NCBI RefSeq assembly: GCF_011602485.2
Contig: NZ_CP050022.2
Span: 4,298,001 to 4,362,000, forward strand
Length of the DNA: 64,000 nucleotides
From: Bradyrhizobium sp. 1(2017)
GTDB taxonomy: Bacteria > Pseudomonadota > Alphaproteobacteria > Rhizobiales > Xanthobacteraceae
Direction of reading: 5' to 3'
Shown here piece by piece: positions 1-64,000 of this stretch. The position numbers and the translations under genes are program-made. The notes under the pieces were generated by a model that saw only the letters and a program-made list of their open reading frames with translations, ran no database searches and was not told where the DNA came from. Numbering within the stretch: position 1 is the stretch's first letter; each line of letters starts with the position of its first letter.

Positions 1-488
1 GCGTCGCCCGCAAGCGACAATAGCGGCCCCGCCAACGGCTGGAGATACGGCGCCACCTCGCGCAACACGGCGCGAACGTTGGTGTAGGCCTGGTCCCAGA
101 GCTCAAAGAGCCACGGGCCGACCAGTGGCCACGACTTGAGCTGCTCGGGCGCCGATTGGAGCGCCAGATCGCCGGTGCCGAGCTGGTGCGCCAGCTCCCG
201 CACGCCGTCCACGGCACTGAGGCCGAGCCAGGTTGCAGGGCCGAGGACGATGCCGAGCGTGACCAGGGTCAGGATCGCTGCCGCGGTCTTCGGCCGGCCG
301 CCGAGCATCTTGGCGACCCAGCTGAACGCCGGATAGAACGCGACCGCGAGCACGCCGCTCCAGGCCAGGATCGGCACGAACGGGCGGATGATCAGGAAAG
401 TCCAGATGATCAGCAGGGCGAGCAGGCCAAGCCGGATCACGAGCTGGATGATATCCTCGCCCGTCAGGAGCTGACGGAGACTTTTCAC
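1..488 (-). CDS. AI-2E family transporter (PerM-like permease), N-terminal part
   Basis: The reverse strand reads open from a GTG at 488 to the window edge, so about 162 N-terminal residues are visible and the C-terminus is missing. The protein begins MKSLRQLLTG, followed by hydrophobic spans near residues 16-40 (LVIRLGLLALLIIWTFLIIR) and 66-88, then a region rich in W, L and P. This matches the N-terminal half of the AI-2E/PerM permease family, multi-pass inner-membrane proteins of about 350 residues whose substrates are mostly unknown. GTG was chosen because the ATG a little upstream is in another frame and stops after eight codons. Family assignment is fairly sure; the substrate is not. 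Confidence 0.8.
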   Translation of the reverse strand, partial: MKSLRQLLTGEDIIQLVIRLGLLALLIIWTFLIIRPFVPILAWSGVLAVAFYPAFSWVAKMLGGRPKTAAAILTLVTLGIVLGPATWLGLSAVDGVRELAHQLGTGDLALQSAPEQLKSWPLVGPWLFELWDQAYTNVRAVLREVAPYLQPLAGPLLSLAGD

Positions 489-654
489 GGCGACTGCTTT
501 CCCTGCGACATGAACGCAACTTCCGGCTCTTGCGAGGCCAATCCGTTATTGCCAGCCGCGCAACCGCCGTCAAGACGACCGGCCTGCACGTGCCCGCCGG
601 AAGGCGCTGGCCCCGAAATTAGGAACGCTTCGATCCAAAGCGCATTCCCGGACG

Positions 655-876
655 ATGGTGCGCCGTCCCATGGAGCCAGAGTCCCACGCGGGAATTTACC
701 GCAGCATCCATTTCTCGCTCGAGCCAAACGGTGCGCCGGGCTATTGGCGCTATGCCTATGCCATCGGCGCCAAGGTGCGCTCCGGGCGGGTGCAAGGCAG
801 ATTGCCTCAGCTCGCCATCAGGCGTGTGAAGATGCGTATCGATCGCGACATGCGGGCTGACTCGGTCAACGATTGA
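655..876 (+). CDS. small hypothetical protein
   Basis: A 73-residue frame of basic composition, with no signal peptide and no membrane segment. It is rich in Arg and aromatic residues (YRSIHFSLEP, GYWRYAYAIG). A second ATG at 670 (MEPESHAG) is an equally good start; neither has a clear ribosome site. Codon use resembles the neighbouring genes, and no competing frame is better. I do not recognise a family. It stands alone between the divergent permease gene and the zinc-ribbon gene at 1015. Confidence 0.5.
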   Translation: MVRRPMEPESHAGIYRSIHFSLEPNGAPGYWRYAYAIGAKVRSGRVQGRLPQLAIRRVKMRIDRDMRADSVND

Positions 877-1014
877 TGCATGAGCTTGCCTGTCGCCCGC
901 AACAGGCGGCCGGAATTGGCTAACGGGGATTAACCGGATTTCGCCGGGCCGGTTTACGCCGCTGCAAAAGCCCGCGGCTACCGTGGCTGCAGTCCCAAGA
1001 AAACATTGCGTGCA

Positions 1015-1242
1015 ATGGCCAACAGCATCTGGACGATCGAAGAATTCACCTGCGCGGGTTGCAGCATGAGCTACACCGCGACCAGGGAGGAACATGCCGA
1101 AGCGCATTCGGGCAGCTTCAAATGCCGCATCTGCAGCGGCGTGGTGCACAGCTGGTCCGGCAAGCATCACTTCTTCGGCTGGAAAGCGGTGACGACGAAG
1201 CCGCCCGTGTTCGGGCGGCGCTGGGCCGACGCGGGCTACTAG
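1015..1242 (+). CDS. small CxxC zinc-ribbon-like protein
   Basis: A 75-residue protein with two CxxC pairs, C13-x2-C16 and C37-x2-C40, spaced as in a zinc ribbon. Tryptophan and histidine cluster in the second half (HSWSGKHHFFGWK). The ATG at 1015 is preferred over the in-frame TTG at 1006. No catalytic motif, signal peptide or membrane segment is visible. A DNA-, RNA- or protein-binding zinc knuckle is an inference from the cysteine spacing only. A second unrelated small zinc-ribbon protein lies at 11568-11786. Confidence 0.65.
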   Translation: MANSIWTIEEFTCAGCSMSYTATREEHAEAHSGSFKCRICSGVVHSWSGKHHFFGWKAVTTKPPVFGRRWADAGY

Positions 1243-1431
1243 ATCGCCGCCCCTGTGTGGCGGCCGCAGCCGGTCCCACAAGCTGGCAAATAAGCTGATG
1301 TGCTGGGGACCTGCGCCGCTGCGCCGCAGGCAATTTTCGCGCGTCCCCAATGCGCCTGGAGCGTTGCAGCGGGACAGGGACAGGCTAAGTTCGCACTCCC
1401 CTCCACGTCCCTGGCCGCAATTGAAGTCGAC

Positions 1432-3480
1432 ATGACAGCCCCCTTCGTTCCGCAGATCGCTCTCTACCGCACCTGGCTCGCCGAGACGCGCGGCCTCACA
1501 TTCTCGAGCTACGAGGACATGCGGCAATGGTCGGTTCGCGATCTCGACGGCTTTTGGCGCAGCATCTGGGACTATTACGATCTGCAATCACCGACGCCGT
1601 TCGCGGCCGTGATCGCCGAGCGCAAGATGCCCGATGCGGTCTGGTTTCCCGGTGCGCAGGTCAACTATGCGCGGCAGGTGTTCCGGCATGTCGGGGCCGC
1701 CGATGCCGCTGGCCTGCCTGCGATCGTCAGCGCTGGTGAGGACGGCAAGCTGACCGAGACGAGCTGGCCTGAGCTGCGGCGCAAGGCGGCCGCACTCGCG
1801 CTGCACCTTAAGGACAAAGGCATCAAGCCTGGCGACCGCATCGCGGCCTATCTGCCCAACATTCCCGAGACCATCATCGCGTTCCTGGCGGCCGCCAGCA
1901 TCGGCGCCGTCTGGAGCGTGTGCGCCCCCGACATGGCCGCACCCGCAGTCATCGACCGGTTCAAGCAGATCGGGCCGAAAGTGCTGATCGCCTGCGACGC
2001 CGTCCGCTATGCCGGCCGGCGCCACGACCGCAAGGACGTCGTTGCCGAGCTCCGGCAGTCGCTGCCCACGGTCGAGCACGTCATCCTGCACAGCGAGGCC
2101 GCTTCGCCCGCGGCTCCGGACGCCCTGCTGTCCGACATTCTCGCCAGGTCGGGCGCGACCATCGACGCCTTCGAGCCGGAATGGCTGCCGTTCGACCATC
2201 CGCTCTGGATCGTCTATTCCAGCGGCACCACCGGCCTGCCGAAGCCGATCGTGCACGGTCATGGCGGCATCGTCATCGTGGTGCTGGCACTGCTCGGCCT
2301 GCACAATGACATCGGCTGCTCCTATCACGCGAATTCCTTCGGCGAGCGCTATCATTGGTACTCTTCGACCGGCTGGATCATGTGGAATTCGCAGGTCGGC
2401 GGCCTGCTTGCCGGCACCACCTGCTGCATTTTTGACGGCAGTCCGGGCGGCGCCAAGGACAATCCGGATTGGACCACACTGTGGCGCTTCGTCGCGCAAT
2501 CGAAGGCGACCTTCTTCGGCGCCGGCGCGGCATTCTTCGCGAACTGCGCCAAGGCGGAGGTCGACCTGACCGCGGCCGGCGAGCTGTCGCGACTGCGCTG
2601 CCTTGGCTCGACCGGCTCGCCGCTCAGCGCCGACACGCAAGGCTGGTTCAATGCCCGCTTTGCCGCACTGTCGGCAACAAACGGCAGCAAGGCGCAGGCG
2701 GACATCTGGTGGGCCAACATCTCCGGCGGCACCGATTTCGCCGGCGCCTTCATCGGTGGCAATCGCGAGCTGCCGCAGACACCGGGCGCGATGCAGTGCC
2801 GCCTGCTCGGCGCCGCAGTCGAGGCCTTCAATGACCAGGGTCGGGCCGTTGTCGATCAGGTCGGCGAGCTCGTCTGCACCGAACCGATGCCGTCGATGCC
2901 GCTGTATTTCTGGAACGACGAGGACGGCGCGCGCTATCGCACCAGCTATTTCGAGACCTATCCGGACAATTTTGACGGCAGCGGCCGCGGACCCGTGTGG
3001 CGGCACGGCGACTGGCTCCAGGTCAACGCGGACGGCTCCTGCATCATCTATGGCCGCAGCGATGCGACGATCAACCGGCACGGCCTGCGGATGGGTACGA
3101 GCGAGATCTATTCCGCGATCGAGGCTCTGCCGGAAGTGCTGGACTCCCTCGTTGTCGATCTCGAATATCTCGGCCGCGACAGCTACATGCCGCTATTCGT
3201 GGTGCTGCGTGACGGCGTGGCGCTCGACGGAGCGATGCAGGCCAAGATCAACAAGGCAATTGAGGCCAGTCTCTCTCGGCGTTTCCTGCCTAACGAAATT
3301 TTCGCCGTCGCCGAGATCCCGCGCACGCTCTCCGGCAAGAAGCAGGAGCTGCCGGTCAAGAAGCTCCTGCTCGGCCAGCCCGTCGAAAAAGTCATCAACA
3401 AGGAAGCGATGGCCAATCCCGCTTGTCTCGTCTGGTATCTCGCCTTCGCTCGCGACTACCTGGCGAGAACGGCGGCGTGA
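1432..3480 (+). CDS. aacS: acetoacetyl-CoA synthetase (acetoacetate--CoA ligase)
   Basis: A 682-residue ANL-superfamily adenylate-forming enzyme, the usual length for acetoacetyl-CoA synthetases. It activates acetoacetate to acetoacetyl-CoA with ATP and CoA in the cytosol. Visible motifs are the P-loop-like YSSGTTGLPKPIVHG near residue 261, the adenylate-binding WANISGGTDFAG near 425, the hinge GRSDATINRHGLRMG near 540, and the C-terminal LSGKKQELPVKK carrying the catalytic lysine. The N-terminal ACAS_N-type segment with YEDMRQWSVRDLDGFW is typical. The ATG at 1432 was chosen over an in-frame start 44 codons upstream because homologous sequence begins here. In rhizobia this enzyme lets acetoacetate from polyhydroxybutyrate or HMG-CoA breakdown re-enter metabolism; both roles are inferred. 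Confidence 0.93.
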   Translation: MTAPFVPQIALYRTWLAETRGLTFSSYEDMRQWSVRDLDGFWRSIWDYYDLQSPTPFAAVIAERKMPDAVWFPGAQVNYARQVFRHVGAADAAGLPAIVSAGEDGKLTETSWPELRRKAAALALHLKDKGIKPGDRIAAYLPNIPETIIAFLAAASIGAVWSVCAPDMAAPAVIDRFKQIGPKVLIACDAVRYAGRRHDRKDVVAELRQSLPTVEHVILHSEAASPAAPDALLSDILARSGATIDAFEPEWLPFDHPLWIVYSSGTTGLPKPIVHGHGGIVIVVLALLGLHNDIGCSYHANSFGERYHWYSSTGWIMWNSQVGGLLAGTTCCIFDGSPGGAKDNPDWTTLWRFVAQSKATFFGAGAAFFANCAKAEVDLTAAGELSRLRCLGSTGSPLSADTQGWFNARFAALSATNGSKAQADIWWANISGGTDFAGAFIGGNRELPQTPGAMQCRLLGAAVEAFNDQGRAVVDQVGELVCTEPMPSMPLYFWNDEDGARYRTSYFETYPDNFDGSGRGPVWRHGDWLQVNADGSCIIYGRSDATINRHGLRMGTSEIYSAIEALPEVLDSLVVDLEYLGRDSYMPLFVVLRDGVALDGAMQAKINKAIEASLSRRFLPNEIFAVAEIPRTLSGKKQELPVKKLLLGQPVEKVINKEAMANPACLVWYLAFARDYLARTAA

Positions 3481-3488
3481 AGCCGCCA

Positions 3489-3701
3489 TCAGGCGCCACC
3501 GAAATTGGAGGGATCGAGATTCCTGTTCTCCGACGGCGGGATCGGCGGATAGCCGGGAAACTTGTACCAGCCGGGCGGCACGACCATGCGCGTGTCGGGA
3601 CGGACCACGATGTGGGGGCGCGGATGCGCGTGATGCCTCGGCGCCGCGGCGGCCGAAATGCACGCTGACATCAGAAGAAGCAAGGCCAGGACAGAGCGCA
3701 T
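3489..3701 (-). CDS. small secreted proline/histidine-rich hypothetical protein
   Basis: A 70-residue protein starting MRSVLALLLLMSACISAAAA, a clear Sec signal peptide that could also be read as a weak lipobox (SACIS). The mature part is short and rich in His, Pro and Arg (PRHHAHPRPHIVV), followed by VVPPGWYKFPGYPPIPP. It converges on aacS, ending 9 bp after its stop. I do not recognise a family. The His/Pro-rich mature region might bind metal, which is a guess. Confidence 0.6.
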   Translation of the reverse strand: MRSVLALLLLMSACISAAAAPRHHAHPRPHIVVRPDTRMVVPPGWYKFPGYPPIPPSENRNLDPSNFGGA

Positions 3702-3914
3702 CGCACAGGCTCCAGTTCCCCCGCCCCTGCCGATGATGTGGTCAGCAGACCCGGCCCGCGCCATTCATCTGCGCGTCACAACCGGTCACATCGACGGGAT
3801 CACGCAGGCGCACCGGGCGAATTGGAAAATCGACCCAATTGCGCCGATGGCGTTTGGATTCCGTTCACCGATCGCCGCTAGATCAGGACGAATCCGCCGG
3901 ACCGAACATCAGCC

Positions 3915-4217
3915 ATGGCCGACCTCAACGCCGTCCTCACCAGGCTCAACGACCGTCTGCTCCGCCTCGAGGGCGAGTTGTTCGTGCTGCGCTCGCTGGC
4001 ACGCGCCACGCTGACGGCGGGCGACGACCATGCCGCGCGCATGCGCAAGCTGGTCGAGGCCGCGAAAGTCGCGCTCGACGACGAGGCCAAGCGTCCGCTC
4101 GACAAGCCGACGCGCAAATATGTGGATGCGGCGACCGCGCTGGTGGAGGAGTTGCTGGTCGAGCCGACCCCCGCGCGGCCGTTGTTTACGGTCATCGACG
4201 GCGGCCGGCGCGACTGA
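3915..4217 (+). CDS. hypothetical cytoplasmic protein with helical N-terminus
   Basis: A 100-residue protein whose first half is predicted to be helical and possibly coiled-coil (LTRLNDRLLRLEGELFVLRSLA), followed by an Ala/Glu/Lys-rich helix and a C-terminal ARPLFTVIDGG. No signal peptide or catalytic motif. Codon use is normal for the region. It is monocistronic, with small converging or diverging neighbours. Function unknown. Confidence 0.65.
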   Translation: MADLNAVLTRLNDRLLRLEGELFVLRSLARATLTAGDDHAARMRKLVEAAKVALDDEAKRPLDKPTRKYVDAATALVEELLVEPTPARPLFTVIDGGRRD

Positions 4218-4315
4218 ACGACAGACGCGTTAGCCCGGCCATCGATCAGCGCTCCAACATGCCGGGATGCGGCGATGCGTCGTATCCAGCATCCGGTCGC
4301 GCGCGCCGGGCCTCG

Positions 4316-4534
4316 CTAGACCGCCGTGGATTGCTCCGCCTTCAGCCGGCTGAGGCCTGCCTCGATGATCGCGATCTCCTCATCGATCTGGCCGATCGGC
4401 AAGCTGAAATCATAACCCGACCTGCTCTTCAGATCGACGGCGAGGCGCTGCCGATGCATCATGAGCTCGTTGAGACCACGACGATTTTTCAGTCGGACAT
4501 AGACGTCGACGATCTTCTCAATCGCGCTCGGCAT
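4316..4534 (-). CDS. small hypothetical protein
   Basis: A 72-residue, mostly helical protein (MPSAIEKIVDVYVRLKNRRG at the start, then a Leu/Met-rich helix and IGQIDEEIAIIEAGLSRL). I chose the internal ATG at 4534 because the upstream in-frame extension (MRRAGLFAGTDF) looks like untranslated sequence. No signal peptide or metal-binding motif. Function unknown. Confidence 0.6.
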   Translation of the reverse strand: MPSAIEKIVDVYVRLKNRRGLNELMMHRQRLAVDLKSRSGYDFSLPIGQIDEEIAIIEAGLSRLKAEQSTAV

Positions 4535-4690
4535 GAAATCTGTCCCGGCGAAAAGGCCCGCGCGGCGCACCCACGCCGGCGGGGCATTTTCGGTGTCGCG
4601 GTACGCAATACAAATCCGCGACGGATTCGTCGATACGCCAAGCTGGTTGAGAACGTATTACCGTCGGATGATTTCGCGACGCGCGGCATG

Positions 4691-4720
4691 AAAAAGCCGC
4701 TGGCGATCAGGCCAGCGGCT
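4691..4720 (-). terminator. rho-independent terminator, minus strand
   Basis: Two perfect 10-base arms (AGCCGCTGGC and GCCAGCGGCT) are separated by 6 bases and followed on the minus strand by a run of five T. It implies that a transcribed minus-strand unit ends here, which supports the small gene at 4779-4988. Confidence 0.75.
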
Positions 4721-4778
4721 CAAGCCGGGTTCGAAAACGGATCCGGAATGAAATGTCGCCAGCCCCGGTTCGTGCAAG

Positions 4779-4988
4779 CTATGGCAGGCCCAAGATCTCG
4801 TCTGTCTGGAAAGACACACAGGAACCGGCCTGTCCATATGGCCATCCGACCGTGGCGCCGCGGCAACGGGTCCGCGATCCAGACATCGATGCACGGCACG
4901 GCCCACCGGCGTAAGCCGGAGTGGCCGCGACCAATGCCGCAAGAATCAGGCACTTGGTATGCGCTCGCGCGCCCGGAGCCGGTGCCAT
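4779..4988 (-). CDS. possible small secreted protein
   Basis: A 69-residue frame beginning MAPAPGARAHTK and then CLILAALVAATPAYA, which reads as a signal peptide with an AYA cleavage site. The mature part is Gly/Ser/Arg-rich with two cysteines. A minus-strand terminator lies 58 bp downstream. The alternative start at 5024 adds 12 residues. An overlapping longer frame on the same strand lacks a signal peptide and seems less likely. The stretch 4535-5137 holds no other supported gene. Confidence 0.4.
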   Translation of the reverse strand: MAPAPGARAHTKCLILAALVAATPAYAGGPCRASMSGSRTRCRGATVGWPYGQAGSCVSFQTDEILGLP

Positions 4989-5137
4989 GCGCCATGAGCG
5001 CTCCGGAGCGGCTGCCGAACTCATCGCCCCGTACGGGTTGCATTGTTGATAACCCGCTCAAACGCGGCGTGGGTGGTGACATCACGTACCGGCATGTTAT
5101 CGGGGGATAACGCATCTGCGAGACGGATTGGACCCCC

Positions 5138-5725
5138 ATGCGCATTACCCTCGTCGGCTCCCGCCATTTCGGCGTGACCACCCTGAACATGCTCCGGGAG
5201 CACAGCGTCTCGGTCGTCCGGGTCGTGGTGGCCGACGCCGAGGATCGCCTCGCTGCGACCGCCAGGGCGGCCGGCATCGAGGTGGTCGTCCAGGCCAATC
5301 CGAAGCTGGTGGTGGCTTCCGAGATTGCTCCCGATACCGATTTGATCATCACGGCGCACAGCCACGCCCGGATCGGCAAGGACGCGCTGGCAGCAGCGAC
5401 GTTCGGCGGGATCGGCTATCATCCCTCGCTGCTGCCGCGCCATCGCGGCAAGGCGGCCGTCGAGTGGACCATCAAGGAAGGCGATCCAATCGCTGGCGGC
5501 ACGATCTACCACCTCGCCGACCGCATGGACGCAGGCGCCATCGCCGCCCAGGACTGGTGCTTCGTCAAGAAGGGCGAGACAGCGCGAGAGCTCTGGGAGC
5601 GCGCGCTGGCACCCCTCGGACTCAAATTGCTGGCCGATGTGATCGACTACGTAAAGGTCCACAAGGCGCTGCCGTCCAAGGTTCAGGACGAGCAGTTCGC
5701 GACCTCGGCGCCGAGTCTCGCTTGA
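5138..5725 (+). CDS. formyltransferase-fold protein (methionyl-tRNA formyltransferase-like)
   Basis: A 195-residue single-domain protein of the formyl_trans_N fold. It starts MRITLVGSRHFGV, the nucleotide-like first strand and loop. The hallmark active-site region follows: HPSLLPRHRGKAAVEW with a catalytic-type histidine, and GGTIYHLADRMDAG, which ends in the conserved aspartate. It is much shorter than Fmt (about 310 residues) and lacks the C-terminal tRNA-binding domain, so it is not the initiator-tRNA enzyme. Small relatives transfer formyl groups from 10-formyl-THF to amino sugars or GAR-like amines. The substrate cannot be told from sequence. Confidence 0.85.
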   Translation: MRITLVGSRHFGVTTLNMLREHSVSVVRVVVADAEDRLAATARAAGIEVVVQANPKLVVASEIAPDTDLIITAHSHARIGKDALAAATFGGIGYHPSLLPRHRGKAAVEWTIKEGDPIAGGTIYHLADRMDAGAIAAQDWCFVKKGETARELWERALAPLGLKLLADVIDYVKVHKALPSKVQDEQFATSAPSLA

Positions 5726-5897
5726 CGTTTACCCTTAACGTGAAGGGCCTTTGATTCTGCTCCTAAAATTGGAGTCGGGAACACAAATAAACCATTGTTT
5801 CCACAGGAACAATTTTCGGTTTGGCATCGCAACAAATTTCCGTCACATTTCGTCCGAATAAGCGTCAGCATATCAGACAGATTCAAGGACGGAATTC

Positions 5898-6248
5898 ATG
5901 CGTTATGGTCGCATTGCGGCGTTCTGTGCCGCTTCAGTTTTCGCCGGCAGCCTCGCCTCTCCCGCCTTTGCTCAGAGCCCCTATGACGGCAACTGGCATG
6001 TCACGATCGTGACCAAGAGCGGCTCCTGCGAGCCGACCGCAAGCTCCATGCTGACGGTTGCCGACGGCAAGATCAGCGCGCCCGGAGCTAACGTTTCCGG
6101 CACCATCGGCAGCGGGGGACTTGTGAAAGTTTCGATCAATGGTGCATATGCCAACGGTCAACTCAACGGCAACGCCGGATCGGGGAAGTGGAATGGAGCA
6201 TCTGCAGGCATACCGTGCAGCGGGCGGTGGGAAGCATCGCGCCAATAA
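5898..6248 (+). CDS. small exported hypothetical protein
   Basis: A 116-residue protein with a signal peptide (MRYGRIAAFCAASVFAGSLA, cleavage after AFA). The mature domain is Gly/Ser/Asn-rich and likely all-beta (SPYDGNWHVTIVT, GKISAPGANVSGTIGSGG), with two cysteines that could form a periplasmic disulfide. The pattern resembles small secreted rhizobial beta proteins of unknown role. It is followed by, and probably co-transcribed with, a second exported protein of similar style. Confidence 0.75.
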   Translation: MRYGRIAAFCAASVFAGSLASPAFAQSPYDGNWHVTIVTKSGSCEPTASSMLTVADGKISAPGANVSGTIGSGGLVKVSINGAYANGQLNGNAGSGKWNGASAGIPCSGRWEASRQ

Positions 6249-6738
6249 ACCAACTGAGGGTCGCGCTAAAGGCCGGCGGCTGCTGATGGCGGCCGCCGTT
6301 TTGTTTGCGGCGGGCCTCGTCAGCGCTGAAAGCAAGGCCCAGTCCAGCCCGTTTGCCCCGTTGGCGGGCAGCTGGAGCGGCAGCGGCACCGTAACCCTCG
6401 ACGACGGCTCGACCGAGCGCATTCGCTGCCGGGCCAGATACGCTCCGATCGGACCAACCATGGAGATGTCCCTGACCTGCGCCAGCGACGCCTACAAGTT
6501 CAACCTTGGCGCCAATGTCAGGGCGGAAGGCGGCGCCATCGCCGGTAGCTGGTCCGAGGCCAGCCGCAACATCTCCGGCTCGCTCCAGGGCCGCGGCGCC
6601 GGCGGCAATTACGAGCTGGTTGCCTCCACCGCCGGCTTCAACGCCAACATCTCGCTGAAGACGAGCGGCAACAAGCAGAACGTTTCGATGCGCGCGGACA
6701 GCCAGTTCCGCGGCGCCAACATCTCGCTGACGAAATAG
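6193..6738 (+). CDS. exported beta-rich hypothetical protein
   Basis: A 181-residue protein with a long basic N-region (GRAKGRRLL), a hydrophobic core MAAAVLFAAGLVSAESKAQ, and a mature beta-rich domain (LAGSWSGSGTVTLDDGS, IRCRARYAP, NISLKTSGNKQNVSM) with two cysteines. The start is uncertain. The ATG at 6193 has GGGGAAG upstream but overlaps the previous gene by 56 bp. The ATG at 6286 avoids overlap but leaves a signal peptide without positive charge. It has the same style as the gene before it, suggesting one bicistronic secreted-protein unit. Confidence 0.75.
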   Translation: MEHLQAYRAAGGGKHRANKPTEGRAKGRRLLMAAAVLFAAGLVSAESKAQSSPFAPLAGSWSGSGTVTLDDGSTERIRCRARYAPIGPTMEMSLTCASDAYKFNLGANVRAEGGAIAGSWSEASRNISGSLQGRGAGGNYELVASTAGFNANISLKTSGNKQNVSMRADSQFRGANISLTK

Positions 6739-6760
6739 AACGACAGCGCGGTGGCAGAAC

Positions 6761-6795
6761 AATCGACCCGGCGTCCGCGCCGGGTCGATTTTTTT
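6761..6795 (+). terminator. rho-independent terminator
   Basis: Arms of 12 bases (AATCGACCCGGC and GCCGGGTCGATT) around a 6-base loop, followed by five more T. It ends the exported-protein pair and reaches the last codon of the converging ridA-like gene. Confidence 0.85.
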
Positions 6796-7192
6796 ATGCG
6801 TTCGGCACGAACGCGGTGACTTCGATCTCGACCTTGGCCCGCTCGTCTACGAGCCCGCCGATGTAGAGCAGCGTCGAGGGCGGGAAATTCCGTCCCAGGG
6901 TCTCCTTCCAGGCCGCGCCGATGCCCGCGCCCGCGGCCTCATACTCGCTGCGGCTGGTCAGGTACCAGGTCAGGCGGACGATGTGCTCGGGGCCCGCGCC
7001 GGCCTCGCCCAGGAGCTTGATGATCCGCTTCAGCGCGGTCGCAACTTGCGCCGCCATGTCAGGCGCGTAGTCACCGGTCTCGTCGCCCCCGGTCTGCCCG
7101 GCCAGCACCACCCAGCGGCCCGGCCCCTCGGCCACGACACCGTGGGAAAAGCCGCGCGGTTTCTTCCATTCGGCCGGCTGCAAGATTTGCAT
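6794..7192 (-). CDS. RidA family protein (YjgF/YER057c/UK114)
   Basis: A 132-residue RidA-like protein, the usual size for a subunit of this trimeric family. Family features are WVVLAGQTGGDETGDYAPDMAAQ, ATALKRIIKLLGEAGAGPEHIVRLTWYLTS and PPSTLLYIGGLVDERAKVEIEVTAF. Classical RidA deaminates reactive enamine/imine intermediates made by PLP enzymes such as threonine dehydratase, using a conserved C-terminal arginine. Here the position near the C-terminus reads LVDERAKVEIE, so true imine deaminase activity is uncertain and it may be a paralogue. The ATG at 7192 gives the standard N-terminus. Confidence 0.85.
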   Translation of the reverse strand: MQILQPAEWKKPRGFSHGVVAEGPGRWVVLAGQTGGDETGDYAPDMAAQVATALKRIIKLLGEAGAGPEHIVRLTWYLTSRSEYEAAGAGIGAAWKETLGRNFPPSTLLYIGGLVDERAKVEIEVTAFVPNA

Positions 7193-7341
7193 GAGCGAAG
7201 CTCTCCCTTTTTTATTGTTCAATGCTGCCTTAGCACGTCGTCCTGCATCGCTGCATCCGCAGATTTGGCCGTTGCAAACGGCGTCGATGTCGCCGATACC
7301 GGCCATCCTTCCGGACCGCATCCCTCCAGTACCCGCCGCCA

Positions 7342-8217
7342 ATGACCACGACACCGTCCAAATCGATGGCTGCACTTTGGATGGCCGGCTGGCTGGCGCT
7401 GATGCTGGTCATGGCGGTCGCCGGGCGCGAGACCACGCGCGAGCTCAACGTCTTTCAGATCATGGAAGTGCGTTCGGTGATCGGTCTCACGCTGCTGCTG
7501 CCGATCATCTACCGCGCCGGCGGCTTCAAGGCGGTCGCGACAAAACGCCTGCCCCAGCACCTTGCGCGCAACGGCGTCCATTATTTCGCACAGCTCGGCT
7601 GGTTCTACGCACTGACGCTGATCGGAATCGGACAGGTCGTGGCCATCGAGTTCACCATGCCGATCTGGACCGCGCTGCTGGCCGCAACGTTCTTGTCCGA
7701 GCGCATGACGATCTGGAAGATCGCCGCCGTCCTGCTCGGCATCGTCGGCGTTGTCATGATCGTGCGGCCCGCGACCAGCGAGATCAACCCGGGCCAGTTG
7801 ATCGCGCTCGGGGCCGCGATCGGCTTCAGCGTCTCGATGATCCTGGCCAAGTCGCTGACGCGCACGGAGAGCGCCTTGTCGATCCTGTTCTGGATGATCG
7901 TGGTGCAAATGGTCGTGGGCCTGCTCCCGACGCTCTATGTCTGGACTTGGCCGTCAGCCTACATGTGGGGCTGGCTCTTCGTTATCGGGGTCTGCGGCAC
8001 ATTCTCGCATTATTGCCTCGCCAGCGCGCTTCGGTACGCGGATGCGACCATCGTGGTCCCCATGGACTTTCTCCGGGTTCCACTCACGGCGACGGCCGGC
8101 TGGCTGCTGTATTCAGAGCGGCTCGACTCCTGGACCGTCCTCGGCGCGGCGCTGATCCTCTGCGGCAATCTCCTGAATCTGAAACCGGCATCAGCGGTTC
8201 CCGCCCGCGCGCGGTGA
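7342..8217 (+). CDS. EamA/DMT family transporter
   Basis: A 291-residue inner-membrane protein with about ten hydrophobic segments in two EamA-type halves. The first half starts at WMAGWLALMLVMAVAGR and contains FTMPIWTALLAATFLSERMT. The second contains LSILFWMIVVQMVVGLLP and ends VPMDFLRVPLTATAGWLLYSERLDSWTVLGAALILCGN. The duplicated FTMPIW and MDFLRVP segments with a following SER are typical of drug/metabolite exporters. Substrate unknown. It is transcribed divergently from the ridA-like gene with a 150-bp shared upstream region. Confidence 0.9.
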   Translation: MTTTPSKSMAALWMAGWLALMLVMAVAGRETTRELNVFQIMEVRSVIGLTLLLPIIYRAGGFKAVATKRLPQHLARNGVHYFAQLGWFYALTLIGIGQVVAIEFTMPIWTALLAATFLSERMTIWKIAAVLLGIVGVVMIVRPATSEINPGQLIALGAAIGFSVSMILAKSLTRTESALSILFWMIVVQMVVGLLPTLYVWTWPSAYMWGWLFVIGVCGTFSHYCLASALRYADATIVVPMDFLRVPLTATAGWLLYSERLDSWTVLGAALILCGNLLNLKPASAVPARAR

Positions 8218-8421
8218 ACCTCGCGCCGCCTCACGCGACAAAACAGAGTGGCCGTGTGATTTGGATCACGTTGGGAAGCATTCCCATCGTGCACATTCGG
8301 CCACACAGCAGCGGTTTGGACGCGACGTGCTTGCCGTTTTGGTGGCACGAAGTCGGGCACTTCGTGTAGATTCGTTGCCAAGTCGTTGCTGCCTGCAATT
8401 CGATTCTGTTGGGGATTTCAG

Positions 8422-9846
8422 ATGCGCTATCTCACCCTCCTCGCTTCGCTGATGTGCATGGCCCTGTCGGTCAGTGCCGCGAAGGCCGACCGCCGCGTCG
8501 CCTTCGTCGTCGGCAACGGCAACTACAAGAACGTCGCGCAATTGCCGAACCCGCCGATCGACGCCAAGGCAATGGCGGCGACGCTGCGCAATGTCGGCTT
8601 CGAGGTGATCGAAGGATCCAATCTCAGCCGAGACCAGATGACGGAGAAGCTGCTCGACTTCGGCCGCAAGGCACAGGGCTCCGACATCGCCCTGTTCTAT
8701 TATGCCGGCCACGGCATCGCCGTCAGCGGCACCAACTACCTGCTGCCCGTCGACGCCGACATCAAGTCGGAGATGGACGTCAAGCTTGGGGCTGCCATCA
8801 ACATCGACCTCACGCTCGAGCAGACCATGGGCGATGCCAAGGTCAAGCTGGTCTTCCTCGATGCCTGCCGCGACAATCCGTTTGCTGCCAAGATCAAGTC
8901 GAACGCGGCGACCCGCAGCGTCAACGTGCAGAGCGGCCTGGCCGAGATGAAGTCGGGCGAAGGCACCCTGATCGCCTTCGCCACCGGGCCCGGCCAGACC
9001 GCGCTCGACGGCCAGGAGGGCAACAACAGCCCGTTCACCCGCGCGCTGATCGACAACATCACCAAGCCCGGCATCGAGATCCAGCAGGCAATGACGTCGG
9101 TACGCGCCCAGGTCAATGAAGAGACCCGCAAGGGCCAGCTGCCCTGGGGCCACACCAACCTGACCGGCACCGTCTATCTCAATCAGGCCCCGACGACCCA
9201 GGTCGCCAATGCAGCCCCGACAGCTACCGGCATCGTGCCGGTGGCGAGCGGGAGCTCGGACGGCGTCGAGCTCGAATACTGGCGCTCGGTGAAGGAATCC
9301 AACAAGCCGGAGGAGCTGAACGCCTATCTCTCGGCCTATCCGAACGGCCAGTTCAAGGCGCTGGCGCTGGCGCGTATCGCGGCGATCAAGAGCGGCCCCT
9401 CGACCGCGACCCGCACGCTCAATGCCGGCGTCGATCCGGCGACCTTTACGGACGAGGCCACGCAGCTCACCGAGGACCAGATCGGCCTCGACAAGACCGG
9501 GCGTCGCGACGTGCAGCGCCGCCTCACCGGCCTCGGCTTCGACATCAAGCCGACCGGTGTGTTCGGCGAGGAGACCCGCGCGGTGCTCAAGCGCTGGCAG
9601 GCCGCGCGCGGCTATCCGTCGTCCGGGTACCTCAACAAGAACCAGCACAAGGCCCTGCTCTCGGAGATCGTGGCGGCTCCCGCGACGGCGAGTGATGGCA
9701 GCCAGAAGGCCCCGCGCCGCGCCGCGAGCGCACCCTCAGGCAGCGCGCCGGCTCCCCAGCAGCGCAGCAACCCGGGCGATGCTGCCGGCGCAGCCTTCGT
9801 GGGCGGCGTCGTCGGCGGCATGATGGGCGGCATGTTCCGCCGCTGA
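8422..9846 (+). CDS. exported caspase-like (peptidase C14) protein with peptidoglycan-binding domain
   Basis: A 474-residue protein: a signal peptide (MRYLTLLASLMCMALSVSAA, residues 1-22), then a p20-like caspase fold (24-255) with the catalytic histidine in YYAGHG (H97) and the cysteine in LVFLDACRDNPF (C149). A linker follows, then a PG_binding_1-type domain near residues 350-415 (GRRDVQRRLTGLGFDI, VLKRWQAARGY). The tail is Ala/Pro-rich and ends in a glycine zipper (GGVVGGMMGGMFRR). Bacterial orthocaspases usually cut after Arg or Lys. The export signal, wall-binding domain and Gly-zipper suggest a periplasmic or envelope-anchored protease. Its substrate is unknown. The ATG at 8422 was chosen because it starts the signal peptide directly. 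Confidence 0.9.
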   Translation: MRYLTLLASLMCMALSVSAAKADRRVAFVVGNGNYKNVAQLPNPPIDAKAMAATLRNVGFEVIEGSNLSRDQMTEKLLDFGRKAQGSDIALFYYAGHGIAVSGTNYLLPVDADIKSEMDVKLGAAINIDLTLEQTMGDAKVKLVFLDACRDNPFAAKIKSNAATRSVNVQSGLAEMKSGEGTLIAFATGPGQTALDGQEGNNSPFTRALIDNITKPGIEIQQAMTSVRAQVNEETRKGQLPWGHTNLTGTVYLNQAPTTQVANAAPTATGIVPVASGSSDGVELEYWRSVKESNKPEELNAYLSAYPNGQFKALALARIAAIKSGPSTATRTLNAGVDPATFTDEATQLTEDQIGLDKTGRRDVQRRLTGLGFDIKPTGVFGEETRAVLKRWQAARGYPSSGYLNKNQHKALLSEIVAAPATASDGSQKAPRRAASAPSGSAPAPQQRSNPGDAAGAAFVGGVVGGMMGGMFRR

Positions 9847-9871
9847 GGCGCGAAGCCAGACTGAGAACACA

Positions 9872-9900
9872 AAAGCCCGGCTCGCGCCGGGCTTTATTTC
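9872..9900 (+). terminator. rho-independent terminator
   Basis: AAAGCCCGG and CCGGGCTTT arms around a 6-base loop, then TATTTC. It lies 25 bp after the stop of the caspase-like gene. Confidence 0.75.
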
Positions 9901-9925
9901 GGGCAAACGGCGTTGGCGCGGACTT

Positions 9926-10050
9926 CGTCATTGCGAGCCAACGGGTCCGCGCGAAGCGCGGCCCGATGACAGGCTCCGCGAAGCAAGCCAGAGTCTCTCC
10001 GCAATGGCAGCCTGGATTGCTTCGTCGCAAGGGCGCCTCGCAATGACGCG
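9926..10050. repeat. dispersed intergenic repeat (CATTGCGAG family)
   Basis: A 125-bp element bounded by GTCATTGCGAG and CTCGCAATGACG in inverted orientation, with an inner GGATTGCTTCGTCGCAAG. The same bounding and inner words recur at 37402-37523, so it is a multi-copy, potentially stem-forming repeat. No coding potential. Confidence 0.8.
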
Positions 10051-10124
10051 GACAGAGATGCGCGCCTCACGCGAACGTCTCTGCCTGCAGCCGGACAGCT
10101 GGTCCGGAGCAACCGGCCAGAGCG

Positions 10125-10364
10125 CTACTTCCCCGCGGCCTTCCGCAGTGCCTCGTTGATGCGGTCCTGCCAGCCCGGCCCGCTCTCCTGGAAAAATTCC
10201 AGCACGTCCTGGTCGATGCGCAGCGTGACCTGCTCCTTGATGCCCGGGACTGCGTTTGGCTTGGGCGGCGCCGCGGCGACCTTGGCTGTCACCTTCTTGA
10301 ACGCCGCCTCGGCTTCCGTCCTGGCATCGCCAAGCGTGCGCGGCCGCCTCGGTTGATCTGCCAT
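10125..10364 (-). CDS. BrnA-like antitoxin family protein (orphan)
   Basis: A 79-residue protein with a basic, Ala/Pro-rich N-terminus and a C-terminal ribbon-helix-helix-like segment (KEQVTLRIDQDVLEFFQESG, then WQDRINEALRKAAGK). This is the BrnA/CopG-like pattern: BrnA antitoxins bind DNA as RHH dimers and neutralise BrnT. No BrnT-like toxin frame (about 90 residues) is present on either side. Instead the gene begins 3 bp after the end of cysK on the same strand, so it is probably co-transcribed with cysK. It may act as a stand-alone regulator. Confidence 0.75.
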   Translation of the reverse strand: MADQPRRPRTLGDARTEAEAAFKKVTAKVAAAPPKPNAVPGIKEQVTLRIDQDVLEFFQESGPGWQDRINEALRKAAGK

Positions 10365-10367
10365 GGC

Positions 10368-11345
10368 CTAGATCCCCTCAAACAGAGCCGTCGAAAGATA
10401 CCGTTCGGAGAAAGACGGCACGATAGCCAGGATGGTTTTTCCCGCAGCTTCCGGCCGCTTGCCGATCTCAATTGCCGCCGCGATCGCGGCGCCCGAGGAG
10501 ATGCCGCCCGGAATGCCCTCATGCCGCGCCAGCGCGCGCGAGGTCTCGATCGCTGTCGTCGAGTTGATCTTCACGATCTCGTCGATCACCGAGCGGTCGA
10601 GGATGTCGGGCACGAAACCGGCGCCGATGCCCTGGATCTTGTGCGGGGTGTGCTGGCCGCCCGAGAGCACCGGGCTCTCCTCCGGCTCGACCGCCACCAC
10701 TCGCAAAGATGGCTTGCGCGGCTTCAGCACCTGGCCGACGCCCGTGATGGTGCCTCCGGTGCCGACACCGGCGACGAAGAAATCGATGTTGCCGACCGTA
10801 TCGTTCCAGATCTCCTCCGCAGTGGTGCGGCGATGCACCTCGGGATTGGCGAGGTTCTTGAACTGCTGCGGCATCACCGAGTTCGGCGTCGTCTTCAACA
10901 GTTCTTCTGCGGCGGCGATGGCGCCTTTCATGCCCTGGGCTGCCGGCGTCAACACCAGTTCGGCGCCGAGAAAAGCCAGCATCTTGCGCCGCTCGATCGA
11001 CATCGACTCCGGCATCACCAGCTTGAGCCGGTAGCCGCGCGAGGCTGCAACGAAGGCAAGCGCGATTCCGGTATTGCCGGAGGTCGGCTCGATCAGCACG
11101 GTGTCGGGCTTGATGATGCCCGCTTTCTCCATGGCGATGATCATGGCCGCACCGATGCGATCCTTCACGCTTGCGGCCGGATTGAAATATTCAAGTTTTG
11201 CCAAAATGGTCGCGTTCACACCGTGCATGCCCGGCAGACGCTGCAGTCGCACGATCGGCGTGTCGCCAAAAGCCTCGACGATCGAGTCATAGACCCGGCC
11301 TCGGCCGGGTTGGTGCGTTGCACCCGCGGTGGACGATGCGTCCAT
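10368..11345 (-). CDS. cysK: cysteine synthase A (O-acetylserine sulfhydrylase)
   Basis: A 325-residue fold-type II PLP enzyme that makes cysteine from O-acetylserine and sulfide in the cytosol. Visible motifs are [11 protein letters not shown] with the PLP lysine, [14 protein letters not shown] (substrate loop), [13 protein letters not shown] (phosphate-binding glycine loop), and the C-terminal [13 protein letters not shown]. The length is normal for CysK. The ATG at 11345 gives a standard N-terminus; in-frame sequence upstream lacks homology. The brnA-like gene follows 3 bp downstream. The upstream region to 11567 is shared with a divergent zinc-ribbon gene. Confidence 0.95.
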
Positions 11346-11567
11346 GATCAACTCCCTGTGGCGACAATTGCGCTTTTGTCGTGGTTCTTGCGCAGTTACA
11401 GACAGCTTGCGGCGACACGCAAGCAGCAATGCGGCACATGTTAAATACGCTGCATCGCAAAATCACGTGAGCCGTAATTATCAGAAAACCAACGTATTTG
11501 TGTTGCGACCTCGTCAACTGATTCTGCTTATGTTAGACTTACGTCTTAAAGCAGGGAGGTCACCACG

Positions 11568-11786
11568 ATGTCAGCAGTTGCTGAAGTGATGTCGACCGTC
11601 GCGCTGAACCGCGATCCGCGTTGCAGCGAGTTACCCACCTGTCCGGTCTGCGCCGACTCGATGGTCGCCGCCGAAGCATCTGCCTACGTCTCGGACCAAA
11701 TGATCAGCTATCTCTGGACCTGCGACAATTGCGGCTATGGCTTCGTGACCAAGCATGCGGTCCGGAAGCGGTTCCTGTGCAACTGA
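11568..11786 (+). CDS. small zinc-ribbon-like protein
   Basis: A 72-residue protein with CPVCADSM and CDNCGYGF CxxC pairs about 27 residues apart, a classic zinc-ribbon arrangement, ending in a basic HAVRKRFLCN. A strong GGGAGG ribosome site precedes the ATG. It resembles small conserved rhizobial zinc-ribbon proteins of unknown role. It converges on tgt, with a 6-bp gap between the two stops. Confidence 0.75.
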   Translation: MSAVAEVMSTVALNRDPRCSELPTCPVCADSMVAAEASAYVSDQMISYLWTCDNCGYGFVTKHAVRKRFLCN

Positions 11787-11792
11787 GCTTGG

Positions 11793-12938
11793 CTAGCGAG
11801 GGGCGATATCGCCCCTCGCCCAGTCCTCACGCGTACGCTGATAGAACTCCTCGAACCTGCCCAACGCGATCGCGTCCCTGATGCCCTGCATCAGGGACTG
11901 ATAGTAAGCGACATTGATCTCGGACAGCAGCATCGCTCCCAGCGTCTCGCCCGCCTTGACGAGATGATGCAAATAGGCGCGCGCGCAACTGCGCGTCGAT
12001 GGCCAGGGGCTCTCTTCGTCGAGCGGACGCGGATCGTCGGCGTGGCGCGCATTGCGCAGATTGACCTGGCCGAAGCGCGTGAAGGCAACGCCATGCCGGC
12101 CATTGCGCGTCGGCATCACGCAATCGAACATGTCGACGCCGCGCTTCACCGCCTCGAGGATGTCGTCGGGCGTGCCGACGCCCATGAGGTAGCGCGGCCG
12201 CTCTCTCGGCAGCAATGGCGCTGTCTCGTCGATCATCGCCAGCATCACCGACTGTGGCTCGCCGACGGCAAGGCCGCCGATCGCATAGCCATGAAAGCCG
12301 ATCTCGACCAGGCCTTGCGCGCTCGCATGGCGCAGCTGCGGGACGTCGCCACCCTGCACGATGCCGAACAGCATGTAGCCGCCGGGCGCGCTTTCGAAGG
12401 CCCGCTTGCTGCGCTCGGCCCAGCGCAGCGACAATTGCATCGCGCGCTCGATGTCGGCGCGCTCGGCGGGCAGCCGCACGCATTCGTCCATCTGCATCGC
12501 GATATCGGAGCCGAGGAAGCGCTGCACCTCGATCGAGCGTTCCGGCGACAGTTCGACCTTGGCGCCGTCGATATGCGAGCGGAAGGTGACGGCGTGCTCG
12601 CTGACCTTGCGCAAATCCGCCAGCGACATGACCTGGAAGCCGCCGGAATCCGTCAGCATAGGACCGTTCCAGCCCGTGAACGTCTGCAAGCCGCCGAGCG
12701 CCGCGATCCGCTCGGCGCCGGGGCGCAGCATCAGATGGTAGGTGTTGCCGAGCACGATGTCGGCACCGGCGTCGCGCACCTCGCGCCAATGCATGCCCTT
12801 CATGGCGCCCGCGGTGCCGACCGGCATGAAGGCCGGCGTCCGCACCACGCCGTGCGGCGTGGTCAGCCGCCCGGTGCGCGCGGCGCCATCGGTGGCGAGC
12901 AACTCAAAGTGATTGGGAAGGTCATTGTCGGGATTCAT
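11793..12938 (-). CDS. tgt: tRNA-guanine transglycosylase lacking the zinc site
   Basis: A 381-residue bacterial-type TGT, which swaps guanine 34 for preQ1 in tRNAs with GUN anticodons during queuosine synthesis. The catalytic parts are intact: [12 protein letters not shown] with the general base D97, [17 protein letters not shown], and [12 protein letters not shown] with the nucleophile D272. The region that normally holds three zinc cysteines reads [20 protein letters not shown], giving S310, W312 and T315. The fourth ligand, His in TEHN of Zymomonas TGT, is I341. All four zinc ligands are therefore missing while the flanking sequence is well conserved. queA lies 4.5 kb away on the same strand. 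Confidence 0.93.
11796..11819. terminator. perfect 24-bp palindrome at the end of tgt
   Basis: Arms GCGAGGGGCGAT and ATCGCCCCTCGC abut with no loop base, so a hairpin would open at the centre. It covers the last eight codons of tgt and sits 10 bp after the converging zinc-ribbon gene. No T run follows on either strand, so terminator function is inferred from position only. Confidence 0.45.
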
Positions 12939-13060
12939 GGCGGTGCTTATTGCGTGTCGGAGCAGGCCGATCAACCCGCCCGGACCATGCCACGGCCCGG
13001 CAACGGTTCAGACTGGGACACATTTGGGCACCATGTCGGTGCCCGCCGCCCTTGTTAAAC

Positions 13061-13081
13061 AAAACGATACAGTGTAGTTTT
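13061..13081. promoter_or_regulatory. candidate TetR operator, copy 1
   Basis: A 21-bp palindrome with left half AAAACGATAC, central A, right half GTGTAGTTTT (8 of 10 pairs). It lies between the divergent tgt and patatin genes, inside a plausible promoter (TTGTTA at 13052, TAGTTT at 13075). A near-identical palindrome lies at 15279-15299 after the tetR gene. Confidence 0.6.
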
Positions 13082-13154
13082 ATCCTGGGGCTGGACGAAA
13101 ATGCCGCGGCAAAGCTGCCGGCGGCGGTACAAGCGTGATCGCCAGCCACCGACG

Positions 13155-14339
13155 ATGCCCTTCCCTTCAAGTTCAACCGAAATGTCCCGCCGCGCACCTG
13201 GCTGGATCGGGCGGACGGTCGCCCGCCTGAGCGGTGTCCTGGTCCTGGCGGGCAGCCTGGCGCTCGGCGCCTGCACGTCCCTCCCGCGCACCCCCTACAC
13301 AGCCGCGGAGGCCAGCACATCGCGCGTGCTCGATATCGACGGCCTCCGGCGCTACGCCGACGAGCCCGTCACCAAATTCAGTTTCGAGAAGGACAACAGC
13401 ACCGCGACAAAGTCCTATCTGGCACTGTCAGGCGGCGGGGCCGATGGCGCTTACGGCGTCGGCGTGCTCAACGGCTGGACCGCGGCCAGAACCCGCCCCA
13501 CCTTCTCCGTCGTCTCGGGCGTGAGCACCGGCGGGCTGATCGCGCCCTTTGCCTTCCTCGGCTCGCAATATGACGACACGCTGAGGGAGGTCTACACCAG
13601 CGGCATCGCGGAGAGCCTGCTGAACGATCCCAGCATCATGCGCGTGCTGTTCGGATCGGGCCTGTTCGGCAACACGCGGCTGCGCGAGCTCGTCGCCCGC
13701 TATGTCGGCCCCGAGATCATGGCGCAAGTCGCGCGCGAGAATGCCAAGGGCCGGAAGCTGCTGGTGGTGACGACCGACCTCGACACCCAGCGCACCGCGA
13801 TCTGGGACATGGGCAAGATCGCCGCGGTCGGAACGCCCGAGGCGCTGAAACTGTTTCGCGACGTGATGGCGGCCTCCGCCAGCATTCCGCTGGTGTTTCC
13901 GCCGATCATGATCGACGCCGAAGGCCAGGGCCGGCGCTTCCAGGAGATGCATGTCGACGGCGGCGTGACGGCGCCCGTGCTGACGCTGCCGGAAGCCCTG
14001 CTGTTCCAGGGCAGCCGCCTGCCCGGCAGCGCGAAGATGGACATCTACATCCTCGTCAACAAGAAGATCGAACGCAATTTCGAGCTCGTCTCCAACAGCA
14101 CCATCGACGTCGCCTCGCGCAGCCTGTCGGCGATCACCCAGTCGCAGACGCGCTCGATCATCTTCTCGACCTATGATTTCGCCAGGCGCAACCGCCTGGG
14201 CTTCCATCTCTCCTACATCGCGCGCGACTATCCGGCGGCGCCCTCGGAAGGGTTCGACACCGCCTACATGCGGGCGCTGTATCAGTACGGATACGACAAG
14301 GCGGCGTCCGGCCAGGCCTGGACCTCGAAGCTTCCGTGA
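13155..14339 (+). CDS. patatin-like phospholipase lipoprotein
   Basis: A 394-residue protein with a lipoprotein signal (VLVLAGSLALGAC, lipobox L-G-A-C) and a patatin catalytic domain. It has the oxyanion loop SGGGADGAYGVG, the nucleophile elbow GVSTGG (GxSxG) and the dyad aspartate in MHVDGGVTAP. Patatins hydrolyse acyl lipids with a Ser-Asp dyad; the lipobox predicts an envelope-anchored enzyme facing the periplasm. The start is uncertain: ATG at 13101, 13155 or 13182 all precede the signal peptide. It heads a probable unit with the TetR gene downstream and has a candidate operator upstream. Confidence 0.88.
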   Translation: MPFPSSSTEMSRRAPGWIGRTVARLSGVLVLAGSLALGACTSLPRTPYTAAEASTSRVLDIDGLRRYADEPVTKFSFEKDNSTATKSYLALSGGGADGAYGVGVLNGWTAARTRPTFSVVSGVSTGGLIAPFAFLGSQYDDTLREVYTSGIAESLLNDPSIMRVLFGSGLFGNTRLRELVARYVGPEIMAQVARENAKGRKLLVVTTDLDTQRTAIWDMGKIAAVGTPEALKLFRDVMAASASIPLVFPPIMIDAEGQGRRFQEMHVDGGVTAPVLTLPEALLFQGSRLPGSAKMDIYILVNKKIERNFELVSNSTIDVASRSLSAITQSQTRSIIFSTYDFARRNRLGFHLSYIARDYPAAPSEGFDTAYMRALYQYGYDKAASGQAWTSKLP

Positions 14340-14474
14340 TCCCACGTGACGGAACGAGACCATACGGAAACCGTTGACGATACGGCCAATTCGGCCAGAT
14401 TCGCGATGACGCCTCCGCTCCTGCGCGATATAGAGCGAATGACCGATATCACGACCGCGCAGGAATCATTGGGC

Positions 14475-15218
14475 ATGGGATTGACTGCGACCAAGACGAA
14501 ACCGGCCGCGCCGCGGCGCGAGGTGACGAAATCGCGCGGCGGCCGGCCGACGAAGACCGCCGCCATCGAGCGCGATCAGCGCCTGATCGAGGTCGCCACC
14601 CGCCTGTTCCTCGACCGCGGCTTCGACGCGACCTCGCTCGATGCGGTCGCGGAAGCGGCCCGGGTCAGCAAGCCGACCGTCTATTCCCGCTACGGCGACA
14701 AGCGCGGCCTGTTTGCCGCCGTCCTGAGGCGCGAGATCGCGCGCTGGCTTGCGCCGCTCTCGGCGGCGGCGGAGACGCAGCTCTCCAGCGCCTCGAACAT
14801 CTCGGTCGAGCAGCGGCTGGTCGAGATCGGGCGCGAGATGCTGACATTCACCTGCGGTCCCGACGCCGTCGCCTTCAGCCGCATGATGACGTCGCAGGCC
14901 ATCAACTTTCCTGACGTCGCCAAGCTCGGCAAGGAGGAGGGCTGGCTCAAGGCCGTCGCCACCACCGCGCGCTTCTTCGACCATCTGGCGGCGCAAGGTG
15001 CGCTCGATGTCGAAGACACCACCATCGCCGCCGAGGTGTTTCTCGACGTCGTCGTCGGTCACACCCACCGCATGGCCACGTTCGGAACGGCGTTGGAGTT
15101 GAAGCCCGCGGAAAAGCGCATGCGGTCGGCGATCAAGCTGTTCCTGGCCGGCGCGCTGGGACCTGCCGACCGCGTCCAGAGCGCCGCAAAGGGCGCACAG
15201 CGGCGCCCCGCCCGCTGA
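14475..15218 (+). CDS. TetR/AcrR family transcriptional regulator
   Basis: A 247-residue regulator. A basic N-terminal tail (KSRGGRPTKTAAIERDQR) leads into the TetR DNA-binding domain: LIEVATRLFLDRGFDATSL, then the recognition helix VSKPTVYSRYGDKRGLFAAV. The C-terminal ligand/dimer domain includes a TetR_C_7-like segment. The ATG at 14475 has AGGAA upstream. Earlier in-frame starts (14346 GTG, 14406, 14439) would add a non-homologous tail. It follows the patatin gene by 135 bp and is bracketed by two matching palindromes that are probably its own operators. Ligand unknown. Confidence 0.9.
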   Translation: MGLTATKTKPAAPRREVTKSRGGRPTKTAAIERDQRLIEVATRLFLDRGFDATSLDAVAEAARVSKPTVYSRYGDKRGLFAAVLRREIARWLAPLSAAAETQLSSASNISVEQRLVEIGREMLTFTCGPDAVAFSRMMTSQAINFPDVAKLGKEEGWLKAVATTARFFDHLAAQGALDVEDTTIAAEVFLDVVVGHTHRMATFGTALELKPAEKRMRSAIKLFLAGALGPADRVQSAAKGAQRRPAR

Positions 15219-15278
15219 CAATCCCGTGAGCGCGCGATCAATCGCCCCGGCGGCCACGGCTTCGCCATTGACCAAAAT

Positions 15279-15299
15279 AAAACGATACGGTATGGTTTT
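15279..15299. promoter_or_regulatory. candidate TetR operator, copy 2
   Basis: Left half AAAACGATAC, central G, right half GTATGGTTTT (9 of 10 pairs). It fills the spacer between TTGACC (15268-15273) and TATGGT (15291-15296), so a bound repressor would block a promoter reading toward the PepSY gene. It shares its left half exactly with the site at 13061-13081. Confidence 0.65.
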
Positions 15300-15467
15300 G
15301 TTATAGCAGCACTGGCCGCTTTTTCACCAGCCCCAAAGCGGATCGTGCTGTTTCGAACGCCGCGGCGGGCACAACCTGCTACGACGGTCCGCGGCCGGCC
15401 TTTGCCCAAGGTCGGCCGCGAATTCTTTACGATCATCCGGCACACTCGCAGGCCGAGGGTTTCGAGC

Positions 15468-16067
15468 ATGAAGGCAGCACGACGACACACCTGGACGCTC
15501 TTCGCCGCCGCCCTGTCGACATTGCTGGCCGCAGCGCCGGCGCAGGCGGTCGTCTCGGCCGGAAGCACACCCACCGCGCTTCACAGCGAGACAGATGGCG
15601 AAGCTGATCGCCAGGCAATCAGCCGCGAGATCGAGCGCTTCCGCAGCTCGTCAATCTCGATCAGCCAGGCCATGGCCATTGCCGAAGCCCGCCATGCCGG
15701 CGCCACCACAGCGGATGTGAGTTTCGACGGAGGCTCGGGCGTCCCGGTCTACCGCGTGAAGACCCTGCACAACGACCGGATCTGGCGCCACACCATCAAC
15801 GCGTCGACCGGCGAGCTCGTCGGCGGGGAAGCCGCCCTTCCCCTCGCCGAGCTCGACCACGACGATCGCAGCAATCTCGCAGCGCTCGGTGCGATCAGGC
15901 ACCGCCTTGCCGACGCCGTGCGCGTCGCCGAACGCGCGGCCGCGGGCAAGGCCATCAGCGGCGGGCTGGTGCGCGAACGTGGCCGGCTCAATTTCGCGAT
16001 TGTCGTGATCAGCGGCGACGACCTCAAGGAGGTCATCCTGGAGCCGCCGGGCGCACGAGCCAAATAG
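15468..16067 (+). CDS. exported PepSY domain-containing protein
   Basis: A 199-residue protein with a signal peptide (MKAARRHTWTLFAAALSTLL, cleavage after AQA) and two PepSY-like stretches: SISQAMAIAEARHAGATTAD with VYRVKTLHNDRIWRHTINAS, and a second, weaker one with AERAAAGKAISGG and NFAIVVISGDDLKEVIL. PepSY domains are small periplasmic modules that inhibit proteases or act as accessory modules in redox proteins. The candidate TetR operator/promoter at 15268-15299 lies 170 bp upstream, which would link the gene to the patatin-TetR unit. Confidence 0.8.
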   Translation: MKAARRHTWTLFAAALSTLLAAAPAQAVVSAGSTPTALHSETDGEADRQAISREIERFRSSSISISQAMAIAEARHAGATTADVSFDGGSGVPVYRVKTLHNDRIWRHTINASTGELVGGEAALPLAELDHDDRSNLAALGAIRHRLADAVRVAERAAAGKAISGGLVRERGRLNFAIVVISGDDLKEVILEPPGARAK

Positions 16068-16075
16068 CTGGCTCG

Positions 16076-16095
16076 GCCCCGGCATCGACCGGGGC
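16076..16095 (+). terminator. hairpin after the PepSY gene
   Basis: GCCCCGG and CCGGGGC arms around a 6-base loop, 9 bp after the PepSY stop codon, followed by GAAAAG rather than a T run. It probably separates this gene from the asd leader promoter immediately downstream. Confidence 0.45.
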
Positions 16096-16104
16096 GAAAA
16101 GCCA

Positions 16105-16133
16105 TTGACGGAGGCAAGACTCTCCCGCATAAG
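16105..16133 (+). promoter_or_regulatory. sigma-70-type promoter of the asd leader
   Basis: TTGACG at 16105-16110, a 17-bp spacer, and CATAAG at 16128-16133 (4 of 6 with TATAAT). The expected transcription start is around 16140-16142, at or next to the A of the leader-peptide ATG, which predicts a leaderless mRNA. Confidence 0.65.
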
Positions 16134-16141
16134 TCGCCGCC

Positions 16142-16213
16142 ATGTTCACGACCACCAAACGCACGACCAAAACCACCACGGCCCCAGGGGCCCGGGGAGG
16201 CGTGCGCGCGTAG
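16142..16213 (+). CDS. threonine-rich leader peptide upstream of asd
   Basis: A 23-codon frame from ATG 16142 to TAG 16211. It begins MFTTTKRTTKTTT and so has eight Thr codons among residues 3-13 (a mix of ACG and ACC); the rest is Ala/Gly/Arg. It is followed by a rho-independent terminator 31 bp after its stop, then asd. This is the layout of amino-acid attenuator leaders such as thrL or trpL. Aspartate semialdehyde, the Asd product, is a precursor of threonine, so threonine sensing makes biochemical sense. The promoter placement suggests translation starts at the very 5' end of the RNA. The frame is too short for ordinary gene finders. Expression is not shown by sequence alone. Confidence 0.75.
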   Translation: MFTTTKRTTKTTTAPGARGGVRA

Positions 16214-16243
16214 GTCGTCGACTTAAACGCATCAGCTCTACCG

Positions 16244-16275
16244 AAGCCCCGCCCTCGATGGTCCGGGGCTTTTTT
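16244..16275 (+). terminator. attenuator terminator upstream of asd
   Basis: AAGCCCCG (16244-16251) and CGGGGCTT (16264-16271) form an 8-bp stem with a 12-base loop, with six T at 16270-16275. The 5' arm can alternatively pair with the GC-rich end of the leader frame: CCCCG 16247-16251 with CGGGG 16193-16197, and CCCT 16252-16255 with AGGG 16186-16189. This 9-bp antiterminator has a 3-base bulge. Confidence 0.8.
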
Positions 16276-16307
16276 GTTGTCTAATTCTCAATTCAATGGA
16301 GGACAAA

Positions 16308-17333
16308 GTGAGTAACGATCCCGTCGTCGCGATTGTCGGCGTCACCGGTGCAGTGGGCGCCGAATTCATCGCCACCATGGACAAGCGCGGCTTTCGCGTC
16401 GGTAAGCTGAAGGCGCTGGCGAGCGCCCGCTCGGCCGGCAAGACGGTGTCGTTCCGCGGACAGGACGTCGTCATCGAGGAATTGACCGAGCGCGCCTTCG
16501 AGGGCGTCGACATCGCGCTGTTCTCGGCCGGCGGCAGCATCTCGAAGAAGTTCGCGCCTGTCGCGGTCAAGGCCGGTGCCGTCGTGGTCGACAATTCCTC
16601 GGCCTTTCGCATGGACCCGAACGTGCCGCTGGTGATCCCCGAGATCAATGCGAGCCGCATCCGGGATCACAAGGGCATCATCGCCAACCCGAACTGCGCC
16701 GCGATCACCGCGCTGGTGCCGCTGTGGCCGATCCACCAGAAGAACCGCATCAAGCGCGTGATCATCTCGACCTATCAGGCGGCTTCCGGCGCCGGCGCCG
16801 CCGCAATGGAGGAGCTCGTCGAATCCACCCGCGCCAATCTCAACGGGCAGGTCTATACGCCCAAGGTGATGCCGCACCCCTACGCCTTCAACCTCTTCAA
16901 CCACAACACCGCCATCGACCCCGACACCGGCTACAACGACGAAGAGACCAAGGTCATCAAGGAGACCCGCAAGATCTTCGAGGACGAGAAGATCGCCGTC
17001 GGCGTCACCTGCGTACGCGTGCCGGTGCTGCGCGCCCATTGCGAGGCCATCACCTTCGAATGCGAGAAGCCGATCAGCGAGGACCAGGTCCGCACCATCA
17101 TGGCGCAGGCGCCCGGCGTGAAGATGGTCGACGACCGCGCCAAGAACTACTTCCCGATGCCGATCGACGCCTCGGGCCAGGACGACGTCCTGGTCGGCCG
17201 CATCCGCAAGGACCTCAGCGACCCCTCAGGCCATTCGATCTCGATGTTCGTGGCGGCGGATCAGTTGCTCAAGGGCGCAGCGCTCAACGCCGTGCAGATC
17301 GCCGAGCTTTTGCCGCAACGGGTGATGGCGTAG
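16308..17333 (+). CDS. asd: aspartate-semialdehyde dehydrogenase
   Basis: A 341-residue NADPH-dependent enzyme that reduces aspartyl phosphate to aspartate semialdehyde, the branch point to lysine/DAP, threonine, methionine and isoleucine. Motifs are VAIVGVTGAVGAEF (Rossmann loop), VVDNSSAFRMD, ANPNCAAITALVPL with the catalytic cysteine, and RVPVLRAHCEAITFE with the active-site histidine. I prefer the GTG at 16308, because GGAGG lies 5 bases before it; the ATG at 16296 overlaps that ribosome site. Transcription is probably controlled by the threonine leader/attenuator just upstream. Confidence 0.95.
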   Translation: MSNDPVVAIVGVTGAVGAEFIATMDKRGFRVGKLKALASARSAGKTVSFRGQDVVIEELTERAFEGVDIALFSAGGSISKKFAPVAVKAGAVVVDNSSAFRMDPNVPLVIPEINASRIRDHKGIIANPNCAAITALVPLWPIHQKNRIKRVIISTYQAASGAGAAAMEELVESTRANLNGQVYTPKVMPHPYAFNLFNHNTAIDPDTGYNDEETKVIKETRKIFEDEKIAVGVTCVRVPVLRAHCEAITFECEKPISEDQVRTIMAQAPGVKMVDDRAKNYFPMPIDASGQDDVLVGRIRKDLSDPSGHSISMFVAADQLLKGAALNAVQIAELLPQRVMA

Positions 17334-17343
17334 CAGGTGATGC

Positions 17344-17436
17344 GTAGGGTGGATTAGCCGAAGGCGTAATCCACCTCTTTGCTGTGCACTCGAACAGAGA
17401 AGTGGTGGGTTACGCCTTACGGCTAACCCACCCTAC
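17344..17436. repeat. inverted intergenic repeat (GTAGGGTGG family)
   Basis: A 32-base arm starting GTAGGGTGGATTAGCCG and its nearly perfect inverse ending CGGCTAACCCACCCTAC, separated by about 28 bp. It lies between the converging asd and queA genes and may act as a bidirectional transcription end. Related elements occur at 34862-34977. Confidence 0.8.
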
Positions 17437-17446
17437 GGCGCCAGTG

Positions 17447-18517
17447 TCAGTCGCGCCGAAACAGCAAGCACGCATCGCCATACGAATAGAACCTGTAGCC
17501 TTGCGCGATCGCATGCGCATAGGCCTGCTTCATCGTCTCGAGCCCCGAGAAGGCCGAGACCAGCATGAACAGCGTCGACTTCGGCAGGTGAAAATTCGTC
17601 ATCAGGACATCCACGGCGCGGAAGCGATAGCCGGGGGTGATGAAGATCGACGTCTCTGCCGCGAACGGCTGGATCGTGCCGTCTTCGCTCACTGCGCTTT
17701 CCAGCAACCGCAATGACGTGGTGCCGACCGCGAGGATGCGGCCGCCGCTCTTCCGCGCCGTGTTGAGGCGCTCCGCTGTCTCGGCCGAGATGGTGCCCCA
17801 CTCCGCATGCATCCTGTGGCCCTCGGTGTCGTCGACCTTCACCGGCAGGAAGGTCCCTGCCCCGACATGCAGCGTGACGCGGTTGATGCCAACGCCGCGC
17901 GCGCGCAGCGCCTGCTCCAGTGCCGGGGTGAAATGCAGACCGGCCGTCGGCGCTGCGACCGCGCCTTCGTTGGCCGCGAACATGGTCTGGTAGTCGGTGA
18001 GATCCTGATCGTCGGGCGTGCGCTTGGAGGCGATATAGGGCGGCAGCGGTGGACTGCCGAGATCGGCGATGGCCTGGTCCAGCGTGGGGCCGTGGAACGA
18101 GAACGAGAGCGTCACCTCGCCTTCGCTGCCCTTGGCCTCGACATCGGCGTCGAGATGGCCGAGCAGGCAGACCCTGCCCTCGTTGCCGAAACGGATGCGG
18201 TCGCCGGCCGTGAGCTTTTTCGCCGGCTTCACCAGCGCCTGCCAGCGCGAACCGTCGAGGCGCTTGATCAGCGTCGCTTCGATCTTCGGCTCGGTCTCGC
18301 GGCCGATGCGGCGGCCCTTCAATTGCGCCGCGATCACCTTGGTGTCGTTGACGACGAGCTGGTCGCCCGGCCTCAGCCATTGCGGCAGGTCGGAAACGAC
18401 CTGATCGCGCAGCCCGCCGTTCTCGACGACCAGCATCTTCGCGGAGTCGCGGGGGCTCGCCGGGCGCAACGCGATGCACTCGGCAGGCAGATCGAAATCG
18501 AAGAGGTCGGTGCGCAT
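17447..18517 (-). CDS. queA: S-adenosylmethionine:tRNA ribosyltransferase-isomerase
   Basis: A 356-residue QueA, which transfers and isomerises the ribosyl part of SAM onto preQ1-34 in tRNA to give epoxyqueuosine. The family N-terminus ([20 protein letters not shown]) is followed by [17 protein letters not shown], then [26 protein letters not shown] and [11 protein letters not shown], and the C-terminal [20 protein letters not shown] with [10 protein letters not shown]. All are standard. Its presence shows that this strain completes queuosine itself rather than only salvaging it. It is the last gene of a minus-strand run behind coaD and the cyclophilins. Confidence 0.95.
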
Positions 18518-18529
18518 GACTCACTAGCA

Positions 18530-18629
18530 CCGTCATTCCGGACGCCGCGCCTCAAGCGCGGCGATCCGGAATCCCGAGATTATGGTGCGAGATTCCGGGT
18601 TCGCGCTAACGCGCGCCCCGGAATGACGG
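18530..18629. repeat. inverted intergenic repeat (CCGTCATTCCGG)
   Basis: A 100-bp element with perfect 12-base ends, CCGTCATTCCGG and CCGGAATGACGG, and an internal GCCGCG/CGCGGC stem. It fills the gap between queA and the upstream cyclophilin gene. It is non-coding and has the look of a dispersed stem-loop repeat. Confidence 0.75.
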
Positions 18630-18633
18630 GTGA

Positions 18634-19098
18634 CTATTCCTTGTCCGCGGCCATCCGCGCCTTGACGATCTTGTCGGGGTTCTGCACCGGCTCGCCGCGC
18701 TTGATCTTGTCGACGTTGTCCATGCCCTCGGTGACCTTGCCCCACACCGTGTACTGGTTGTCGAGGAAGCGGGCGTCGTCGAAGCAGATGAAGAACTGGC
18801 TGTCGCCGGAATCGGGGCTGGCGGCGCGGGCCATCGAGGCAGTGCCGCGCACATGCGGCTCCTTGTTGAACTCGGCCTTCAGCTTCTTGCCGGAGCCGCC
18901 GGTGCCGGTACCCTGCGGGCAGCCGGTCTGCGCCATGAAGCCGTCGATCACGCGATGGAAGACGATGCCGTCGTAAAAGCCTTCGCGGACCAGTTCCTTG
19001 ATGCGCGCGACATGGCCAGGGGCGAGGTCAGGCCGCATCTCGATGGTGACGGGGCCCTGCGTGGTCTCGAGGATCAGGGTGTTTTCGGTGACGCTCAT
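18634..19098 (-). CDS. cytoplasmic cyclophilin-type peptidyl-prolyl isomerase
   Basis: A 154-residue cyclophilin without a signal peptide, so cytosolic, catalysing cis-trans isomerisation of X-Pro bonds. Motifs are GFYDGIVFHRVIDGFMAQTG (catalytic Arg and Phe-His), GTASMARAASPDSGDSQFFI and FLDNQYTVWGKV. The start codon overlaps the stop of the small exported-protein gene upstream by 4 bp (19095-19098), which implies translational coupling. PpiB-like in size and sequence. Confidence 0.93.
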   Translation of the reverse strand: MSVTENTLILETTQGPVTIEMRPDLAPGHVARIKELVREGFYDGIVFHRVIDGFMAQTGCPQGTGTGGSGKKLKAEFNKEPHVRGTASMARAASPDSGDSQFFICFDDARFLDNQYTVWGKVTEGMDNVDKIKRGEPVQNPDKIVKARMAADKE

Positions 19099-19505
19099 GC
19101 TCGTCTCTCTTGCGTTGGGGGTGAAGTCTTCCGGTTGCGGAACTGGATCGCGAATGGACGCCCCGCGGCGGCGCCGGCCATTGCATCGGTAAATGGCACC
19201 GGCGTACAGCGTTGCAACGCCTCCATCACCGCGATCCGGTATTGCAGCCGGTCATTGTCGGAGGCCTCCGCGGATTCATAGGTAATCCTCGGATGGCCCA
19301 GAATGTTTCCGGCCCGGTTAAAGCTCACGACGACGGTGATGTCGAGTGGGCGGGCCATGGCCGGGGGCGGCGGTCTCCAGCAGGTGCGCAGATGCCGGAA
19401 GATGTCCTGGATGGTGTTGACCTGCGCGCCTTGGGCGGCCGCGCCGGGGACGCCAAGCAGCAGCATCGCGGCAACCAGCAGGAGCCTGCTACCGCGGCGC
19501 GCCAT
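19095..19505 (-). CDS. exported hypothetical protein, TonB/TolA-C-like
   Basis: A 136-residue protein with a signal peptide (RLLLVAAMLLLGVPGAAAQ). The mature domain reads LRTCWRPPPPA, then DITVVVSFNRAGNILGHPRI and RIAVMEALQRCTPVPFTD. The pattern (one Cys before a polyproline, a beta hairpin, then a helix with a second Cys) resembles the C-terminal domain of TonB/TolA-type proteins, but there is no membrane anchor beyond the signal peptide. It is sandwiched between two cyclophilin genes and overlaps the downstream one by 4 bp, so the three are probably one operon. Function unknown. Confidence 0.75.
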   Translation of the reverse strand: MARRGSRLLLVAAMLLLGVPGAAAQGAQVNTIQDIFRHLRTCWRPPPPAMARPLDITVVVSFNRAGNILGHPRITYESAEASDNDRLQYRIAVMEALQRCTPVPFTDAMAGAAAGRPFAIQFRNRKTSPPTQERRA

Positions 19506-19513
19506 GGCCGCTC

Positions 19514-20077
19514 CTACTTGATGTCGGATGCGACCTGCACCTTCACCATCTTGTCGGGATCGGTGACGCTGCCGCCGGCCGAGCCGGGCGGCGCCTTCTT
19601 CAGCTTGTCGACGACGTCCATGCCCTGCACGACCTCGCCGATCACCGTGTACTGGTTGTCGAGGCTGCCGCCATCGGCGAACATGATGAAGAATTGCGAG
19701 TTGGCGCTGTCGACGCTGTCACCGCGCCGCGCCATTCCGACGATGCCGCGCGCAAAGTGCACCTTCGAGAATTCCTGCTTCAGGTTCGGATATTTCGAGC
19801 CGCCGGTGCCGTTGCCGTTCTGACCGTCACCCGTCTGCGCCATGAAGCCGTCCATCACGCGGTGAAACGGCACGTTGTTGTAGAAGCCCTCACGCGCAAG
19901 CTGCTTGATGCGCTCGGCGTGCTGGGGCGCGATGTCGGTCCTGAGCTTGATGACGATGCGGCCCTTGGTGCTGTCGATGACGATGGCGTTGGCCTTATCG
20001 AGATTTGCCGGCAATTGCTGCGCCACCGCCGGCACCGCGAACAGAAGCGCGGCAAGAACTGCGAGAATTCGGATCAT
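19514..20077 (-). CDS. periplasmic cyclophilin-type peptidyl-prolyl isomerase
   Basis: A 187-residue cyclophilin with a signal peptide (MIRILAVLAALLFAVPAVAQ), so acting in the periplasm, probably on outer-membrane or secreted proteins. Motifs are GFYNNVPFHRVMDGFMAQTG, FARGIVGMARRGDSVDSANS and SLDNQYTVIGEV. It is a paralogue of the cytoplasmic cyclophilin two genes downstream, with an extra insertion (GQNGNGTGGSKYPN). PpiA-like in location. Confidence 0.93.
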   Translation of the reverse strand: MIRILAVLAALLFAVPAVAQQLPANLDKANAIVIDSTKGRIVIKLRTDIAPQHAERIKQLAREGFYNNVPFHRVMDGFMAQTGDGQNGNGTGGSKYPNLKQEFSKVHFARGIVGMARRGDSVDSANSQFFIMFADGGSLDNQYTVIGEVVQGMDVVDKLKKAPPGSAGGSVTDPDKMVKVQVASDIK

Positions 20078-20114
20078 GACTACTCCGGATCAGATGAGAG
20101 GAAGCGCGCCGTTA

Positions 20115-20609
20115 TCAGGCGAATTTTGCCTTGAGCTGTGCCGCAACGAGCGGCGGTACGAAGGCCGAGACGTCTCCGCCCATGCCGGCGATCTGGCGGA
20201 CCAATGTGCCGGTAATCGGGCGGACCGCCGGAGAGGCTGGCAGGAAGACGGTCTGCACGTCGGGCGCCATGGTGCCGTTCATCCCGGCGAGTTGCATCTC
20301 GTAGTCGAGGTCGGTGCCGTCGCGCAGGCCCCGGATCATGATGGTCGCGCCGTGCTTGCGCGCTGCGGTGACCGCGAGATCGTCGTAGGTCACGGCTTCG
20401 AGCACGCAGCCGGCCTGGGACGCCACCGGTCCGCAGACGTCGTGGAGCATCTTGAGCCGCTCCTCTGTCGAGAACAGCGGCTTCTTGCCGGGATGGACCC
20501 CGATCGCGACAACCAGCCTGTCGCATAACGACACGCTGTGCAGGACCACGTCCAGATGGCCGTTGGTGATGGGGTCGAAGGAACCGGGATAGAAGGCAAT
20601 GCGCGGCAT
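20115..20609 (-). CDS. coaD: phosphopantetheine adenylyltransferase
   Basis: A 164-residue nucleotidyltransferase catalysing the fourth step of CoA synthesis (4'-phosphopantetheine + ATP to dephospho-CoA). It shows the nucleotidyltransferase T/NxGH motif in [16 protein letters not shown], the family loops [16 protein letters not shown] and [15 protein letters not shown], and a typical C-terminus. It is the first gene of the minus-strand coaD-cyclophilin-queA run. Confidence 0.95.
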
Positions 20610-20885
20610 GGCCTCCTCCTACCGCGCCCGGCCCGGGCCGGCAAGCCGGGCCGGTTCCTTGCCCATTTCCCGCCCGTTTCCTGCCCGTCCCACAAATCTC
20701 AGGCCGCTCCTGTCGGAACGGAGCACATTGTTTCGTCCTGAGGGCGCCCACGAAACAAAACGGAGCGCGAACGAAACCATTTCAGACATCCGCGAAGACG
20801 TCCGGAAACTGGCCATGGTTACTAATCCACCCAACGAATGACGGGCCGCACACCGGGCGTAGTGGCCGCATCACAGGGGACGTCA

Positions 20886-21143
20886 ATGATCAAGACCATC
20901 TCAGCGATCGCGATCGCCGCATTTGTTGCTGCCGCACTCACCGTCCTTCCCGGCTTCGCGCCGTCCGTCGAAGCCAGCGTGCCGCAGCCGCTCGCCAAGA
21001 GCGACCGGCTTGACATCCGGACCATCGGCAAGGACTGCTCGCAGCAGGCTTGGCCGAACTTCGAAGCCTCGTGCCTGCGCCGCGCCGGGACCAAGACCAA
21101 TGTCCGCGAGGCCCGCCTCGTGACCGCCGACCGCACCCCGTAG
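20886..21143 (+). CDS. small exported hypothetical protein
   Basis: An 85-residue protein with a signal peptide (MIKTISAIAIAAFVAAALTV, cleavage near VEA), preceded by an AGGGGA ribosome site. The mature part contains GKDCSQQAWPNFEASCLRR, two cysteines 10 residues apart that probably form a disulfide. Short proteins with this Cys-x(n)-W-P-x-F/Y-x(n)-C pattern are common in rhizobia and uncharacterised. It lies divergently from coaD. Confidence 0.75.
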   Translation: MIKTISAIAIAAFVAAALTVLPGFAPSVEASVPQPLAKSDRLDIRTIGKDCSQQAWPNFEASCLRRAGTKTNVREARLVTADRTP

Positions 21144-21279
21144 TCGGCCTTGTCAGCTTCGCGTCAGGTAAGCTCCCCAAAATAAACCCCATGGATATTT
21201 GCGACGTCCCGTCGCAGACTGCGTTGTGCTCGCGCCCGTCGGAATGATCCGCCGGGCGCGATTCCATCGGGGGGTGCCA

Positions 21280-23190
21280 TTGTCCAGTACGCCCGCAGTC
21301 GCTTCCGGCCATCATCCCGATCCGCTACCGCTTGCCATGACCATGGGCGCCCTTGGGGTGGTCTATGGCGATATCGGCACCAGCCCCCTCTACGCCCTGA
21401 AGGAAGCCGCCAAGGCGGCCGCCCATGGCGGTACACTGACTCACGACGCTGTCCTCGGGGTTGCCTCTCTGATCCTCTGGGCGCTGCTGCTGATCATCTC
21501 GCTGAAATACGCGCTGCTGATCCTGCGCGCGGACAACCGCGGCGAAGGCGGCATCGTCGCGCTGCTGGCGCTGCTGCATGCCCGCAACGCCCAACCGGGC
21601 TCCTGGCGGGCGCATCTTTTGGTCGTCGGCCTCATCGGCGCTGCACTGCTGTATGGCGACGGTGCGATCACGCCCGCGATTTCGGTGCTGAGCGCCATCG
21701 AGGGCCTCAAGGTCGACGCCCCCTCGCTCGCGCCCGCCGTAGTGCCCATCACCATCGCCATCCTAGTCGGACTGTTCATGATGCAGAAGCAGGGCACCGG
21801 CTTCATTGGCCGCATCTTCGGCCCCGTGATGCTGGCCTGGTTCGTCGTGCTCGCCGCACTCGGCATCCACGGCATCGCGCAGGCGCCGGCGGTGCTGGCG
21901 GCGCTCAGCCCGCTCTATGCCTTCAACTTCCTGATCCACCAGGACTTTCACATCTCCTTCGCGATCCTCGGCGCCGCCTTCCTCGCGGTGACCGGCGGCG
22001 AGGCCATGTACGCCGACATGGGGCATTTTGGCCGCTTCCCGATCCGCCTCGCCTGGTTCGCGATCTGCCTGCCGGCGCTGGTGCTGAACTATTTTGGCCA
22101 GGCTGCACTCCTGATCACCGATCCTACCTTGATCGAGAATCCGTTCTTCCAGCTGTGCCCCGACGCCCTGCACTACCCGCTGGTCGCCTTTTCGACGCTC
22201 GCCACCGTGATTGCCTCGCAGGCGATCATTTCCGGCGTGTTCTCGCTGACCCAGCAATCGATCCAGCTCGGCTTCCTGCCGCGCATGCAGATCCGCCACA
22301 CCACAAGCCATGCGATGGGCCAGATCTACGTGCCGCTGGTGAACTGGCTGCTGGCGGCAGCAACGCTCGGCGCGGTTCTGAGCTTCGGCTCCTCGGAAGC
22401 TCTTGCCGGCGCTTACGGCATCGCGGTGTCGCTGCTGATGGCGATCACCACGCTGCTTGCCGCGCTGGTTGCGATCCAGTGGGGCTATTCGCCGTGGCTC
22501 GTGGTTGCCGTTAACGGCTTCTTCTTCGTGATCGACGTGATCTTCTTCTCGGCCAATTCGATCAAGCTGTTCGAAGGCGGCTGGTTTCCGCTGCTGCTGG
22601 CGGCCCTTGTCGCCTTCATGATGCTGACCTGGCGCGCCGGCGTGAAGCTTGTCGAGGCCGCGCGCGGACAGCTGCGACAGCCCGAGGAAGACCTGATCGA
22701 AACCGCGGTCAACAAGTGCAGAGCAAGACTGCCCGGGACCGCGGTGTTCCTGGCATCTGCGCCGAAAGGCGTGCCGCTGGCGCTGACGCAGTTCGTCAAG
22801 CACAACCACGTCCTGCACGAGCGCATCGTCCTCGTCACCGTCCTGATCGAGGAATCCCCGCACATCAGTGACGAGGAACGCGCCGAGGTGATCGAGATCA
22901 TCCCCGGCATCACCCGCGTGGTCCTGCATTACGGCTTCATGCAGAACCCGACGATCTATGACGGGCTGACGCTCGCCTGCCGCCAGGGCAAACTCCCCGG
23001 CATCGACCTCTCCGATATCACCTACTATGTCGGCCGCGAGACCATCATCCCGCGCGAGGACGTCCCGGGCATGTGGGTCTGGCGCGAAAGCGTGTTCGCC
23101 TTCCTCCAGCGCAACGCCGAACGCTCGGCCGCGTTCTTCGGCGTGCCGACCAAGCAGGTGGTGGAATTCGGGACGGAGCTGGAGATTTAA
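21280..23190 (+). CDS. kup: potassium transport system protein Kup
   Basis: A K+/H+ symporter of about 636 residues in the inner membrane. The family signature GALGVVYGDIGTSPLYALKE is near the N-terminus, followed by about 12 membrane spans, including GDGAITPAISVLSAIEGLK, VTGGEAMYADMGHFG and QAALLITDP, and a cytosolic C-terminal domain of about 170 residues. I chose the TTG at 21280 (MSSTPAVASG), which follows GGGGGG at 5 bases. The ATG at 21244 or an earlier start would add 12 to 27 basic residues. The next gene, gyrA, converges on it. Confidence 0.9.
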   Translation: MSSTPAVASGHHPDPLPLAMTMGALGVVYGDIGTSPLYALKEAAKAAAHGGTLTHDAVLGVASLILWALLLIISLKYALLILRADNRGEGGIVALLALLHARNAQPGSWRAHLLVVGLIGAALLYGDGAITPAISVLSAIEGLKVDAPSLAPAVVPITIAILVGLFMMQKQGTGFIGRIFGPVMLAWFVVLAALGIHGIAQAPAVLAALSPLYAFNFLIHQDFHISFAILGAAFLAVTGGEAMYADMGHFGRFPIRLAWFAICLPALVLNYFGQAALLITDPTLIENPFFQLCPDALHYPLVAFSTLATVIASQAIISGVFSLTQQSIQLGFLPRMQIRHTTSHAMGQIYVPLVNWLLAAATLGAVLSFGSSEALAGAYGIAVSLLMAITTLLAALVAIQWGYSPWLVVAVNGFFFVIDVIFFSANSIKLFEGGWFPLLLAALVAFMMLTWRAGVKLVEAARGQLRQPEEDLIETAVNKCRARLPGTAVFLASAPKGVPLALTQFVKHNHVLHERIVLVTVLIEESPHISDEERAEVIEIIPGITRVVLHYGFMQNPTIYDGLTLACRQGKLPGIDLSDITYYVGRETIIPREDVPGMWVWRESVFAFLQRNAERSAAFFGVPTKQVVEFGTELEI

Positions 23191-23192
23191 TA

Positions 23193-23258
23193 GCGAATGG
23201 CGAATAGGGAGTAGCGAATAGAAGCTATTCCATTCGCTATTCGCCACTCACTATTCGC
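23193..23258. repeat. intergenic inverted repeat (GCGAATGGCGAATAG)
   Basis: Several copies of the words GCGAAT/CTATTCGC in opposite orientation form an imperfect hairpin of about 30 bp filling the whole gap between the converging kup and gyrA genes. It starts right after the kup stop and reaches the gyrA stop, so it may serve as a transcription end for both. Confidence 0.7.
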
Positions 23259-23259
23259 A

Positions 23260-25992
23260 CTATTCCCCGTTCGCCCCGTTGCCGCTCTCGGCTTCTTCCG
23301 TGATGTGCTCGACCGAGACGACATGCTCGTCCTCGGCGGTGTCGAACACGATCACGCCCTGGGTCGAGCGGCCGGCGACGCGGATGCCTTCGACCGGGCA
23401 GCGGATCAGCTGGCCCTTGTCGGTGACCAGCATGATTTGATCGGCATCCTCCACGGGGAAGGACGCAACCAGATTGCCGTTGCGGTTGTTGACGCTCATG
23501 GCGACGATGCCTTTGCCGCCGCGGCCCGTGGTGCGATACTCGTAGGACGAGGTGCGCTTGCCGTAGCCGTTGACGGAGACGGTGAGCACGACCTGCTCCT
23601 GCGCTGACATCTCGGCATAGCGCTCCTGCGCGAGCTGGAAGCTGCCAGAGGTCTCCTCGGCCTCGTTGTCCACCGCCGTCTCTTCGGCGGCGGATTCGCC
23701 GGCCACCGCGCGGCGCATCTTCAGATAGGCCGAGCGTTCGTCCGAGCTGGTCTCGACGTGGCGCAGGATCGCCAGCGAGATCACCTTGTCACCCTCGCCA
23801 AGCGCAATGCCGCGCACGCCCATCGAGGTGCGCCCGGTGAACACGCGCACGTCGGTGACGGGGAAGCGGATGCACTGGCCGCCGGCGCCGGTCAGCAGAA
23901 CGTCGTCGCGCTCGGTGCAGATCTGCACGTCGACGATCGCCTCGTTGTCGTCGAGCTTCATGGCGATGATGCCGGAACGGCGGACGTCGACGAAGTCGGA
24001 CAGCTTGTTGCGCCGGACATTGCCGCCGGTGGTGGCGAACATCACGTCGAGGTTGCCCCAGGTCGATTCATCCTCGGGCAGCGGCATGATGGTGGTGATG
24101 CGCTCGCCTTGCTCTAGCGGCAGGATGTTGATCAGCGCCTTGCCGCGCGCGTTCGGCGCGGCCATCGGCAGGCGCCAGACCTTTTCCTTGTAGACCTGGC
24201 CGCGGGACGAGAAGAACAGCACCGGCGTGTGCGTGGAGGCCACGAACAGGCGGCTGACGAAATCCTCGTCGCGGGTCTGCATGCCGGCGCGGCCCTTGCC
24301 GCCGCGGCGCTGCGCCCGGTAGGCCGACAGCGGCACGCGCTTGACGTAGCCGGCGTGGGAGACGGTGACGACCATGTCCTCGCGCTGGATCAGGTCCTCG
24401 TCCTCGACCTCGCCTTCCTGCTCCATGATCACGGTGCGGCGCGGGGTGGCGAACTCGGCCTTCACCTCGGTGAGCTCGGCCTTGATGATGTCGAGAATCC
24501 GGGCGCGCGAGCGCAGGATCTCGAGATACTCGCCGATCTCGCCGGCAAGCTTGGAAAGCTCGTCGCCGATCTCGTCGCGGCCGAGCGCGGTGAGGCGCGC
24601 CAGCCGCAGTTCGAGGATCGCCCTCGCCTGCTCCAGCGACAGGCGGATGGTGCCGTCCTCGTTGATGCGATGGCGGGGATCGTCGATCAGCGTGATGATG
24701 TCCTCGACGTCGCGTGCGGGCCAGTCGCGCGTCATCAGGGTCTCGCGCGCGGCAGCCGGCGTCGGCGAGTGTCGGATCACACGGATGATCTCGTCGATAT
24801 TGGCGACCGCAATCGCGAGGCCAACCTGCTCATGCGCGCGCTCGCGCGCCTTGCGCAGCTTGTACTTGGTCCGGCGGGTGACGACCTGCTCGCGGAAGCC
24901 GACGAAGATCGTCAGCATGTCCTTCAGGTTCATCGTCAGCGGACGACCCGAGTCGAGCGCAACGGCGTTGACGCCGAAGCTCGTCTGCAGCGGCGTGAAC
25001 TTGTAGAGCTGATTGAGCACCACGTCGGGCACGGCGTCGCGCTTGAGCTCGACGACGACGCGGTATCCGTCGCGGTCGGATTCGTCGCGCAGATCGGAGA
25101 TGCCCTCGATCTTCTTTTCCTTGTAGAGCTCGGCGATGCGCTCGACCATCGTCGCCTTGTTCACCTGATACGGGATCTCGGTGATGACGATCGCCTCGCG
25201 TTCTTTCCGGATCGTCTCGAACGTGACCTTGCCGCGCATCACGATGGAGCCGCGGCCGAGATGATAGGCGCTGCGGATGCCCTGGCGTCCGAGGATGATG
25301 CCGCCGGTCGGGAAATCCGGGCCCGGGATGATGTTGATGAGCTCGTCGATGGTCAGCGACGGGTTGTCGATCAGAGCCACGCAGGCGTCGATGACTTCGC
25401 CGAGATTGTGCGGCGGGATGTTGGTGGCCATGCCGACCGCGATGCCGCCGGCGCCGTTGACCAGCAGGTTCGGGAACCGCGCCGGCAGCACCACCGGCTC
25501 CTTCTCGGAGCCGTCGTAATTGTCCTGGAAGTCGACGGTGTCGCTGTCGATGTCCTCGAGCAGCTTCTGCGCGATCTTGGTCAGGCGCGACTCGGTGTAG
25601 CGCATCGCCGCCGCCGGATCGCCGTCGACCGAGCCGAAATTGCCCTGCCCGTCCACCAGCAGCTCGCGCAAGGAGAAGTCCTGCGCCATGCGCACCAGCG
25701 CGTCGTAGATCGCCTGGTCGCCGTGCGGGTGATATTTACCCATGACGTCACCGACGATACCGGCGGATTTCTTGTGCTTCTTGTCCGGCGTGAACCCCTG
25801 CTCGTTCATCGAGAACAGGATGCGACGATGCACCGGCTTCAAACCGTCGCGCGCATCGGGCAGCGCACGCGACACGATCACGCTCATGGCGTAATCGAGG
25901 TAGGACTTCTTCATCTCGTCGAGGATGGAGACGGGGCGAATGTCTGAGGGTTGCGCCGGCTGGTCGCCGGGCTTGTTGTCGTCGTCAGCCAA
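23260..25992 (-). CDS. gyrA: DNA gyrase subunit A
   Basis: The 910-residue breakage-reunion subunit of gyrase. The catalytic tyrosine is Y132 in [13 protein letters not shown] (E. coli Y122). The QRDR reads [16 protein letters not shown], so the position equal to E. coli Ser83 is Gln93 while Asp87 is kept. The C-terminal beta-pinwheel carries the GyrA box [10 protein letters not shown] and a repeated [12 protein letters not shown] long acidic insert ([19 protein letters not shown]) between pinwheel blades is common in alphaproteobacteria. The N-terminus [11 protein letters not shown] is normal. Confidence 0.97.
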
Positions 25993-26183
25993 GGGGAAAT
26001 CCGGTGAGGTTTTGTCTGGGAATCATATAGCGCATCGCACCCCTGATAACCACCCTTGCGGGGTCCCGGGAAGCGCTTTTTCCGTTCGTTTTTTCATGCA
26101 CTTACCGGGTTGGCGGACCGCTGTTCCCGGGCATCCTTTGAGGCACCGGCAGCCCGCGCCCGACAGTGAGTTTCGGCCACCCC

Positions 26184-26582
26184 TCAAGGCCCGAAAACCA
26201 CCGCGTGCATGATCCGGCCGGGCATGAAGGTGAACAGCCCGGCAGTCACGAGGGCGCCGAAGAAGATCGAGGCCATCGTGATCCTGTGGCGGCGAACATT
26301 GTGAGCTCTCGCAGCCATCACACCCAATACGAGCATCGCCAATGCGAAGATCGAGAGCAGATGGATCGGGCTCCACGGACCGACCAGACGGATCTCGTGG
26401 ATCCAGAACGAGCTGAGCGCCACGACAAGCATCAGCACCACCCAGAGCCAGCCCAAAGCCCGGTGCGGCAGCGCGCCCTTGGGAGCGGCGATCTGGACGA
26501 TCCCGAGGACGAACGCAGCCATCGCGGCGAAGGCATGCAGCGGGATCGCCGGAGCAGCATCAAGCAGCGGCGCAAGGCTCAT
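26184..26582 (-). CDS. DUF2306-type small membrane protein
   Basis: A 132-residue protein with four hydrophobic segments (LHAFAAMAAFVLGIVQI, ALGWLWVVLMLVVALSSFWI, IHLLSIFALAMLVLGVMAAR, ASIFFGALVTAGLFTFMPGR). Conserved histidines lie in LHAF, LPHRALGW, HEI and NVRRHRITM. That His-bearing four-helix pattern fits the DUF2306 membrane family. Function unknown; heme or metal binding is a guess. It follows ssb on the same strand, after 156 bp with no gene. Confidence 0.85.
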   Translation of the reverse strand: MSLAPLLDAAPAIPLHAFAAMAAFVLGIVQIAAPKGALPHRALGWLWVVLMLVVALSSFWIHEIRLVGPWSPIHLLSIFALAMLVLGVMAARAHNVRRHRITMASIFFGALVTAGLFTFMPGRIMHAVVFGP

Positions 26583-26738
26583 GCGGAAGCACCTTCAGGT
26601 TGGCAGCGGACACTGTCAAAAGCTGACGCACAACATGAGCAAGCTCGGAAAACCGAGCTTTACCCGTCAATTGCTGGGGAATTTTATCGCTCTGGGCGAA
26701 TAAGCCAATGTGAAGGACGAACCGCCTGCGATCCAGCC

Positions 26739-27233
26739 TCAGAACGGGATATCGTCGTCCATGTCGCTGTTGCGTCCGCCGCCAGCGGCAACGGGACGGC
26801 GCGGCGCGCTGCTGACCGGGCCGGAGGAGCCGAAATCGCCGCCCGGCTCGTCGCCGAAGCTGCTGCCTCCGCCGCCGCCACCGCGGCCATCGAGCATCGT
26901 CAGCGTCGAGTTGAAGCCCTGGAGCACGACCTCGGTGGAGTATTTCTCGACCCCGCTCTGGTCAGTCCATTTGCGGGTCTGCAGTGCGCCCTCGATGTAA
27001 ACCTTCGCGCCCTTCTTCAGGTACTGCTCGGCCACCTTGCAGAGCCCCTCGTTGAAGATCACGACGCGATGCCACTCGGTCTTTTCCTTGCGCTCGCCGC
27101 TGTTCTTGTCGCGCCAGGTCTCCGACGTGGCGATGCTCAAATTCGCGATCGGCCGCCCGTCCTGGGTGCGGCGGATTTCCGGATCCTTGCCGAGATTTCC
27201 AACCAGAATGACCTTGTTGACGCTTCCCGCCAT
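26739..27233 (-). CDS. ssb: single-stranded DNA-binding protein
   Basis: A 164-residue SSB with an OB-fold ([63 protein letters not shown]) at residues 1-110. A Gly-rich linker follows, then the acidic tip MDDDIPF that recruits partner proteins. It binds ssDNA as a tetramer in replication, repair and recombination. A LexA-type box lies 167 bp upstream of the start codon, so induction by DNA damage is expected. Confidence 0.97.
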
Positions 27234-27374
27234 CGCCGCTCTCCACTCCGAATGCCACTGAATTCCAGAACGCAGGACCGCCCCTCGCGGCCTGCAACCT
27301 GTGTTGAGGCGACCCTATACGCTCGCCGCACACGTCCGGGCGCCGATCAGCCGGTCACGCCTCAGGTTATCCCC

Positions 27375-27414
27375 ATTATATAGCATCGACCCTCTGTTTG
27401 TTCCAGATTTGTTC
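27375..27414 (-). promoter_or_regulatory. SOS (LexA) box and promoter of ssb
   Basis: GTTC-CAGATTT-GTTC at 27400-27414 is an exact match to the GTTC-N7-GTTC LexA site of alphaproteobacteria. On the minus strand a perfect TATAAT (27375-27380) lies 19 bp beyond it toward ssb, placing the box over the -35 region, a repressing position. The rest of 27234-27689 (about 455 bp between the divergent ssb and porin genes) holds no gene I can support. Confidence 0.85.
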
Positions 27415-27689
27415 TTATCGAGCAGCAATCCTGAATGGAGGCCCGGCCGGACCGTGGCGCCGGCGCAAAGCGCGTCTCGACGGAACCTTTTCCGGTTCCC
27501 GTGAACGGGGAAAACCGCTTAACATTCATCAAGTTGCAGCGGATCAGTCGGCGCGCGAGTGTGGCATTTCGGAGACGGACTTTGCCCACACCTTAGGCTA
27601 CCGTTGCCTTGGACTTAGTTCATATGGGCGTCGCGCCTGATCAACCGCTTCGGGATTTTCAAGAAGCGGACGAAACTGGGGAGACTGCA

Positions 27690-28460
27690 ATGAATAAGAT
27701 TCTGCTTGGAGCAATCGGCATAGTGGCAATGGGCCTGTCGGCCCCCGCAAGCGCGGCGGATATGGCGGCGCGTCCCTACACGAAGGCTCCGGCACCGATG
27801 GTCGCCACCATCTACGATTGGAGCGGTTTCTACATCGGTATCAACGGCGGCGGCGGCACCAGCCGCAAGTGCTGGGATTTCGTGACGCCGGTTACGGGCG
27901 TTCTGGTCGGCGAAGGCTGCCACAACGCGGTTGGCGGCACGGTCGGTGGCCAGGTCGGCTATCGCTGGCAGTCGACCAACTGGGTGTTCGGCCTCGAGGG
28001 TCAGGGCAACTGGGCCGACTTCTCCGGCGAAAATATCAGCGGAGCGACGGGCCTGCGCGATCGTTCCAAGATCAACGCCTTCGGATTGTTCACCGGACAG
28101 GTCGGCTACGCCTGGAACAATGTCCTGCTCTACGTGAAGGGCGGCGGCGCCGTCGTCGGCGATCGCTACCGGAGCTACGATCTCGCCACCGGTCTCGAAT
28201 TCGACCGGGCCAACGAATCCCGTTGGGGCGCCACTGTGGGCGCAGGCGTCGAGTTCGGATTCGCGCCGAACTGGTCGGTCGGCTTCGAGTACAATCACAT
28301 CTTCCTCGGCGACCGCACCCTCAACTTCACCGGGTCTGGCAACTTCGTAATCGCTCCGCTTGGGGTCGTTACACGCTCCGAGCGTATCAGCCAGGACGTC
28401 GATATGGCTCTCATCCGCGTGAATTACCGCTGGGGCGGTCCGCTCATCGCAAGGTACTGA
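27690..28460 (+). CDS. Omp31-like outer membrane beta-barrel protein
   Basis: A 256-residue porin-like protein. The signal peptide is MNKILLGAIGIVAMGLSAPASA; the hallmark DMAARPYTKAPAPM is followed by IYDWSGFYIGINGGGG, the usual start of the Omp25/Omp31 barrel. Strands alternate Gly/aromatic residues to the C-terminal FLGDRTLNF and LIRVNYRWGGPLIARY, ending in an aromatic residue as outer-membrane barrels do. Two cysteines (KCWDF, GEGCHNAV) could form a loop disulfide. GGAG precedes the ATG. A second family member follows after a terminator. Confidence 0.9.
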   Translation: MNKILLGAIGIVAMGLSAPASAADMAARPYTKAPAPMVATIYDWSGFYIGINGGGGTSRKCWDFVTPVTGVLVGEGCHNAVGGTVGGQVGYRWQSTNWVFGLEGQGNWADFSGENISGATGLRDRSKINAFGLFTGQVGYAWNNVLLYVKGGGAVVGDRYRSYDLATGLEFDRANESRWGATVGAGVEFGFAPNWSVGFEYNHIFLGDRTLNFTGSGNFVIAPLGVVTRSERISQDVDMALIRVNYRWGGPLIARY

Positions 28461-28487
28461 TACCCGCTTGATATCATTTTGGAATCG

Positions 28488-28513
28488 AAGGCCGGCCTCG
28501 CGCCGGCCTTTTT
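28488..28513 (+). terminator. terminator of the first porin gene
   Basis: AAGGCCGGC and GCCGGCCTT arms around a 5-base loop with a T run of five. It is almost identical to the terminator after the second porin at 29384-29411. Confidence 0.9.
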
Positions 28514-28689
28514 GCTGGGATCAGCGCGGTAATGAGTCAGCAACCATTACGTTTTGCGTCTGTTGTGGCTTTTGAGAGACACAACTTGCGGCTTCGTTGG
28601 TGTAAGCACGGCAATAGTTGGGCCATCGAGTCCGCTGCCTTTCCGATTACGGAAGGCACAACAGAAACTGGGACTGGGATTAGTTGAAT

Positions 28690-29358
28690 ATGAAGAAGGT
28701 TTTGCTGGCTTCGGCCTGTTTGTTCGCTCTCGCCGCGCCCGCGTCGGCTGCTGACCTGGCGGCTCGTCCGTACACCAAGGCTCCGATTGCTCCGGCTGCT
28801 GTGTACAATTGGACCGGCTTCTATCTCGGTGTCGTCGGCGGCGGCGCTTGGGAAGACGCCAACAGCCCGGCAATGCAGGGCGGCTTCGTCGGCGGCACGG
28901 CCGGCTACAATTGGCAGACCGGCAGCGTCGTGTTCGGCATCGAGGCCGACGGAGCCTGGGCTGACGTCAACGCCTCGGCGACTGCACTCGGCATCACCGT
29001 GGCGTCCAAGACCGACGCGCTCGGAACCGTTCGCGGCCGCATCGGCTGGGCCGTCAACAACGTGCTGTTGTACGGCACCGGCGGCTATGCCTGGATCGAC
29101 AACAAGATCAGCATCACTACGCTCGGCCTGACCGTCTCCGACAGCAAGTTCCACTCCGGCTGGACCGTCGGTGCGGGCGTCGAAGCGTTCTTCGCGCCGC
29201 AGTGGTCGGTCAAGGGCGAGTACCTCTATCGCAGCCTCGGCAGCGAGACCTATTTCGGTGGTGTGGGCGTTCCGCTGAACTCTGGCACGCTCAACCTCCA
29301 CACCGTGCAGGTCGGCGTGAACTATCACTTCGGCGGCCCGATCGTCGCGAAGTACTGA
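28690..29358 (+). CDS. Omp31-like outer membrane beta-barrel protein
   Basis: A 222-residue paralogue of the previous gene: signal peptide MKKVLLASACLFALAAPASA, then DLAARPYTKAPIAP and VYNWTGFYLGVVGGGAW. The barrel strands include VVFGIEADGAWADVNASA and end VGVNYHFGGPIVAKY with a C-terminal aromatic residue. It is shorter, lacks the cysteines of its neighbour, and has different extracellular loops. ATG 28690 is preferred over the in-frame TTG two codons upstream. These small barrels are abundant rhizobial surface proteins. Confidence 0.9.
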   Translation: MKKVLLASACLFALAAPASAADLAARPYTKAPIAPAAVYNWTGFYLGVVGGGAWEDANSPAMQGGFVGGTAGYNWQTGSVVFGIEADGAWADVNASATALGITVASKTDALGTVRGRIGWAVNNVLLYGTGGYAWIDNKISITTLGLTVSDSKFHSGWTVGAGVEAFFAPQWSVKGEYLYRSLGSETYFGGVGVPLNSGTLNLHTVQVGVNYHFGGPIVAKY

Positions 29359-29383
29359 TCACTACCGACGTCACATCGTCACG

Positions 29384-29411
29384 AAAGGCCGGCCTCGCGC
29401 CGGCCTTTTTG
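29384..29411 (+). terminator. terminator of the second porin gene
   Basis: GGCCGG-based arms around CTCGC with five T, sharing the sequence AAGGCCGGCCTCGCGCCGGC with the terminator at 28488-28513. The shared sequence suggests that gene and terminator were duplicated together. Confidence 0.9.
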
Positions 29412-29472
29412 TTTGGTGGGATCACAAGTCCCCCGCTCCTGCTGCCAGATGCCGCCAGCGCGCCAACATTCC

Positions 29473-29524
29473 GTTGACGATTCGCAAACGCCACTGGAAA
29501 TCCGCTCTCGTTCTTCCTACGTTC
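29473..29524 (+). promoter_or_regulatory. SOS (LexA) box and promoter of uvrA
   Basis: GTTC-TTCCTAC-GTTC at 29510-29524 is an exact alphaproteobacterial LexA site. A TTGACG -35 element at 29473-29478 with a weak GAAATC -10 near 29496 places the box at the transcription start. It lies 98 bp before the uvrA ATG. Confidence 0.85.
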
Positions 29525-29622
29525 GCTGCCATACCCATCGGCGCCGATCCCGGTTCCGGGCGAAGCGCGCCTTTTTCATTGGCGCGATCGCGTGTCTTTG
29601 GGCTTCCTTGAGGACCACCGGG

Positions 29623-32604
<2,982 letters not shown>

Positions 32605-32652
32605 TTTACACGGCTGGATGGGCCGACGCACTTGTCTGAGGGAGAATGAGCT

Positions 32653-33231
32653 TTGCCTGCCGGACTTGTGCAGACCTATCGCGCGTTCGCCCATAACAAC
32701 GCCTGGGCGAACCATCGGCTGCTCACGGCTTGCGCTGCGCTGCCTCAGGCTGGTTTCGAAGCCGAGCGCATCGGGTTCTTTCCAAGCCTGCAGCGCACGC
32801 TCAACCACATCCATGTCATTGATCTCTTCTATGTCGACGCGCTGGAGGGCGGATGGTTGGGCCCGGCGGCCTGGAAGAACGAGGTGCCGTACCCTGCCCT
32901 CGCCGCGCTCAAGCCCGCGCAAGCCGCGGTCGACAAGCGCTTGATCGCGGTCTGCGATGCATTGACGCCCGAGAGTCTCGACAGCGTTGTGCGGATCAAT
33001 CGCGACCCGGCCGTGCAGACCGAACGATGCGACCGGCTGCTCATGCATCTGTTCCAGCATCAAATTCATCATCGCGGACAGGCGCATGCCATGCTGTCCG
33101 GAACGAGCGTCACACCGCCTCAGCTTGACGAGTTCTTTGCGGAGGGAGAAGCATCGCTTCGTGCCACCGAATTTGCCGATCTGGGCTGGACCGAGGACAC
33201 TGTTTGGAATTCTAGCTCATTGGCTAGATGA
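32653..33231 (+). CDS. DinB family protein (putative metal-dependent thiol transferase fold)
   Basis: A 192-residue DinB/YfiT four-helix protein. The three metal-binding histidines fit TLNHIHVIDLFY and HLFQHQIHHRGQAHAML. It starts with TTG at 32653; no ATG in frame is near the domain start, and GGGAGA lies about 10 bases upstream. These proteins often bind Zn or Ni, and some use bacillithiol or mycothiol. Despite the name it is not DNA polymerase IV. It follows uvrA by 48 bp and may be co-transcribed with it. Confidence 0.88.
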   Translation: MPAGLVQTYRAFAHNNAWANHRLLTACAALPQAGFEAERIGFFPSLQRTLNHIHVIDLFYVDALEGGWLGPAAWKNEVPYPALAALKPAQAAVDKRLIAVCDALTPESLDSVVRINRDPAVQTERCDRLLMHLFQHQIHHRGQAHAMLSGTSVTPPQLDEFFAEGEASLRATEFADLGWTEDTVWNSSSLAR

Positions 33232-33261
33232 ACGAAGCGACATCCGGAGTCTTTCCGTCAC

Positions 33262-33903
33262 GTGCCCTACTCCCTCGCCATCTTCGATCTCGACGGCACC
33301 CTCGCCGACAGCTTCCCGTGGTTCCTGCGCACCATCAACGACGTCGCCGATCGCTTCAATTTTCGTCGCGTCGCGCCTGAGGACATCGAGGAGCTGCGGC
33401 ACGCTTCGAGCCGCGAGATTCTCAGCCGGCTCGAGGTGCCCTTGTGGAAGCTGCCGGCGATCGCGCGGCATGCGCGGCGGCTGAAGGCAGAGGCGGCGGC
33501 CGAGATTCCGCTGTTTGCGGGCGTCGAGGCAATGCTGCGGACGCTGGCTGCGAACGGCATGCAGCTCGCGCTGGTGACCTCCGACAGCGAGGCCAATGCG
33601 CGCGAGAAGCTCGGGGACGCCGCAGCGCTGTTTTCACATTTCGACTGCGCGGCGTCGCTGTTCGGCAAACCCGCCAAATTCCGCCGGGTCGTTCGCCGTG
33701 CCGGCGTCGTGCCCGCCCAGGTGATTTCGATCGGCGACGAGGTCCGTGACATCGAGGCGGCGCGCGCCGTCGGCATCGCCTGCGGCGCCGTGTGCTGGGG
33801 CTATGCGGCCCCGGCGGCGCTGCGGGCGCTTGCGCCGGATCACATGTTTGCGCAGATGGAGGAGATCGCCGAAGTGGTGTGCCGGATTCAGCGGAGAGCC
33901 TGA
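33262..33903 (+). CDS. HAD-superfamily hydrolase (phosphoglycolate-phosphatase-like)
   Basis: A 213-residue HAD enzyme with motif I FDLDGTLADS (nucleophile and acid Asp), motif II LVTSDSEAN, motif III lysine near GKPAKFRRVVRR and motif IV ISIGDEVRDIEAA. The helical cap between motifs I and II is of the C1/Gph type. A small-molecule phosphatase is expected; the substrate is unknown. The start is GTG at 33262. It lies 30 bp after the dinB-like gene and 35 bp before a nucleoside hydrolase, so a short operon is likely. Confidence 0.88.
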   Translation: MPYSLAIFDLDGTLADSFPWFLRTINDVADRFNFRRVAPEDIEELRHASSREILSRLEVPLWKLPAIARHARRLKAEAAAEIPLFAGVEAMLRTLAANGMQLALVTSDSEANAREKLGDAAALFSHFDCAASLFGKPAKFRRVVRRAGVVPAQVISIGDEVRDIEAARAVGIACGAVCWGYAAPAALRALAPDHMFAQMEEIAEVVCRIQRRA

Positions 33904-33938
33904 TCCGCAATCGTCACACACGGCGCAGGGAGACGGCA

Positions 33939-34865
33939 ATGACACTCACGGACGCAAGCCGCCTCAAGCTCCTGGAGCCGCCGGTCGGCCGGTTGCGGGT
34001 CGTGCTCGACACCGACACCTATAACGAGATCGACGACCAGTTCGCGCTCGTACAAACGCTGCTGTCACCGGAGCGTTTCGACGTCGAGGCGATCTACGCC
34101 GCGCCGTTCTTCAATGCGCGCGCGGACAGTCCCGGCCACGGCATGGAGCTGAGCTATGAGGAAATCCTTCGCCTGCTGGAGCGCCTCAACATCGCGCCTG
34201 ATGGCCTGGTGCATCGCGGCGTCACCGACTATGTCGGCCCCGGCAAAACGGCGCAGCGAGCCCCCGCCGTCGACGACCTCATCGCCCGGGCGCGCGCGGG
34301 CACGCCGGACAATCCGCTCTACGTCATCGCCATCGGTGCCATCAGCAATGTGGCCTCCGCCCTCCTGACGGCGCCTGACCTCATCGACCGCGTCGTGGTG
34401 GTCTGGCTCGGCGGTCATGCTCTGGAATGGCCCGACACCATAGAGTTCAACCTCAAACAGGATGTCGGCGGAACGCAGGTGCTGCTCGACAGCGGCGCTC
34501 CGCTCGTGCTGGTGCCGTGCAGGGGCGTCACCTCGCGCCTGCACTCGACGGTGCCGGAGATCGAGCGCTACGTCGAACCGCATGGCAGTATAGGCGCCTT
34601 TCTCGCCATGCGGTTCAAGGCGTATTCGTCCGACCACATGGGCTGGGCCAAGGAGATCTGGGACATGGCGCCGGTCGGATGGCTGCTGAACCCCGCATGG
34701 GCGCCGAGCGTGATCATCCCCGCTCCTGTTCTCACGGACCAGATGACGTGGAGCATCGACCGCCGGCGCCATCCGATCCGCTACGTGACCTATGTGGATC
34801 GCAACCCGATCCTGAAGGATTTTTTCCTGAAGCTGCGAGACTTCGCCGCGTCGAAGGTCCCGTAG
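33939..34865 (+). CDS. nucleoside hydrolase-like protein (IUNH family)
   Basis: A 308-residue protein with the N-terminal DTDTYNEIDDQFAL, the Ca-binding aspartate cluster of inosine-uridine nucleoside N-ribohydrolases (usual DxDxxxDDxxA). It has IAIGAISNVASALL and a C-terminal region with DQMTWSIDRRRHPIRYV. IUNH enzymes split nucleosides into base and ribose for salvage. Divergence in the middle (WLGGHALEWPDTIEFN in place of a canonical GG.. segment) leaves the exact substrate open. ATG 33939 follows AGGGAG at a normal distance. Confidence 0.88.
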   Translation: MTLTDASRLKLLEPPVGRLRVVLDTDTYNEIDDQFALVQTLLSPERFDVEAIYAAPFFNARADSPGHGMELSYEEILRLLERLNIAPDGLVHRGVTDYVGPGKTAQRAPAVDDLIARARAGTPDNPLYVIAIGAISNVASALLTAPDLIDRVVVVWLGGHALEWPDTIEFNLKQDVGGTQVLLDSGAPLVLVPCRGVTSRLHSTVPEIERYVEPHGSIGAFLAMRFKAYSSDHMGWAKEIWDMAPVGWLLNPAWAPSVIIPAPVLTDQMTWSIDRRRHPIRYVTYVDRNPILKDFFLKLRDFAASKVP

Positions 34866-34977
34866 GGTGGGCAAAGCGAAGCGTGCCCACCATTGCGCGC
34901 CGAGGCGGTGGAGAAATGGTGGGCACGGCGCGCTGCGCCTTTGCCCACCCTACTCACCTGACGCTAACCCACCCTAC
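34862..34977. repeat. inverted intergenic repeat (GTAGGGTGGGC) with a fused half element
   Basis: Arms starting GTAGGGTGGGCAAAGCG and ending GCCTTTGCCCACCCTAC enclose about 20 bp. It is followed by GCTAACCCACCCTAC, the right half of the element at 17344-17436. It begins at the stop of the nucleoside hydrolase gene and overlaps the 3' end of the minus-strand beta-propeller gene. Confidence 0.75.
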
Positions 34978-35935
34978 ACGCCCCTACTCCGTCTTCCGCA
35001 AGAACGCGCCGAACGCGCGGGCCGTCGCCGGTCTTGATCTCACCGATCACCTTCAGCTCGGCGGCATCGATGACGCTCAATGTGTTGCTTTCCCAGCAGG
35101 CGACGATGACGCGCTTGCCGTCGGCGGTCGCATTGATGCCCTCCGGATAGTCGCCGACAGTGATGCGCTTGATCGGCTTCAAGCTCGCGAGGTCGAACAC
35201 ACTGACGGTGCCGCCATACTGGTCGGTGACGAAACCGCGCCCCTGCGTCAGCGCCACCGCATAGGGCCGCATCCCGACTGGCACGCGGCCGATCTCGCGG
35301 CCTTCGGCGATGTCGATCACGGAGACGTCGTCGGAGCCGACATTGGCGGTGTAGGCGCGCTTGCCCTCGGCATCGATGGTGACGCCGAACGGGCGCGTGC
35401 CGACCTTGATGATCGCCTTGCGCTGACGCGTCGCGGTGTCCACCACCGAGACGCTGTCGTCGTCGCGGTCGGCCGACAGCAGCAGCTTGCCGTCCGGTGT
35501 CACCGCAAGCCCCGATGGCGAGGCGCCGACCGCAATGCTGGCCACGACGCTGCGGCTCGCCGCGTCGATCACCCGGACCGCAGCGGCATACCAGTCGGCG
35601 ACATAGACCGTCTTGCCGTCCGGCGCCAACGCAATGCCGAGCGGCCCGCCGCCGACCTCGATGCGCCCCGTAATCTGCCGCGCTGCGGCGTCCACCACCG
35701 TCACCGCCTTGGCGTCGGGGCTCGTCACATAGGCAAAGCGGCCGTCCGCGCTGACGGCGACGCCGGCCGGTTTGCCGCCGATCGGGATGGTCGCAACCCC
35801 GCGCGCGGCGGCGAGGTCCACGACCATCAGATCGTCGCTGAGCTGGTTGGTGACGAACGCCTCTTCGGCGGACGCGCGCGGCAGACCGGCACCGCAAAGG
35901 CTGGCGGCCAAGGCCGCCAGGACCAGCGCCCGCAC
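34964..35935 (-). CDS. exported YVTN-family beta-propeller protein
   Basis: A 323-residue exported protein (MRALVLAALAASLCGAGLPR, cleavage near ASA) made of about seven 42-residue repeats of the form VxVIDxAxxxVxxxIxVGxxPxGxAxxPDGKxxYVA, a seven-bladed propeller. The start is GTG at 35935, 2 bp after the stop of the MxaD-like gene. The C-terminus looks frameshifted. The current frame runs GPRVRRVLAEDG into the neighbouring repeat. In another frame the sequence reads FGAFLRKTE and stops at 34984; a 2-bp contraction of a CG run (35014-35019) would explain this. Such propellers often neighbour PQQ alcohol dehydrogenases. Confidence 0.83.
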   Translation of the reverse strand: MRALVLAALAASLCGAGLPRASAEEAFVTNQLSDDLMVVDLAAARGVATIPIGGKPAGVAVSADGRFAYVTSPDAKAVTVVDAAARQITGRIEVGGGPLGIALAPDGKTVYVADWYAAAVRVIDAASRSVVASIAVGASPSGLAVTPDGKLLLSADRDDDSVSVVDTATRQRKAIIKVGTRPFGVTIDAEGKRAYTANVGSDDVSVIDIAEGREIGRVPVGMRPYAVALTQGRGFVTDQYGGTVSVFDLASLKPIKRITVGDYPEGINATADGKRVIVACWESNTLSVIDAAELKVIGEIKTGDGPRVRRVLAEDGVGACRVG

Positions 35936-35937
35936 GA

Positions 35938-36501
35938 TCAGCTTCCGCTCTCGATCTTCTTCTTGAGCGACTCGAGCCCGGCCTTGTACAGGCCGGTCAC
36001 CGCAGTCTTGGCCGCCTCGTCGCTCAGCTCCGGCGGCGGATCGTTGTTGGGGTAACCACGATAGAACGCGCCGGCCCATTCCAGTTTCGCCTTGCCATCA
36101 GGCGCGGGCGATACCGTCAAGGTGGAGGAATAATTGGTCACCGGCAGCACCTTCACGTCGACCTTGGTGATCCGGTACGAATAGCTTTGCATGTCGGGCT
36201 CGTATTTGTAGAGTTCCTCCTCGACCGCCGCACCACCGGTCAGGATCAGCGTCCGCGTCGCGCCGACCTCGTTGCCCTTCTGGCCTTCGGTCTTGGTGAC
36301 CGGCGGCAGCCAGCTCATGTCCTGAAAATTGGAGATTGCGGCCCACACCTTGGCCGGCGGCGCACTGATCTCGATGGATTCCCGCACCTTCTGGCGGGTC
36401 GGCCCGTGGGCCCACACCGGCTCGAAAGCAGCCGCCAGAGCCATCCCCGCCACCGCCAGCGCCGCCACCCCGGCGAGCGCCGTTCCGCTTCTCATCCTCA
36501 T
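35938..36501 (-). CDS. exported SRPBCC protein, MxaD-like
   Basis: A 187-residue protein with a signal peptide (TALAGVAALAVAGMALAAAF) and a SRPBCC/START-like fold: VRESIEISAPPAKVWAAISN, WLPPVTKTEGQKGNEVGATR, VTNYSSTLTVSP and LEWAGAFYRGYPNNDPPPEL. Periplasmic SRPBCC proteins of this type are known as MxaD in methylotrophs, where they help electron flow from PQQ methanol dehydrogenase to cytochrome cL. No dehydrogenase or cytochrome gene is near, so the link is inferred from family and pairing. The next gene starts 2 bp after its stop. Confidence 0.8.
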   Translation of the reverse strand: MRMRSGTALAGVAALAVAGMALAAAFEPVWAHGPTRQKVRESIEISAPPAKVWAAISNFQDMSWLPPVTKTEGQKGNEVGATRTLILTGGAAVEEELYKYEPDMQSYSYRITKVDVKVLPVTNYSSTLTVSPAPDGKAKLEWAGAFYRGYPNNDPPPELSDEAAKTAVTGLYKAGLESLKKKIESGS

Positions 36502-37039
36502 GTCGTTTCCTCGTTCCTCAATCTGCGCGACTTAAGGGCGCGCTGAACTCATCGTAGCGCAATTTTGGACCATGGGGAGACCTGTTCGTGGCACGGCTGT
36601 GGCGAGGTCGCCGCCGGCATCCACACCAGCCCTTGCGCTGCCCGCCGGGCAAAACACACGAGACCATGGTCAATCTGTCAGGCCCAAAACAATTCGCTTT
36701 ACGCGAATTCGGAATTATCGCATGTTTCGACCACCCCAACCCGAGCCGAGGGGCGGATCGCGATCGTCACGAACGCGGGATGGGGCGTGGTGGACGCGGG
36801 CGGCGCCGCGCGCAGCTGGTTTGCAGGGCGGGTCACTCCGTGAGCAGGCGATGCGCGCATATGATGGGTGCAGCCTGCGTACGGCAAAATCGTGTGGTCC
36901 TGGCGCCCGGGGTCTGTGCGCCAAGTGTTGCGGTGATGTATGCGGCCCGACCGGGCGCGCGCATCAGTCATCCGCAAGGCGACGGGGGCAATAGTGCATC
37001 GCTCCCCGGGGAGAGCACGACATAAGCCGTCAAACCACT

Positions 37040-37153
37040 GCGCAGGGAAGGCCGGATGTTGGGCTTCACCTGTATGCTGCTGTGCATTTGCTTCCAGCGC
37101 AATTGCGCACAGCGGACCGCGGGTGCCAGCCGGCACCCGGCCTTCCCTGCGCC
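37040..37153. repeat. inverted repeat (GCGCAGGGAAGGCCGG)
   Basis: GCGCAGGGAAGGCCGGATG at the left and its inverse CCGGCCTTCCCTGCGCC at the right, with an inner GGGTGCC/GGCACCC stem. It is about 114 bp and non-coding. Confidence 0.75.
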
Positions 37154-37401
37154 CTCGGCACTCTTGAGGGTGGTGACCAACGCAAGCTCGGGCACGATGT
37201 GCCGCGAGAACGGGAGACTGTGCCAGCCATTCGACGACAGTCTCGTGCCCCGGACGCTGCGCAGCACGAAGTGATGCGCTGCAGAGCCGGGGCCTAGGCA
37301 TCAGCGATGCTGCGGCTTGCTGGGTCCCGGCTCTGCGCCGCAACGCTCGCGCGTTGCAGCTTGTCCGGGACACGAGGGTTGAGTGCGCTGCTGCCCTTCA
37401 C

Positions 37402-37523
37402 TCCGTCATTGCAAGCGTAGCGACTTGTCCGCCGAAGCCTTGGCGAAGGCGGAAGCAATCCAGACTGCCGCCGCGGAACGGTTCTGGATTGCTTCGTCGC
37501 AAGAGCTCCTCGCAATGACGGCG
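37402..37523. repeat. dispersed intergenic repeat (CATTGCGAG family), second copy
   Basis: Bounded by CCGTCATTGCAAGCG and CTCGCAATGACGG in inverted orientation, with the inner GGATTGCTTCGTCGCAAG also found in the copy at 9926-10050. Ends 26 bp before the AAA ATPase stop codon. Confidence 0.8.
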
Positions 37524-37548
37524 GAGAGAACGACCGCCAACTGACCCA

Positions 37549-38316
37549 TCATTCCGTCAGCGTCGCTTCCACGAACCCGCGCGGATCGTCGCAGAATTCG
37601 CGCATCACCCGGTAATGATCGGTCTGCTCCACCGTCACCGGCTCCAGACCGTATTTTTCGAGCCGCAGCAGCCGCGCATTGGGGTAGGCCATCAGCATCG
37701 GCGAATGGGTTGCCATGATGACCTGGCAGATGCGGGAGTCTTCCATGCGCCGCAGCAGCTTCAGGAACTCGATCTGGCGCGCCGGCGACAGCGCCGATTC
37801 CGGCTCGTCGAAGATGAAGATGCCCTGGCGCTGGCAGCGCTCCTCGAAGAAGCGCAGGAAGCCTTCGCCGTGGGAATGCGACAGGAAATCGGGGCCGGCC
37901 TGGCCGACGTCACGCGCCGCCTTGTCGAGATATCGCGCGACCGAGAAAAAGCTCTCCGCGCGGAAGAACCAGCCATTGGTGATCTTCGGCAGCCAGCTTG
38001 CGCGCAGCGCCCTCGAGAGTTGGCCGCCCATCTGCTCGCGCGCTTCGGAATGATCGACCGGCATGTAGCCCTTGCCTCCGCCGGCATCGTCGTAGCCGGC
38101 GAGCGCCGCGATGCCCTCGAGGATCGTCGACTTCCCGGTGCCGTTCTCTCCCACGATGATCGTGATGGGGGCGTCGAAGCTGAGCTCGAAATCATCCGGG
38201 AAGATGGGCAGGCAAAACGGGTATGCCTCGCGATCGCGAACTTGCGACGGGTCGAGCCAGACCCGCTTCAGATAGGGCGCGGGCAAATTGATTGTCCGAT
38301 TGCCTTTTCGTGCCAT
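37549..38316 (-). CDS. AAA family ATPase (ABC/SMC-type, COG3910-like)
   Basis: A 255-residue stand-alone ATPase with ABC-type motifs: Walker A VGENGTGKST, a signature-like segment with FLSHSHGEGFLRFF, Walker B GIFIFDEPESALSP and the H-loop ATHSPMLMA. There is no DNA-binding or membrane domain and no partner gene, so it matches the small RecF/SMC-like predicted ATPases. The ATG at 38316 starts MARKGNRTINLP; a second ATG at 38337 adds seven residues. Function unknown. Repeats lie just downstream. Confidence 0.85.
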   Translation of the reverse strand: MARKGNRTINLPAPYLKRVWLDPSQVRDREAYPFCLPIFPDDFELSFDAPITIIVGENGTGKSTILEGIAALAGYDDAGGGKGYMPVDHSEAREQMGGQLSRALRASWLPKITNGWFFRAESFFSVARYLDKAARDVGQAGPDFLSHSHGEGFLRFFEERCQRQGIFIFDEPESALSPARQIEFLKLLRRMEDSRICQVIMATHSPMLMAYPNARLLRLEKYGLEPVTVEQTDHYRVMREFCDDPRGFVEATLTE

Positions 38317-38405
38317 TGCCCGCCCCGGAGATTTCATGGAACATAACAGGAACAAGAAGATTGCAAAGCGCAATCTTAGGCCTCACCCGCCCGGACCCTG
38401 GCAAG

Positions 38406-39266
38406 CTACTCCACCACCTCCAGCACCAGCTCTATCGTCATCAGCACGGGATTGTCGCCGCGGACCAGGCGGCCTTCGGCGATGCCGCCGGTGTAGTCGA
38501 TCAGGGCGACGTCGAGCGCGGCTTCGAGCGCACCGGAAGCTCCCGGCACGATCGCGCCGGACGTTATTGCCAGCTCAGTCGCGAACGGCTCGGTCACGCC
38601 GCCATGGGTGAAGCGTGCCCCGATGGTGGAGCCGACGCCGCCGTGGATCCTGGCGCGCGCAATTCCATGCGCGCGACAAAACGCTTCGAGGCAACCCGCA
38701 AAGTCTTGGTTCGGCCGCAGCCGCAGCGCGAAGGCGCGACGCGTCGTTCGCGCGCCGGTGCTCGCAGCGGCCAGCGGCCCGAACAGCTTGAAATTGGTCT
38801 CGGGATCAGGCTCCGCCGTGAACATCGCACCGTCGAGACCGAAGGCTTCGACCTCGAACGGCTCGGCGACGACAGTCTCGTCCGGCAACATGTGGCCGCC
38901 GCTCGTCTTGCCGTCAGCCTCGGTCCAGAGCCCGTGACAATGAAAGAACGGCGCGCCGTCGCGCATGCCCAGCGTCATGCTGCCGAGCCTCACGCGCGTC
39001 ACGCCCTCGGGCCGGAACGTATCGCTGTAGAACGCCGCGTTCTCGCCGGTCTTCGACAGCGCCGGCATCACATAGCCGAACGGCCTAAGCGCGCCCGCGC
39101 CAAAATTGAGCACGCCGCCGGTAAAACCTTCCGCGGCAAGACCGCGGCGCGCGGCTTCCAGCAGCGGCAGGCCGGCTTGAAGCGTGAAAGCGAAGGCACG
39201 CCCCCTCGCCTCCACCCATTGGATACGTTCTGCGCCAGGTGCGCCCGGCTGCTTGATGACGCGCAT
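38406..39266 (-). CDS. PCC-domain (DUF296/PPC) protein
   Basis: A 286-residue protein with what appear to be two PCC/DUF296 modules. The first holds FTLQAGLPLLEAARRGLAAE and the histidine cluster FFHCHGLWTEADGKTSGGHM; the second holds RLRPNQDFAGCLEAFCRAHG and ARIHGGVGSTIGARF. PCC proteins form trimers that bind zinc through such histidines; in plants the domain is joined to AT-hooks, but here there is none. It ends 10 bp from the acyl-CoA ligase upstream and is probably co-transcribed with it. Catalytic role unknown. Confidence 0.82.
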   Translation of the reverse strand: MRVIKQPGAPGAERIQWVEARGRAFAFTLQAGLPLLEAARRGLAAEGFTGGVLNFGAGALRPFGYVMPALSKTGENAAFYSDTFRPEGVTRVRLGSMTLGMRDGAPFFHCHGLWTEADGKTSGGHMLPDETVVAEPFEVEAFGLDGAMFTAEPDPETNFKLFGPLAAASTGARTTRRAFALRLRPNQDFAGCLEAFCRAHGIARARIHGGVGSTIGARFTHGGVTEPFATELAITSGAIVPGASGALEAALDVALIDYTGGIAEGRLVRGDNPVLMTIELVLEVVE

Positions 39267-39275
39267 GACGCCGGC

Positions 39276-40883
39276 TCAACCTGCCTTCGTGTTGTCGAGA
39301 TCGAGCAGGCCGCGCGCCTCGAGCTCGTCGCGCACCATGCGCTTCGGCACCTTGCCGTAGCCGGATTTCGGCAGCGCCTCCCAGAAGAAGAACCGCTTCG
39401 GCATCTTGTAGCGCGGCACCTTCGGCGACAGGAACGCCGCCATCTCGGCTTCGCTCACGGCCTTCGCGCCCTCGCGCGCGACGCAGACGGCAACGCCGAC
39501 CTCGCCCCAGGTCGCATCGGGCACACCCAGCACGGCGACCTCGCCGACCGCGGGATGGGTCAGGATCTTCTCCTCGATCTCGCGCGGATAGATGTTGGAG
39601 CCGCCGGAGATGTACATGTCGGAGGCCCGTCCGGTGATGTAGACAAAACCCTCCTCGTCAATGTGGCCGAGATCGCCGGTGCGGAACCAGCCGTTGCGGA
39701 ACGCCTTCGCATTGGCTTCGGCGTTGTCGTAATAGCCGGCGAACACGGCGGGCCCGATCACGCAGATCTCGCCGCTCTGGTTGGCCTTGAGCTCCCGGCC
39801 CTCGTCGTCCTGGATCGAGACCTGCATGCCGGTGCGCTCGAAGCCGCAAGTGCCGATCTTCGCGTGCGGGCCGTCCTCGGGATCGTGCAGCGCGGCCGGC
39901 AGCACCGTGATGTTGCCGGTGACCTCGCCCAGGCCGAAATACTGCACGATCACCTGGCCGAGCTTCTTCAGCGCCGCCTTCTGGTCCTCGCGATACATCG
40001 GCGCGCCCGCATAGATGACCTGGCGCAGCGAGGAATGATCGTATTTGTCGGCAGCGGGATGCTCGACCATCATCTTCAGGATCGTCGGCACCGTGAAGAG
40101 ATTGCTGACGCGATGCGTCTCGATCAGGCGGAACGCCTCGTTGATGTCGAATTTCTCGGTCGGCAGCAGCACGGTGCGCGCGCCGCGCGCGGTCTGCATC
40201 AGCTGATGCACGCCGGCACCATGCGACAACGGCGCCACCACCAGCGAGGCATCCTGCTCGGTGGTGCCGGGCGTCAGATCGGCGAGATGATTGGTGACGA
40301 CGAATCCCATCTGGCCGTGGGTCAGCACGGCCGCCTTGGAGCGGCCGGTGGTGCCGGAGGTGAAGAAGAACCAGCAGGGATCGTCGTGCTCGACGGCAAC
40401 GTTGTCCACGGCAGCGCCCGCATGCGAGGCGATGGCGTCGGCCACCGAGCGCGCGCCGAACGCCGCGTTGCCGTCGACGCTCCAGGTGAATTCCAGTGCG
40501 CCGCCCTTCACCGCCGCGGCGTGATCGGGAAAATCGACGTGGCACAGGAACGCCTTCGCGCCGGAGGCCTCGGCGAGATAGGCGACCTCATCCGGCATCA
40601 GGCGGAAATTGGTGGGGACCCAGACCGCGCCGATCCGGAACGCGGCGAACATCGAAAAGAACATCTCGTCGCCATTCTTGGAATGGACGAGGATGCGGTC
40701 GCCCTTGGCAATGCCGCGCGCGGCGAGCGCAGCCGCCAGCGCCGAGACCTGCACATCGATCTCGCGCCAGGTCCAGTATTTGTCACCCCAGACGAAGCCG
40801 GGGCGCGATCCATGCCGCCGCGCATTCTGGGTCAGCATATAAGCGAGATTCATGACGCGGCGGGACATGCGCAGGGGTTGCAT
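39276..40883 (-). CDS. acyl-CoA synthetase (AMP-dependent ligase)
   Basis: A 535-residue ANL enzyme: FFFTSGTTGRSKAAVLTHGQ (P-loop), IVQYFGLGEVTGNI (adenine-binding), GWFRTGDLGHIDEEGFVYITGR (the hinge aspartate and Arg) and LPKSGYGKVPKRMV with the catalytic lysine. The size fits fatty, aryl or short branched acyl-CoA ligases; the substrate pocket is not diagnostic. It precedes the PCC-domain gene in a two-gene unit. In the ligase motif, YGKVPKR stands in place of the common SGKI.R. Confidence 0.92.
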   Translation of the reverse strand: MQPLRMSRRVMNLAYMLTQNARRHGSRPGFVWGDKYWTWREIDVQVSALAAALAARGIAKGDRILVHSKNGDEMFFSMFAAFRIGAVWVPTNFRLMPDEVAYLAEASGAKAFLCHVDFPDHAAAVKGGALEFTWSVDGNAAFGARSVADAIASHAGAAVDNVAVEHDDPCWFFFTSGTTGRSKAAVLTHGQMGFVVTNHLADLTPGTTEQDASLVVAPLSHGAGVHQLMQTARGARTVLLPTEKFDINEAFRLIETHRVSNLFTVPTILKMMVEHPAADKYDHSSLRQVIYAGAPMYREDQKAALKKLGQVIVQYFGLGEVTGNITVLPAALHDPEDGPHAKIGTCGFERTGMQVSIQDDEGRELKANQSGEICVIGPAVFAGYYDNAEANAKAFRNGWFRTGDLGHIDEEGFVYITGRASDMYISGGSNIYPREIEEKILTHPAVGEVAVLGVPDATWGEVGVAVCVAREGAKAVSEAEMAAFLSPKVPRYKMPKRFFFWEALPKSGYGKVPKRMVRDELEARGLLDLDNTKAG

Positions 40884-40988
40884 CGGGCTTCCTCTTCGAC
40901 GACGGGCGGCAAGCGGGCTGCCCGCTCATTGCAGCCCATTTATCGCCATCGCCAGCGCCCCCGCAAGGCCGCCGGATCCACGGCTCCC

Positions 40989-41486
40989 CTAGGGCTGCTT
41001 GAACGCGAACGGCGTCGCCGTGATGGCCTTCTGCTTGACGCAGGTCTGCGGACCAAAGCCGCCGCAGAAGCTGCCATGCAGATCGAAGCGGACCGTGCGC
41101 GCGGCGCCGCGCTTCACCGACGGGGCCATGATCTTGTAGCGGAGGACGTAGCCGTCGAATACTTCACGCATGCTGCCGTCCGGCAGCGTCACCAGGATCT
41201 TCATGACACAGCCGCCGGTTCCACAATAGGTCGTCTCCCGATCGCCGCATTTGGTCTCCTGGAAGTCGACGATGTAGTCCTCACGGCCATCGCCGGTCAG
41301 GTCGATCTTTCGGACAGTCTCGGGCGCGAAGGTCACGGCGCCGCCCTCCTGGCTGTCGCATTCCTCGTTGGCGAAGCGCACCGCCTTCTGCACGCCGGGC
41401 GGATAGTCGGCCGGATTGAACGGCCTTGCCTCGTCGGCGCGAGCCGCGGAGGCAAACAGAGCAAGCATGAGGACCAGGTATCGCAT
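40989..41486 (-). CDS. exported hypothetical protein with an FG-GAP-like calcium motif
   Basis: A 165-residue protein with a signal peptide (MRYLVLMLALFASAARA). It contains DLTGDGREDYIVDF, the D-x-D-G-x-x-D pattern of FG-GAP/VCBS repeats that binds calcium, and six cysteines (NEECDSQ, TKCGDRET, YCGTGGC, SFCGGFGPQTC) that probably form disulfides. The start at 41486 puts the signal peptide first. It diverges from the lipoprotein gene at 41580. Confidence 0.75.
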   Translation of the reverse strand: MRYLVLMLALFASAARADEARPFNPADYPPGVQKAVRFANEECDSQEGGAVTFAPETVRKIDLTGDGREDYIVDFQETKCGDRETTYCGTGGCVMKILVTLPDGSMREVFDGYVLRYKIMAPSVKRGAARTVRFDLHGSFCGGFGPQTCVKQKAITATPFAFKQP

Positions 41487-41579
41487 TGGCGTTGGTCGCA
41501 GCCACGACCGCAATCGTTCAGGGAATTTTAAACATGATCGGCGCACCCTTCATCCGTCTCCGCCGACAGAGTGCATGTC

Positions 41580-41939
41580 ATGATCAAAGCGCCCGCCACC
41601 CTCCTGCTCACGCTGGCGCTCGCCGGATGCGCCGTGGGCCCGCAAGCACAGCTGGCTTCAGGTCCTACCCTCAAGCCTGCGCGCTACGCCTGGGATGGCG
41701 CCGGCGAGGATCCCAATCAGCCCCGTTCTGCCCCGCGGGTGACGCGCGCCGCGGCAGCATCCGAGCGCAACCCGTCGCAAGCCGGCCTTGCGCCCTATTC
41801 GAAGGAGTGGTGGCAGGCGCAGGACGGCATCGAGGCCGAGCAGGACGCCAGGGTCAACCGCTCCCTCGTCATCTGCCAGGGGTGCCTTCGCCCGCAGCCG
41901 CAGCCCGAGGATTCCAGACTGGCCAAAGCGACCGATTGA
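41580..41939 (+). CDS. small lipoprotein
   Basis: A 119-residue protein with a lipoprotein signal (MIKAPATLLLTLALAGCAVG, lipobox L-A-G-C), then a Pro/Ala-rich, disordered-looking mature part with PYSKEWWQAQDGIEAEQDAR and a CxxC pair (VICQGCLRP). An upstream GTG would add three residues. Function unknown. Confidence 0.75.
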   Translation: MIKAPATLLLTLALAGCAVGPQAQLASGPTLKPARYAWDGAGEDPNQPRSAPRVTRAAAASERNPSQAGLAPYSKEWWQAQDGIEAEQDARVNRSLVICQGCLRPQPQPEDSRLAKATD

Positions 41940-42027
41940 GCCGATCGCTCTCAGCCACGGAAACCGGATGAGCCGACCGCGCGTTACGGCTTCGCGCGCG
42001 AGGCTCACAGCTGGAGAGATCGACGAC

Positions 42028-42303
42028 ATGAGCAACGTCATCAACAACAAGGACCATCACCGCTACGAGCTCGCGATGGACGGCCATCTTGCGACCGAGC
42101 ATTACAAGCTCGACGGCGACGTGATCACTTTCGAGCATACCGACGTGCCGAAGGAACTCGGTGGCAAGGGCGTCGGCTCGAGGCTGGTGCAAGGCGCGCT
42201 CGACCACGTCCGTGCCGACGGATTGAAGCTGATCCCGCAATGCCCGTTCGTGAAGGCGTGGATCGAGAAGCACCCGGACTATGCAGATCTCGTGACGAGA
42301 TAA
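42028..42303 (+). CDS. small GNAT-type N-acetyltransferase (YjdJ-like)
   Basis: A 91-residue minimal GNAT domain (PF14542 type). The acetyl-CoA-binding loop is GGKGVGSRLVQGALDHVRAD; the C-terminal part is KLIPQCPFVKAWIEKHPDYADL, a hallmark of this short family. GGAGAG precedes the ATG. Substrate unknown. A paralogue of the same length sits at 43060-43335 beyond the SPW gene. Confidence 0.88.
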   Translation: MSNVINNKDHHRYELAMDGHLATEHYKLDGDVITFEHTDVPKELGGKGVGSRLVQGALDHVRADGLKLIPQCPFVKAWIEKHPDYADLVTR

Positions 42304-42351
42304 GGACGCAGGCCGCCGCTCGCTTCCGGCGGATCCGCCGAGATCAGCGGC

Positions 42352-42747
42352 CTATTGGCCGTGCTTGAGCATGTCCTGGTCGTTCATATCCCAGTCCTGC
42401 CACAGCTGGAGTATGCCGAGCAGTACCACCGCCGCACCGAGGCTCGTGTGGTAGATGCGGAGAAAGCCTTCACCGGAATATCCGATCACGTATGGCGAGG
42501 CGATGAGCCATAGTCCGACCAGGATCGTCGTGACCTCCTGCCAGCGCTGCAAGGCGACATATTCGAGCTGGCTGATGCCAAACACGACCAGACCGATCGC
42601 GATCGTATTCAGGATCGCCGTCTGGTGTCCGGCGATCGCCGGTTCCTGGACAGGAAACCACGGCGAAGCGACGATCGCCGCCCCGAGCAGCATCCCGCAC
42701 CAGTCTTCCCATGTTCGATGAGTCTTCAGAAAACCAGAGTCCGACAT
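42352..42747 (-). CDS. SPW-repeat small membrane protein
   Basis: A 131-residue protein with four hydrophobic segments and two SPW-type motifs at the helix starts: IVASPWFPVQ and LIASPYVIGY, each after a stretch like CGMLLGAA or ILVGLWL. This is the SPW repeat family of membrane proteins, of unknown function. GGAGGG precedes the ATG. It lies between two small GNAT genes, on the opposite strand from both. Confidence 0.85.
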   Translation of the reverse strand: MSDSGFLKTHRTWEDWCGMLLGAAIVASPWFPVQEPAIAGHQTAILNTIAIGLVVFGISQLEYVALQRWQEVTTILVGLWLIASPYVIGYSGEGFLRIYHTSLGAAVVLLGILQLWQDWDMNDQDMLKHGQ

Positions 42748-43059
42748 CGTACCCTCCTGCAAAGAGGCATACGTCGGCGGCCGGTGACCATGACACTCCG
42801 AATGCCTAACGACCCTGCCGGCCGCATTCGGGCGTATGTCCTGTCGAGGACGTGGGAACCGAAATTTGCCTTGCAAGAGCAATATCGAACAATATTTGCG
42901 GTCAATGCATCATGCTCGCATAGCGAGACTTTCCTACCGCACCGCGGGGCACACGTTTGCAGATATCTCCCCTGCAGCCATCTCCCTTGGTCTGGCCTTG
43001 GCAAGGGTGGGCGCCGTCTCTTAGATCAGAAGGCAATCTGCACTTTGGAAGGATTTCGC
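42748..43059. other. 312-bp intergenic region
   Basis: Upstream region shared by the divergent SPW and second GNAT genes. It is AT-richer near 42870-42930, which may hold promoters, but I cannot assign -35/-10 boxes with confidence. No gene seen. Confidence 0.5.
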
Positions 43060-43335
43060 ATGGCGGCCTCGGTACGCGACAACAAGGACAGAAGCCGCTT
43101 CGAGCTCGATGTCGGCAGCGAGATTGCCTTCGCCAATTATCGGCTGACCCCGTCGGCCGTGATCATCACCCACACCGAGACGCCACGCGCGCTGCGCGGC
43201 CGCGGCATCGCCTCCGAGCTGGTCAAGGGCGCGCTCGACTTGATACGCCGCGACGGCCGGAAGGTGATCGCCGGCTGCGGCTTCGTCGTCGACTATCTCG
43301 AGAGACATCCGGAGGATGCGGATCTCTTGGCCTGA
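43060..43335 (+). CDS. small GNAT-type N-acetyltransferase (YjdJ-like), second copy
   Basis: A 91-residue minimal GNAT domain with RGRGIASELVKGALDLIRRD as the acetyl-CoA loop and GCGFVVDYLERHPEDADL at the end. It aligns over its full length with the protein at 42028-42303 but shares only about a third of residues, so the duplication is old. GGAAGGA precedes the ATG. Substrate unknown. Confidence 0.87.
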   Translation: MAASVRDNKDRSRFELDVGSEIAFANYRLTPSAVIITHTETPRALRGRGIASELVKGALDLIRRDGRKVIAGCGFVVDYLERHPEDADLLA

Positions 43336-43369
43336 CATCTCGGCCTGAAATATCTTGGCCTGAACGCAA

Positions 43370-43395
43370 AAGGGCCCGCGAGATCGCGGGCCCTT
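43370..43395. terminator. bidirectional terminator
   Basis: An 11-bp stem (AAGGGCCCGCG and CGCGGGCCCTT) with a 4-base loop between the converging GNAT and DUF3597 genes. The T run is better on the minus strand. Confidence 0.8.
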
Positions 43396-43417
43396 GGCGC
43401 TACGACCTGGCGATCGG

Positions 43418-43819
43418 TCAGTGCTTGATCTCCGGCGGCAGCTTGCCGCCATTGGCGGCGAGCTTGGACATCACCTGCTTGTGCAGCCAGACGTTCATGC
43501 TCGCCGAGTCGTTCATGTCGCCGGTGTAGCCCAGCTCCTTGGCGAGATCCTTGCGCGCAGCAAGGCTGGAGTCGATGTCGAGCGACTTCATGAGGTCGAC
43601 GATGGAGGTGCGCCATTCCAGCTTCTCGCCCTTGTGCGCAGCTGCCGCCTTGTCGACGATCGCGGCGACATCGACAGCCGCCATGGGTGCGGCGGCCGGT
43701 GCCGATGTGCCGGGTGCGCTGCTTGCCGGTGCACTGCTTGCGGGTGCGCTGCCGGCAGGCGCCGCGCTAGCTGGCTGGCTGCCGAAGATCGCGCCCATGA
43801 TTTTCCCGAAAATGCTCAT
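43418..43819 (-). CDS. DUF3597 family protein
   Basis: A 133-residue protein. The N-terminal MSIFGKIMGAIFG is followed by a low-complexity Pro/Ala/Ser linker with repeats of SAPASSAP (residues 15-45) and a C-terminal domain with VDVAAIVDKAAAAHKGEKLE, TSIVDLMKSLDIDSSLAARK and MNVWLHKQVMSKLAANGG. The last part is the conserved DUF3597 core. Length and layout are typical. Function unknown. Confidence 0.88.
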   Translation of the reverse strand: MSIFGKIMGAIFGSQPASAAPAGSAPASSAPASSAPGTSAPAAAPMAAVDVAAIVDKAAAAHKGEKLEWRTSIVDLMKSLDIDSSLAARKDLAKELGYTGDMNDSASMNVWLHKQVMSKLAANGGKLPPEIKH

Positions 43820-44151
43820 GTCTGCTCCCCAAAAAGGATGCGTTGGAAGGGCCTTGAGTGGCACTTATAGACGAAGATACGTCGTGGCGCCCGCGAAGTT
43901 CCGCGAGCCACCACGAAGCATCAGCTTATCTGCGGCGAAATGACGACCGAATGACATCGTCGAGGTTGCACTGCGTCATCGAATTTCCCCCAAGCTGAGG
44001 GACAGGACTCGGAATTGGGAGTACGCTGACCGCTCAGCTCGCGATGCCGTCCGGAATTCGCGTCTGGTCGGAATCGCGATAGTTCAAAGAAAGCGGCCGC
44101 TTGCGCCGTTGCCGGCGCGGGATCAGCTGCGCGGCAAGGGAGCTAGCGACC
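43820..44151. other. 332-bp intergenic region
   Basis: Upstream region shared by the divergent DUF3597 and DUF2189 genes. I see only short imperfect inverted repeats and no gene. Confidence 0.5.
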
Positions 44152-45060
44152 ATGGCCACACTCTACCAGGGCAATGTCCCCACGATGGCCCAGCCCGCGG
44201 AAGCGGCTGGACCGGTGATCCGAACCATCCAATTGTCCGACCTGCACGATGCGCTGAAGCGCGGCTGGGAGGATTTCAAGGCCGTTCCGAGCCACGCCAT
44301 CCTCCTCTGCGTGATCTATCCGGTGCTTGGCGTCGTGCTCGCGCGCGTGGTGATGGGTTATTCGGTGCTGCCCCTGCTGTTTCCGCTGGCCGCGGGCTTT
44401 GCGCTGATCGGCCCCTTCGCGGCACTCGGCCTCTATGAACTCTCCAGCCGGCGCGAACGCCATGAAGAGGCGACGGCATGGGACGCCATGGAGGTGCTGC
44501 GCTCACCCTCGTTCGGCGCGATGCTCGGCCTCGGCACGCTGCTGCTCGCTCTGTTCGTGACCTGGGTTGCGACCGCGCAGGCGATCTACGTCACGGCATT
44601 CGGCTACGAGGGCGTGACCGGCATCTCGGACTTCATGACGCGCGTTCTGACGACTGAGCAGGGCTGGTGGCTGATCGTGGTCGGCTGCGGCACCGGCTTC
44701 CTGTTCGCGCTCGCCGCGCTCTGCATCAGCGCCGTGTCCTTTCCGCTGATGCTGGACCGTCATGCCGGTGCCTTCGAAGCAATGACGACGTCGCTGCGCG
44801 TCGTCGCGAAGAACCCGGTGCCGATGGCGGCCTGGGGCCTGATCGTCGCGGTGCTGCTGGCGCTCGGCACGATCCCGGCCTTCCTCGGTCTTGCCGTGGT
44901 CATCCCCCTGCTCGGCCATGCCACCTGGCATCTCTACCGCAAGGTGATCGAGTCAGATCCGGGCGCGCGCCCGGTGCCGCCTCCGCCGCATCGGCCGCGC
45001 AAGCCGGCCGCGGACTTTCCCGCCAACCTCTTCCCGTGGCGAAACAACACGGATGCCTGA
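44152..45060 (+). CDS. DUF2189 inner-membrane protein
   Basis: A 302-residue protein with a soluble N-terminus (VIRTIQLSDLHDALKRGWED) and six hydrophobic spans, including HAILLCVIYPVLGVVLARVV, LLFPLAAGFALIGPFAALGL, MLGLGTLLLALFVTWVATAQ and WGLIVAVLLALGTIPAFLGL. The stretch HAGAFEAMTTSLRVVAKNP and the C-terminal WHLYRKVI are conserved in the DUF2189 family. The tail is Pro-rich. AAGGGAG precedes the ATG. Function unknown. Confidence 0.87.
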   Translation: MATLYQGNVPTMAQPAEAAGPVIRTIQLSDLHDALKRGWEDFKAVPSHAILLCVIYPVLGVVLARVVMGYSVLPLLFPLAAGFALIGPFAALGLYELSSRRERHEEATAWDAMEVLRSPSFGAMLGLGTLLLALFVTWVATAQAIYVTAFGYEGVTGISDFMTRVLTTEQGWWLIVVGCGTGFLFALAALCISAVSFPLMLDRHAGAFEAMTTSLRVVAKNPVPMAAWGLIVAVLLALGTIPAFLGLAVVIPLLGHATWHLYRKVIESDPGARPVPPPPHRPRKPAADFPANLFPWRNNTDA

Positions 45061-45190
45061 CGATATCGTGGGTGTGAGACCCTGCCCGGTTCGGACAGGG
45101 TCTCACGCTGTCACACGCCTTGCTTTGGCCGCGGTTACAATCGAGATTGCCTCTGCCGGTCAGATCACCTCACGGAATTCATTTCATCTG

Positions 45191-46018
45191 ATGACCCCGA
45201 CGATTTCTCGTCTCGCTCTCGCAGCCTTCGCCCTCTCCGCGTCAATCCTGTCAGCCCAGCCGGCGCCCGCCGCCGCTGTTGCCTGCGGCTCGGGCAATTT
45301 CGACGCCTGGCTTGCGGACTTCAAAACCGACGCCGCCGCCAAAGGCATCTCGCAGCAGGCCATTGCCGCGGGGCTCACCGGCGTGACGCTCGACCCGACC
45401 GTGCTCAACCGCGACCGCTCGCAGAAGGTCTTTACCCAGAGCTTCGAGGAATTTTCCGGCCGCATGGTGCCGCCGCGCCTGCAGCGCGGCTCCAACATGA
45501 TGAAGCAATACGGCTCGGTGCTGTCGCGCATCGAGCAGGCCTACGGCGTCCCAAGTGAAGTGCTGGTCGCAATCTGGGGGCTCGAGACCGATTACGGCGT
45601 CAACACCGGGAAATTCGCGACCATCCGCTCGCTGGCGACGCTGGCCTATGACTGCCGGCGCTCCGAGCAATTTCGTGCCGAGCTGCTGGATGCCCTGCGC
45701 ATCGTCCAGCGTGGCGATCTTGCGCCTGCCGACATGAAGGGCGCCTGGGCCGGCGAGCTCGGCCAGACCCAGTTCATGCCGTCGTCCTGGATGAAATACG
45801 CCGTCGATTTCGACGGCAACGGCAAGCGCGATCTCCTGCACAACGCACCCGACGTGCTCGCCTCCACCGCCAATTATCTCGCCGGCTATGGCTGGCAGCG
45901 CGGCAAGGATTGGCAGCCCGGTGGTCCGAACTTCACAGTGCTCCAGCAGTGGAACAAGAGCGAGGTCTATTCCAAGACCGTCGCCTCGTTCGCCGCCCAG
46001 CTGGCGCGCGCCCCTTAA
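45191..46018 (+). CDS. lytic murein transglycosylase (MltB-like)
   Basis: A 275-residue exported enzyme (signal peptide MTPTISRLALAAFALSASIL, cleavage near APA) that cleaves the MurNAc-GlcNAc bond of peptidoglycan to give 1,6-anhydroMurNAc. The catalytic glutamate is in WGLETDYGVNTG; ELGQTQFMPSSWMKYAVDFD and DVLASTANYLAGYGWQRG are the other family signatures. It lacks the C-terminal peptidoglycan-binding domain of many rhizobial homologues and has no lipobox. Confidence 0.92.
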   Translation: MTPTISRLALAAFALSASILSAQPAPAAAVACGSGNFDAWLADFKTDAAAKGISQQAIAAGLTGVTLDPTVLNRDRSQKVFTQSFEEFSGRMVPPRLQRGSNMMKQYGSVLSRIEQAYGVPSEVLVAIWGLETDYGVNTGKFATIRSLATLAYDCRRSEQFRAELLDALRIVQRGDLAPADMKGAWAGELGQTQFMPSSWMKYAVDFDGNGKRDLLHNAPDVLASTANYLAGYGWQRGKDWQPGGPNFTVLQQWNKSEVYSKTVASFAAQLARAP

Positions 46019-46032
46019 TCCCTCGGACAAAA

Positions 46033-46065
46033 GAGAGGGCCGATCGCGAGGCGACCGGCCCTCTC
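46033..46065. terminator. hairpin between converging genes
   Basis: GAGAGGGCCG and a matching CGGCCCTCTC pair over 10 bp with a loop of about 13 bases. It lies 14 bp after the transglycosylase stop and 23 bp from the end of the converging small gene. No strong T run. Confidence 0.6.
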
Positions 46066-46088
46066 GGTGCGTCGACTTCTGGACGTGC

Positions 46089-46355
46089 CTATTTGGCCGT
46101 GGTGGCCTGCATCGCCTTGTTCAAATGCGTGCCGCAGGAACCCATCTTGCCGTTGAGCAGGGAATCCTGCGCGGCCGCGATCTCCTTCTGCGCGACGAAC
46201 TTGCTGTCGCCGTCGGCCATATTCTCGATTGCGGTCTCCGTCTTCTCCAGATTGGCCGAGCTGCAGCCGCCCGCGGCGCGCTTGGCGGCCTGGGCCGGCG
46301 CGACGGCGAGGGCAGCGACGGCAGCGATTGCGATAACCCCGAGTAACTTCGTCAT
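46089..46355 (-). CDS. small exported hypothetical protein
   Basis: An 88-residue protein with a signal peptide (MTKLLGVIAIAAVAALAVAP, cleavage after AQA). The helical mature domain has two cysteines (GGCSSANLEK, KMGSCGTHLNKAM) that probably pair. GAAGG precedes the ATG. Function unknown; the size and helical character recall small periplasmic rhizobial proteins. Confidence 0.75.
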   Translation of the reverse strand: MTKLLGVIAIAAVAALAVAPAQAAKRAAGGCSSANLEKTETAIENMADGDSKFVAQKEIAAAQDSLLNGKMGSCGTHLNKAMQATTAK

Positions 46356-47025
46356 GACGTTACCTTCCTTCTTGTCCTTGGACAGACCAGCGACATTGCC
46401 GGATTCTGCGGCATGACTTTTCTCCGGGCGCGGCAACTTGCCGCAATAAATTCCTCGCGAGAATTGCGTGATGTTGCGCTTGGCGCAGAGCGGCATGCGA
46501 AAATTCTGATTTTCATTACATGTGCGTAATGAGCCCTGCACGCTGGGCGTGTGTGCACCGCAATGAGGTGAGATTTTCCCGTTGTGGGAGCTAATTGCCT
46601 TCGCGAGCCCGCCCGTATCGTCAGATCCGTAGAGCGCATGGGTGCGAATCGGCAGCAGGTCAATGTGAACTAATATTCACTCTTACAGGTTCCACAAGCA
46701 TGCAGTTCGCGCATAAGTGATTTGGGTTGAGGCGCTGGGCCACCTCCCTTGGCGATGGATCCAACGAGACGTATATCTCAGGGCGAGAAAGCTGCGATTT
46801 CTCCTATAAGCCCGTGAATTCACGGGCATTTATGACGCACTCACTCGCATTCTGCCTGTTGCTTGAGCGGGAGCGCTCTCGGGTTAATCGTGAGTTACCG
46901 ACGCTATGCATTCTTCGCCTAGCTGCATCGCAACATCGGAACTTTCGCACTGCACCACTCTCACCTATATTCATTTCAACGATGAGGCCCGAGCAAGGGC
47001 TGAATCGAACTACAGGAGACTACCA
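46356..47025. other. 670-bp intergenic region
   Basis: No convincing gene. It contains a 16-bp palindrome (GTGAACTAATATTCAC, 46665-46680) and an AT-rich stretch around 46640-46700. The upstream region of the DUF1127 gene must hold its promoter, but I could not settle the boxes. Confidence 0.5.
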
Positions 47026-47178
47026 ATGCTGCTCTCGCTCATCCGCATGATCCACGCTTTCCGGGACTATCAGCGCAATGTTGCCGAGCTGTCCCAGCTC
47101 AGCGATCGCGAATTGGCCGACATCGGCCTCGATCGTTCGGACATCCCGCGCGTTGCCGCCGGCCAGTATCAGGGCTGA
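47026..47178 (+). CDS. DUF1127 small protein
   Basis: A 50-residue DUF1127 (YjiS-like) protein: helix MLLSLIRMIHAFRDYQRNVA, then the family signature LSQLSDRELADIGLDRSDIP. AGGAG lies 8 bases before the ATG. In other alphaproteobacteria such proteins are basic, RNA-linked and act in stress or phosphate/carbon responses, so a small RNA- or protein-binding role is possible. A hairpin (AGGGCTGA/TCAGCCCT) overlaps its stop codon, and another follows at 47211-47229. Confidence 0.88.
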   Translation: MLLSLIRMIHAFRDYQRNVAELSQLSDRELADIGLDRSDIPRVAAGQYQG

Positions 47179-47303
47179 TATCGTTCAGCCCTCACCGGAC
47201 GAACCGATAGCGCCCGCCTCGTGCGGGCGTTGTCGCATCTAGGGGCAGAAAACTCGATCTCGGCGATTCCACTCATCGCCGAAAAGCGCTACCTGTCCGC
47301 CCC

Positions 47304-48731
47304 ATGACAGGACCCCAACCCAACATCGTGCACGTGATCGGTGCCGGCCTTGCCGGTTCCGAAGCCGCGTGGCAGGTGGCGAAATCCGGCGTGCCCGTGG
47401 TGCTGCACGAGATGCGGCCGACCCGCATGACCGAGGCGCACCGCACCGACGGGCTTGCCGAGCTCGTCTGCTCCAATTCGTTCCGCTCCGACGACGCCGC
47501 CAACAATGCTGTCGGCCTGCTCCATGCGGAGATGCGCCGACTCGACTCGCTGATCATGCGCGCCGCCGACGGCAACCAGGTGCCCGCCGGCGGTGCCCTC
47601 GCCGTCGACCGCGAGGGCTTCTCTGCGGCCGTCACCAAAGCGCTCAACGACCATCCCCTGATCGAGATCGCACGCGGCGAGATCGCCGGCCTGCCGCCGG
47701 CCGACTGGAGCAACGTCATCGTCGCGACCGGCCCCCTCACCTCTGCGCCGCTGGCCGATGCCATCCGCGAACTGACCGACGAGAACGCGCTGGCCTTCTT
47801 CGACGCGATTGCACCGATCGTGCACCGCGAGTCCATCGACATGTCGGTGGCCTGGTTCCAGTCGCGCTACGACAAGGTCGGCCCCGGCGGCAACGGTGCC
47901 GATTACATCAACTGCCCCATGACCAAGGAGCAGTATGACGGCTTCGTCGCGGCGCTGGTCGCGGGCGAGAAGACCGAGTTCAAGGAGTGGGAGACCAACA
48001 CGCCCTATTTCGACGGCTGCCTGCCGATCGAGGTGATGGCGGAGCGCGGTCCGGAGACGCTGCGCCACGGCCCGATGAAGCCGGTGGGCCTGACCAATCC
48101 GCATGATCCCGCGACGAAAGCATATGCGATCGTGCAGCTGCGCCAGGACAACAAGCTCGGCACGCTCTACAACATCGTCGGCTTCCAGACGAAGCTGAAA
48201 TACGGCGAGCAGCAGCGCATCTTCCGCACGATTCCCGGGCTGGAGAAGGCCGAATTCGCCCGCCTTGGCGGCCTGCATCGCAACACATTCCTCAATTCGC
48301 CAAAGCTGCTCGACGGCCAGTTGCGCCTGCGCGCGCAGCCGCGGCTGCGCTTTGCCGGTCAGATGACGGGCTGCGAGGGCTATGTCGAATCTGCCAGCGT
48401 CGGCCTGATCGCCGGGCTCTATGCAGCCGCCGATGCGCGCGGTGAAACGCTGGCGAGCCCGCCCGGCACGACGGCACTGGGTTCGCTGCTCGGCCACATC
48501 ACCGGCGGCCATATCGAGACCATCGAGCCGGGCACGCGCTCGTTCCAGCCGATGAACATCAATTTCGGCCTGTTTCCCCCGCTCGCGACCGTGCCGACCA
48601 AGAAGCCCGACGGCACACGGCTGCGCGGCAACGAGAAGACGGTGGCCAAGAAGCAGGCGATGAGCGCACGCGCGCTCGCCGATCTCGATCGCTGGATCGT
48701 CGATCACCTGCGCATTGCCGCAGCGGCGTGA
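47304..48731 (+). CDS. trmFO: folate-dependent tRNA (uracil-54-C5)-methyltransferase
   Basis: A 475-residue flavoprotein that makes m5U54 in the T-loop of tRNA using methylenetetrahydrofolate and FADH2. It begins with a dinucleotide-binding motif ([20 protein letters not shown]), followed by [31 protein letters not shown] with a conserved cysteine, [14 protein letters not shown], and [20 protein letters not shown]. Length and motifs are typical of TrmFO. The kinase-like fusion gene starts 7 bp after the stop, so they may be co-transcribed. Confidence 0.95.
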
Positions 48732-48738
48732 GTTTTCG

Positions 48739-49833
48739 ATGAGCCTCCCCAAAGACGACGCCGCGGCACTCCGGGCGCGCTGGACCGAGGGCGTGCTGCT
48801 CAAGCGCGACGTGTTCTCGACTGTCGAGCGCGGCCGCTTTCGCGACGACAACGGCGAAGTCGATGCGGTTCTGCGGCGGCTCGACGAGGTGCCGTGGTGG
48901 TCGTTCCTGCTGGCCCGCCATCTGTTCGCTCGCGAGAAGCATGCGCTTGCGCTCGCCAAAGGCCTCGATGTCGGGCCGGAGCTGCTATGGGCCGGCCGCC
49001 GCGCGCTGGTGCGCGGCTTCGTCGACGGCGTCGCGCTGCATCTGGCCAAGCCGCATGGCGACCTTGCCTATTTCCGCTCGGCCAAGGCCGCCCTGCGCCG
49101 GTTGCGTCGGGCCGGCATCTGCCACAACGATCTCGCCAAGGAGCAGAACTGGCTGGTCGGCCGCGACGGCCGCGCTTACGTCACCGACTTCCAGCTCGCG
49201 GCCTGCTTCGCGCGGCGCGGCCGGCTCTATCGTATCCTCGCCTATGAAGACCTCCGGCACCTGCTCAAGCACAAGCGCTCCTACGCACCCGAGGCGCTGA
49301 CGCCGCGCGAGCGAAAGATCCTGGCGAAGAAGTCGTTCGCAGCGAGCCTGTGGCTCGCCACGGGCAAGAAGGTCTACCGCGCCATCACCCGCGGCCTGTT
49401 CAACTTCACCGACCGTGAGGGCGGCGGCCGCCGCCTCGTCAACGACGCGCCGGTGCTGGCGGAACTGATCCGCAAGAACCCGGCCGTGCGCGATACCGCC
49501 ATCGTGGCCTTCGCCGACCGCCGTTCCGGAGTCGGGCTCTACGCCTTCGTCGAAGCCGATCAGGCGGCGCTCGAAGGCGAGCTCCGCAACCAGCTCGCGG
49601 CCGCCAGAGGCCCGAAGCCGCCGGAACACATCCAGGTCGTGCACGCGCTGCCGCGCGATACCAGCGGCAAGCCGCGCACCGAGATCCTGCAACTGGTCGC
49701 CATGAACCAGCTCGACCTGATCGAGCCGATGATGAAGAACGACCAGGACCGCGCCTTCCTCAAGGACATCCTCGAGCAGCGCAAGAACCTGCGTGACCGC
49801 TTCAATTTCGAGGCGGACCTGCCGGCCGGCTAG
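48739..49833 (+). CDS. RIO/Kdo-kinase-like domain fused to an acyl-CoA-ligase C-terminal domain
   Basis: A 364-residue protein in two parts. Residues about 10-215 resemble a RIO/lipopolysaccharide-kinase-type phosphotransferase: the catalytic loop ICHNDLAKEQNWLV (D131, N137, one residue longer than HxDxxxxN) and DFQLA at 150-154 in place of DFG. Residues about 240-322 resemble the AMP-binding_C domain of ANL ligases: NPAVRDTAIVAFADRRSGVG, then LYAFVEAD, PEHIQVVHALPRD and TSGKPRTEIL with the A10-type lysine K311. No ligase N-domain is present in the gene. It begins 7 bp after trmFO. Function unknown. Confidence 0.8.
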   Translation: MSLPKDDAAALRARWTEGVLLKRDVFSTVERGRFRDDNGEVDAVLRRLDEVPWWSFLLARHLFAREKHALALAKGLDVGPELLWAGRRALVRGFVDGVALHLAKPHGDLAYFRSAKAALRRLRRAGICHNDLAKEQNWLVGRDGRAYVTDFQLAACFARRGRLYRILAYEDLRHLLKHKRSYAPEALTPRERKILAKKSFAASLWLATGKKVYRAITRGLFNFTDREGGGRRLVNDAPVLAELIRKNPAVRDTAIVAFADRRSGVGLYAFVEADQAALEGELRNQLAAARGPKPPEHIQVVHALPRDTSGKPRTEILQLVAMNQLDLIEPMMKNDQDRAFLKDILEQRKNLRDRFNFEADLPAG

Positions 49834-49926
49834 CACCGCCGGTTGCGCCTTGAAGCGTCCACATTGACGATAGAGAAGCTGGGATCATCAGGACTTGGCG
49901 GGATAATGGGCACTCGGGGGATGACG

Positions 49927-50502
49927 ATGCATCGCGCGGCTGGCGTCCTGATCGCCGGCCTGTTTTTACTTGCGGCCGCGCCCGCCATGGCCGAGTCCCC
50001 GGCCGAGCAGATCTCGAGCTTCCGCCTCAAGCACGGGGAGATCCGCGTCGTCCGCGATTCAACCCTCGAACGCATTGCCATGGACCAGGCGAAAGCGATG
50101 GCGGCGAAGGACGACCTCAGCCATGACGCGCTCGGCCCGTTCAACAAGCGCGTCGCGCCGGCCGGCGCGGGCCGCGCCGCCGAGAACATCGCCTACGGCT
50201 ACGACAATTTCGAGAAGACGCTGGGCCAGTGGATCGACTCGTCCGGGCACCGCAAGAACCTGTTGCTGCACAACGCCTCTCGCGTCGGTATCGCCAGCGC
50301 GAAAAACGCCAGCGGCAAGCGTACCTATTGGGCGATGGTGATCGCCGGCGATTACGAACCGAAGGGCAAGGGCAAAGGCAAGAAAGACCAGGAGCCGCTG
50401 GTTGCAGTGAAGCGCGAGGCCGCGCCCGCAAGCAAGCCCAAATCCGAGTCCAAGCCGAAATCCAGCAGTTGCCATGTCAAGCTGCTTGGCCTCTGCATCT
50501 GA
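49927..50502 (+). CDS. exported CAP (SCP/PR-1) domain protein
   Basis: A 191-residue protein with a signal peptide (MHRAAGVLIAGLFLLAAAPA, cleavage near AMA) and a CAP domain. It has LSHDALGPFNKR, AAENIAYGYDNFEKTLGQWI and SSGHRKNLLLHNASRVGIAS. The conserved HD (LSHD) and GHR histidines of the CAP metal site are kept. A Lys/Pro/Ser-rich tail (KSESKPKSSSCHVKLLG) ends with two cysteines. ATG 49927 was preferred because CGGGGG lies 6 bases upstream. The biochemical role of bacterial CAP proteins is not known. Confidence 0.85.
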   Translation: MHRAAGVLIAGLFLLAAAPAMAESPAEQISSFRLKHGEIRVVRDSTLERIAMDQAKAMAAKDDLSHDALGPFNKRVAPAGAGRAAENIAYGYDNFEKTLGQWIDSSGHRKNLLLHNASRVGIASAKNASGKRTYWAMVIAGDYEPKGKGKGKKDQEPLVAVKREAAPASKPKSESKPKSSSCHVKLLGLCI

Positions 50503-50533
50503 GCTGGCCGCCGCACGAAAGAGCGCATCGCCC

Positions 50534-50836
50534 ATGAACGACCTTCGCTCGGAGTACGAACGGAAGGTGCAGATGCTCCCCGACATGGCCAGGGAGATGC
50601 GGCGCCGCGGAGTTGAGGCCGAAACCATCGCGCGAGCGGTTCATGCCGAGCGCCTCGCGATCGCCAAGGCCTTCAAGAACATCACGCCGGAGCCGCTGCG
50701 GACAAGAATTCAGGCACGAACCATTGCCCAATATGGCGATGCGGCCGGGCCTTCCATCGATTGGCTCCGCACGGCCGGGAAGAGCTGGGATGAGATCATC
50801 GACAGCGCCTCCCGGCCCGGCTCGTTGCCAGACTGA
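50534..50836 (+). CDS. hypothetical cytoplasmic protein
   Basis: A 100-residue, mostly helical protein (ERKVQMLPDMAREMRRRGVE, then VHAERLAIAKAFKNITP, WLRTAGKSWDEIIDSAS). No signal peptide or recognisable catalytic motif. The start at 50534 (MNDLRSEYER) is preferred over an in-frame site at 50474, which overlaps the CAP gene. It lies 32 bp behind the CAP gene and may be co-transcribed with it. Converges on the MFS gene with a 12-bp gap. Confidence 0.7.
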   Translation: MNDLRSEYERKVQMLPDMAREMRRRGVEAETIARAVHAERLAIAKAFKNITPEPLRTRIQARTIAQYGDAAGPSIDWLRTAGKSWDEIIDSASRPGSLPD

Positions 50837-50847
50837 ACGGTTGCGCC

Positions 50848-52179
50848 CTACCGCGTGGGCTCCGCCAGATCCTTGGCTTTCAGATCGCGCGGCAACACCG
50901 TCAGCAGCAGCACGGCGCAGACCACGCACAGGCCGCCGATGACATAGAGCGCCGGCGTCGTGCTGCCGGTCATATCCTTGACCGATCCGACCATCACCGG
51001 GCTGACGATGCCACCGACCTGCCCCAGCGTGTTGATGAGCGCGATTCCGCTCGCCGCTCCAGCGCCCGCGAGGATCTTCGGAGGCAGCGTCCAGAAGGTT
51101 GGAATGGCCGCGACCACGCCGGCGCCGAGGATGGCAAGCGCACCGACCAGCGTGACGATATTCCGGTCGAATGCACCGGAGGCGAAGAAGCCCACGGCTG
51201 CAGCCAGAACCAGGGCCGCGACAAACTTCGGGCGTTCGCCCGACGCATCCGACAGGCGGCCCACAATGATCATGCAGAAGGCGCCGCAGATATAGGGTAC
51301 GGCGGTCAGGAAGCCGATCGCAGCCGCGCTGCCTCCGCCGGCCGCCTTGATCAGGTCAGGCGCCCAAAAATTGAGACCGTAGGACGCGATCTGGATCAGG
51401 AAGTAGATGAACCCGAGCAGCAACACGCCGGGCATGAGCAACGAGCGCCATGCCGAATGCTCGCCAATCTCGCTCTTCTGGCGATCGAGTTGCACAGAGA
51501 TCAGCCGCCGCTCGTCGTCACTCAGCCATTCGGCCTGCTCGATCCCGTCGTCGAAGCGCAGCAGCACGACGAAGCCAAGAGCAACGCACGGAATGCCGCC
51601 GGCCAGGAACAACCATTGCCAGCCGGCAAGACCGTGCAGCCCATTCAGATAGTTGAGGATGAGACCGGCGATCGGCGCGCCGATGATCCCCGAGAATGCC
51701 GTCGCAAGAAAGAACACGGACGTCATGCGGCCGCGATGCGACTTTGGAAACCAGAGCGTCAGATAGTAGAGAATGCCGGGCGCAAATCCCGCCTCCATCG
51801 CGCCAATCACGAAGCGCAGCGCATAAAACTGCCATTCGCTGTGAACGAAGATCATGGCAGCGGTCGCCAGCCCCCAGGAGATCATGATGCGGGCGATCCA
51901 GCGCCGCGCGCCGAAGCGATAGAGCAGCATGTTGCTCGGCACTTCCAAAAGGACGTAGCCGACGACGAACAGGCTGGCACCAAATCCATAGGCCGTGTTG
52001 CTGAGACCAAGGTCGGCCTGCAGCGCGGCCTTGGCGAAGCTGATGTTGACGCGATCGAAGAACGCGAAGAAGTAGCAGACGATGATCAGCGGCATCAGCC
52101 GCCATGCGATCTTCTTGATGACCTGGTGCTCTGTGAGTCCAGTATCGAGGTCGGCAGTCGCCGCCGTGGCAATCGTCAT
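50848..52179 (-). CDS. MFS transporter, anion:cation symporter (ACS) type
   Basis: A 443-residue, 12-span major facilitator of the ACS family (organic-acid/phthalate-type symporters). It starts MTIATAATADL with TEHQVIKKIAWRLMPLIIVC and FAFFDRVNISFAKAALQADL. The GYVLLEVPSNMLLYRFGARRW loop and ESEWQF-like linker are typical. Start 52179 was chosen because GGAGGA sits 4 bases before it; the ATG at 52191 lies in that site. It is the last gene of an operon with HMG-CoA lyase and a CoA-transferase, and probably imports their substrate. Confidence 0.92.
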   Translation of the reverse strand: MTIATAATADLDTGLTEHQVIKKIAWRLMPLIIVCYFFAFFDRVNISFAKAALQADLGLSNTAYGFGASLFVVGYVLLEVPSNMLLYRFGARRWIARIMISWGLATAAMIFVHSEWQFYALRFVIGAMEAGFAPGILYYLTLWFPKSHRGRMTSVFFLATAFSGIIGAPIAGLILNYLNGLHGLAGWQWLFLAGGIPCVALGFVVLLRFDDGIEQAEWLSDDERRLISVQLDRQKSEIGEHSAWRSLLMPGVLLLGFIYFLIQIASYGLNFWAPDLIKAAGGGSAAAIGFLTAVPYICGAFCMIIVGRLSDASGERPKFVAALVLAAAVGFFASGAFDRNIVTLVGALAILGAGVVAAIPTFWTLPPKILAGAGAASGIALINTLGQVGGIVSPVMVGSVKDMTGSTTPALYVIGGLCVVCAVLLLTVLPRDLKAKDLAEPTR

Positions 52180-52218
52180 TGTTTCCTCCATTTTGTTTTG
52201 AGATTTGGTGGCAGTCGC

Positions 52219-53160
52219 TCAGCCCGAGCGCCGCAAACGTTCGGGTATGGGATGCAGATCGAGGGGACGCCCGGCCTTGGCGACCTGCCCCGGCACCTCG
52301 TGTCCGACCAGCCCGGGCAATCGAAACGAGAGATCGATCAAGCGCTGCAGATCGAGACCGGTCCTGCGGCCAATCTCGTGGCAGAGATTGACGAGATCCT
52401 CGGTGCAGACATTGCCGGTCGCGCCCGGCGCAAACGGACATCCACCGAGGCCGCCCAGCGCGGCATCGAAGCGGCGTGCGCCCGTGTCATAGGCCGCAAG
52501 GACATTGACCAGTCCGAGGCCGCGCGTGTTGTGGAAGTGAAGCGTGAGCATGTCTGCAGGGAGCAGCATCAAGACTGCGGCCACCAGCTGCGCGACCTGA
52601 TTGGGATTGGCCATGCCCGTGGTGTCGGCGAGCGTGACGCCGTCTGCGCCAAGATCGAGATAGCGCTTGACGATATCCGCCACCTTTTCGAGCGGCTGCA
52701 TGCCTTCGAACGGACAGCCGAACGCGGTCGCGATCGTCGCATTGACCAGAGCGCCGCCTGCATGGGCCGGCTTCACGATCTCGGCAAGCGACGCCAGCGA
52801 TTGCGCGTGCGTCATGTTCATGTTGGCGCGGTTGTGCGTCTCGCTCGCCGACATCACGAAATTGAGCTCATCGGCACGCGCCGCCAGCGCGAGCTCAGCA
52901 CCTTTCCGGTTCGGGACGAGCGCCGTGTAGATCGTTCCGGGGCGGCGCTCGATACCGGCGAACACATCCGCCGCATCTCGCAGTGACGGAACGGCTGCCG
53001 GCGAGACAAACGACGAGACCTCGATGCGGCTGAAGCCGATCGCGGAAAGCGAATTGACCAGCCGTATCTTCTCGCAGGTTTCAACCCATTGCGCTTCGAT
53101 CTGAAGGCCGTCGCGCGGGGCGACTTCCTGGATCATGATATCGGGGGGCGTTGCCATCAT
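52219..53160 (-). CDS. HMG-CoA lyase family enzyme
   Basis: A 313-residue DRE-TIM metallolyase. The N-terminal VAPRDGLQIEAQWV is the metal/catalytic loop. LADTTGMANPNQV and LHFHNTRGLGLVNVLAAY hold the metal histidines. GGLGGCPFAPGATGNVCTED carries the active-site cysteine and is diagnostic for HMG-CoA lyase. It would split 3-hydroxy-3-methylglutaryl-CoA into acetyl-CoA and acetoacetate. The start overlaps the stop of the CoA-transferase by 4 bp (53157-53160). Neighbours argue for catabolism of free HMG or a related acid rather than leucine. Confidence 0.9.
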   Translation of the reverse strand: MMATPPDIMIQEVAPRDGLQIEAQWVETCEKIRLVNSLSAIGFSRIEVSSFVSPAAVPSLRDAADVFAGIERRPGTIYTALVPNRKGAELALAARADELNFVMSASETHNRANMNMTHAQSLASLAEIVKPAHAGGALVNATIATAFGCPFEGMQPLEKVADIVKRYLDLGADGVTLADTTGMANPNQVAQLVAAVLMLLPADMLTLHFHNTRGLGLVNVLAAYDTGARRFDAALGGLGGCPFAPGATGNVCTEDLVNLCHEIGRRTGLDLQRLIDLSFRLPGLVGHEVPGQVAKAGRPLDLHPIPERLRRSG

Positions 53161-54350
53161 TGCACCGCTCCCCTTCGACGCAGCTGCGCGATCTCGCCCG
53201 CCTTCATGCCGAGGCTGATCAGCACCTCGTCGGTGTGCTGTCCGAGCGTCGGACCGGACCATTTGACCGAGCCAGGCGTGTCGGAGAGCTTTGGCGCAAT
53301 GCCCGGCATCTTCACGGTGACATCGCCCGGCAGCTCGGTTGGCAGGATCATGTCGCGGGCGGCGTAGTGGGGGTCGTCGACGATATCGGCAACCGAATAG
53401 ATCCGGCCTGCGGGAATATCGGCCGCATCGAGGCGCACGAGGATTTCGTCCATCGTCCGCGGCGAGGTCCATGCGCTGATGGCGGCATCGAGCAAGGCGT
53501 TGCTGCGGACCCGTCCGTCATTGCTGGCGAACGCCGGATCGTCGGCAAGATCCGGCCGGCCGACCACCTGCATCAGCCGCTTGAAGATCGCATCGCTGTT
53601 GCCGGCGATGACCACGTGGCGACCATCGGAGCTGGGATATGTGTTGGAGGGGCTGATGCCGGGAAGAGCCCCGCCGGAGCGCGTGCGGACATGCCCCATG
53701 AGGTCATACTCAGGAACCAGGCTCTCCATCAGATTGAACACGCTCTCGTAGAGCGAGACGTCGACGACCTGCCCCCGCCCCTGCCCGGTCTTGACGCGGA
53801 GCAGCGACATCAGCGCGCCGATCACGCCATGGAGCGAGGCGAGACTGTCGCCGATACTGATGCCGACCCGTGCCGGCGGGCTGTCCGGGTCGCCCGTCGT
53901 GAAGCGCAGGCCGCCCATGGCTTCGCCGATCGCACCGAACCCGGAGCGGTCACGATAGGGACCGGTTTGCCCGTAGCCGGAGATGCGCACGAGAGTGAGA
54001 TTGGGGTTGAGCTTCGACAGTACATCCCAGCCGAGGCCGAGCTTCTCGAGGTTTCCAGGCTTGAAGTTCTCGATCACGACATCAGCCTGCGCGGCCAGGC
54101 GCAGCGCCACGTCGCGCCCCTCGTGCGATTTGAGGTCGATCGCGATCGACTTCTTGTTGCGCGATTGCAGGTACCACCAGAGCGACGTGCCCTGATGCAG
54201 CTTGCGCCATGTACGCAAGGGATCGCCGCTACCAGGCTGCTCGATCTTGATGACTTCGGCGCCGAACTCGGCGAACAGCCGCGCAGCAAACGGCGCAGCG
54301 ATCAATGTTCCGAGTTCAACGACTCGTATTCCGGATAATGGCCCGTCCAC
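53157..54350 (-). CDS. CaiB/BaiF (class III) CoA-transferase
   Basis: A 397-residue class III CoA-transferase. It begins MDGPLSGIRVVELGTLIAAP with FGAEVIKIEQPGSGDPLRTW; ENFKPGNLEKLGLGWDVLSK holds the conserved loop near the active-site aspartate. VSLYESVFNLMES is the family signature. Such enzymes move CoA from succinyl-CoA or another acyl-CoA onto an organic acid. It is translationally coupled to the HMG-CoA lyase, so it probably makes the CoA ester that the lyase cleaves. Confidence 0.92.
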   Translation of the reverse strand: MDGPLSGIRVVELGTLIAAPFAARLFAEFGAEVIKIEQPGSGDPLRTWRKLHQGTSLWWYLQSRNKKSIAIDLKSHEGRDVALRLAAQADVVIENFKPGNLEKLGLGWDVLSKLNPNLTLVRISGYGQTGPYRDRSGFGAIGEAMGGLRFTTGDPDSPPARVGISIGDSLASLHGVIGALMSLLRVKTGQGRGQVVDVSLYESVFNLMESLVPEYDLMGHVRTRSGGALPGISPSNTYPSSDGRHVVIAGNSDAIFKRLMQVVGRPDLADDPAFASNDGRVRSNALLDAAISAWTSPRTMDEILVRLDAADIPAGRIYSVADIVDDPHYAARDMILPTELPGDVTVKMPGIAPKLSDTPGSVKWSGPTLGQHTDEVLISLGMKAGEIAQLRRRGAVQ

Positions 54351-54463
54351 GTCTAGCGCTCCTCGATCGTCTTTGATCGTGGTGTCGCCGAACGCAGGGG
54401 CTTAAGTCCAATATCCCTTGGCGAACACGCGTTCGCGGATGACGAACGCCATGAAGGGCGGCA

Positions 54464-55423
54464 TCAGTGAGGTCTGCTGCCTGGCGTTCGCAGATGATCG
54501 AGCATCAACTGGCTCGTCGCCGACAAGCCCGCGGGATCTCTGGCGACAAGTACGAGCTCGCGATCGGCCCAGTCCTCATTCAATTCGACGGCCGTGAGGT
54601 TCATGCCGTGACTGAGCACCTCGAACGCACGGTCGGGAATGAGGCCGATGCCCATGCCGGCCTGCACCATCCGGCACACCGCGTCGAAACCCGGAACATG
54701 GACCCGCAAGCGGATCGACTTGCCGATCTGCTGCGCGGTGTACTGCGAGCGGAGATAAATCGAGCTCGTTGCAAACAAACCGACATGGTCGTAGTCGAGC
54801 GTGTCGGCGAACGAAACGTCACCTGCCGACGCAAGCGGATGATCGGACCGCACCACGATGACAAGGCGGTCGCGACGATAGGAAAACCGCTCCAGCCCGC
54901 GGGTCGAGACGTCCGCCGAGCAGATGCCAATCTCGGCCACCCCCTCCTCGACGCCGCGAACGACGTCGGCGCTGGGGCGTTCCTGCAGATCGAGGCGCAC
55001 CAGCTCATGCGAGCGGAAAAAGCCGGGCAGGTCGTCCGGCAGGAACTCGACGATTGACGACAAATTGGCCAGCATCCGGACATGCCCGCGCACGCCCCGC
55101 GCATGCTCGGCCATGTCGACCGCGATCTTCTCGACGTTGAGCAGCGTCACCCGCGCGTGATGCAGCAACGACTCGCCGGCCGGCGTCAGGGCCATTCCGT
55201 TCGGCTGCCGCTCGAACAGCGCGACCTCGAGCACCTCCTCAAGGTCATGCATGCGCTTGCTGACGGCCGACGGCGCGATCGCCTCCCGCTGCGAGGCGCG
55301 CGTCAAATTACCCTCTTCGCAGATGGCGATGAACAAACGCAGGGTCGTGAGATCGATCCGCCTCGCGATGTTGATCTTGGGTGCCCCGCTCATTGAGCGC
55401 GACGATTGCATTTTCTCATGCAT
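54464..55423 (-). CDS. LysR family transcriptional regulator
   Basis: A 319-residue LTTR. The winged HTH is at residues 22-82: LTTLRLFIAICEEGNLTRAS, then AIAPSAVSKRMHDLEEVLEV and FERQPNGMALTPAGESLLHH. The effector-binding domain (ERPSADVVRGVEEGVAEIGI, HPLASAGDVSF, GMGIGLIPDRAFEV) follows. In-frame ATGs 4 and 10 codons in are alternative starts. It lies upstream of the CoA-transferase operon on the same strand and divergent from the PLP-enzyme gene, and probably controls one or both. Confidence 0.92.
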   Translation of the reverse strand: MHEKMQSSRSMSGAPKINIARRIDLTTLRLFIAICEEGNLTRASQREAIAPSAVSKRMHDLEEVLEVALFERQPNGMALTPAGESLLHHARVTLLNVEKIAVDMAEHARGVRGHVRMLANLSSIVEFLPDDLPGFFRSHELVRLDLQERPSADVVRGVEEGVAEIGICSADVSTRGLERFSYRRDRLVIVVRSDHPLASAGDVSFADTLDYDHVGLFATSSIYLRSQYTAQQIGKSIRLRVHVPGFDAVCRMVQAGMGIGLIPDRAFEVLSHGMNLTAVELNEDWADRELVLVARDPAGLSATSQLMLDHLRTPGSRPH

Positions 55424-55614
55424 GGCCGGTTTCCAGGCCGGGAGAATATCGCGTTCGAGTTCGCAGAGTTTCTCAAAATAGCGCGAGCGCGGCGCTCGGA
55501 TTGGAATCTGATACCAACGACCTGCAAGGATCGCGCAGTTTATTCCAAGATGAGCGTCGTGCCTTCAACCTTGCCCGTGGCCCTCATCGCGTCTACTTCT
55601 AGAAACGTAGCCAG

Positions 55615-56808
55615 ATGGTGGAGGCAACCTTGATTGATATCGACCAAATTCGTGCCGATACGCCTGCGACCTCCCGGCTGGCGTATCTCCACAATGCCGG
55701 CGCTGCTCTCATGCCGATGCCCGTTGCCAGCGCGATGAAGCGGCATATCGATCTCGAGAGCGAGATCGGAGGTTATGCCGCCGCCGACCGCGAGGCCGCC
55801 CGGCTCGACACGGTCTACGGCTCGGTCGCACGGCTGCTCAACGCCGCGTCGGACGAGATTGCCCTTGTGGAGAACGCGACGGTTGCCTGGCAGATGGCGT
55901 TTTATTCGCTTCCGTTGACCCAGGGCGATCGCATCCTGACCGCGGAGGCAGAGTACGCGGCAAACTATGTCGCGTTTCTTCAGGTCGCCAATCGTACAGG
56001 CGCGACCATCGATGTCGTGCCGAGCGACGCGACTGGCGAGCTCGACGTCGGCGCACTCGAACGCATGATCGACGAGCGTGTGAAGCTGATCGCCATCACC
56101 TGGGTTCCGACCAATGGCGGGCTGGTCAATCCCGCAGCGGCCGTCGGCAGGATCGCACGGGCACATGGCATTCCCTATCTGCTCGACGCTTGCCAAGCGG
56201 TGGGCCAGATGGCGGTCGACGTCGAGGCTATCGGCTGCGACATGCTGTCGGCCACGGGTCGCAAATTCCTGCGCGGTCCGCGTGGCACCGGCTTTCTCTA
56301 TGTCCGCCGGGCACAGTTGCAACAGCTCGAGCCGCCGATGATCGATCACTTCGCCGCGCCCTGGGTCGCGCGGGATTCCTATCAGCTGCGGGACGACGCC
56401 CGACGGTTCGAGACCTGGGAGAACAACTATGCGGCCAGGCTTGGCCTGGGCGCTGCCATCGACTACGCGCTCGACATTGGAATGGACCCGATTGAGCAAC
56501 GCTGCCGACTGCTTGCGGACCGCCTTCGCAGCGGCCTTGCCTCCGTTCGCGGCGTCACCATCCGCGATCTCGGCCGCGCGCCGGGCGCCATCATCAGCTT
56601 CACGGTGGAGGGATTCGACGCGGACGCCATCGTCAGCAGTGCCGCAGCGGCCGGCATCACCATCGGCGCCTCGGATCCGGCCAGCACCCGCATCGACGCC
56701 GAGATGCGCTCGCTGCCGCCGCTCGTGCGTGCCTCCCCGCACTACTACAACACGGAAGCCGAGATCGACAGGCTGATCGGGCACCTCGCAAACCTGGCTC
56801 CCCGATAG
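55615..56808 (+). CDS. class V aminotransferase-fold PLP enzyme
   Basis: A 397-residue fold-type I PLP enzyme of the class V/cysteine-desulfurase group. The PLP lysine is K217 in LSATGRKFLRGPRGTGFLYV; the aldimine aspartate is in PYLLDACQAVGQM. YLHNAGAALMPMPV is the usual N-terminal substrate loop. Relatives include EgtE-type C-S lyases and isopenicillin-N-epimerase-like proteins, so C-S or C-N bond cleavage is likely and the substrate unknown. A TTG at 55630 follows GGAGG at 5 bases and may be the real start rather than ATG 55615. Divergent from the lysR gene. Confidence 0.9.
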   Translation: MVEATLIDIDQIRADTPATSRLAYLHNAGAALMPMPVASAMKRHIDLESEIGGYAAADREAARLDTVYGSVARLLNAASDEIALVENATVAWQMAFYSLPLTQGDRILTAEAEYAANYVAFLQVANRTGATIDVVPSDATGELDVGALERMIDERVKLIAITWVPTNGGLVNPAAAVGRIARAHGIPYLLDACQAVGQMAVDVEAIGCDMLSATGRKFLRGPRGTGFLYVRRAQLQQLEPPMIDHFAAPWVARDSYQLRDDARRFETWENNYAARLGLGAAIDYALDIGMDPIEQRCRLLADRLRSGLASVRGVTIRDLGRAPGAIISFTVEGFDADAIVSSAAAAGITIGASDPASTRIDAEMRSLPPLVRASPHYYNTEAEIDRLIGHLANLAPR

Positions 56809-56820
56809 CGCCCGAGCCGC

Positions 56821-58065
56821 TTACGTGCAGCGCGCGCTCAATCCGGATGCGCTGAGCCTTGCCATTACCTCGTCGAGATGGGCGCTGTCGCGGGTCTCGA
56901 TGACCAGTTGCAGCAGCGTCGCCTTCGCCGGCAGGTCGGAGAAGGTGCGCTGGTGCGAGACCTCGATGATGTTGGCCCCGGCTTCGGCCAAAAGCGCCGC
57001 CACGGCGGCGAGCTGCCCGGGCCGGTCGGGGATATCAAGCGACAGCTGCGTCAGCCGCCCCTCACGGGCCAGCTCGCGCGTGAGGACGGATGCGATCAGT
57101 CTGGTGTCGATATTGCCGCCGCTCAAGACCAGGCCGACTTTCTGGCCGGCAAAGCGGGACGGATCGGACATCAGCGCGGCAAGGCCCGCGGCGCCGGCGC
57201 CTTCCACCACCGTTTTCTCGATCGAGATCAGGGTCGCCACCGCGCGCTCGAGCTCGGCTTCGTTGACGAGCGCAATGTCGTCGACGAGGCGGCGGATGAT
57301 TTCGGTGGTGATCTTGCCCGGTGATTTGACTGCGATGCCTTCGGCCAGCGTATCGCCGCGCGCTGGCAGATTCCCGTCATGGATGGCATTGTACATCGAG
57401 GGATAGAGCCAGGCCTCGACGCCCAACATCCGCAGCGAGGGCTTGATCGATTTCGCCGCAATGGCGGTGCCGCTGATCAGCCCGCCGCCGCCGATCGGCA
57501 CGACCAGCGTGTCGAGCTCCGGCACGGCCTTCAGCATCTCCAGCCCGACGGTGCCCTGCCCCGCGATGACGAGCGGATCGTCATAAGGATGGACGAAGAT
57601 CATGCCGCGGTCTTCGCCGCGACTGCGCGCGAACGCGGCCGCCTCCTCCAGCGTCGCGCCGGTGACCACCACCTCCGCGCCATGATGCCGGGTGTTCTCG
57701 ACCTTCACCATGGGCGTGCCGACCGGCATGACGATGGTCGCGGGAATGCCGAGCCGCTTGGCGTGATAGGCGACACCCTGCGCGTGGTTGCCGGCCGACA
57801 TCGCGATGACGCCGCGCGCACGCTCCTCCGGCGTCAGAGCGGTGAGCCGATTGAGGGCGCCGCGCTCCTTGAACGAGGAGGTGAACTGGAGGTTCTCGAA
57901 TTTGAGCCAGATATCGCAGCCGCAGATGTTGCTCAGCGTGCGGCTGTAGCTGCAGGGCGTCTCGACGACGGCGCCCCGGATGGTCTCGGCGGCCGCGTGA
58001 ATGTCACTGGGTGCGACCGCAAGGCCGCTGAGATCGGAGGACGTGCTTTGGGACAAGTCAGCCAT
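56821..58065 (-). CDS. ilvA: threonine dehydratase (threonine ammonia-lyase) with ACT domain
   Basis: A 414-residue fold-type II PLP enzyme converting threonine to 2-oxobutyrate and ammonia, the entry to isoleucine synthesis. Motifs are LKFENLQFTSSFKERGALNR with the PLP lysine, AMSAGNHAQGVAYHA, PIGGGGLISGTAIA and VVEGAGAAGLAAL, then a C-terminal ACT-type domain (LSLDIPDRPGQLAAVAALLA) for allosteric control. The single ACT domain and the length place it with the short biosynthetic/TdcB-like forms. ATG 58065 is preferred over an in-frame site 14 codons upstream. Confidence 0.92.
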   Translation of the reverse strand: MADLSQSTSSDLSGLAVAPSDIHAAAETIRGAVVETPCSYSRTLSNICGCDIWLKFENLQFTSSFKERGALNRLTALTPEERARGVIAMSAGNHAQGVAYHAKRLGIPATIVMPVGTPMVKVENTRHHGAEVVVTGATLEEAAAFARSRGEDRGMIFVHPYDDPLVIAGQGTVGLEMLKAVPELDTLVVPIGGGGLISGTAIAAKSIKPSLRMLGVEAWLYPSMYNAIHDGNLPARGDTLAEGIAVKSPGKITTEIIRRLVDDIALVNEAELERAVATLISIEKTVVEGAGAAGLAALMSDPSRFAGQKVGLVLSGGNIDTRLIASVLTRELAREGRLTQLSLDIPDRPGQLAAVAALLAEAGANIIEVSHQRTFSDLPAKATLLQLVIETRDSAHLDEVMARLSASGLSARCT

Positions 58066-58110
58066 GGGACAGCATAGAGCATTTGCCCGGACCGGGCGAC
58101 AAGCCAACCG

Positions 58111-58974
58111 CTATTTGGTAAATTCCCGCGAACGTGAAGCCCGCCACAGCGCCCACAATGTCCGCAGCCGCGACTCTGGCTGCGGCACAAACGGATTGCG
58201 CCCGGGTTGCGACAGGCGCTTGAGGTCGGCCCGCACCTGGCTCAGCGGCAGGAAGGCAGGTCGCACGGATGCCGGCACGTCCGCCAATAGCGACAGCGCC
58301 GTGGACAGATGCTGCTGCGCCTCGCCCGCAAGCTGCTCCAGCGCAGCTCGCAGGCCCGGTGTCTCCTTGCCGGCGAACACATCCTCCATGCCGCAATTGT
58401 GGTTCGCCAGCACCTGCTGCGGCAGGAACAATTGCCGATGTGCCACATCGCGCGGCAGGTTGGCCATGACCTGAACGATGCCCTGCGCCAGCCCGGCATG
58501 GCGGGCGAGATGCTCGACCGCTTCCGATGGCGGCGCCAAGACCTGCGCCGCCAGAGCGAACAACGCAGACGAGGTCGCCGCGAGATAACCTTCCAGCGCC
58601 GCCATGGTCGGCATCGGATCGTTGTAGAGATCGAACTGGTGCTCCTCGGCGAGCAGCGACAGCGGCTCGACCGGCAGGCCGTAATCCCGGATCGTGCGCA
58701 AGAGCTCCGCCGCCACCGGATTGCCCTCGGCGCTGCCATGAACCTGGCCTGACAGCATGTCGGTCCACCATTGCAAGCGAATTTCGCCGGGCAAGGGCTG
58801 GCTCACCTGGTCGCGAACACGCACGATCTCGACATTGAAGGCATAAAGCGCCAGCAACGCGCGGCGCTCGGCGGCAGGCACGAACAATGTCGCGACATAA
58901 CGCGGAAAGTCGTGGCTGCGCACGAGATCGGCGCAGAAGGCAACCGAGTCCGGCGGCGACGCGGTGCTGCTCAT
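58111..58974 (-). CDS. squalene/phytoene-synthase-like protein, NDUFAF6 homologue
   Basis: A 287-residue protein of the trans-isoprenyl diphosphate synthase, head-to-head fold. The two aspartate-rich metal motifs are broken: the first region reads EIVRVRDQVSQ and the second ANLPRDVAHRQLFLP, where active enzymes carry DxxxD. It therefore resembles the NDUFAF6-type complex I assembly proteins more than active synthases. It overlaps the Mth938-domain gene by 4 bp and ends the yajC-secDF operon. A real catalytic role seems unlikely. Confidence 0.85.
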   Translation of the reverse strand: MSSTASPPDSVAFCADLVRSHDFPRYVATLFVPAAERRALLALYAFNVEIVRVRDQVSQPLPGEIRLQWWTDMLSGQVHGSAEGNPVAAELLRTIRDYGLPVEPLSLLAEEHQFDLYNDPMPTMAALEGYLAATSSALFALAAQVLAPPSEAVEHLARHAGLAQGIVQVMANLPRDVAHRQLFLPQQVLANHNCGMEDVFAGKETPGLRAALEQLAGEAQQHLSTALSLLADVPASVRPAFLPLSQVRADLKRLSQPGRNPFVPQPESRLRTLWALWRASRSREFTK

Positions 58975-59354
58975 GGCACCGCGATCAGCGCGGCGGCGAC
59001 GCGGCGCCGCTCACCGATCATGATGTTGTAGGTGCGCACGGCCGGGCCGGTCTGCATCGTATCCAGCACCACCCTCACCGCCTTCAAGGCCTGCCGCAGT
59101 TCCGGCGGCGGCAGCCAGACGCCGGTTCCGGTGCCGACCAGGAGCGTGTCGATGCTGTTGGCGGCCGCGAAAACCCGATCCAGCGAGTAGCGATCGATCT
59201 TCTGCGGATCGTTCACGTCCCAGGCCCAGATCGCGTCGGGCAGGCACAGCAGCGATCCCCGGTGCGACATGCCCGCAAAGGCGAAGCCGCCTTTGCCATA
59301 GGCCTCGATCGGCGCCGAGCGCGGAAAATGCGGTGCGTTGGGATCGCCAGCCAT
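58971..59354 (-). CDS. Mth938-domain protein, NDUFAF3 homologue
   Basis: A 127-residue Mth938/DUF498 domain: APIEAYGKGGFAFAGMSHRG, then VFAAANSIDTLLVGTGTGVW and LRQALKAVRVVLDTMQTGPA, and AVRTYNIMIGERRRVAAAL. This is the fold of human NDUFAF3, a respiratory complex I assembly factor. It sits between secF and the NDUFAF6-like gene and overlaps the latter by 4 bp. A role in membrane assembly of NADH dehydrogenase is inferred from the mitochondrial homologues. Confidence 0.88.
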   Translation of the reverse strand: MAGDPNAPHFPRSAPIEAYGKGGFAFAGMSHRGSLLCLPDAIWAWDVNDPQKIDRYSLDRVFAAANSIDTLLVGTGTGVWLPPPELRQALKAVRVVLDTMQTGPAVRTYNIMIGERRRVAAALIAVP

Positions 59355-59414
59355 GAGTTTCGTCCGAATGGGCTTACTGCCCTCGCAAACGCCTGCGAGG
59401 GCATGCGGTTCGGA

Positions 59415-60434
59415 TCATGCCTTGCTTTTCTTCGCCGGCGTATCCGTATCGGGCGCATCTTCGCGATGCTCGCCGACGCCGAGATAGATCAGAATCGGCG
59501 CCGCGATGAAGATCGAGGTGTAGGTGCCGACCAGCACCACGCCGAACATCATCACCGCGGTGAAGCTGTGGATGGCGTGACCGCCGAACAGCAACAGCGC
59601 GAGCAGGGCCAGCGTGACCGTGACGTGGGTGATGATCGAGCGCGACAGTGTCGAGTTGATGGACTCGTTGAGAAGCTGCGGCATCGGCATCTTCTTGTAG
59701 CGCCGCAGCATTTCACGGATGCGGTCGTAGATGACGACAGTGTCGTTGAGCGAATAGCCGAGAATGGTCAGCAGCGCGGCGATGCTGGTCAGGTCGAAAT
59801 CGACCTGGCTGATCGACATGAAGCCGATGGTCAGCACGATGTCGTGCACGTTGGCGATCATGGCGCCGAGCGCGAACTGCCATTCGAACCGGAACCAGAG
59901 ATACATCAGGATTCCGACGATCGCGAGCATCAGGCCGAGCATGCCGAAGGCCAGCAATTCGCCGGAGACGCGCGGGCCGACCACCTCGACGCGGCGATAT
60001 TCGACGGAATCGCCGAGCGCGGTGCGAACCTTCTGCACCGCCTCCTGCTGGGCGGCGTCGCCGCCCGGCTGCTCGGCAACGCGGATCAGGACGTTCTCGG
60101 GTCCACCGAACTGCTGCAACTGCACTTCGCCGAGGCGCAAGGCATCGAGCGTCGTACGCATCGCAGCGATGTCGGCGGCGCCCGACTTCGCCTTGACCTC
60201 CAGCAGCGTGCCGCCGCGGAAGTCGATGCCGAAATTCAGGCCATGGGTGAAGAACAACACGATCGCGACGATCGACAGCGCGGCCGAGATCGGAAAGCTG
60301 ATGCGACGGAACCGCGTGAAGTCGAAATGCGTATCGTCAGGGACGATGCGCAGCGATGGCAGCAGGCCGAGGGCCGAGACCACGGTGAGGATGGCAATGA
60401 AGACGCCGAGCCCGATAAGAACGGTGTGAGTCAC
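59415..60434 (-). CDS. secF: protein-export membrane protein SecF
   Basis: A 339-residue SecF: six spans with a periplasmic P1 domain, GLNFGIDFRGGTLLEVKAKS before it, and the RND-type motif GYSLNDTVVIYDRIREMLRR in the second membrane half. With SecD it uses the proton-motive force to pull proteins across SecYEG. It starts 10 bp after the end of secD. The C-terminal tail EHREDAPDTDTPAKKSKA is basic and disordered. Confidence 0.95.
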   Translation of the reverse strand: MTHTVLIGLGVFIAILTVVSALGLLPSLRIVPDDTHFDFTRFRRISFPISAALSIVAIVLFFTHGLNFGIDFRGGTLLEVKAKSGAADIAAMRTTLDALRLGEVQLQQFGGPENVLIRVAEQPGGDAAQQEAVQKVRTALGDSVEYRRVEVVGPRVSGELLAFGMLGLMLAIVGILMYLWFRFEWQFALGAMIANVHDIVLTIGFMSISQVDFDLTSIAALLTILGYSLNDTVVIYDRIREMLRRYKKMPMPQLLNESINSTLSRSIITHVTVTLALLALLLFGGHAIHSFTAVMMFGVVLVGTYTSIFIAAPILIYLGVGEHREDAPDTDTPAKKSKA

Positions 60435-60444
60435 GATCAGGCTC

Positions 60445-62049
60445 CTAGATCGGCACGCTCTGCGGCCGCTTCCACCGCACCCACCAGGCGACGATCAGCC
60501 GGGTCAGGGTGAAGGCGGTGAACACCGTGGTGATGATGCCGATGCCGAGCGTCACGGCAAAGCCGCGCACCGGACCGGTGCCGATGTAGAACAGCACCGC
60601 GGCAGCAATGAAGGTGGTGATGTTGGAATCGAGGATGGTCGCCAGCGCTCGCTTGAAGCCGGCGTCGATCGCCGAGATCGCATTGCGGCCGCCACGCAAT
60701 TCCTCGCGGATGCGCTCGTAGATCAGCACGTTGGAATCGACCGCAATGCCGACGGTGAGCACGATGCCGGCGATGCCGGGCAGCGTCAGCGTGGCGTTGA
60801 GCAGCGACAGCAGGCCGAAGATCATGGCGACGTTGATGGCCACCGCGATGTTGGCGAACACGCCGAAGAGCCGGTAGGTCACGAGCATGAACACAATGAC
60901 GAGGATCGAGCCGACATAGGCCGCAAGCTCGCCCTTCTCGATCGAGTCCTGGCCAAGGCCCGGACCGACGGTGCGCTCCTCGACCACGGTCAGCGGCGCC
61001 GGCAGCGCGCCGGCGCGCAGGAGGATCGCGAGGTCGTTGGCCGATTGCACGGTGAAATTACCGGAGATCTGGCCCTGGCCGCCGGTGATGGGCTCGCGGA
61101 TGACGGGCGCCGAGATCACCTTGTTGTCGAGCACGATCGCGAACGGCAGCCCCACATTCTCCTGTGTGGCCTGCGAGAACTTGCGGGCGCCCGACGTGTT
61201 GAACTTGAAGCTGACGACGGGTTCACCGGTGCGCTGGTCGAAGCTTGCCTGGGCGTCGGTCAGATCACCGCCGGCGACCAGCACCTGTTTCTTGACCACG
61301 TAAGGCGTCGGCGGTGGCGAGGCGCTCATCAAGAGCTCGGAGTCCGGCGGCACCCTGCCCTGCTGCGCCTGATCCGGCGGCACGGAGGTGTCGACCATCC
61401 GGAATTCCATCTTCGCGGTTCGGCCCAGCAGCTCCTTCAGACGGGTCGGATCCTGAAGGCCGGGGACCTGCACCAGGATGCGGTCGTTGCCCTGACGCTG
61501 GATCACGGGCTCGACGGTGCCGAGCTCGTTGACGCGACGTTCGACGATCTGGATCGACTGCTCGATGGTCTTGCGCAGGCGATCAAGTATCGCGGCCTGC
61601 GGGACGCTCAGCCGGATCACGCCGCCGCCGGCATCGGCCACTTCGAGGTCGCGCTGACCGCTGGATCCCATGAGGCCGCCCAGCGGCTGCGATAAATCCC
61701 GCAGCTTGGCGAGCGCGGCCTGCGCATCTGATTCTTTGGTGATGCGAACCTCGACCGCGTCGTTGCGCACGGTAACACCACCGGTGAAGCCGATCTTGGC
61801 GTCACGCAGCGTCCGGCGAACGTCGTCGCGGATCTGGTCGAGCCTCTCCTTCTTCACGTAGGCGGCGTCGACCTCGAGCAGCAGATACGAGCCGCCCTGG
61901 AGGTCGAGGCCGAGCACGAGCCGGCGCTGCGCCCAGGCGGGCCAGGTCTTGACCTGCGCCTCGGGGAAGAAATTGGGGACCGCGCAGAGGCACACGATCA
62001 GCGCCGTCAGGATAATCCCGAGCGCCCTCCACCGCGTGAAATACAACAT
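60445..62049 (-). CDS. secD: protein translocase subunit SecD
   Basis: A 534-residue SecD with an N-terminal span (FTRWRALGIILTALIVCLCA), the LGLDLQGGSYLLLEVDAAYV motif, a large periplasmic P1 domain and five C-terminal spans. These include LPGIAGIVLTVGIAVDSNVL and IYERIREELRGGRN, the RND proton-relay part. Motor partner of SecF in export. It follows yajC by 47 bp, so yajC, secD, secF, the Mth938 gene and the squalene-synthase-like gene form one operon. Confidence 0.96.
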   Translation of the reverse strand: MLYFTRWRALGIILTALIVCLCAVPNFFPEAQVKTWPAWAQRRLVLGLDLQGGSYLLLEVDAAYVKKERLDQIRDDVRRTLRDAKIGFTGGVTVRNDAVEVRITKESDAQAALAKLRDLSQPLGGLMGSSGQRDLEVADAGGGVIRLSVPQAAILDRLRKTIEQSIQIVERRVNELGTVEPVIQRQGNDRILVQVPGLQDPTRLKELLGRTAKMEFRMVDTSVPPDQAQQGRVPPDSELLMSASPPPTPYVVKKQVLVAGGDLTDAQASFDQRTGEPVVSFKFNTSGARKFSQATQENVGLPFAIVLDNKVISAPVIREPITGGQGQISGNFTVQSANDLAILLRAGALPAPLTVVEERTVGPGLGQDSIEKGELAAYVGSILVIVFMLVTYRLFGVFANIAVAINVAMIFGLLSLLNATLTLPGIAGIVLTVGIAVDSNVLIYERIREELRGGRNAISAIDAGFKRALATILDSNITTFIAAAVLFYIGTGPVRGFAVTLGIGIITTVFTAFTLTRLIVAWWVRWKRPQSVPI

Positions 62050-62096
62050 CGACTGGACCTGTCAGATCAGGAGACTTGGGATGCTCGCGGAAGCGC

Positions 62097-62471
62097 TCAC
62101 TTCGACGCGGCGTCGTCCTTGGCGGCTTCCTTGCTATCCTTGGATTCCTTGGCCGGCTCGCCCTTGGCGCGCACGCCGGAGATCATCTGGCGCATCTGCC
62201 GCACGCGCACGCCGTCGGAAATCTCGAACTCGATCTGGTCGTCGTCGACGACCTTGGTGACCTTGCCGACGAGGCCGCCCGACGTCACGACGGTGTCGCC
62301 GCGGCGGATGTTCTTCACGAGGTCGGCGTGGTCGCGGACCTTCTTCTGCTGCGGACGCAGAATCAGGAAGTACATGATCACGAAGATCAGGGCGAACGGC
62401 AGCAGCGACATCAACATGCTGTTGGTGTCGCCGGCGGCCGCAGCCTGGGCATACGCAGGGGTAATCAGCAT
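62097..62471 (-). CDS. yajC: preprotein translocase subunit YajC
   Basis: A 124-residue protein with one N-terminal span (LMSLLPFALIFVIMYFLILR) and a basic cytosolic part starting PQQKKVRDHADLVKNIRRGD, then VVTSGGLVGKVTKVVDDDQI. This is standard YajC, an ancillary member of the Sec holotranslocon with SecDF. The C-terminal tail (AKESKDSKEAAKDDAASK) is charged. It is the first gene of the operon and divergent from the DUF815 ATPase gene, with a shared 180-bp upstream region. Confidence 0.95.
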   Translation of the reverse strand: MLITPAYAQAAAAGDTNSMLMSLLPFALIFVIMYFLILRPQQKKVRDHADLVKNIRRGDTVVTSGGLVGKVTKVVDDDQIEFEISDGVRVRQMRQMISGVRAKGEPAKESKDSKEAAKDDAASK

Positions 62472-62651
62472 TCGGACGATCCTCGTGACAACGGGAGAAG
62501 CCGGTCAGGCCCTCGAAGGCGACCGGTTCGGTCAAATTCGCGCGGACTATAGCGGCCATTGCCCCAATTGCAACGCTGCCAGACCGCCCTTTTGGCCACC
62601 TTGCGGCGCGGCGTCAGGCCCGATAAGGCTGCGTTCTCAGGAACTTCGGAC

Positions 62652-63632
62652 ATGCCCAAAAACCATAGCAAACGCCCGGCCGGCAAAGGCCCCAGCACCC
62701 CTGCCCGCAAGCCCGCCCGCGTCGCGGCAAAACGCCCCACGGAGGCCGTCAAGGCGGCCCCTGATCTCTCCCAGGAGCGCCTCGTCCGCGCGCTGGAGAG
62801 CATTGCGGCCCACCTCGCCGCCCAGGGCAGTCCGGCCATTGGGCCCGAGTCGTTCGAACGCGCCGATGCCTATGTCTGGCACCCCGACGGCCGCCTTTCG
62901 GCCGTGCCGCGGGTCAGCCGCGTCGAGCTGTTCCTGCTCAAGGGCGTCGACCGGATGCGCGACATCCTGATGGAGAACACCGAGCGTTTCGCAGCCGGCT
63001 TGCCCGCCAACAACGCCCTGCTCTGGGGCGCGCGCGGCATGGGCAAGTCGTCCCTGGTGAAAGCGGCACATGCCAGCATCAATGCCGACCGCAAGCCCGC
63101 CGACAGGCTGAAGCTGATCGAGATCCACCGCGAGGACATCGAAACGCTGCCGACGCTGATGGAGAAGCTCCGCGACGCGAGCTTCCGCTTCATCGTGTTC
63201 ATCGACGACCTGTCCTTCGACGGCAACGACGCGTCCTACAAATCGCTCAAAGCCGTGCTCGAAGGCGGCATCGAGGGCCGGCCCGAGAACGTTCTCCTCT
63301 ACGCCACGTCCAACCGCCGCCATCTGCTGGCGCGCGACATGATCGAGAACGAGCGTTCGACCGCGATCAATCCCGGCGAAGCGGTCGAGGAGAAGGTCTC
63401 GCTGTCGGACCGCTTCGGCCTCTGGCTCGGCTTCCATCGTTGCAGCCAGGACGAATATCTCGCCATGGTGCGCGGCTATTGCAGCCATTTCGGCATCAAG
63501 ATCGAGGACGAGGCCCTGGAGCGCGAGGCGCTGGAATGGTCGACCACGCGCGGCTCCCGCTCGGGCCGCGTCGCCTGGCAGTTCGTGCAGGAACTGGCGG
63601 GTCGGCTGGGCGTGAAGCTGGCGGCAACGTAG
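62652..63632 (+). CDS. DUF815 family AAA ATPase
   Basis: A 326-residue ATPase. The first 40 residues are basic and disordered (NHSKRPAGKGPSTPARKPAR). The Walker A motif is WGARGMGKSSLVK, Walker B is FRFIVFIDDLSFDGND, and a sensor region YATSNRRHLLARDM follows. SLSDRFGLWLGFHRCSQDEY and the C-terminal GSRSGRVAWQFVQELAGRLG are hallmarks of the DUF815 family, found next to yajC in many alphaproteobacteria. Function unknown. Confidence 0.9.
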   Translation: MPKNHSKRPAGKGPSTPARKPARVAAKRPTEAVKAAPDLSQERLVRALESIAAHLAAQGSPAIGPESFERADAYVWHPDGRLSAVPRVSRVELFLLKGVDRMRDILMENTERFAAGLPANNALLWGARGMGKSSLVKAAHASINADRKPADRLKLIEIHREDIETLPTLMEKLRDASFRFIVFIDDLSFDGNDASYKSLKAVLEGGIEGRPENVLLYATSNRRHLLARDMIENERSTAINPGEAVEEKVSLSDRFGLWLGFHRCSQDEYLAMVRGYCSHFGIKIEDEALEREALEWSTTRGSRSGRVAWQFVQELAGRLGVKLAAT

Positions 63633-63871
63633 CGGTCGGATCGCAACCCGGGTGTCTTTCCCCGAAAACGGGGAATCAAGGGCGCGTGCGCATCAAACCC
63701 GGCTCGGGCGGCGTGCAGGGATCTGGGGTGCCAAGCTTGACCGGAGGGAGCCTCTTGAAGCTCGCTTCCAGATCGGCGACCCCCGGGTTTTGCGCGCCCA
63801 CCCAGTTCGGCGCCAATTCCTGACCCTCCGCTGGAGCCGGCGCCCGGTTTGAGCCCTTTCCGGGTTCACCC

Positions 63872-64000
63872 TTACTTCGTCACCCTGTGACGGGTCGGCG
63901 CAACCGTGCTTTCGGGCGCGGCGGGCGAGATCGCAAAGGTCAGCCAGGTATTCCAGCCCGACGGCCGGTTTTCCGCACCGAATTCGCCATATCCCTTGAT
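63872..64000 (-). CDS. C-terminal fragment of an unidentified gene
   Basis: The reverse strand is open from the window edge to a TAA at 63872 and would encode 42 residues. They start IKGYGEFGAENRPSGWNTWL, with alternating aromatic and small residues, then TFAISP and a short basic tail. The beta-strand-like ending could be that of an exported protein, but I cannot name a family. The gap 63633-63871 between this frame and the DUF815 gene shows no gene. Confidence 0.45.
   Translation of the reverse strand: MKGYGEFGAENRPSGWNTWLTFAISPAAPESTVAPTRHRVTK

Follow-up and report, generated by a model that had tools for sequence, protein, structure and literature searches.

The window analysed here is a 64-kb stretch of a Bradyrhizobium genome, and it carries on its forward strand a second copy of the gene for aspartate-semialdehyde dehydrogenase, asd2 (16308..17333), which opens with a GTG start codon at 16308-16310 and has an in-frame ATG at 16296 as an alternative. 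Its product scores 411 bits against the NCBIfam model TIGR01296 (asd_B; cut-off 324), and its residues 7-333 align to the solved Asd 2yv3, the NPNC stretch included. Downstream, an inverted repeat, GTAGGGTGGATTAGCCG...CGGCTAACCCACCCTAC, lies at 17340-17440, between asd2 and a convergent gene on the minus strand (17447-18517) that we take to be queA-like. Upstream of asd2, and on the same strand, are a predicted promoter, a short reading frame crowded with threonine codons and a hairpin followed by a run of T.

The short frame extends from an ATG at 16142 to a TAG at 16211-16213 (16142..16213, 23 codons) and would encode the peptide MFTTTKRTTKTTTAPGARGGVRA, in which residues 3, 4, 5, 8, 9, 11, 12 and 13 are threonine. 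These eight codons (3-5, 8-9 and 11-13) form a block at 16148..16180 that is interrupted by the lysine codon AAA at codons 6 and 10. Among the 660 frames of 8-60 codons on both strands of the window, the leader reaches 8 threonine codons in 11 and the next best frame 5. The chance control consisted of 30 dinucleotide shuffles of the window, in which the maximum was 4 in 16 shuffles, 5 in 13 and 6 in a single one. A preliminary description of this DNA had pointed to the 23-codon frame and its eight threonines in residues 3-13, and rightly so: the frame exceeds all 30 shuffles and is far outside chance. Richness in codons for the product is one of the marks of amino acid leader-peptide attenuators, and here threonine accounts for 8 codons of 23.

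Conservation was followed in 82 close loci, which comprise the best 80 of 573 stretches encoding a relative, the window itself and one more genome; 79 of these best 80 named loci are titled Bradyrhizobium, Bradyrhizobiaceae or uncultured Bradyrhizobium, and one is titled Frankia. The candidate attenuator is present in all 82. The leader ATG is invariant in a 76-row alignment, and each of 75 distinct leaders keeps its stop codon (TAG in 73, TAA in 2). Three of them depart from the length of 23 codons, each in whole-codon steps (to 22 or 24), as is expected of a constrained reading frame, and the number of threonine codons ranges from 5 to 9 over the 75 distinct leaders, with exactly 8 in 41 of them.

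The sigma-70-like promoter predicted at 16105..16133, which had escaped the preliminary description, consists of TTGACG (16105-16110), a 17-nt spacer and CATAAG (16128-16133), and only 8 nt separate the latter from the leader ATG. A simple promoter scan of the window made no call at this site. The arrangement TTGAC-N17-CATAAG followed by 7-8 nt and the ATG recurs in 82/82 loci, and in none of the 82 does AGGA, GGAG or GAGG occur within the 15 nt upstream of that ATG. The natural reading is that the transcript would have its 5' end on, or close beside, the ATG of the leader, and because the promoter spacing is conserved and no Shine-Dalgarno-like motif precedes the frame, the leader is probably leaderless.

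The hairpin, AAGCCCCG...CGGGGCUUUUUU (16244..16275), is a predicted intrinsic terminator with an 8-bp stem (16244-16251 with 16264-16271) and a T run at 16270-16275, two T of which fall within the stem; an 8-bp terminator with six T, followed by asd at 16308, is also what the preliminary description had reported from the sequence. Taken alone it is not unusual by chance: the region 15500-16800 yields one terminator, and its shuffled versions 0.9 +/- 1.1. GGGGC and at least five T are found in 82/82 close loci, six T throughout the 76-row alignment and likewise in L085, L199 and L200, so that a predicted intrinsic terminator with a U run stands 5' of the gene in the window and in the 82 close loci. 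Any transcript would stop at a stem and T run of this kind, and terminator-like sites are not rare; one might therefore regard it as the plain terminator of the upstream gene, which ends at 16067, with an incidental frame and with the asd2 promoter lying further downstream. We consider this highly improbable in view of the joint conservation of the frame, the threonine codons, the promoter spacing and the competing helices described below. Between the terminator and asd, 14 of the 80 loci (L025, L027, L028, L032 and others) have a repeat-like insert with GATCCGGAAAAG, and the spacer between attenuator and asd therefore tolerates insertion.

Folding of the leader RNA yields two further helices that would compete with the terminator. 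Strand 1, which overlies the threonine codons (16144..16168), can pair with a segment around the stop codon (16199..16222), and strand 2, the 5' arm of the antiterminator (16187..16206; GGGGC.CGGGGAG..GUGCG), can pair with strand 3, its 3' arm (16228..16250; CGCAU..CUCU.CCG..GCCCC), which overlaps the 5' arm of the terminator, or helix 3:4. The 9-bp antiterminator proposed in the preliminary description can indeed form (-15.1 kcal/mol), but the overlapping, longer pairing of 16187-16206 with 16228-16250 is the stronger of the two (-23.6 kcal/mol). The CGGGG (16193-16197) of the earlier proposal is changed, at codon 18, to TCGGG in 13 of the 72 distinct 23-codon leaders, and the GGGGC:GCCCC core of the longer pairing can form in 75/75 distinct leaders. 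Covariation is nearly absent within Bradyrhizobium, with changes on both sides at 2 pairs of helix 1:2 and at none in 2:3 or 3:4. As the sequences of this genus are too fixed to decide whether compensatory changes occur, the helices were tested across families, where the sequences differ strongly.

Outside Bradyrhizobium, 35 asd2-like loci were examined, and in 24 of them, spread over 13 families, a Thr/Lys leader precedes a GC hairpin that usually has the form GCCCCGCC..GGGGC. L202, L205, L208 and L211 do not reach 4 Thr in 11 codons and were included on visual inspection of their Thr/Lys cluster and hairpin; the remaining 11 loci (L086, L201, L203, L206, L214, L215, L222, L223, L225, L226 and L228, the last with its sequence cut) have no leader. 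Permutations served to compare the pairing of each arm with the partner from its own species and with those from other species. This cognate test used the window and 18 of the 24 outside loci (n=19; the near copies L210, L217, L218, L219, L221 and L229 were left out) or a subset with one locus per family (n=13). In the subset, the arms of helix 2:3 pair with their own partners at -21.99 kcal/mol as compared to -17.96 +/- 0.78 kcal/mol for permuted ones (0/50000 permutations), and the variable parts of 2:3 alone, when anchored, gave 3/50000. Helix 1:2 gave 10/20000, and 2/20000 in a repeat, and helix 3:4 gave 10/20000, again with n=13. When the variable part of 2:3 was first tested, unanchored, the outcome was null (5480/20000), and the anchoring of both arms came after that result, the anchor pattern in the frame being selected on the frame's own sequence; the unanchored test that included the invariant arm was already positive (0/20000, n=19). 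Controls with reversed partners were null for the variable part of 2:3 (3288/20000) and for 1:2 (8140/20000), as were those that combined strand 3 with the 5' portion of the frame (18502/20000) and strand 2 with a stretch downstream of the terminator (4277/20000). Within the window's own family, where the test of 1:2 had four sequences only, it was also null (4965/20000). The signal for 2:3 is an average, in that only 7 of 19 arms find their strongest partner in their own species and the window's strand 2 pairs more strongly with strand 3 of fourteen other species than with its own. The three mutually exclusive helices, 1:2, 2:3 and 3:4, thus covary over 13 families, which supports ribosome-mediated attenuation of the classical kind. 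The layout that the preliminary description had recognized as classical stands: the reading frame with its threonine codons and stop is conserved, as are the terminator and the helices that compete with it, and the covariation across families comes near to the check that the description had proposed.

It appears, with a probability of about 0.8, that a ribosome-mediated transcription attenuator controls asd2 according to the supply of threonine. Transcription would begin at or beside the leader ATG. With charged tRNA-Thr plentiful, a ribosome translating the leader would reach the stop at 16211 and cover strand 2, and the 3:4 terminator would form; with no ribosome loaded, helix 1:2 would sequester strand 2 and the terminator would form again. 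Under threonine shortage, the ribosome would halt within the threonine block, covering strand 1 and leaving strand 2 to pair with strand 3 (16187-16206 with 16228-16250), which would take up the 5' arm of the terminator and allow asd2 to be transcribed. The attenuation model of the preliminary description is supported in this form, although it needs the additions of the 1:2 helix over the threonine codons, a start that is probably leaderless and the second asd as the target. In folding predictions for RNA made only as far as the 5' arm of the terminator, this arm pairs with the frame at a probability of 0.81 when codon 8 is occupied by a ribosome and of 0.00 when there is none. For the full-length RNA of the window at equilibrium the terminator is favoured either way (0.99 with a ribosome at codon 8, 1.00 without), and antitermination must therefore be kinetic; for L015 and L202, the terminator fails to close at equilibrium too when the ribosome stalls in mid-leader (0.09 and 0.00). 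A ribosome at the first threonine codon gives an arm:frame pairing of 0.01 in the window, which counts against a stall that early, and a stall at codon 13 would, by the fold, hide part of strand 2. The folding result for a ribosome at the stop is true by construction.

It is possible, if doubtful, that the attenuator is bivalent, so that a shortage of either threonine or lysine, both end products of the aspartate pathway, would stall the ribosome. Both lysine codons of the leader (16157-16159 and 16169-16171) are AAA in 72/72 distinct 23-codon leaders, even though asd2 itself uses AAA 0 times and AAG 20 times, and the leaders of other families mix lysine with threonine. The window's leader, however, has only 2 lysine codons as compared to 8 for threonine, and AAA may merely keep the threonine block unstructured. 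A role that would add to attenuation instead of replacing it is action in trans of the terminated RNA (~134 nt) and its peptide, in the manner reported for Sinorhizobium rnTrpL/peTrpL, whose leaderless frame ending in an attenuator, in the passages of PMC10117765 and PMC7298713 that deal with it, is similar in layout to the locus. Codons 16, 17 and 19-21 are identical in 72/72 distinct 23-codon leaders, which speaks for such a role, but helices 1:2 and 2:3 already explain these fixed 3' codons, and we regard trans action as unlikely.

Beyond the genus, the hairpin can be followed by few T. This holds for 10 of 22 leaders examined (at most 4 T in 8), none of them from Bradyrhizobium, and such relatives still keep the leader and the helices. 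Many non-Bradyrhizobium relatives (L202, L204, L207, L209, L212, L220 and others) can, by eye, form a hairpin of the type GUCUC..GGAGAC near the asd2 Shine-Dalgarno; in L216, UCCUUCC with GGAAGGA takes its place, likewise by eye. One could suppose from the few T and from this hairpin, which many of the T-poor relatives can form, that the leader works via Rho or via asd translation and not via an intrinsic terminator. We think this quite improbable, since the T run is present in the window and the 82 close loci and since the T count and Shine-Dalgarno pairing vary without relation to each other (Spearman 0.07, p 0.77, in 21 of the 22 loci, L113 having been dropped as no start was found). A trade-off between U run and Shine-Dalgarno pairing, the same figures show, is unsupported. 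Intrinsic termination, with attenuation by threonine supply, remains the preferred reading for Bradyrhizobium.

Within the genus, a covariance model of the leader (R1) finds it in 186 of 195 genomes, and asd2 is found in 183 of 195 (E <= 1e-150). Scored as presence per genome and not as adjacency, the leader occurs in all 183 genomes that bear asd2; asd2 is missing from every one of the 9 genomes that lack the leader and from three more (G695, G734 and G770), which have a leader match and no asd2 match at E <= 1e-150. The source genome has one R1 match, and several others in the genus have 2-4. In L234 (G775:C151) there is a further, altered leader copy, with its terminator stem and T run shortened, then an asd-like start; a long ORF nearby resembles a transposase.

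The source genome (7.86 Mb, one contig) has two asd genes, the ordinary one being 46% identical to asd2. Neither its ordinary asd nor its homoserine dehydrogenase gene has anything of this kind in front, no Thr-rich frame having been found 5' of the former and no Thr leader before the latter, and the leader stands before the second, genus-typical asd and not the ordinary one. In a survey of 80 genomes of the family, close asd2 relatives (at least 83% identity) occur in four, the source genome included, all of which also carry the ordinary asd; one more genome has a 52% copy, most others have the ordinary asd only and four gave no match. In the class, asd2 relatives are patchy (18/240 genomes at E <= 1e-90; 28/385 at E <= 1e-105 in an overlapping sample).

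Outside the family, ordinary asd is itself often preceded by a short frame with at least 4 Thr in 11 codons (53/85 loci, against 3/85 on the reverse strand), and inside the family it seldom is (3/27, reverse strand 2/27). A filter for Thr and Lys together retains 53/112 of the ordinary-asd loci, in 27 of 48 families. In 19 of 22 displayed ordinary-asd loci, a simple scan of the interval from the leader stop to the gene detected no hairpin followed by a T run, and no structure emerged from a consensus fold of the ordinary-asd leader alignment. By eye, segments of the types CUCUCCC, GGGGAGAG and GGGAGAG precede the start in ordinary-asd leaders (L114-L198, e.g., L115, L128 and L132) from many Hyphomicrobiales families. 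We suggest tentatively, and at somewhat less than even odds, that the Thr/Lys leader is an old and widespread control of asd in the Alphaproteobacteria that acts on two paralogues and whose output stage has been exchanged between lineages. It would be an intrinsic terminator for asd2 in Bradyrhizobium and, for ordinary asd in many other Hyphomicrobiales families, a set of helices that lie close to the start of the gene, lack a U run and may act on translation.

The leader most likely lets the cell make the asd2 enzyme only when threonine is short, in Bradyrhizobium and in some far relatives. It would represent a regulatory signal, in a major nitrogen-fixing genus, for a branch-point enzyme on the way to lysine, methionine, threonine, isoleucine and a cell-wall precursor, and it hints at a reason for the retention of a second asd in the genus, with one copy free of the leader and the other apparently linked to the need for threonine. 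The element, with its helices covarying over 13 families, offers a ready system for the study of how attenuators evolve and of whether their output stage can be swapped, and a leader peptide that is probably leaderless bears on how attenuation may work without a Shine-Dalgarno sequence.

Among known systems, the E. coli thr operon attenuator (the Rfam thr leader, which we take to be RF00506) has a leader peptide with threonine codons and a terminator that competes with an antiterminator, with thrABC downstream. The asd2 leader is like it in its short threonine-codon peptide, its terminator and antiterminator and the gene of the threonine pathway that follows, and unlike it in that its target is asd and not thrABC, in that it is probably leaderless and in that the window's peptide is without isoleucine codons. 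In the window every Rfam family stays below its gathering score, and within 16000-16400 a search up to E 10 returned four weak matches (best E 0.15, far under gathering scores), none of them the thr leader. Vitreschak et al. reportedly treated, in 2004, leader-peptide attenuation of amino acid biosynthetic operons in proteobacteria, and the asd2 leader would, on a comparison by title only, fall within the same theme.

Like the authors of the preliminary description, who knew of no threonine attenuator on asd in rhizobia, we found none described in the open-licence literature. Term searches of the main texts of PMC4842269, PMC5082802 and PMC2965389 gave no such leader, and the first of these, on start sites in B. 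japonicum, does not mention asd in its main text. The nearest approach is the suggestion of a Thr/Lys leader peptide in Sinorhizobium, where, in the passages of PMC10117765 concerned, the sORF SEP5, with six threonine and three lysine codons, belongs to the 5'-UTR of a gene called 'aspartate dehydrogenase', is translated according to Ribo-seq and Western blot, is termed 'possibly a leader peptide' and is said to be 'conserved only in Sinorhizobium'. By our own reading this gene is asd, and SEP5 would probably stand upstream of the ordinary copy. SEP5 resembles the Bradyrhizobium leader in its threonine and lysine codons, and the description of SEP5 in those passages is without terminator or antiterminator. 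The trpL/rnTrpL of Sinorhizobium, as portrayed in the relevant parts of PMC7298713 and PMC10117765, is a leaderless leader peptide with an attenuated biosynthetic gene; the asd2 leader resembles it in that it is probably leaderless, belongs to the Rhizobiales and precedes a biosynthetic gene, and differs from it in being directed to threonine and asd instead of tryptophan and trpE(G). Set beside these systems, the element upstream of asd2 is real and conserved and is best read as an attenuator, and what is new about it is asd as its target, together with its notable spread.
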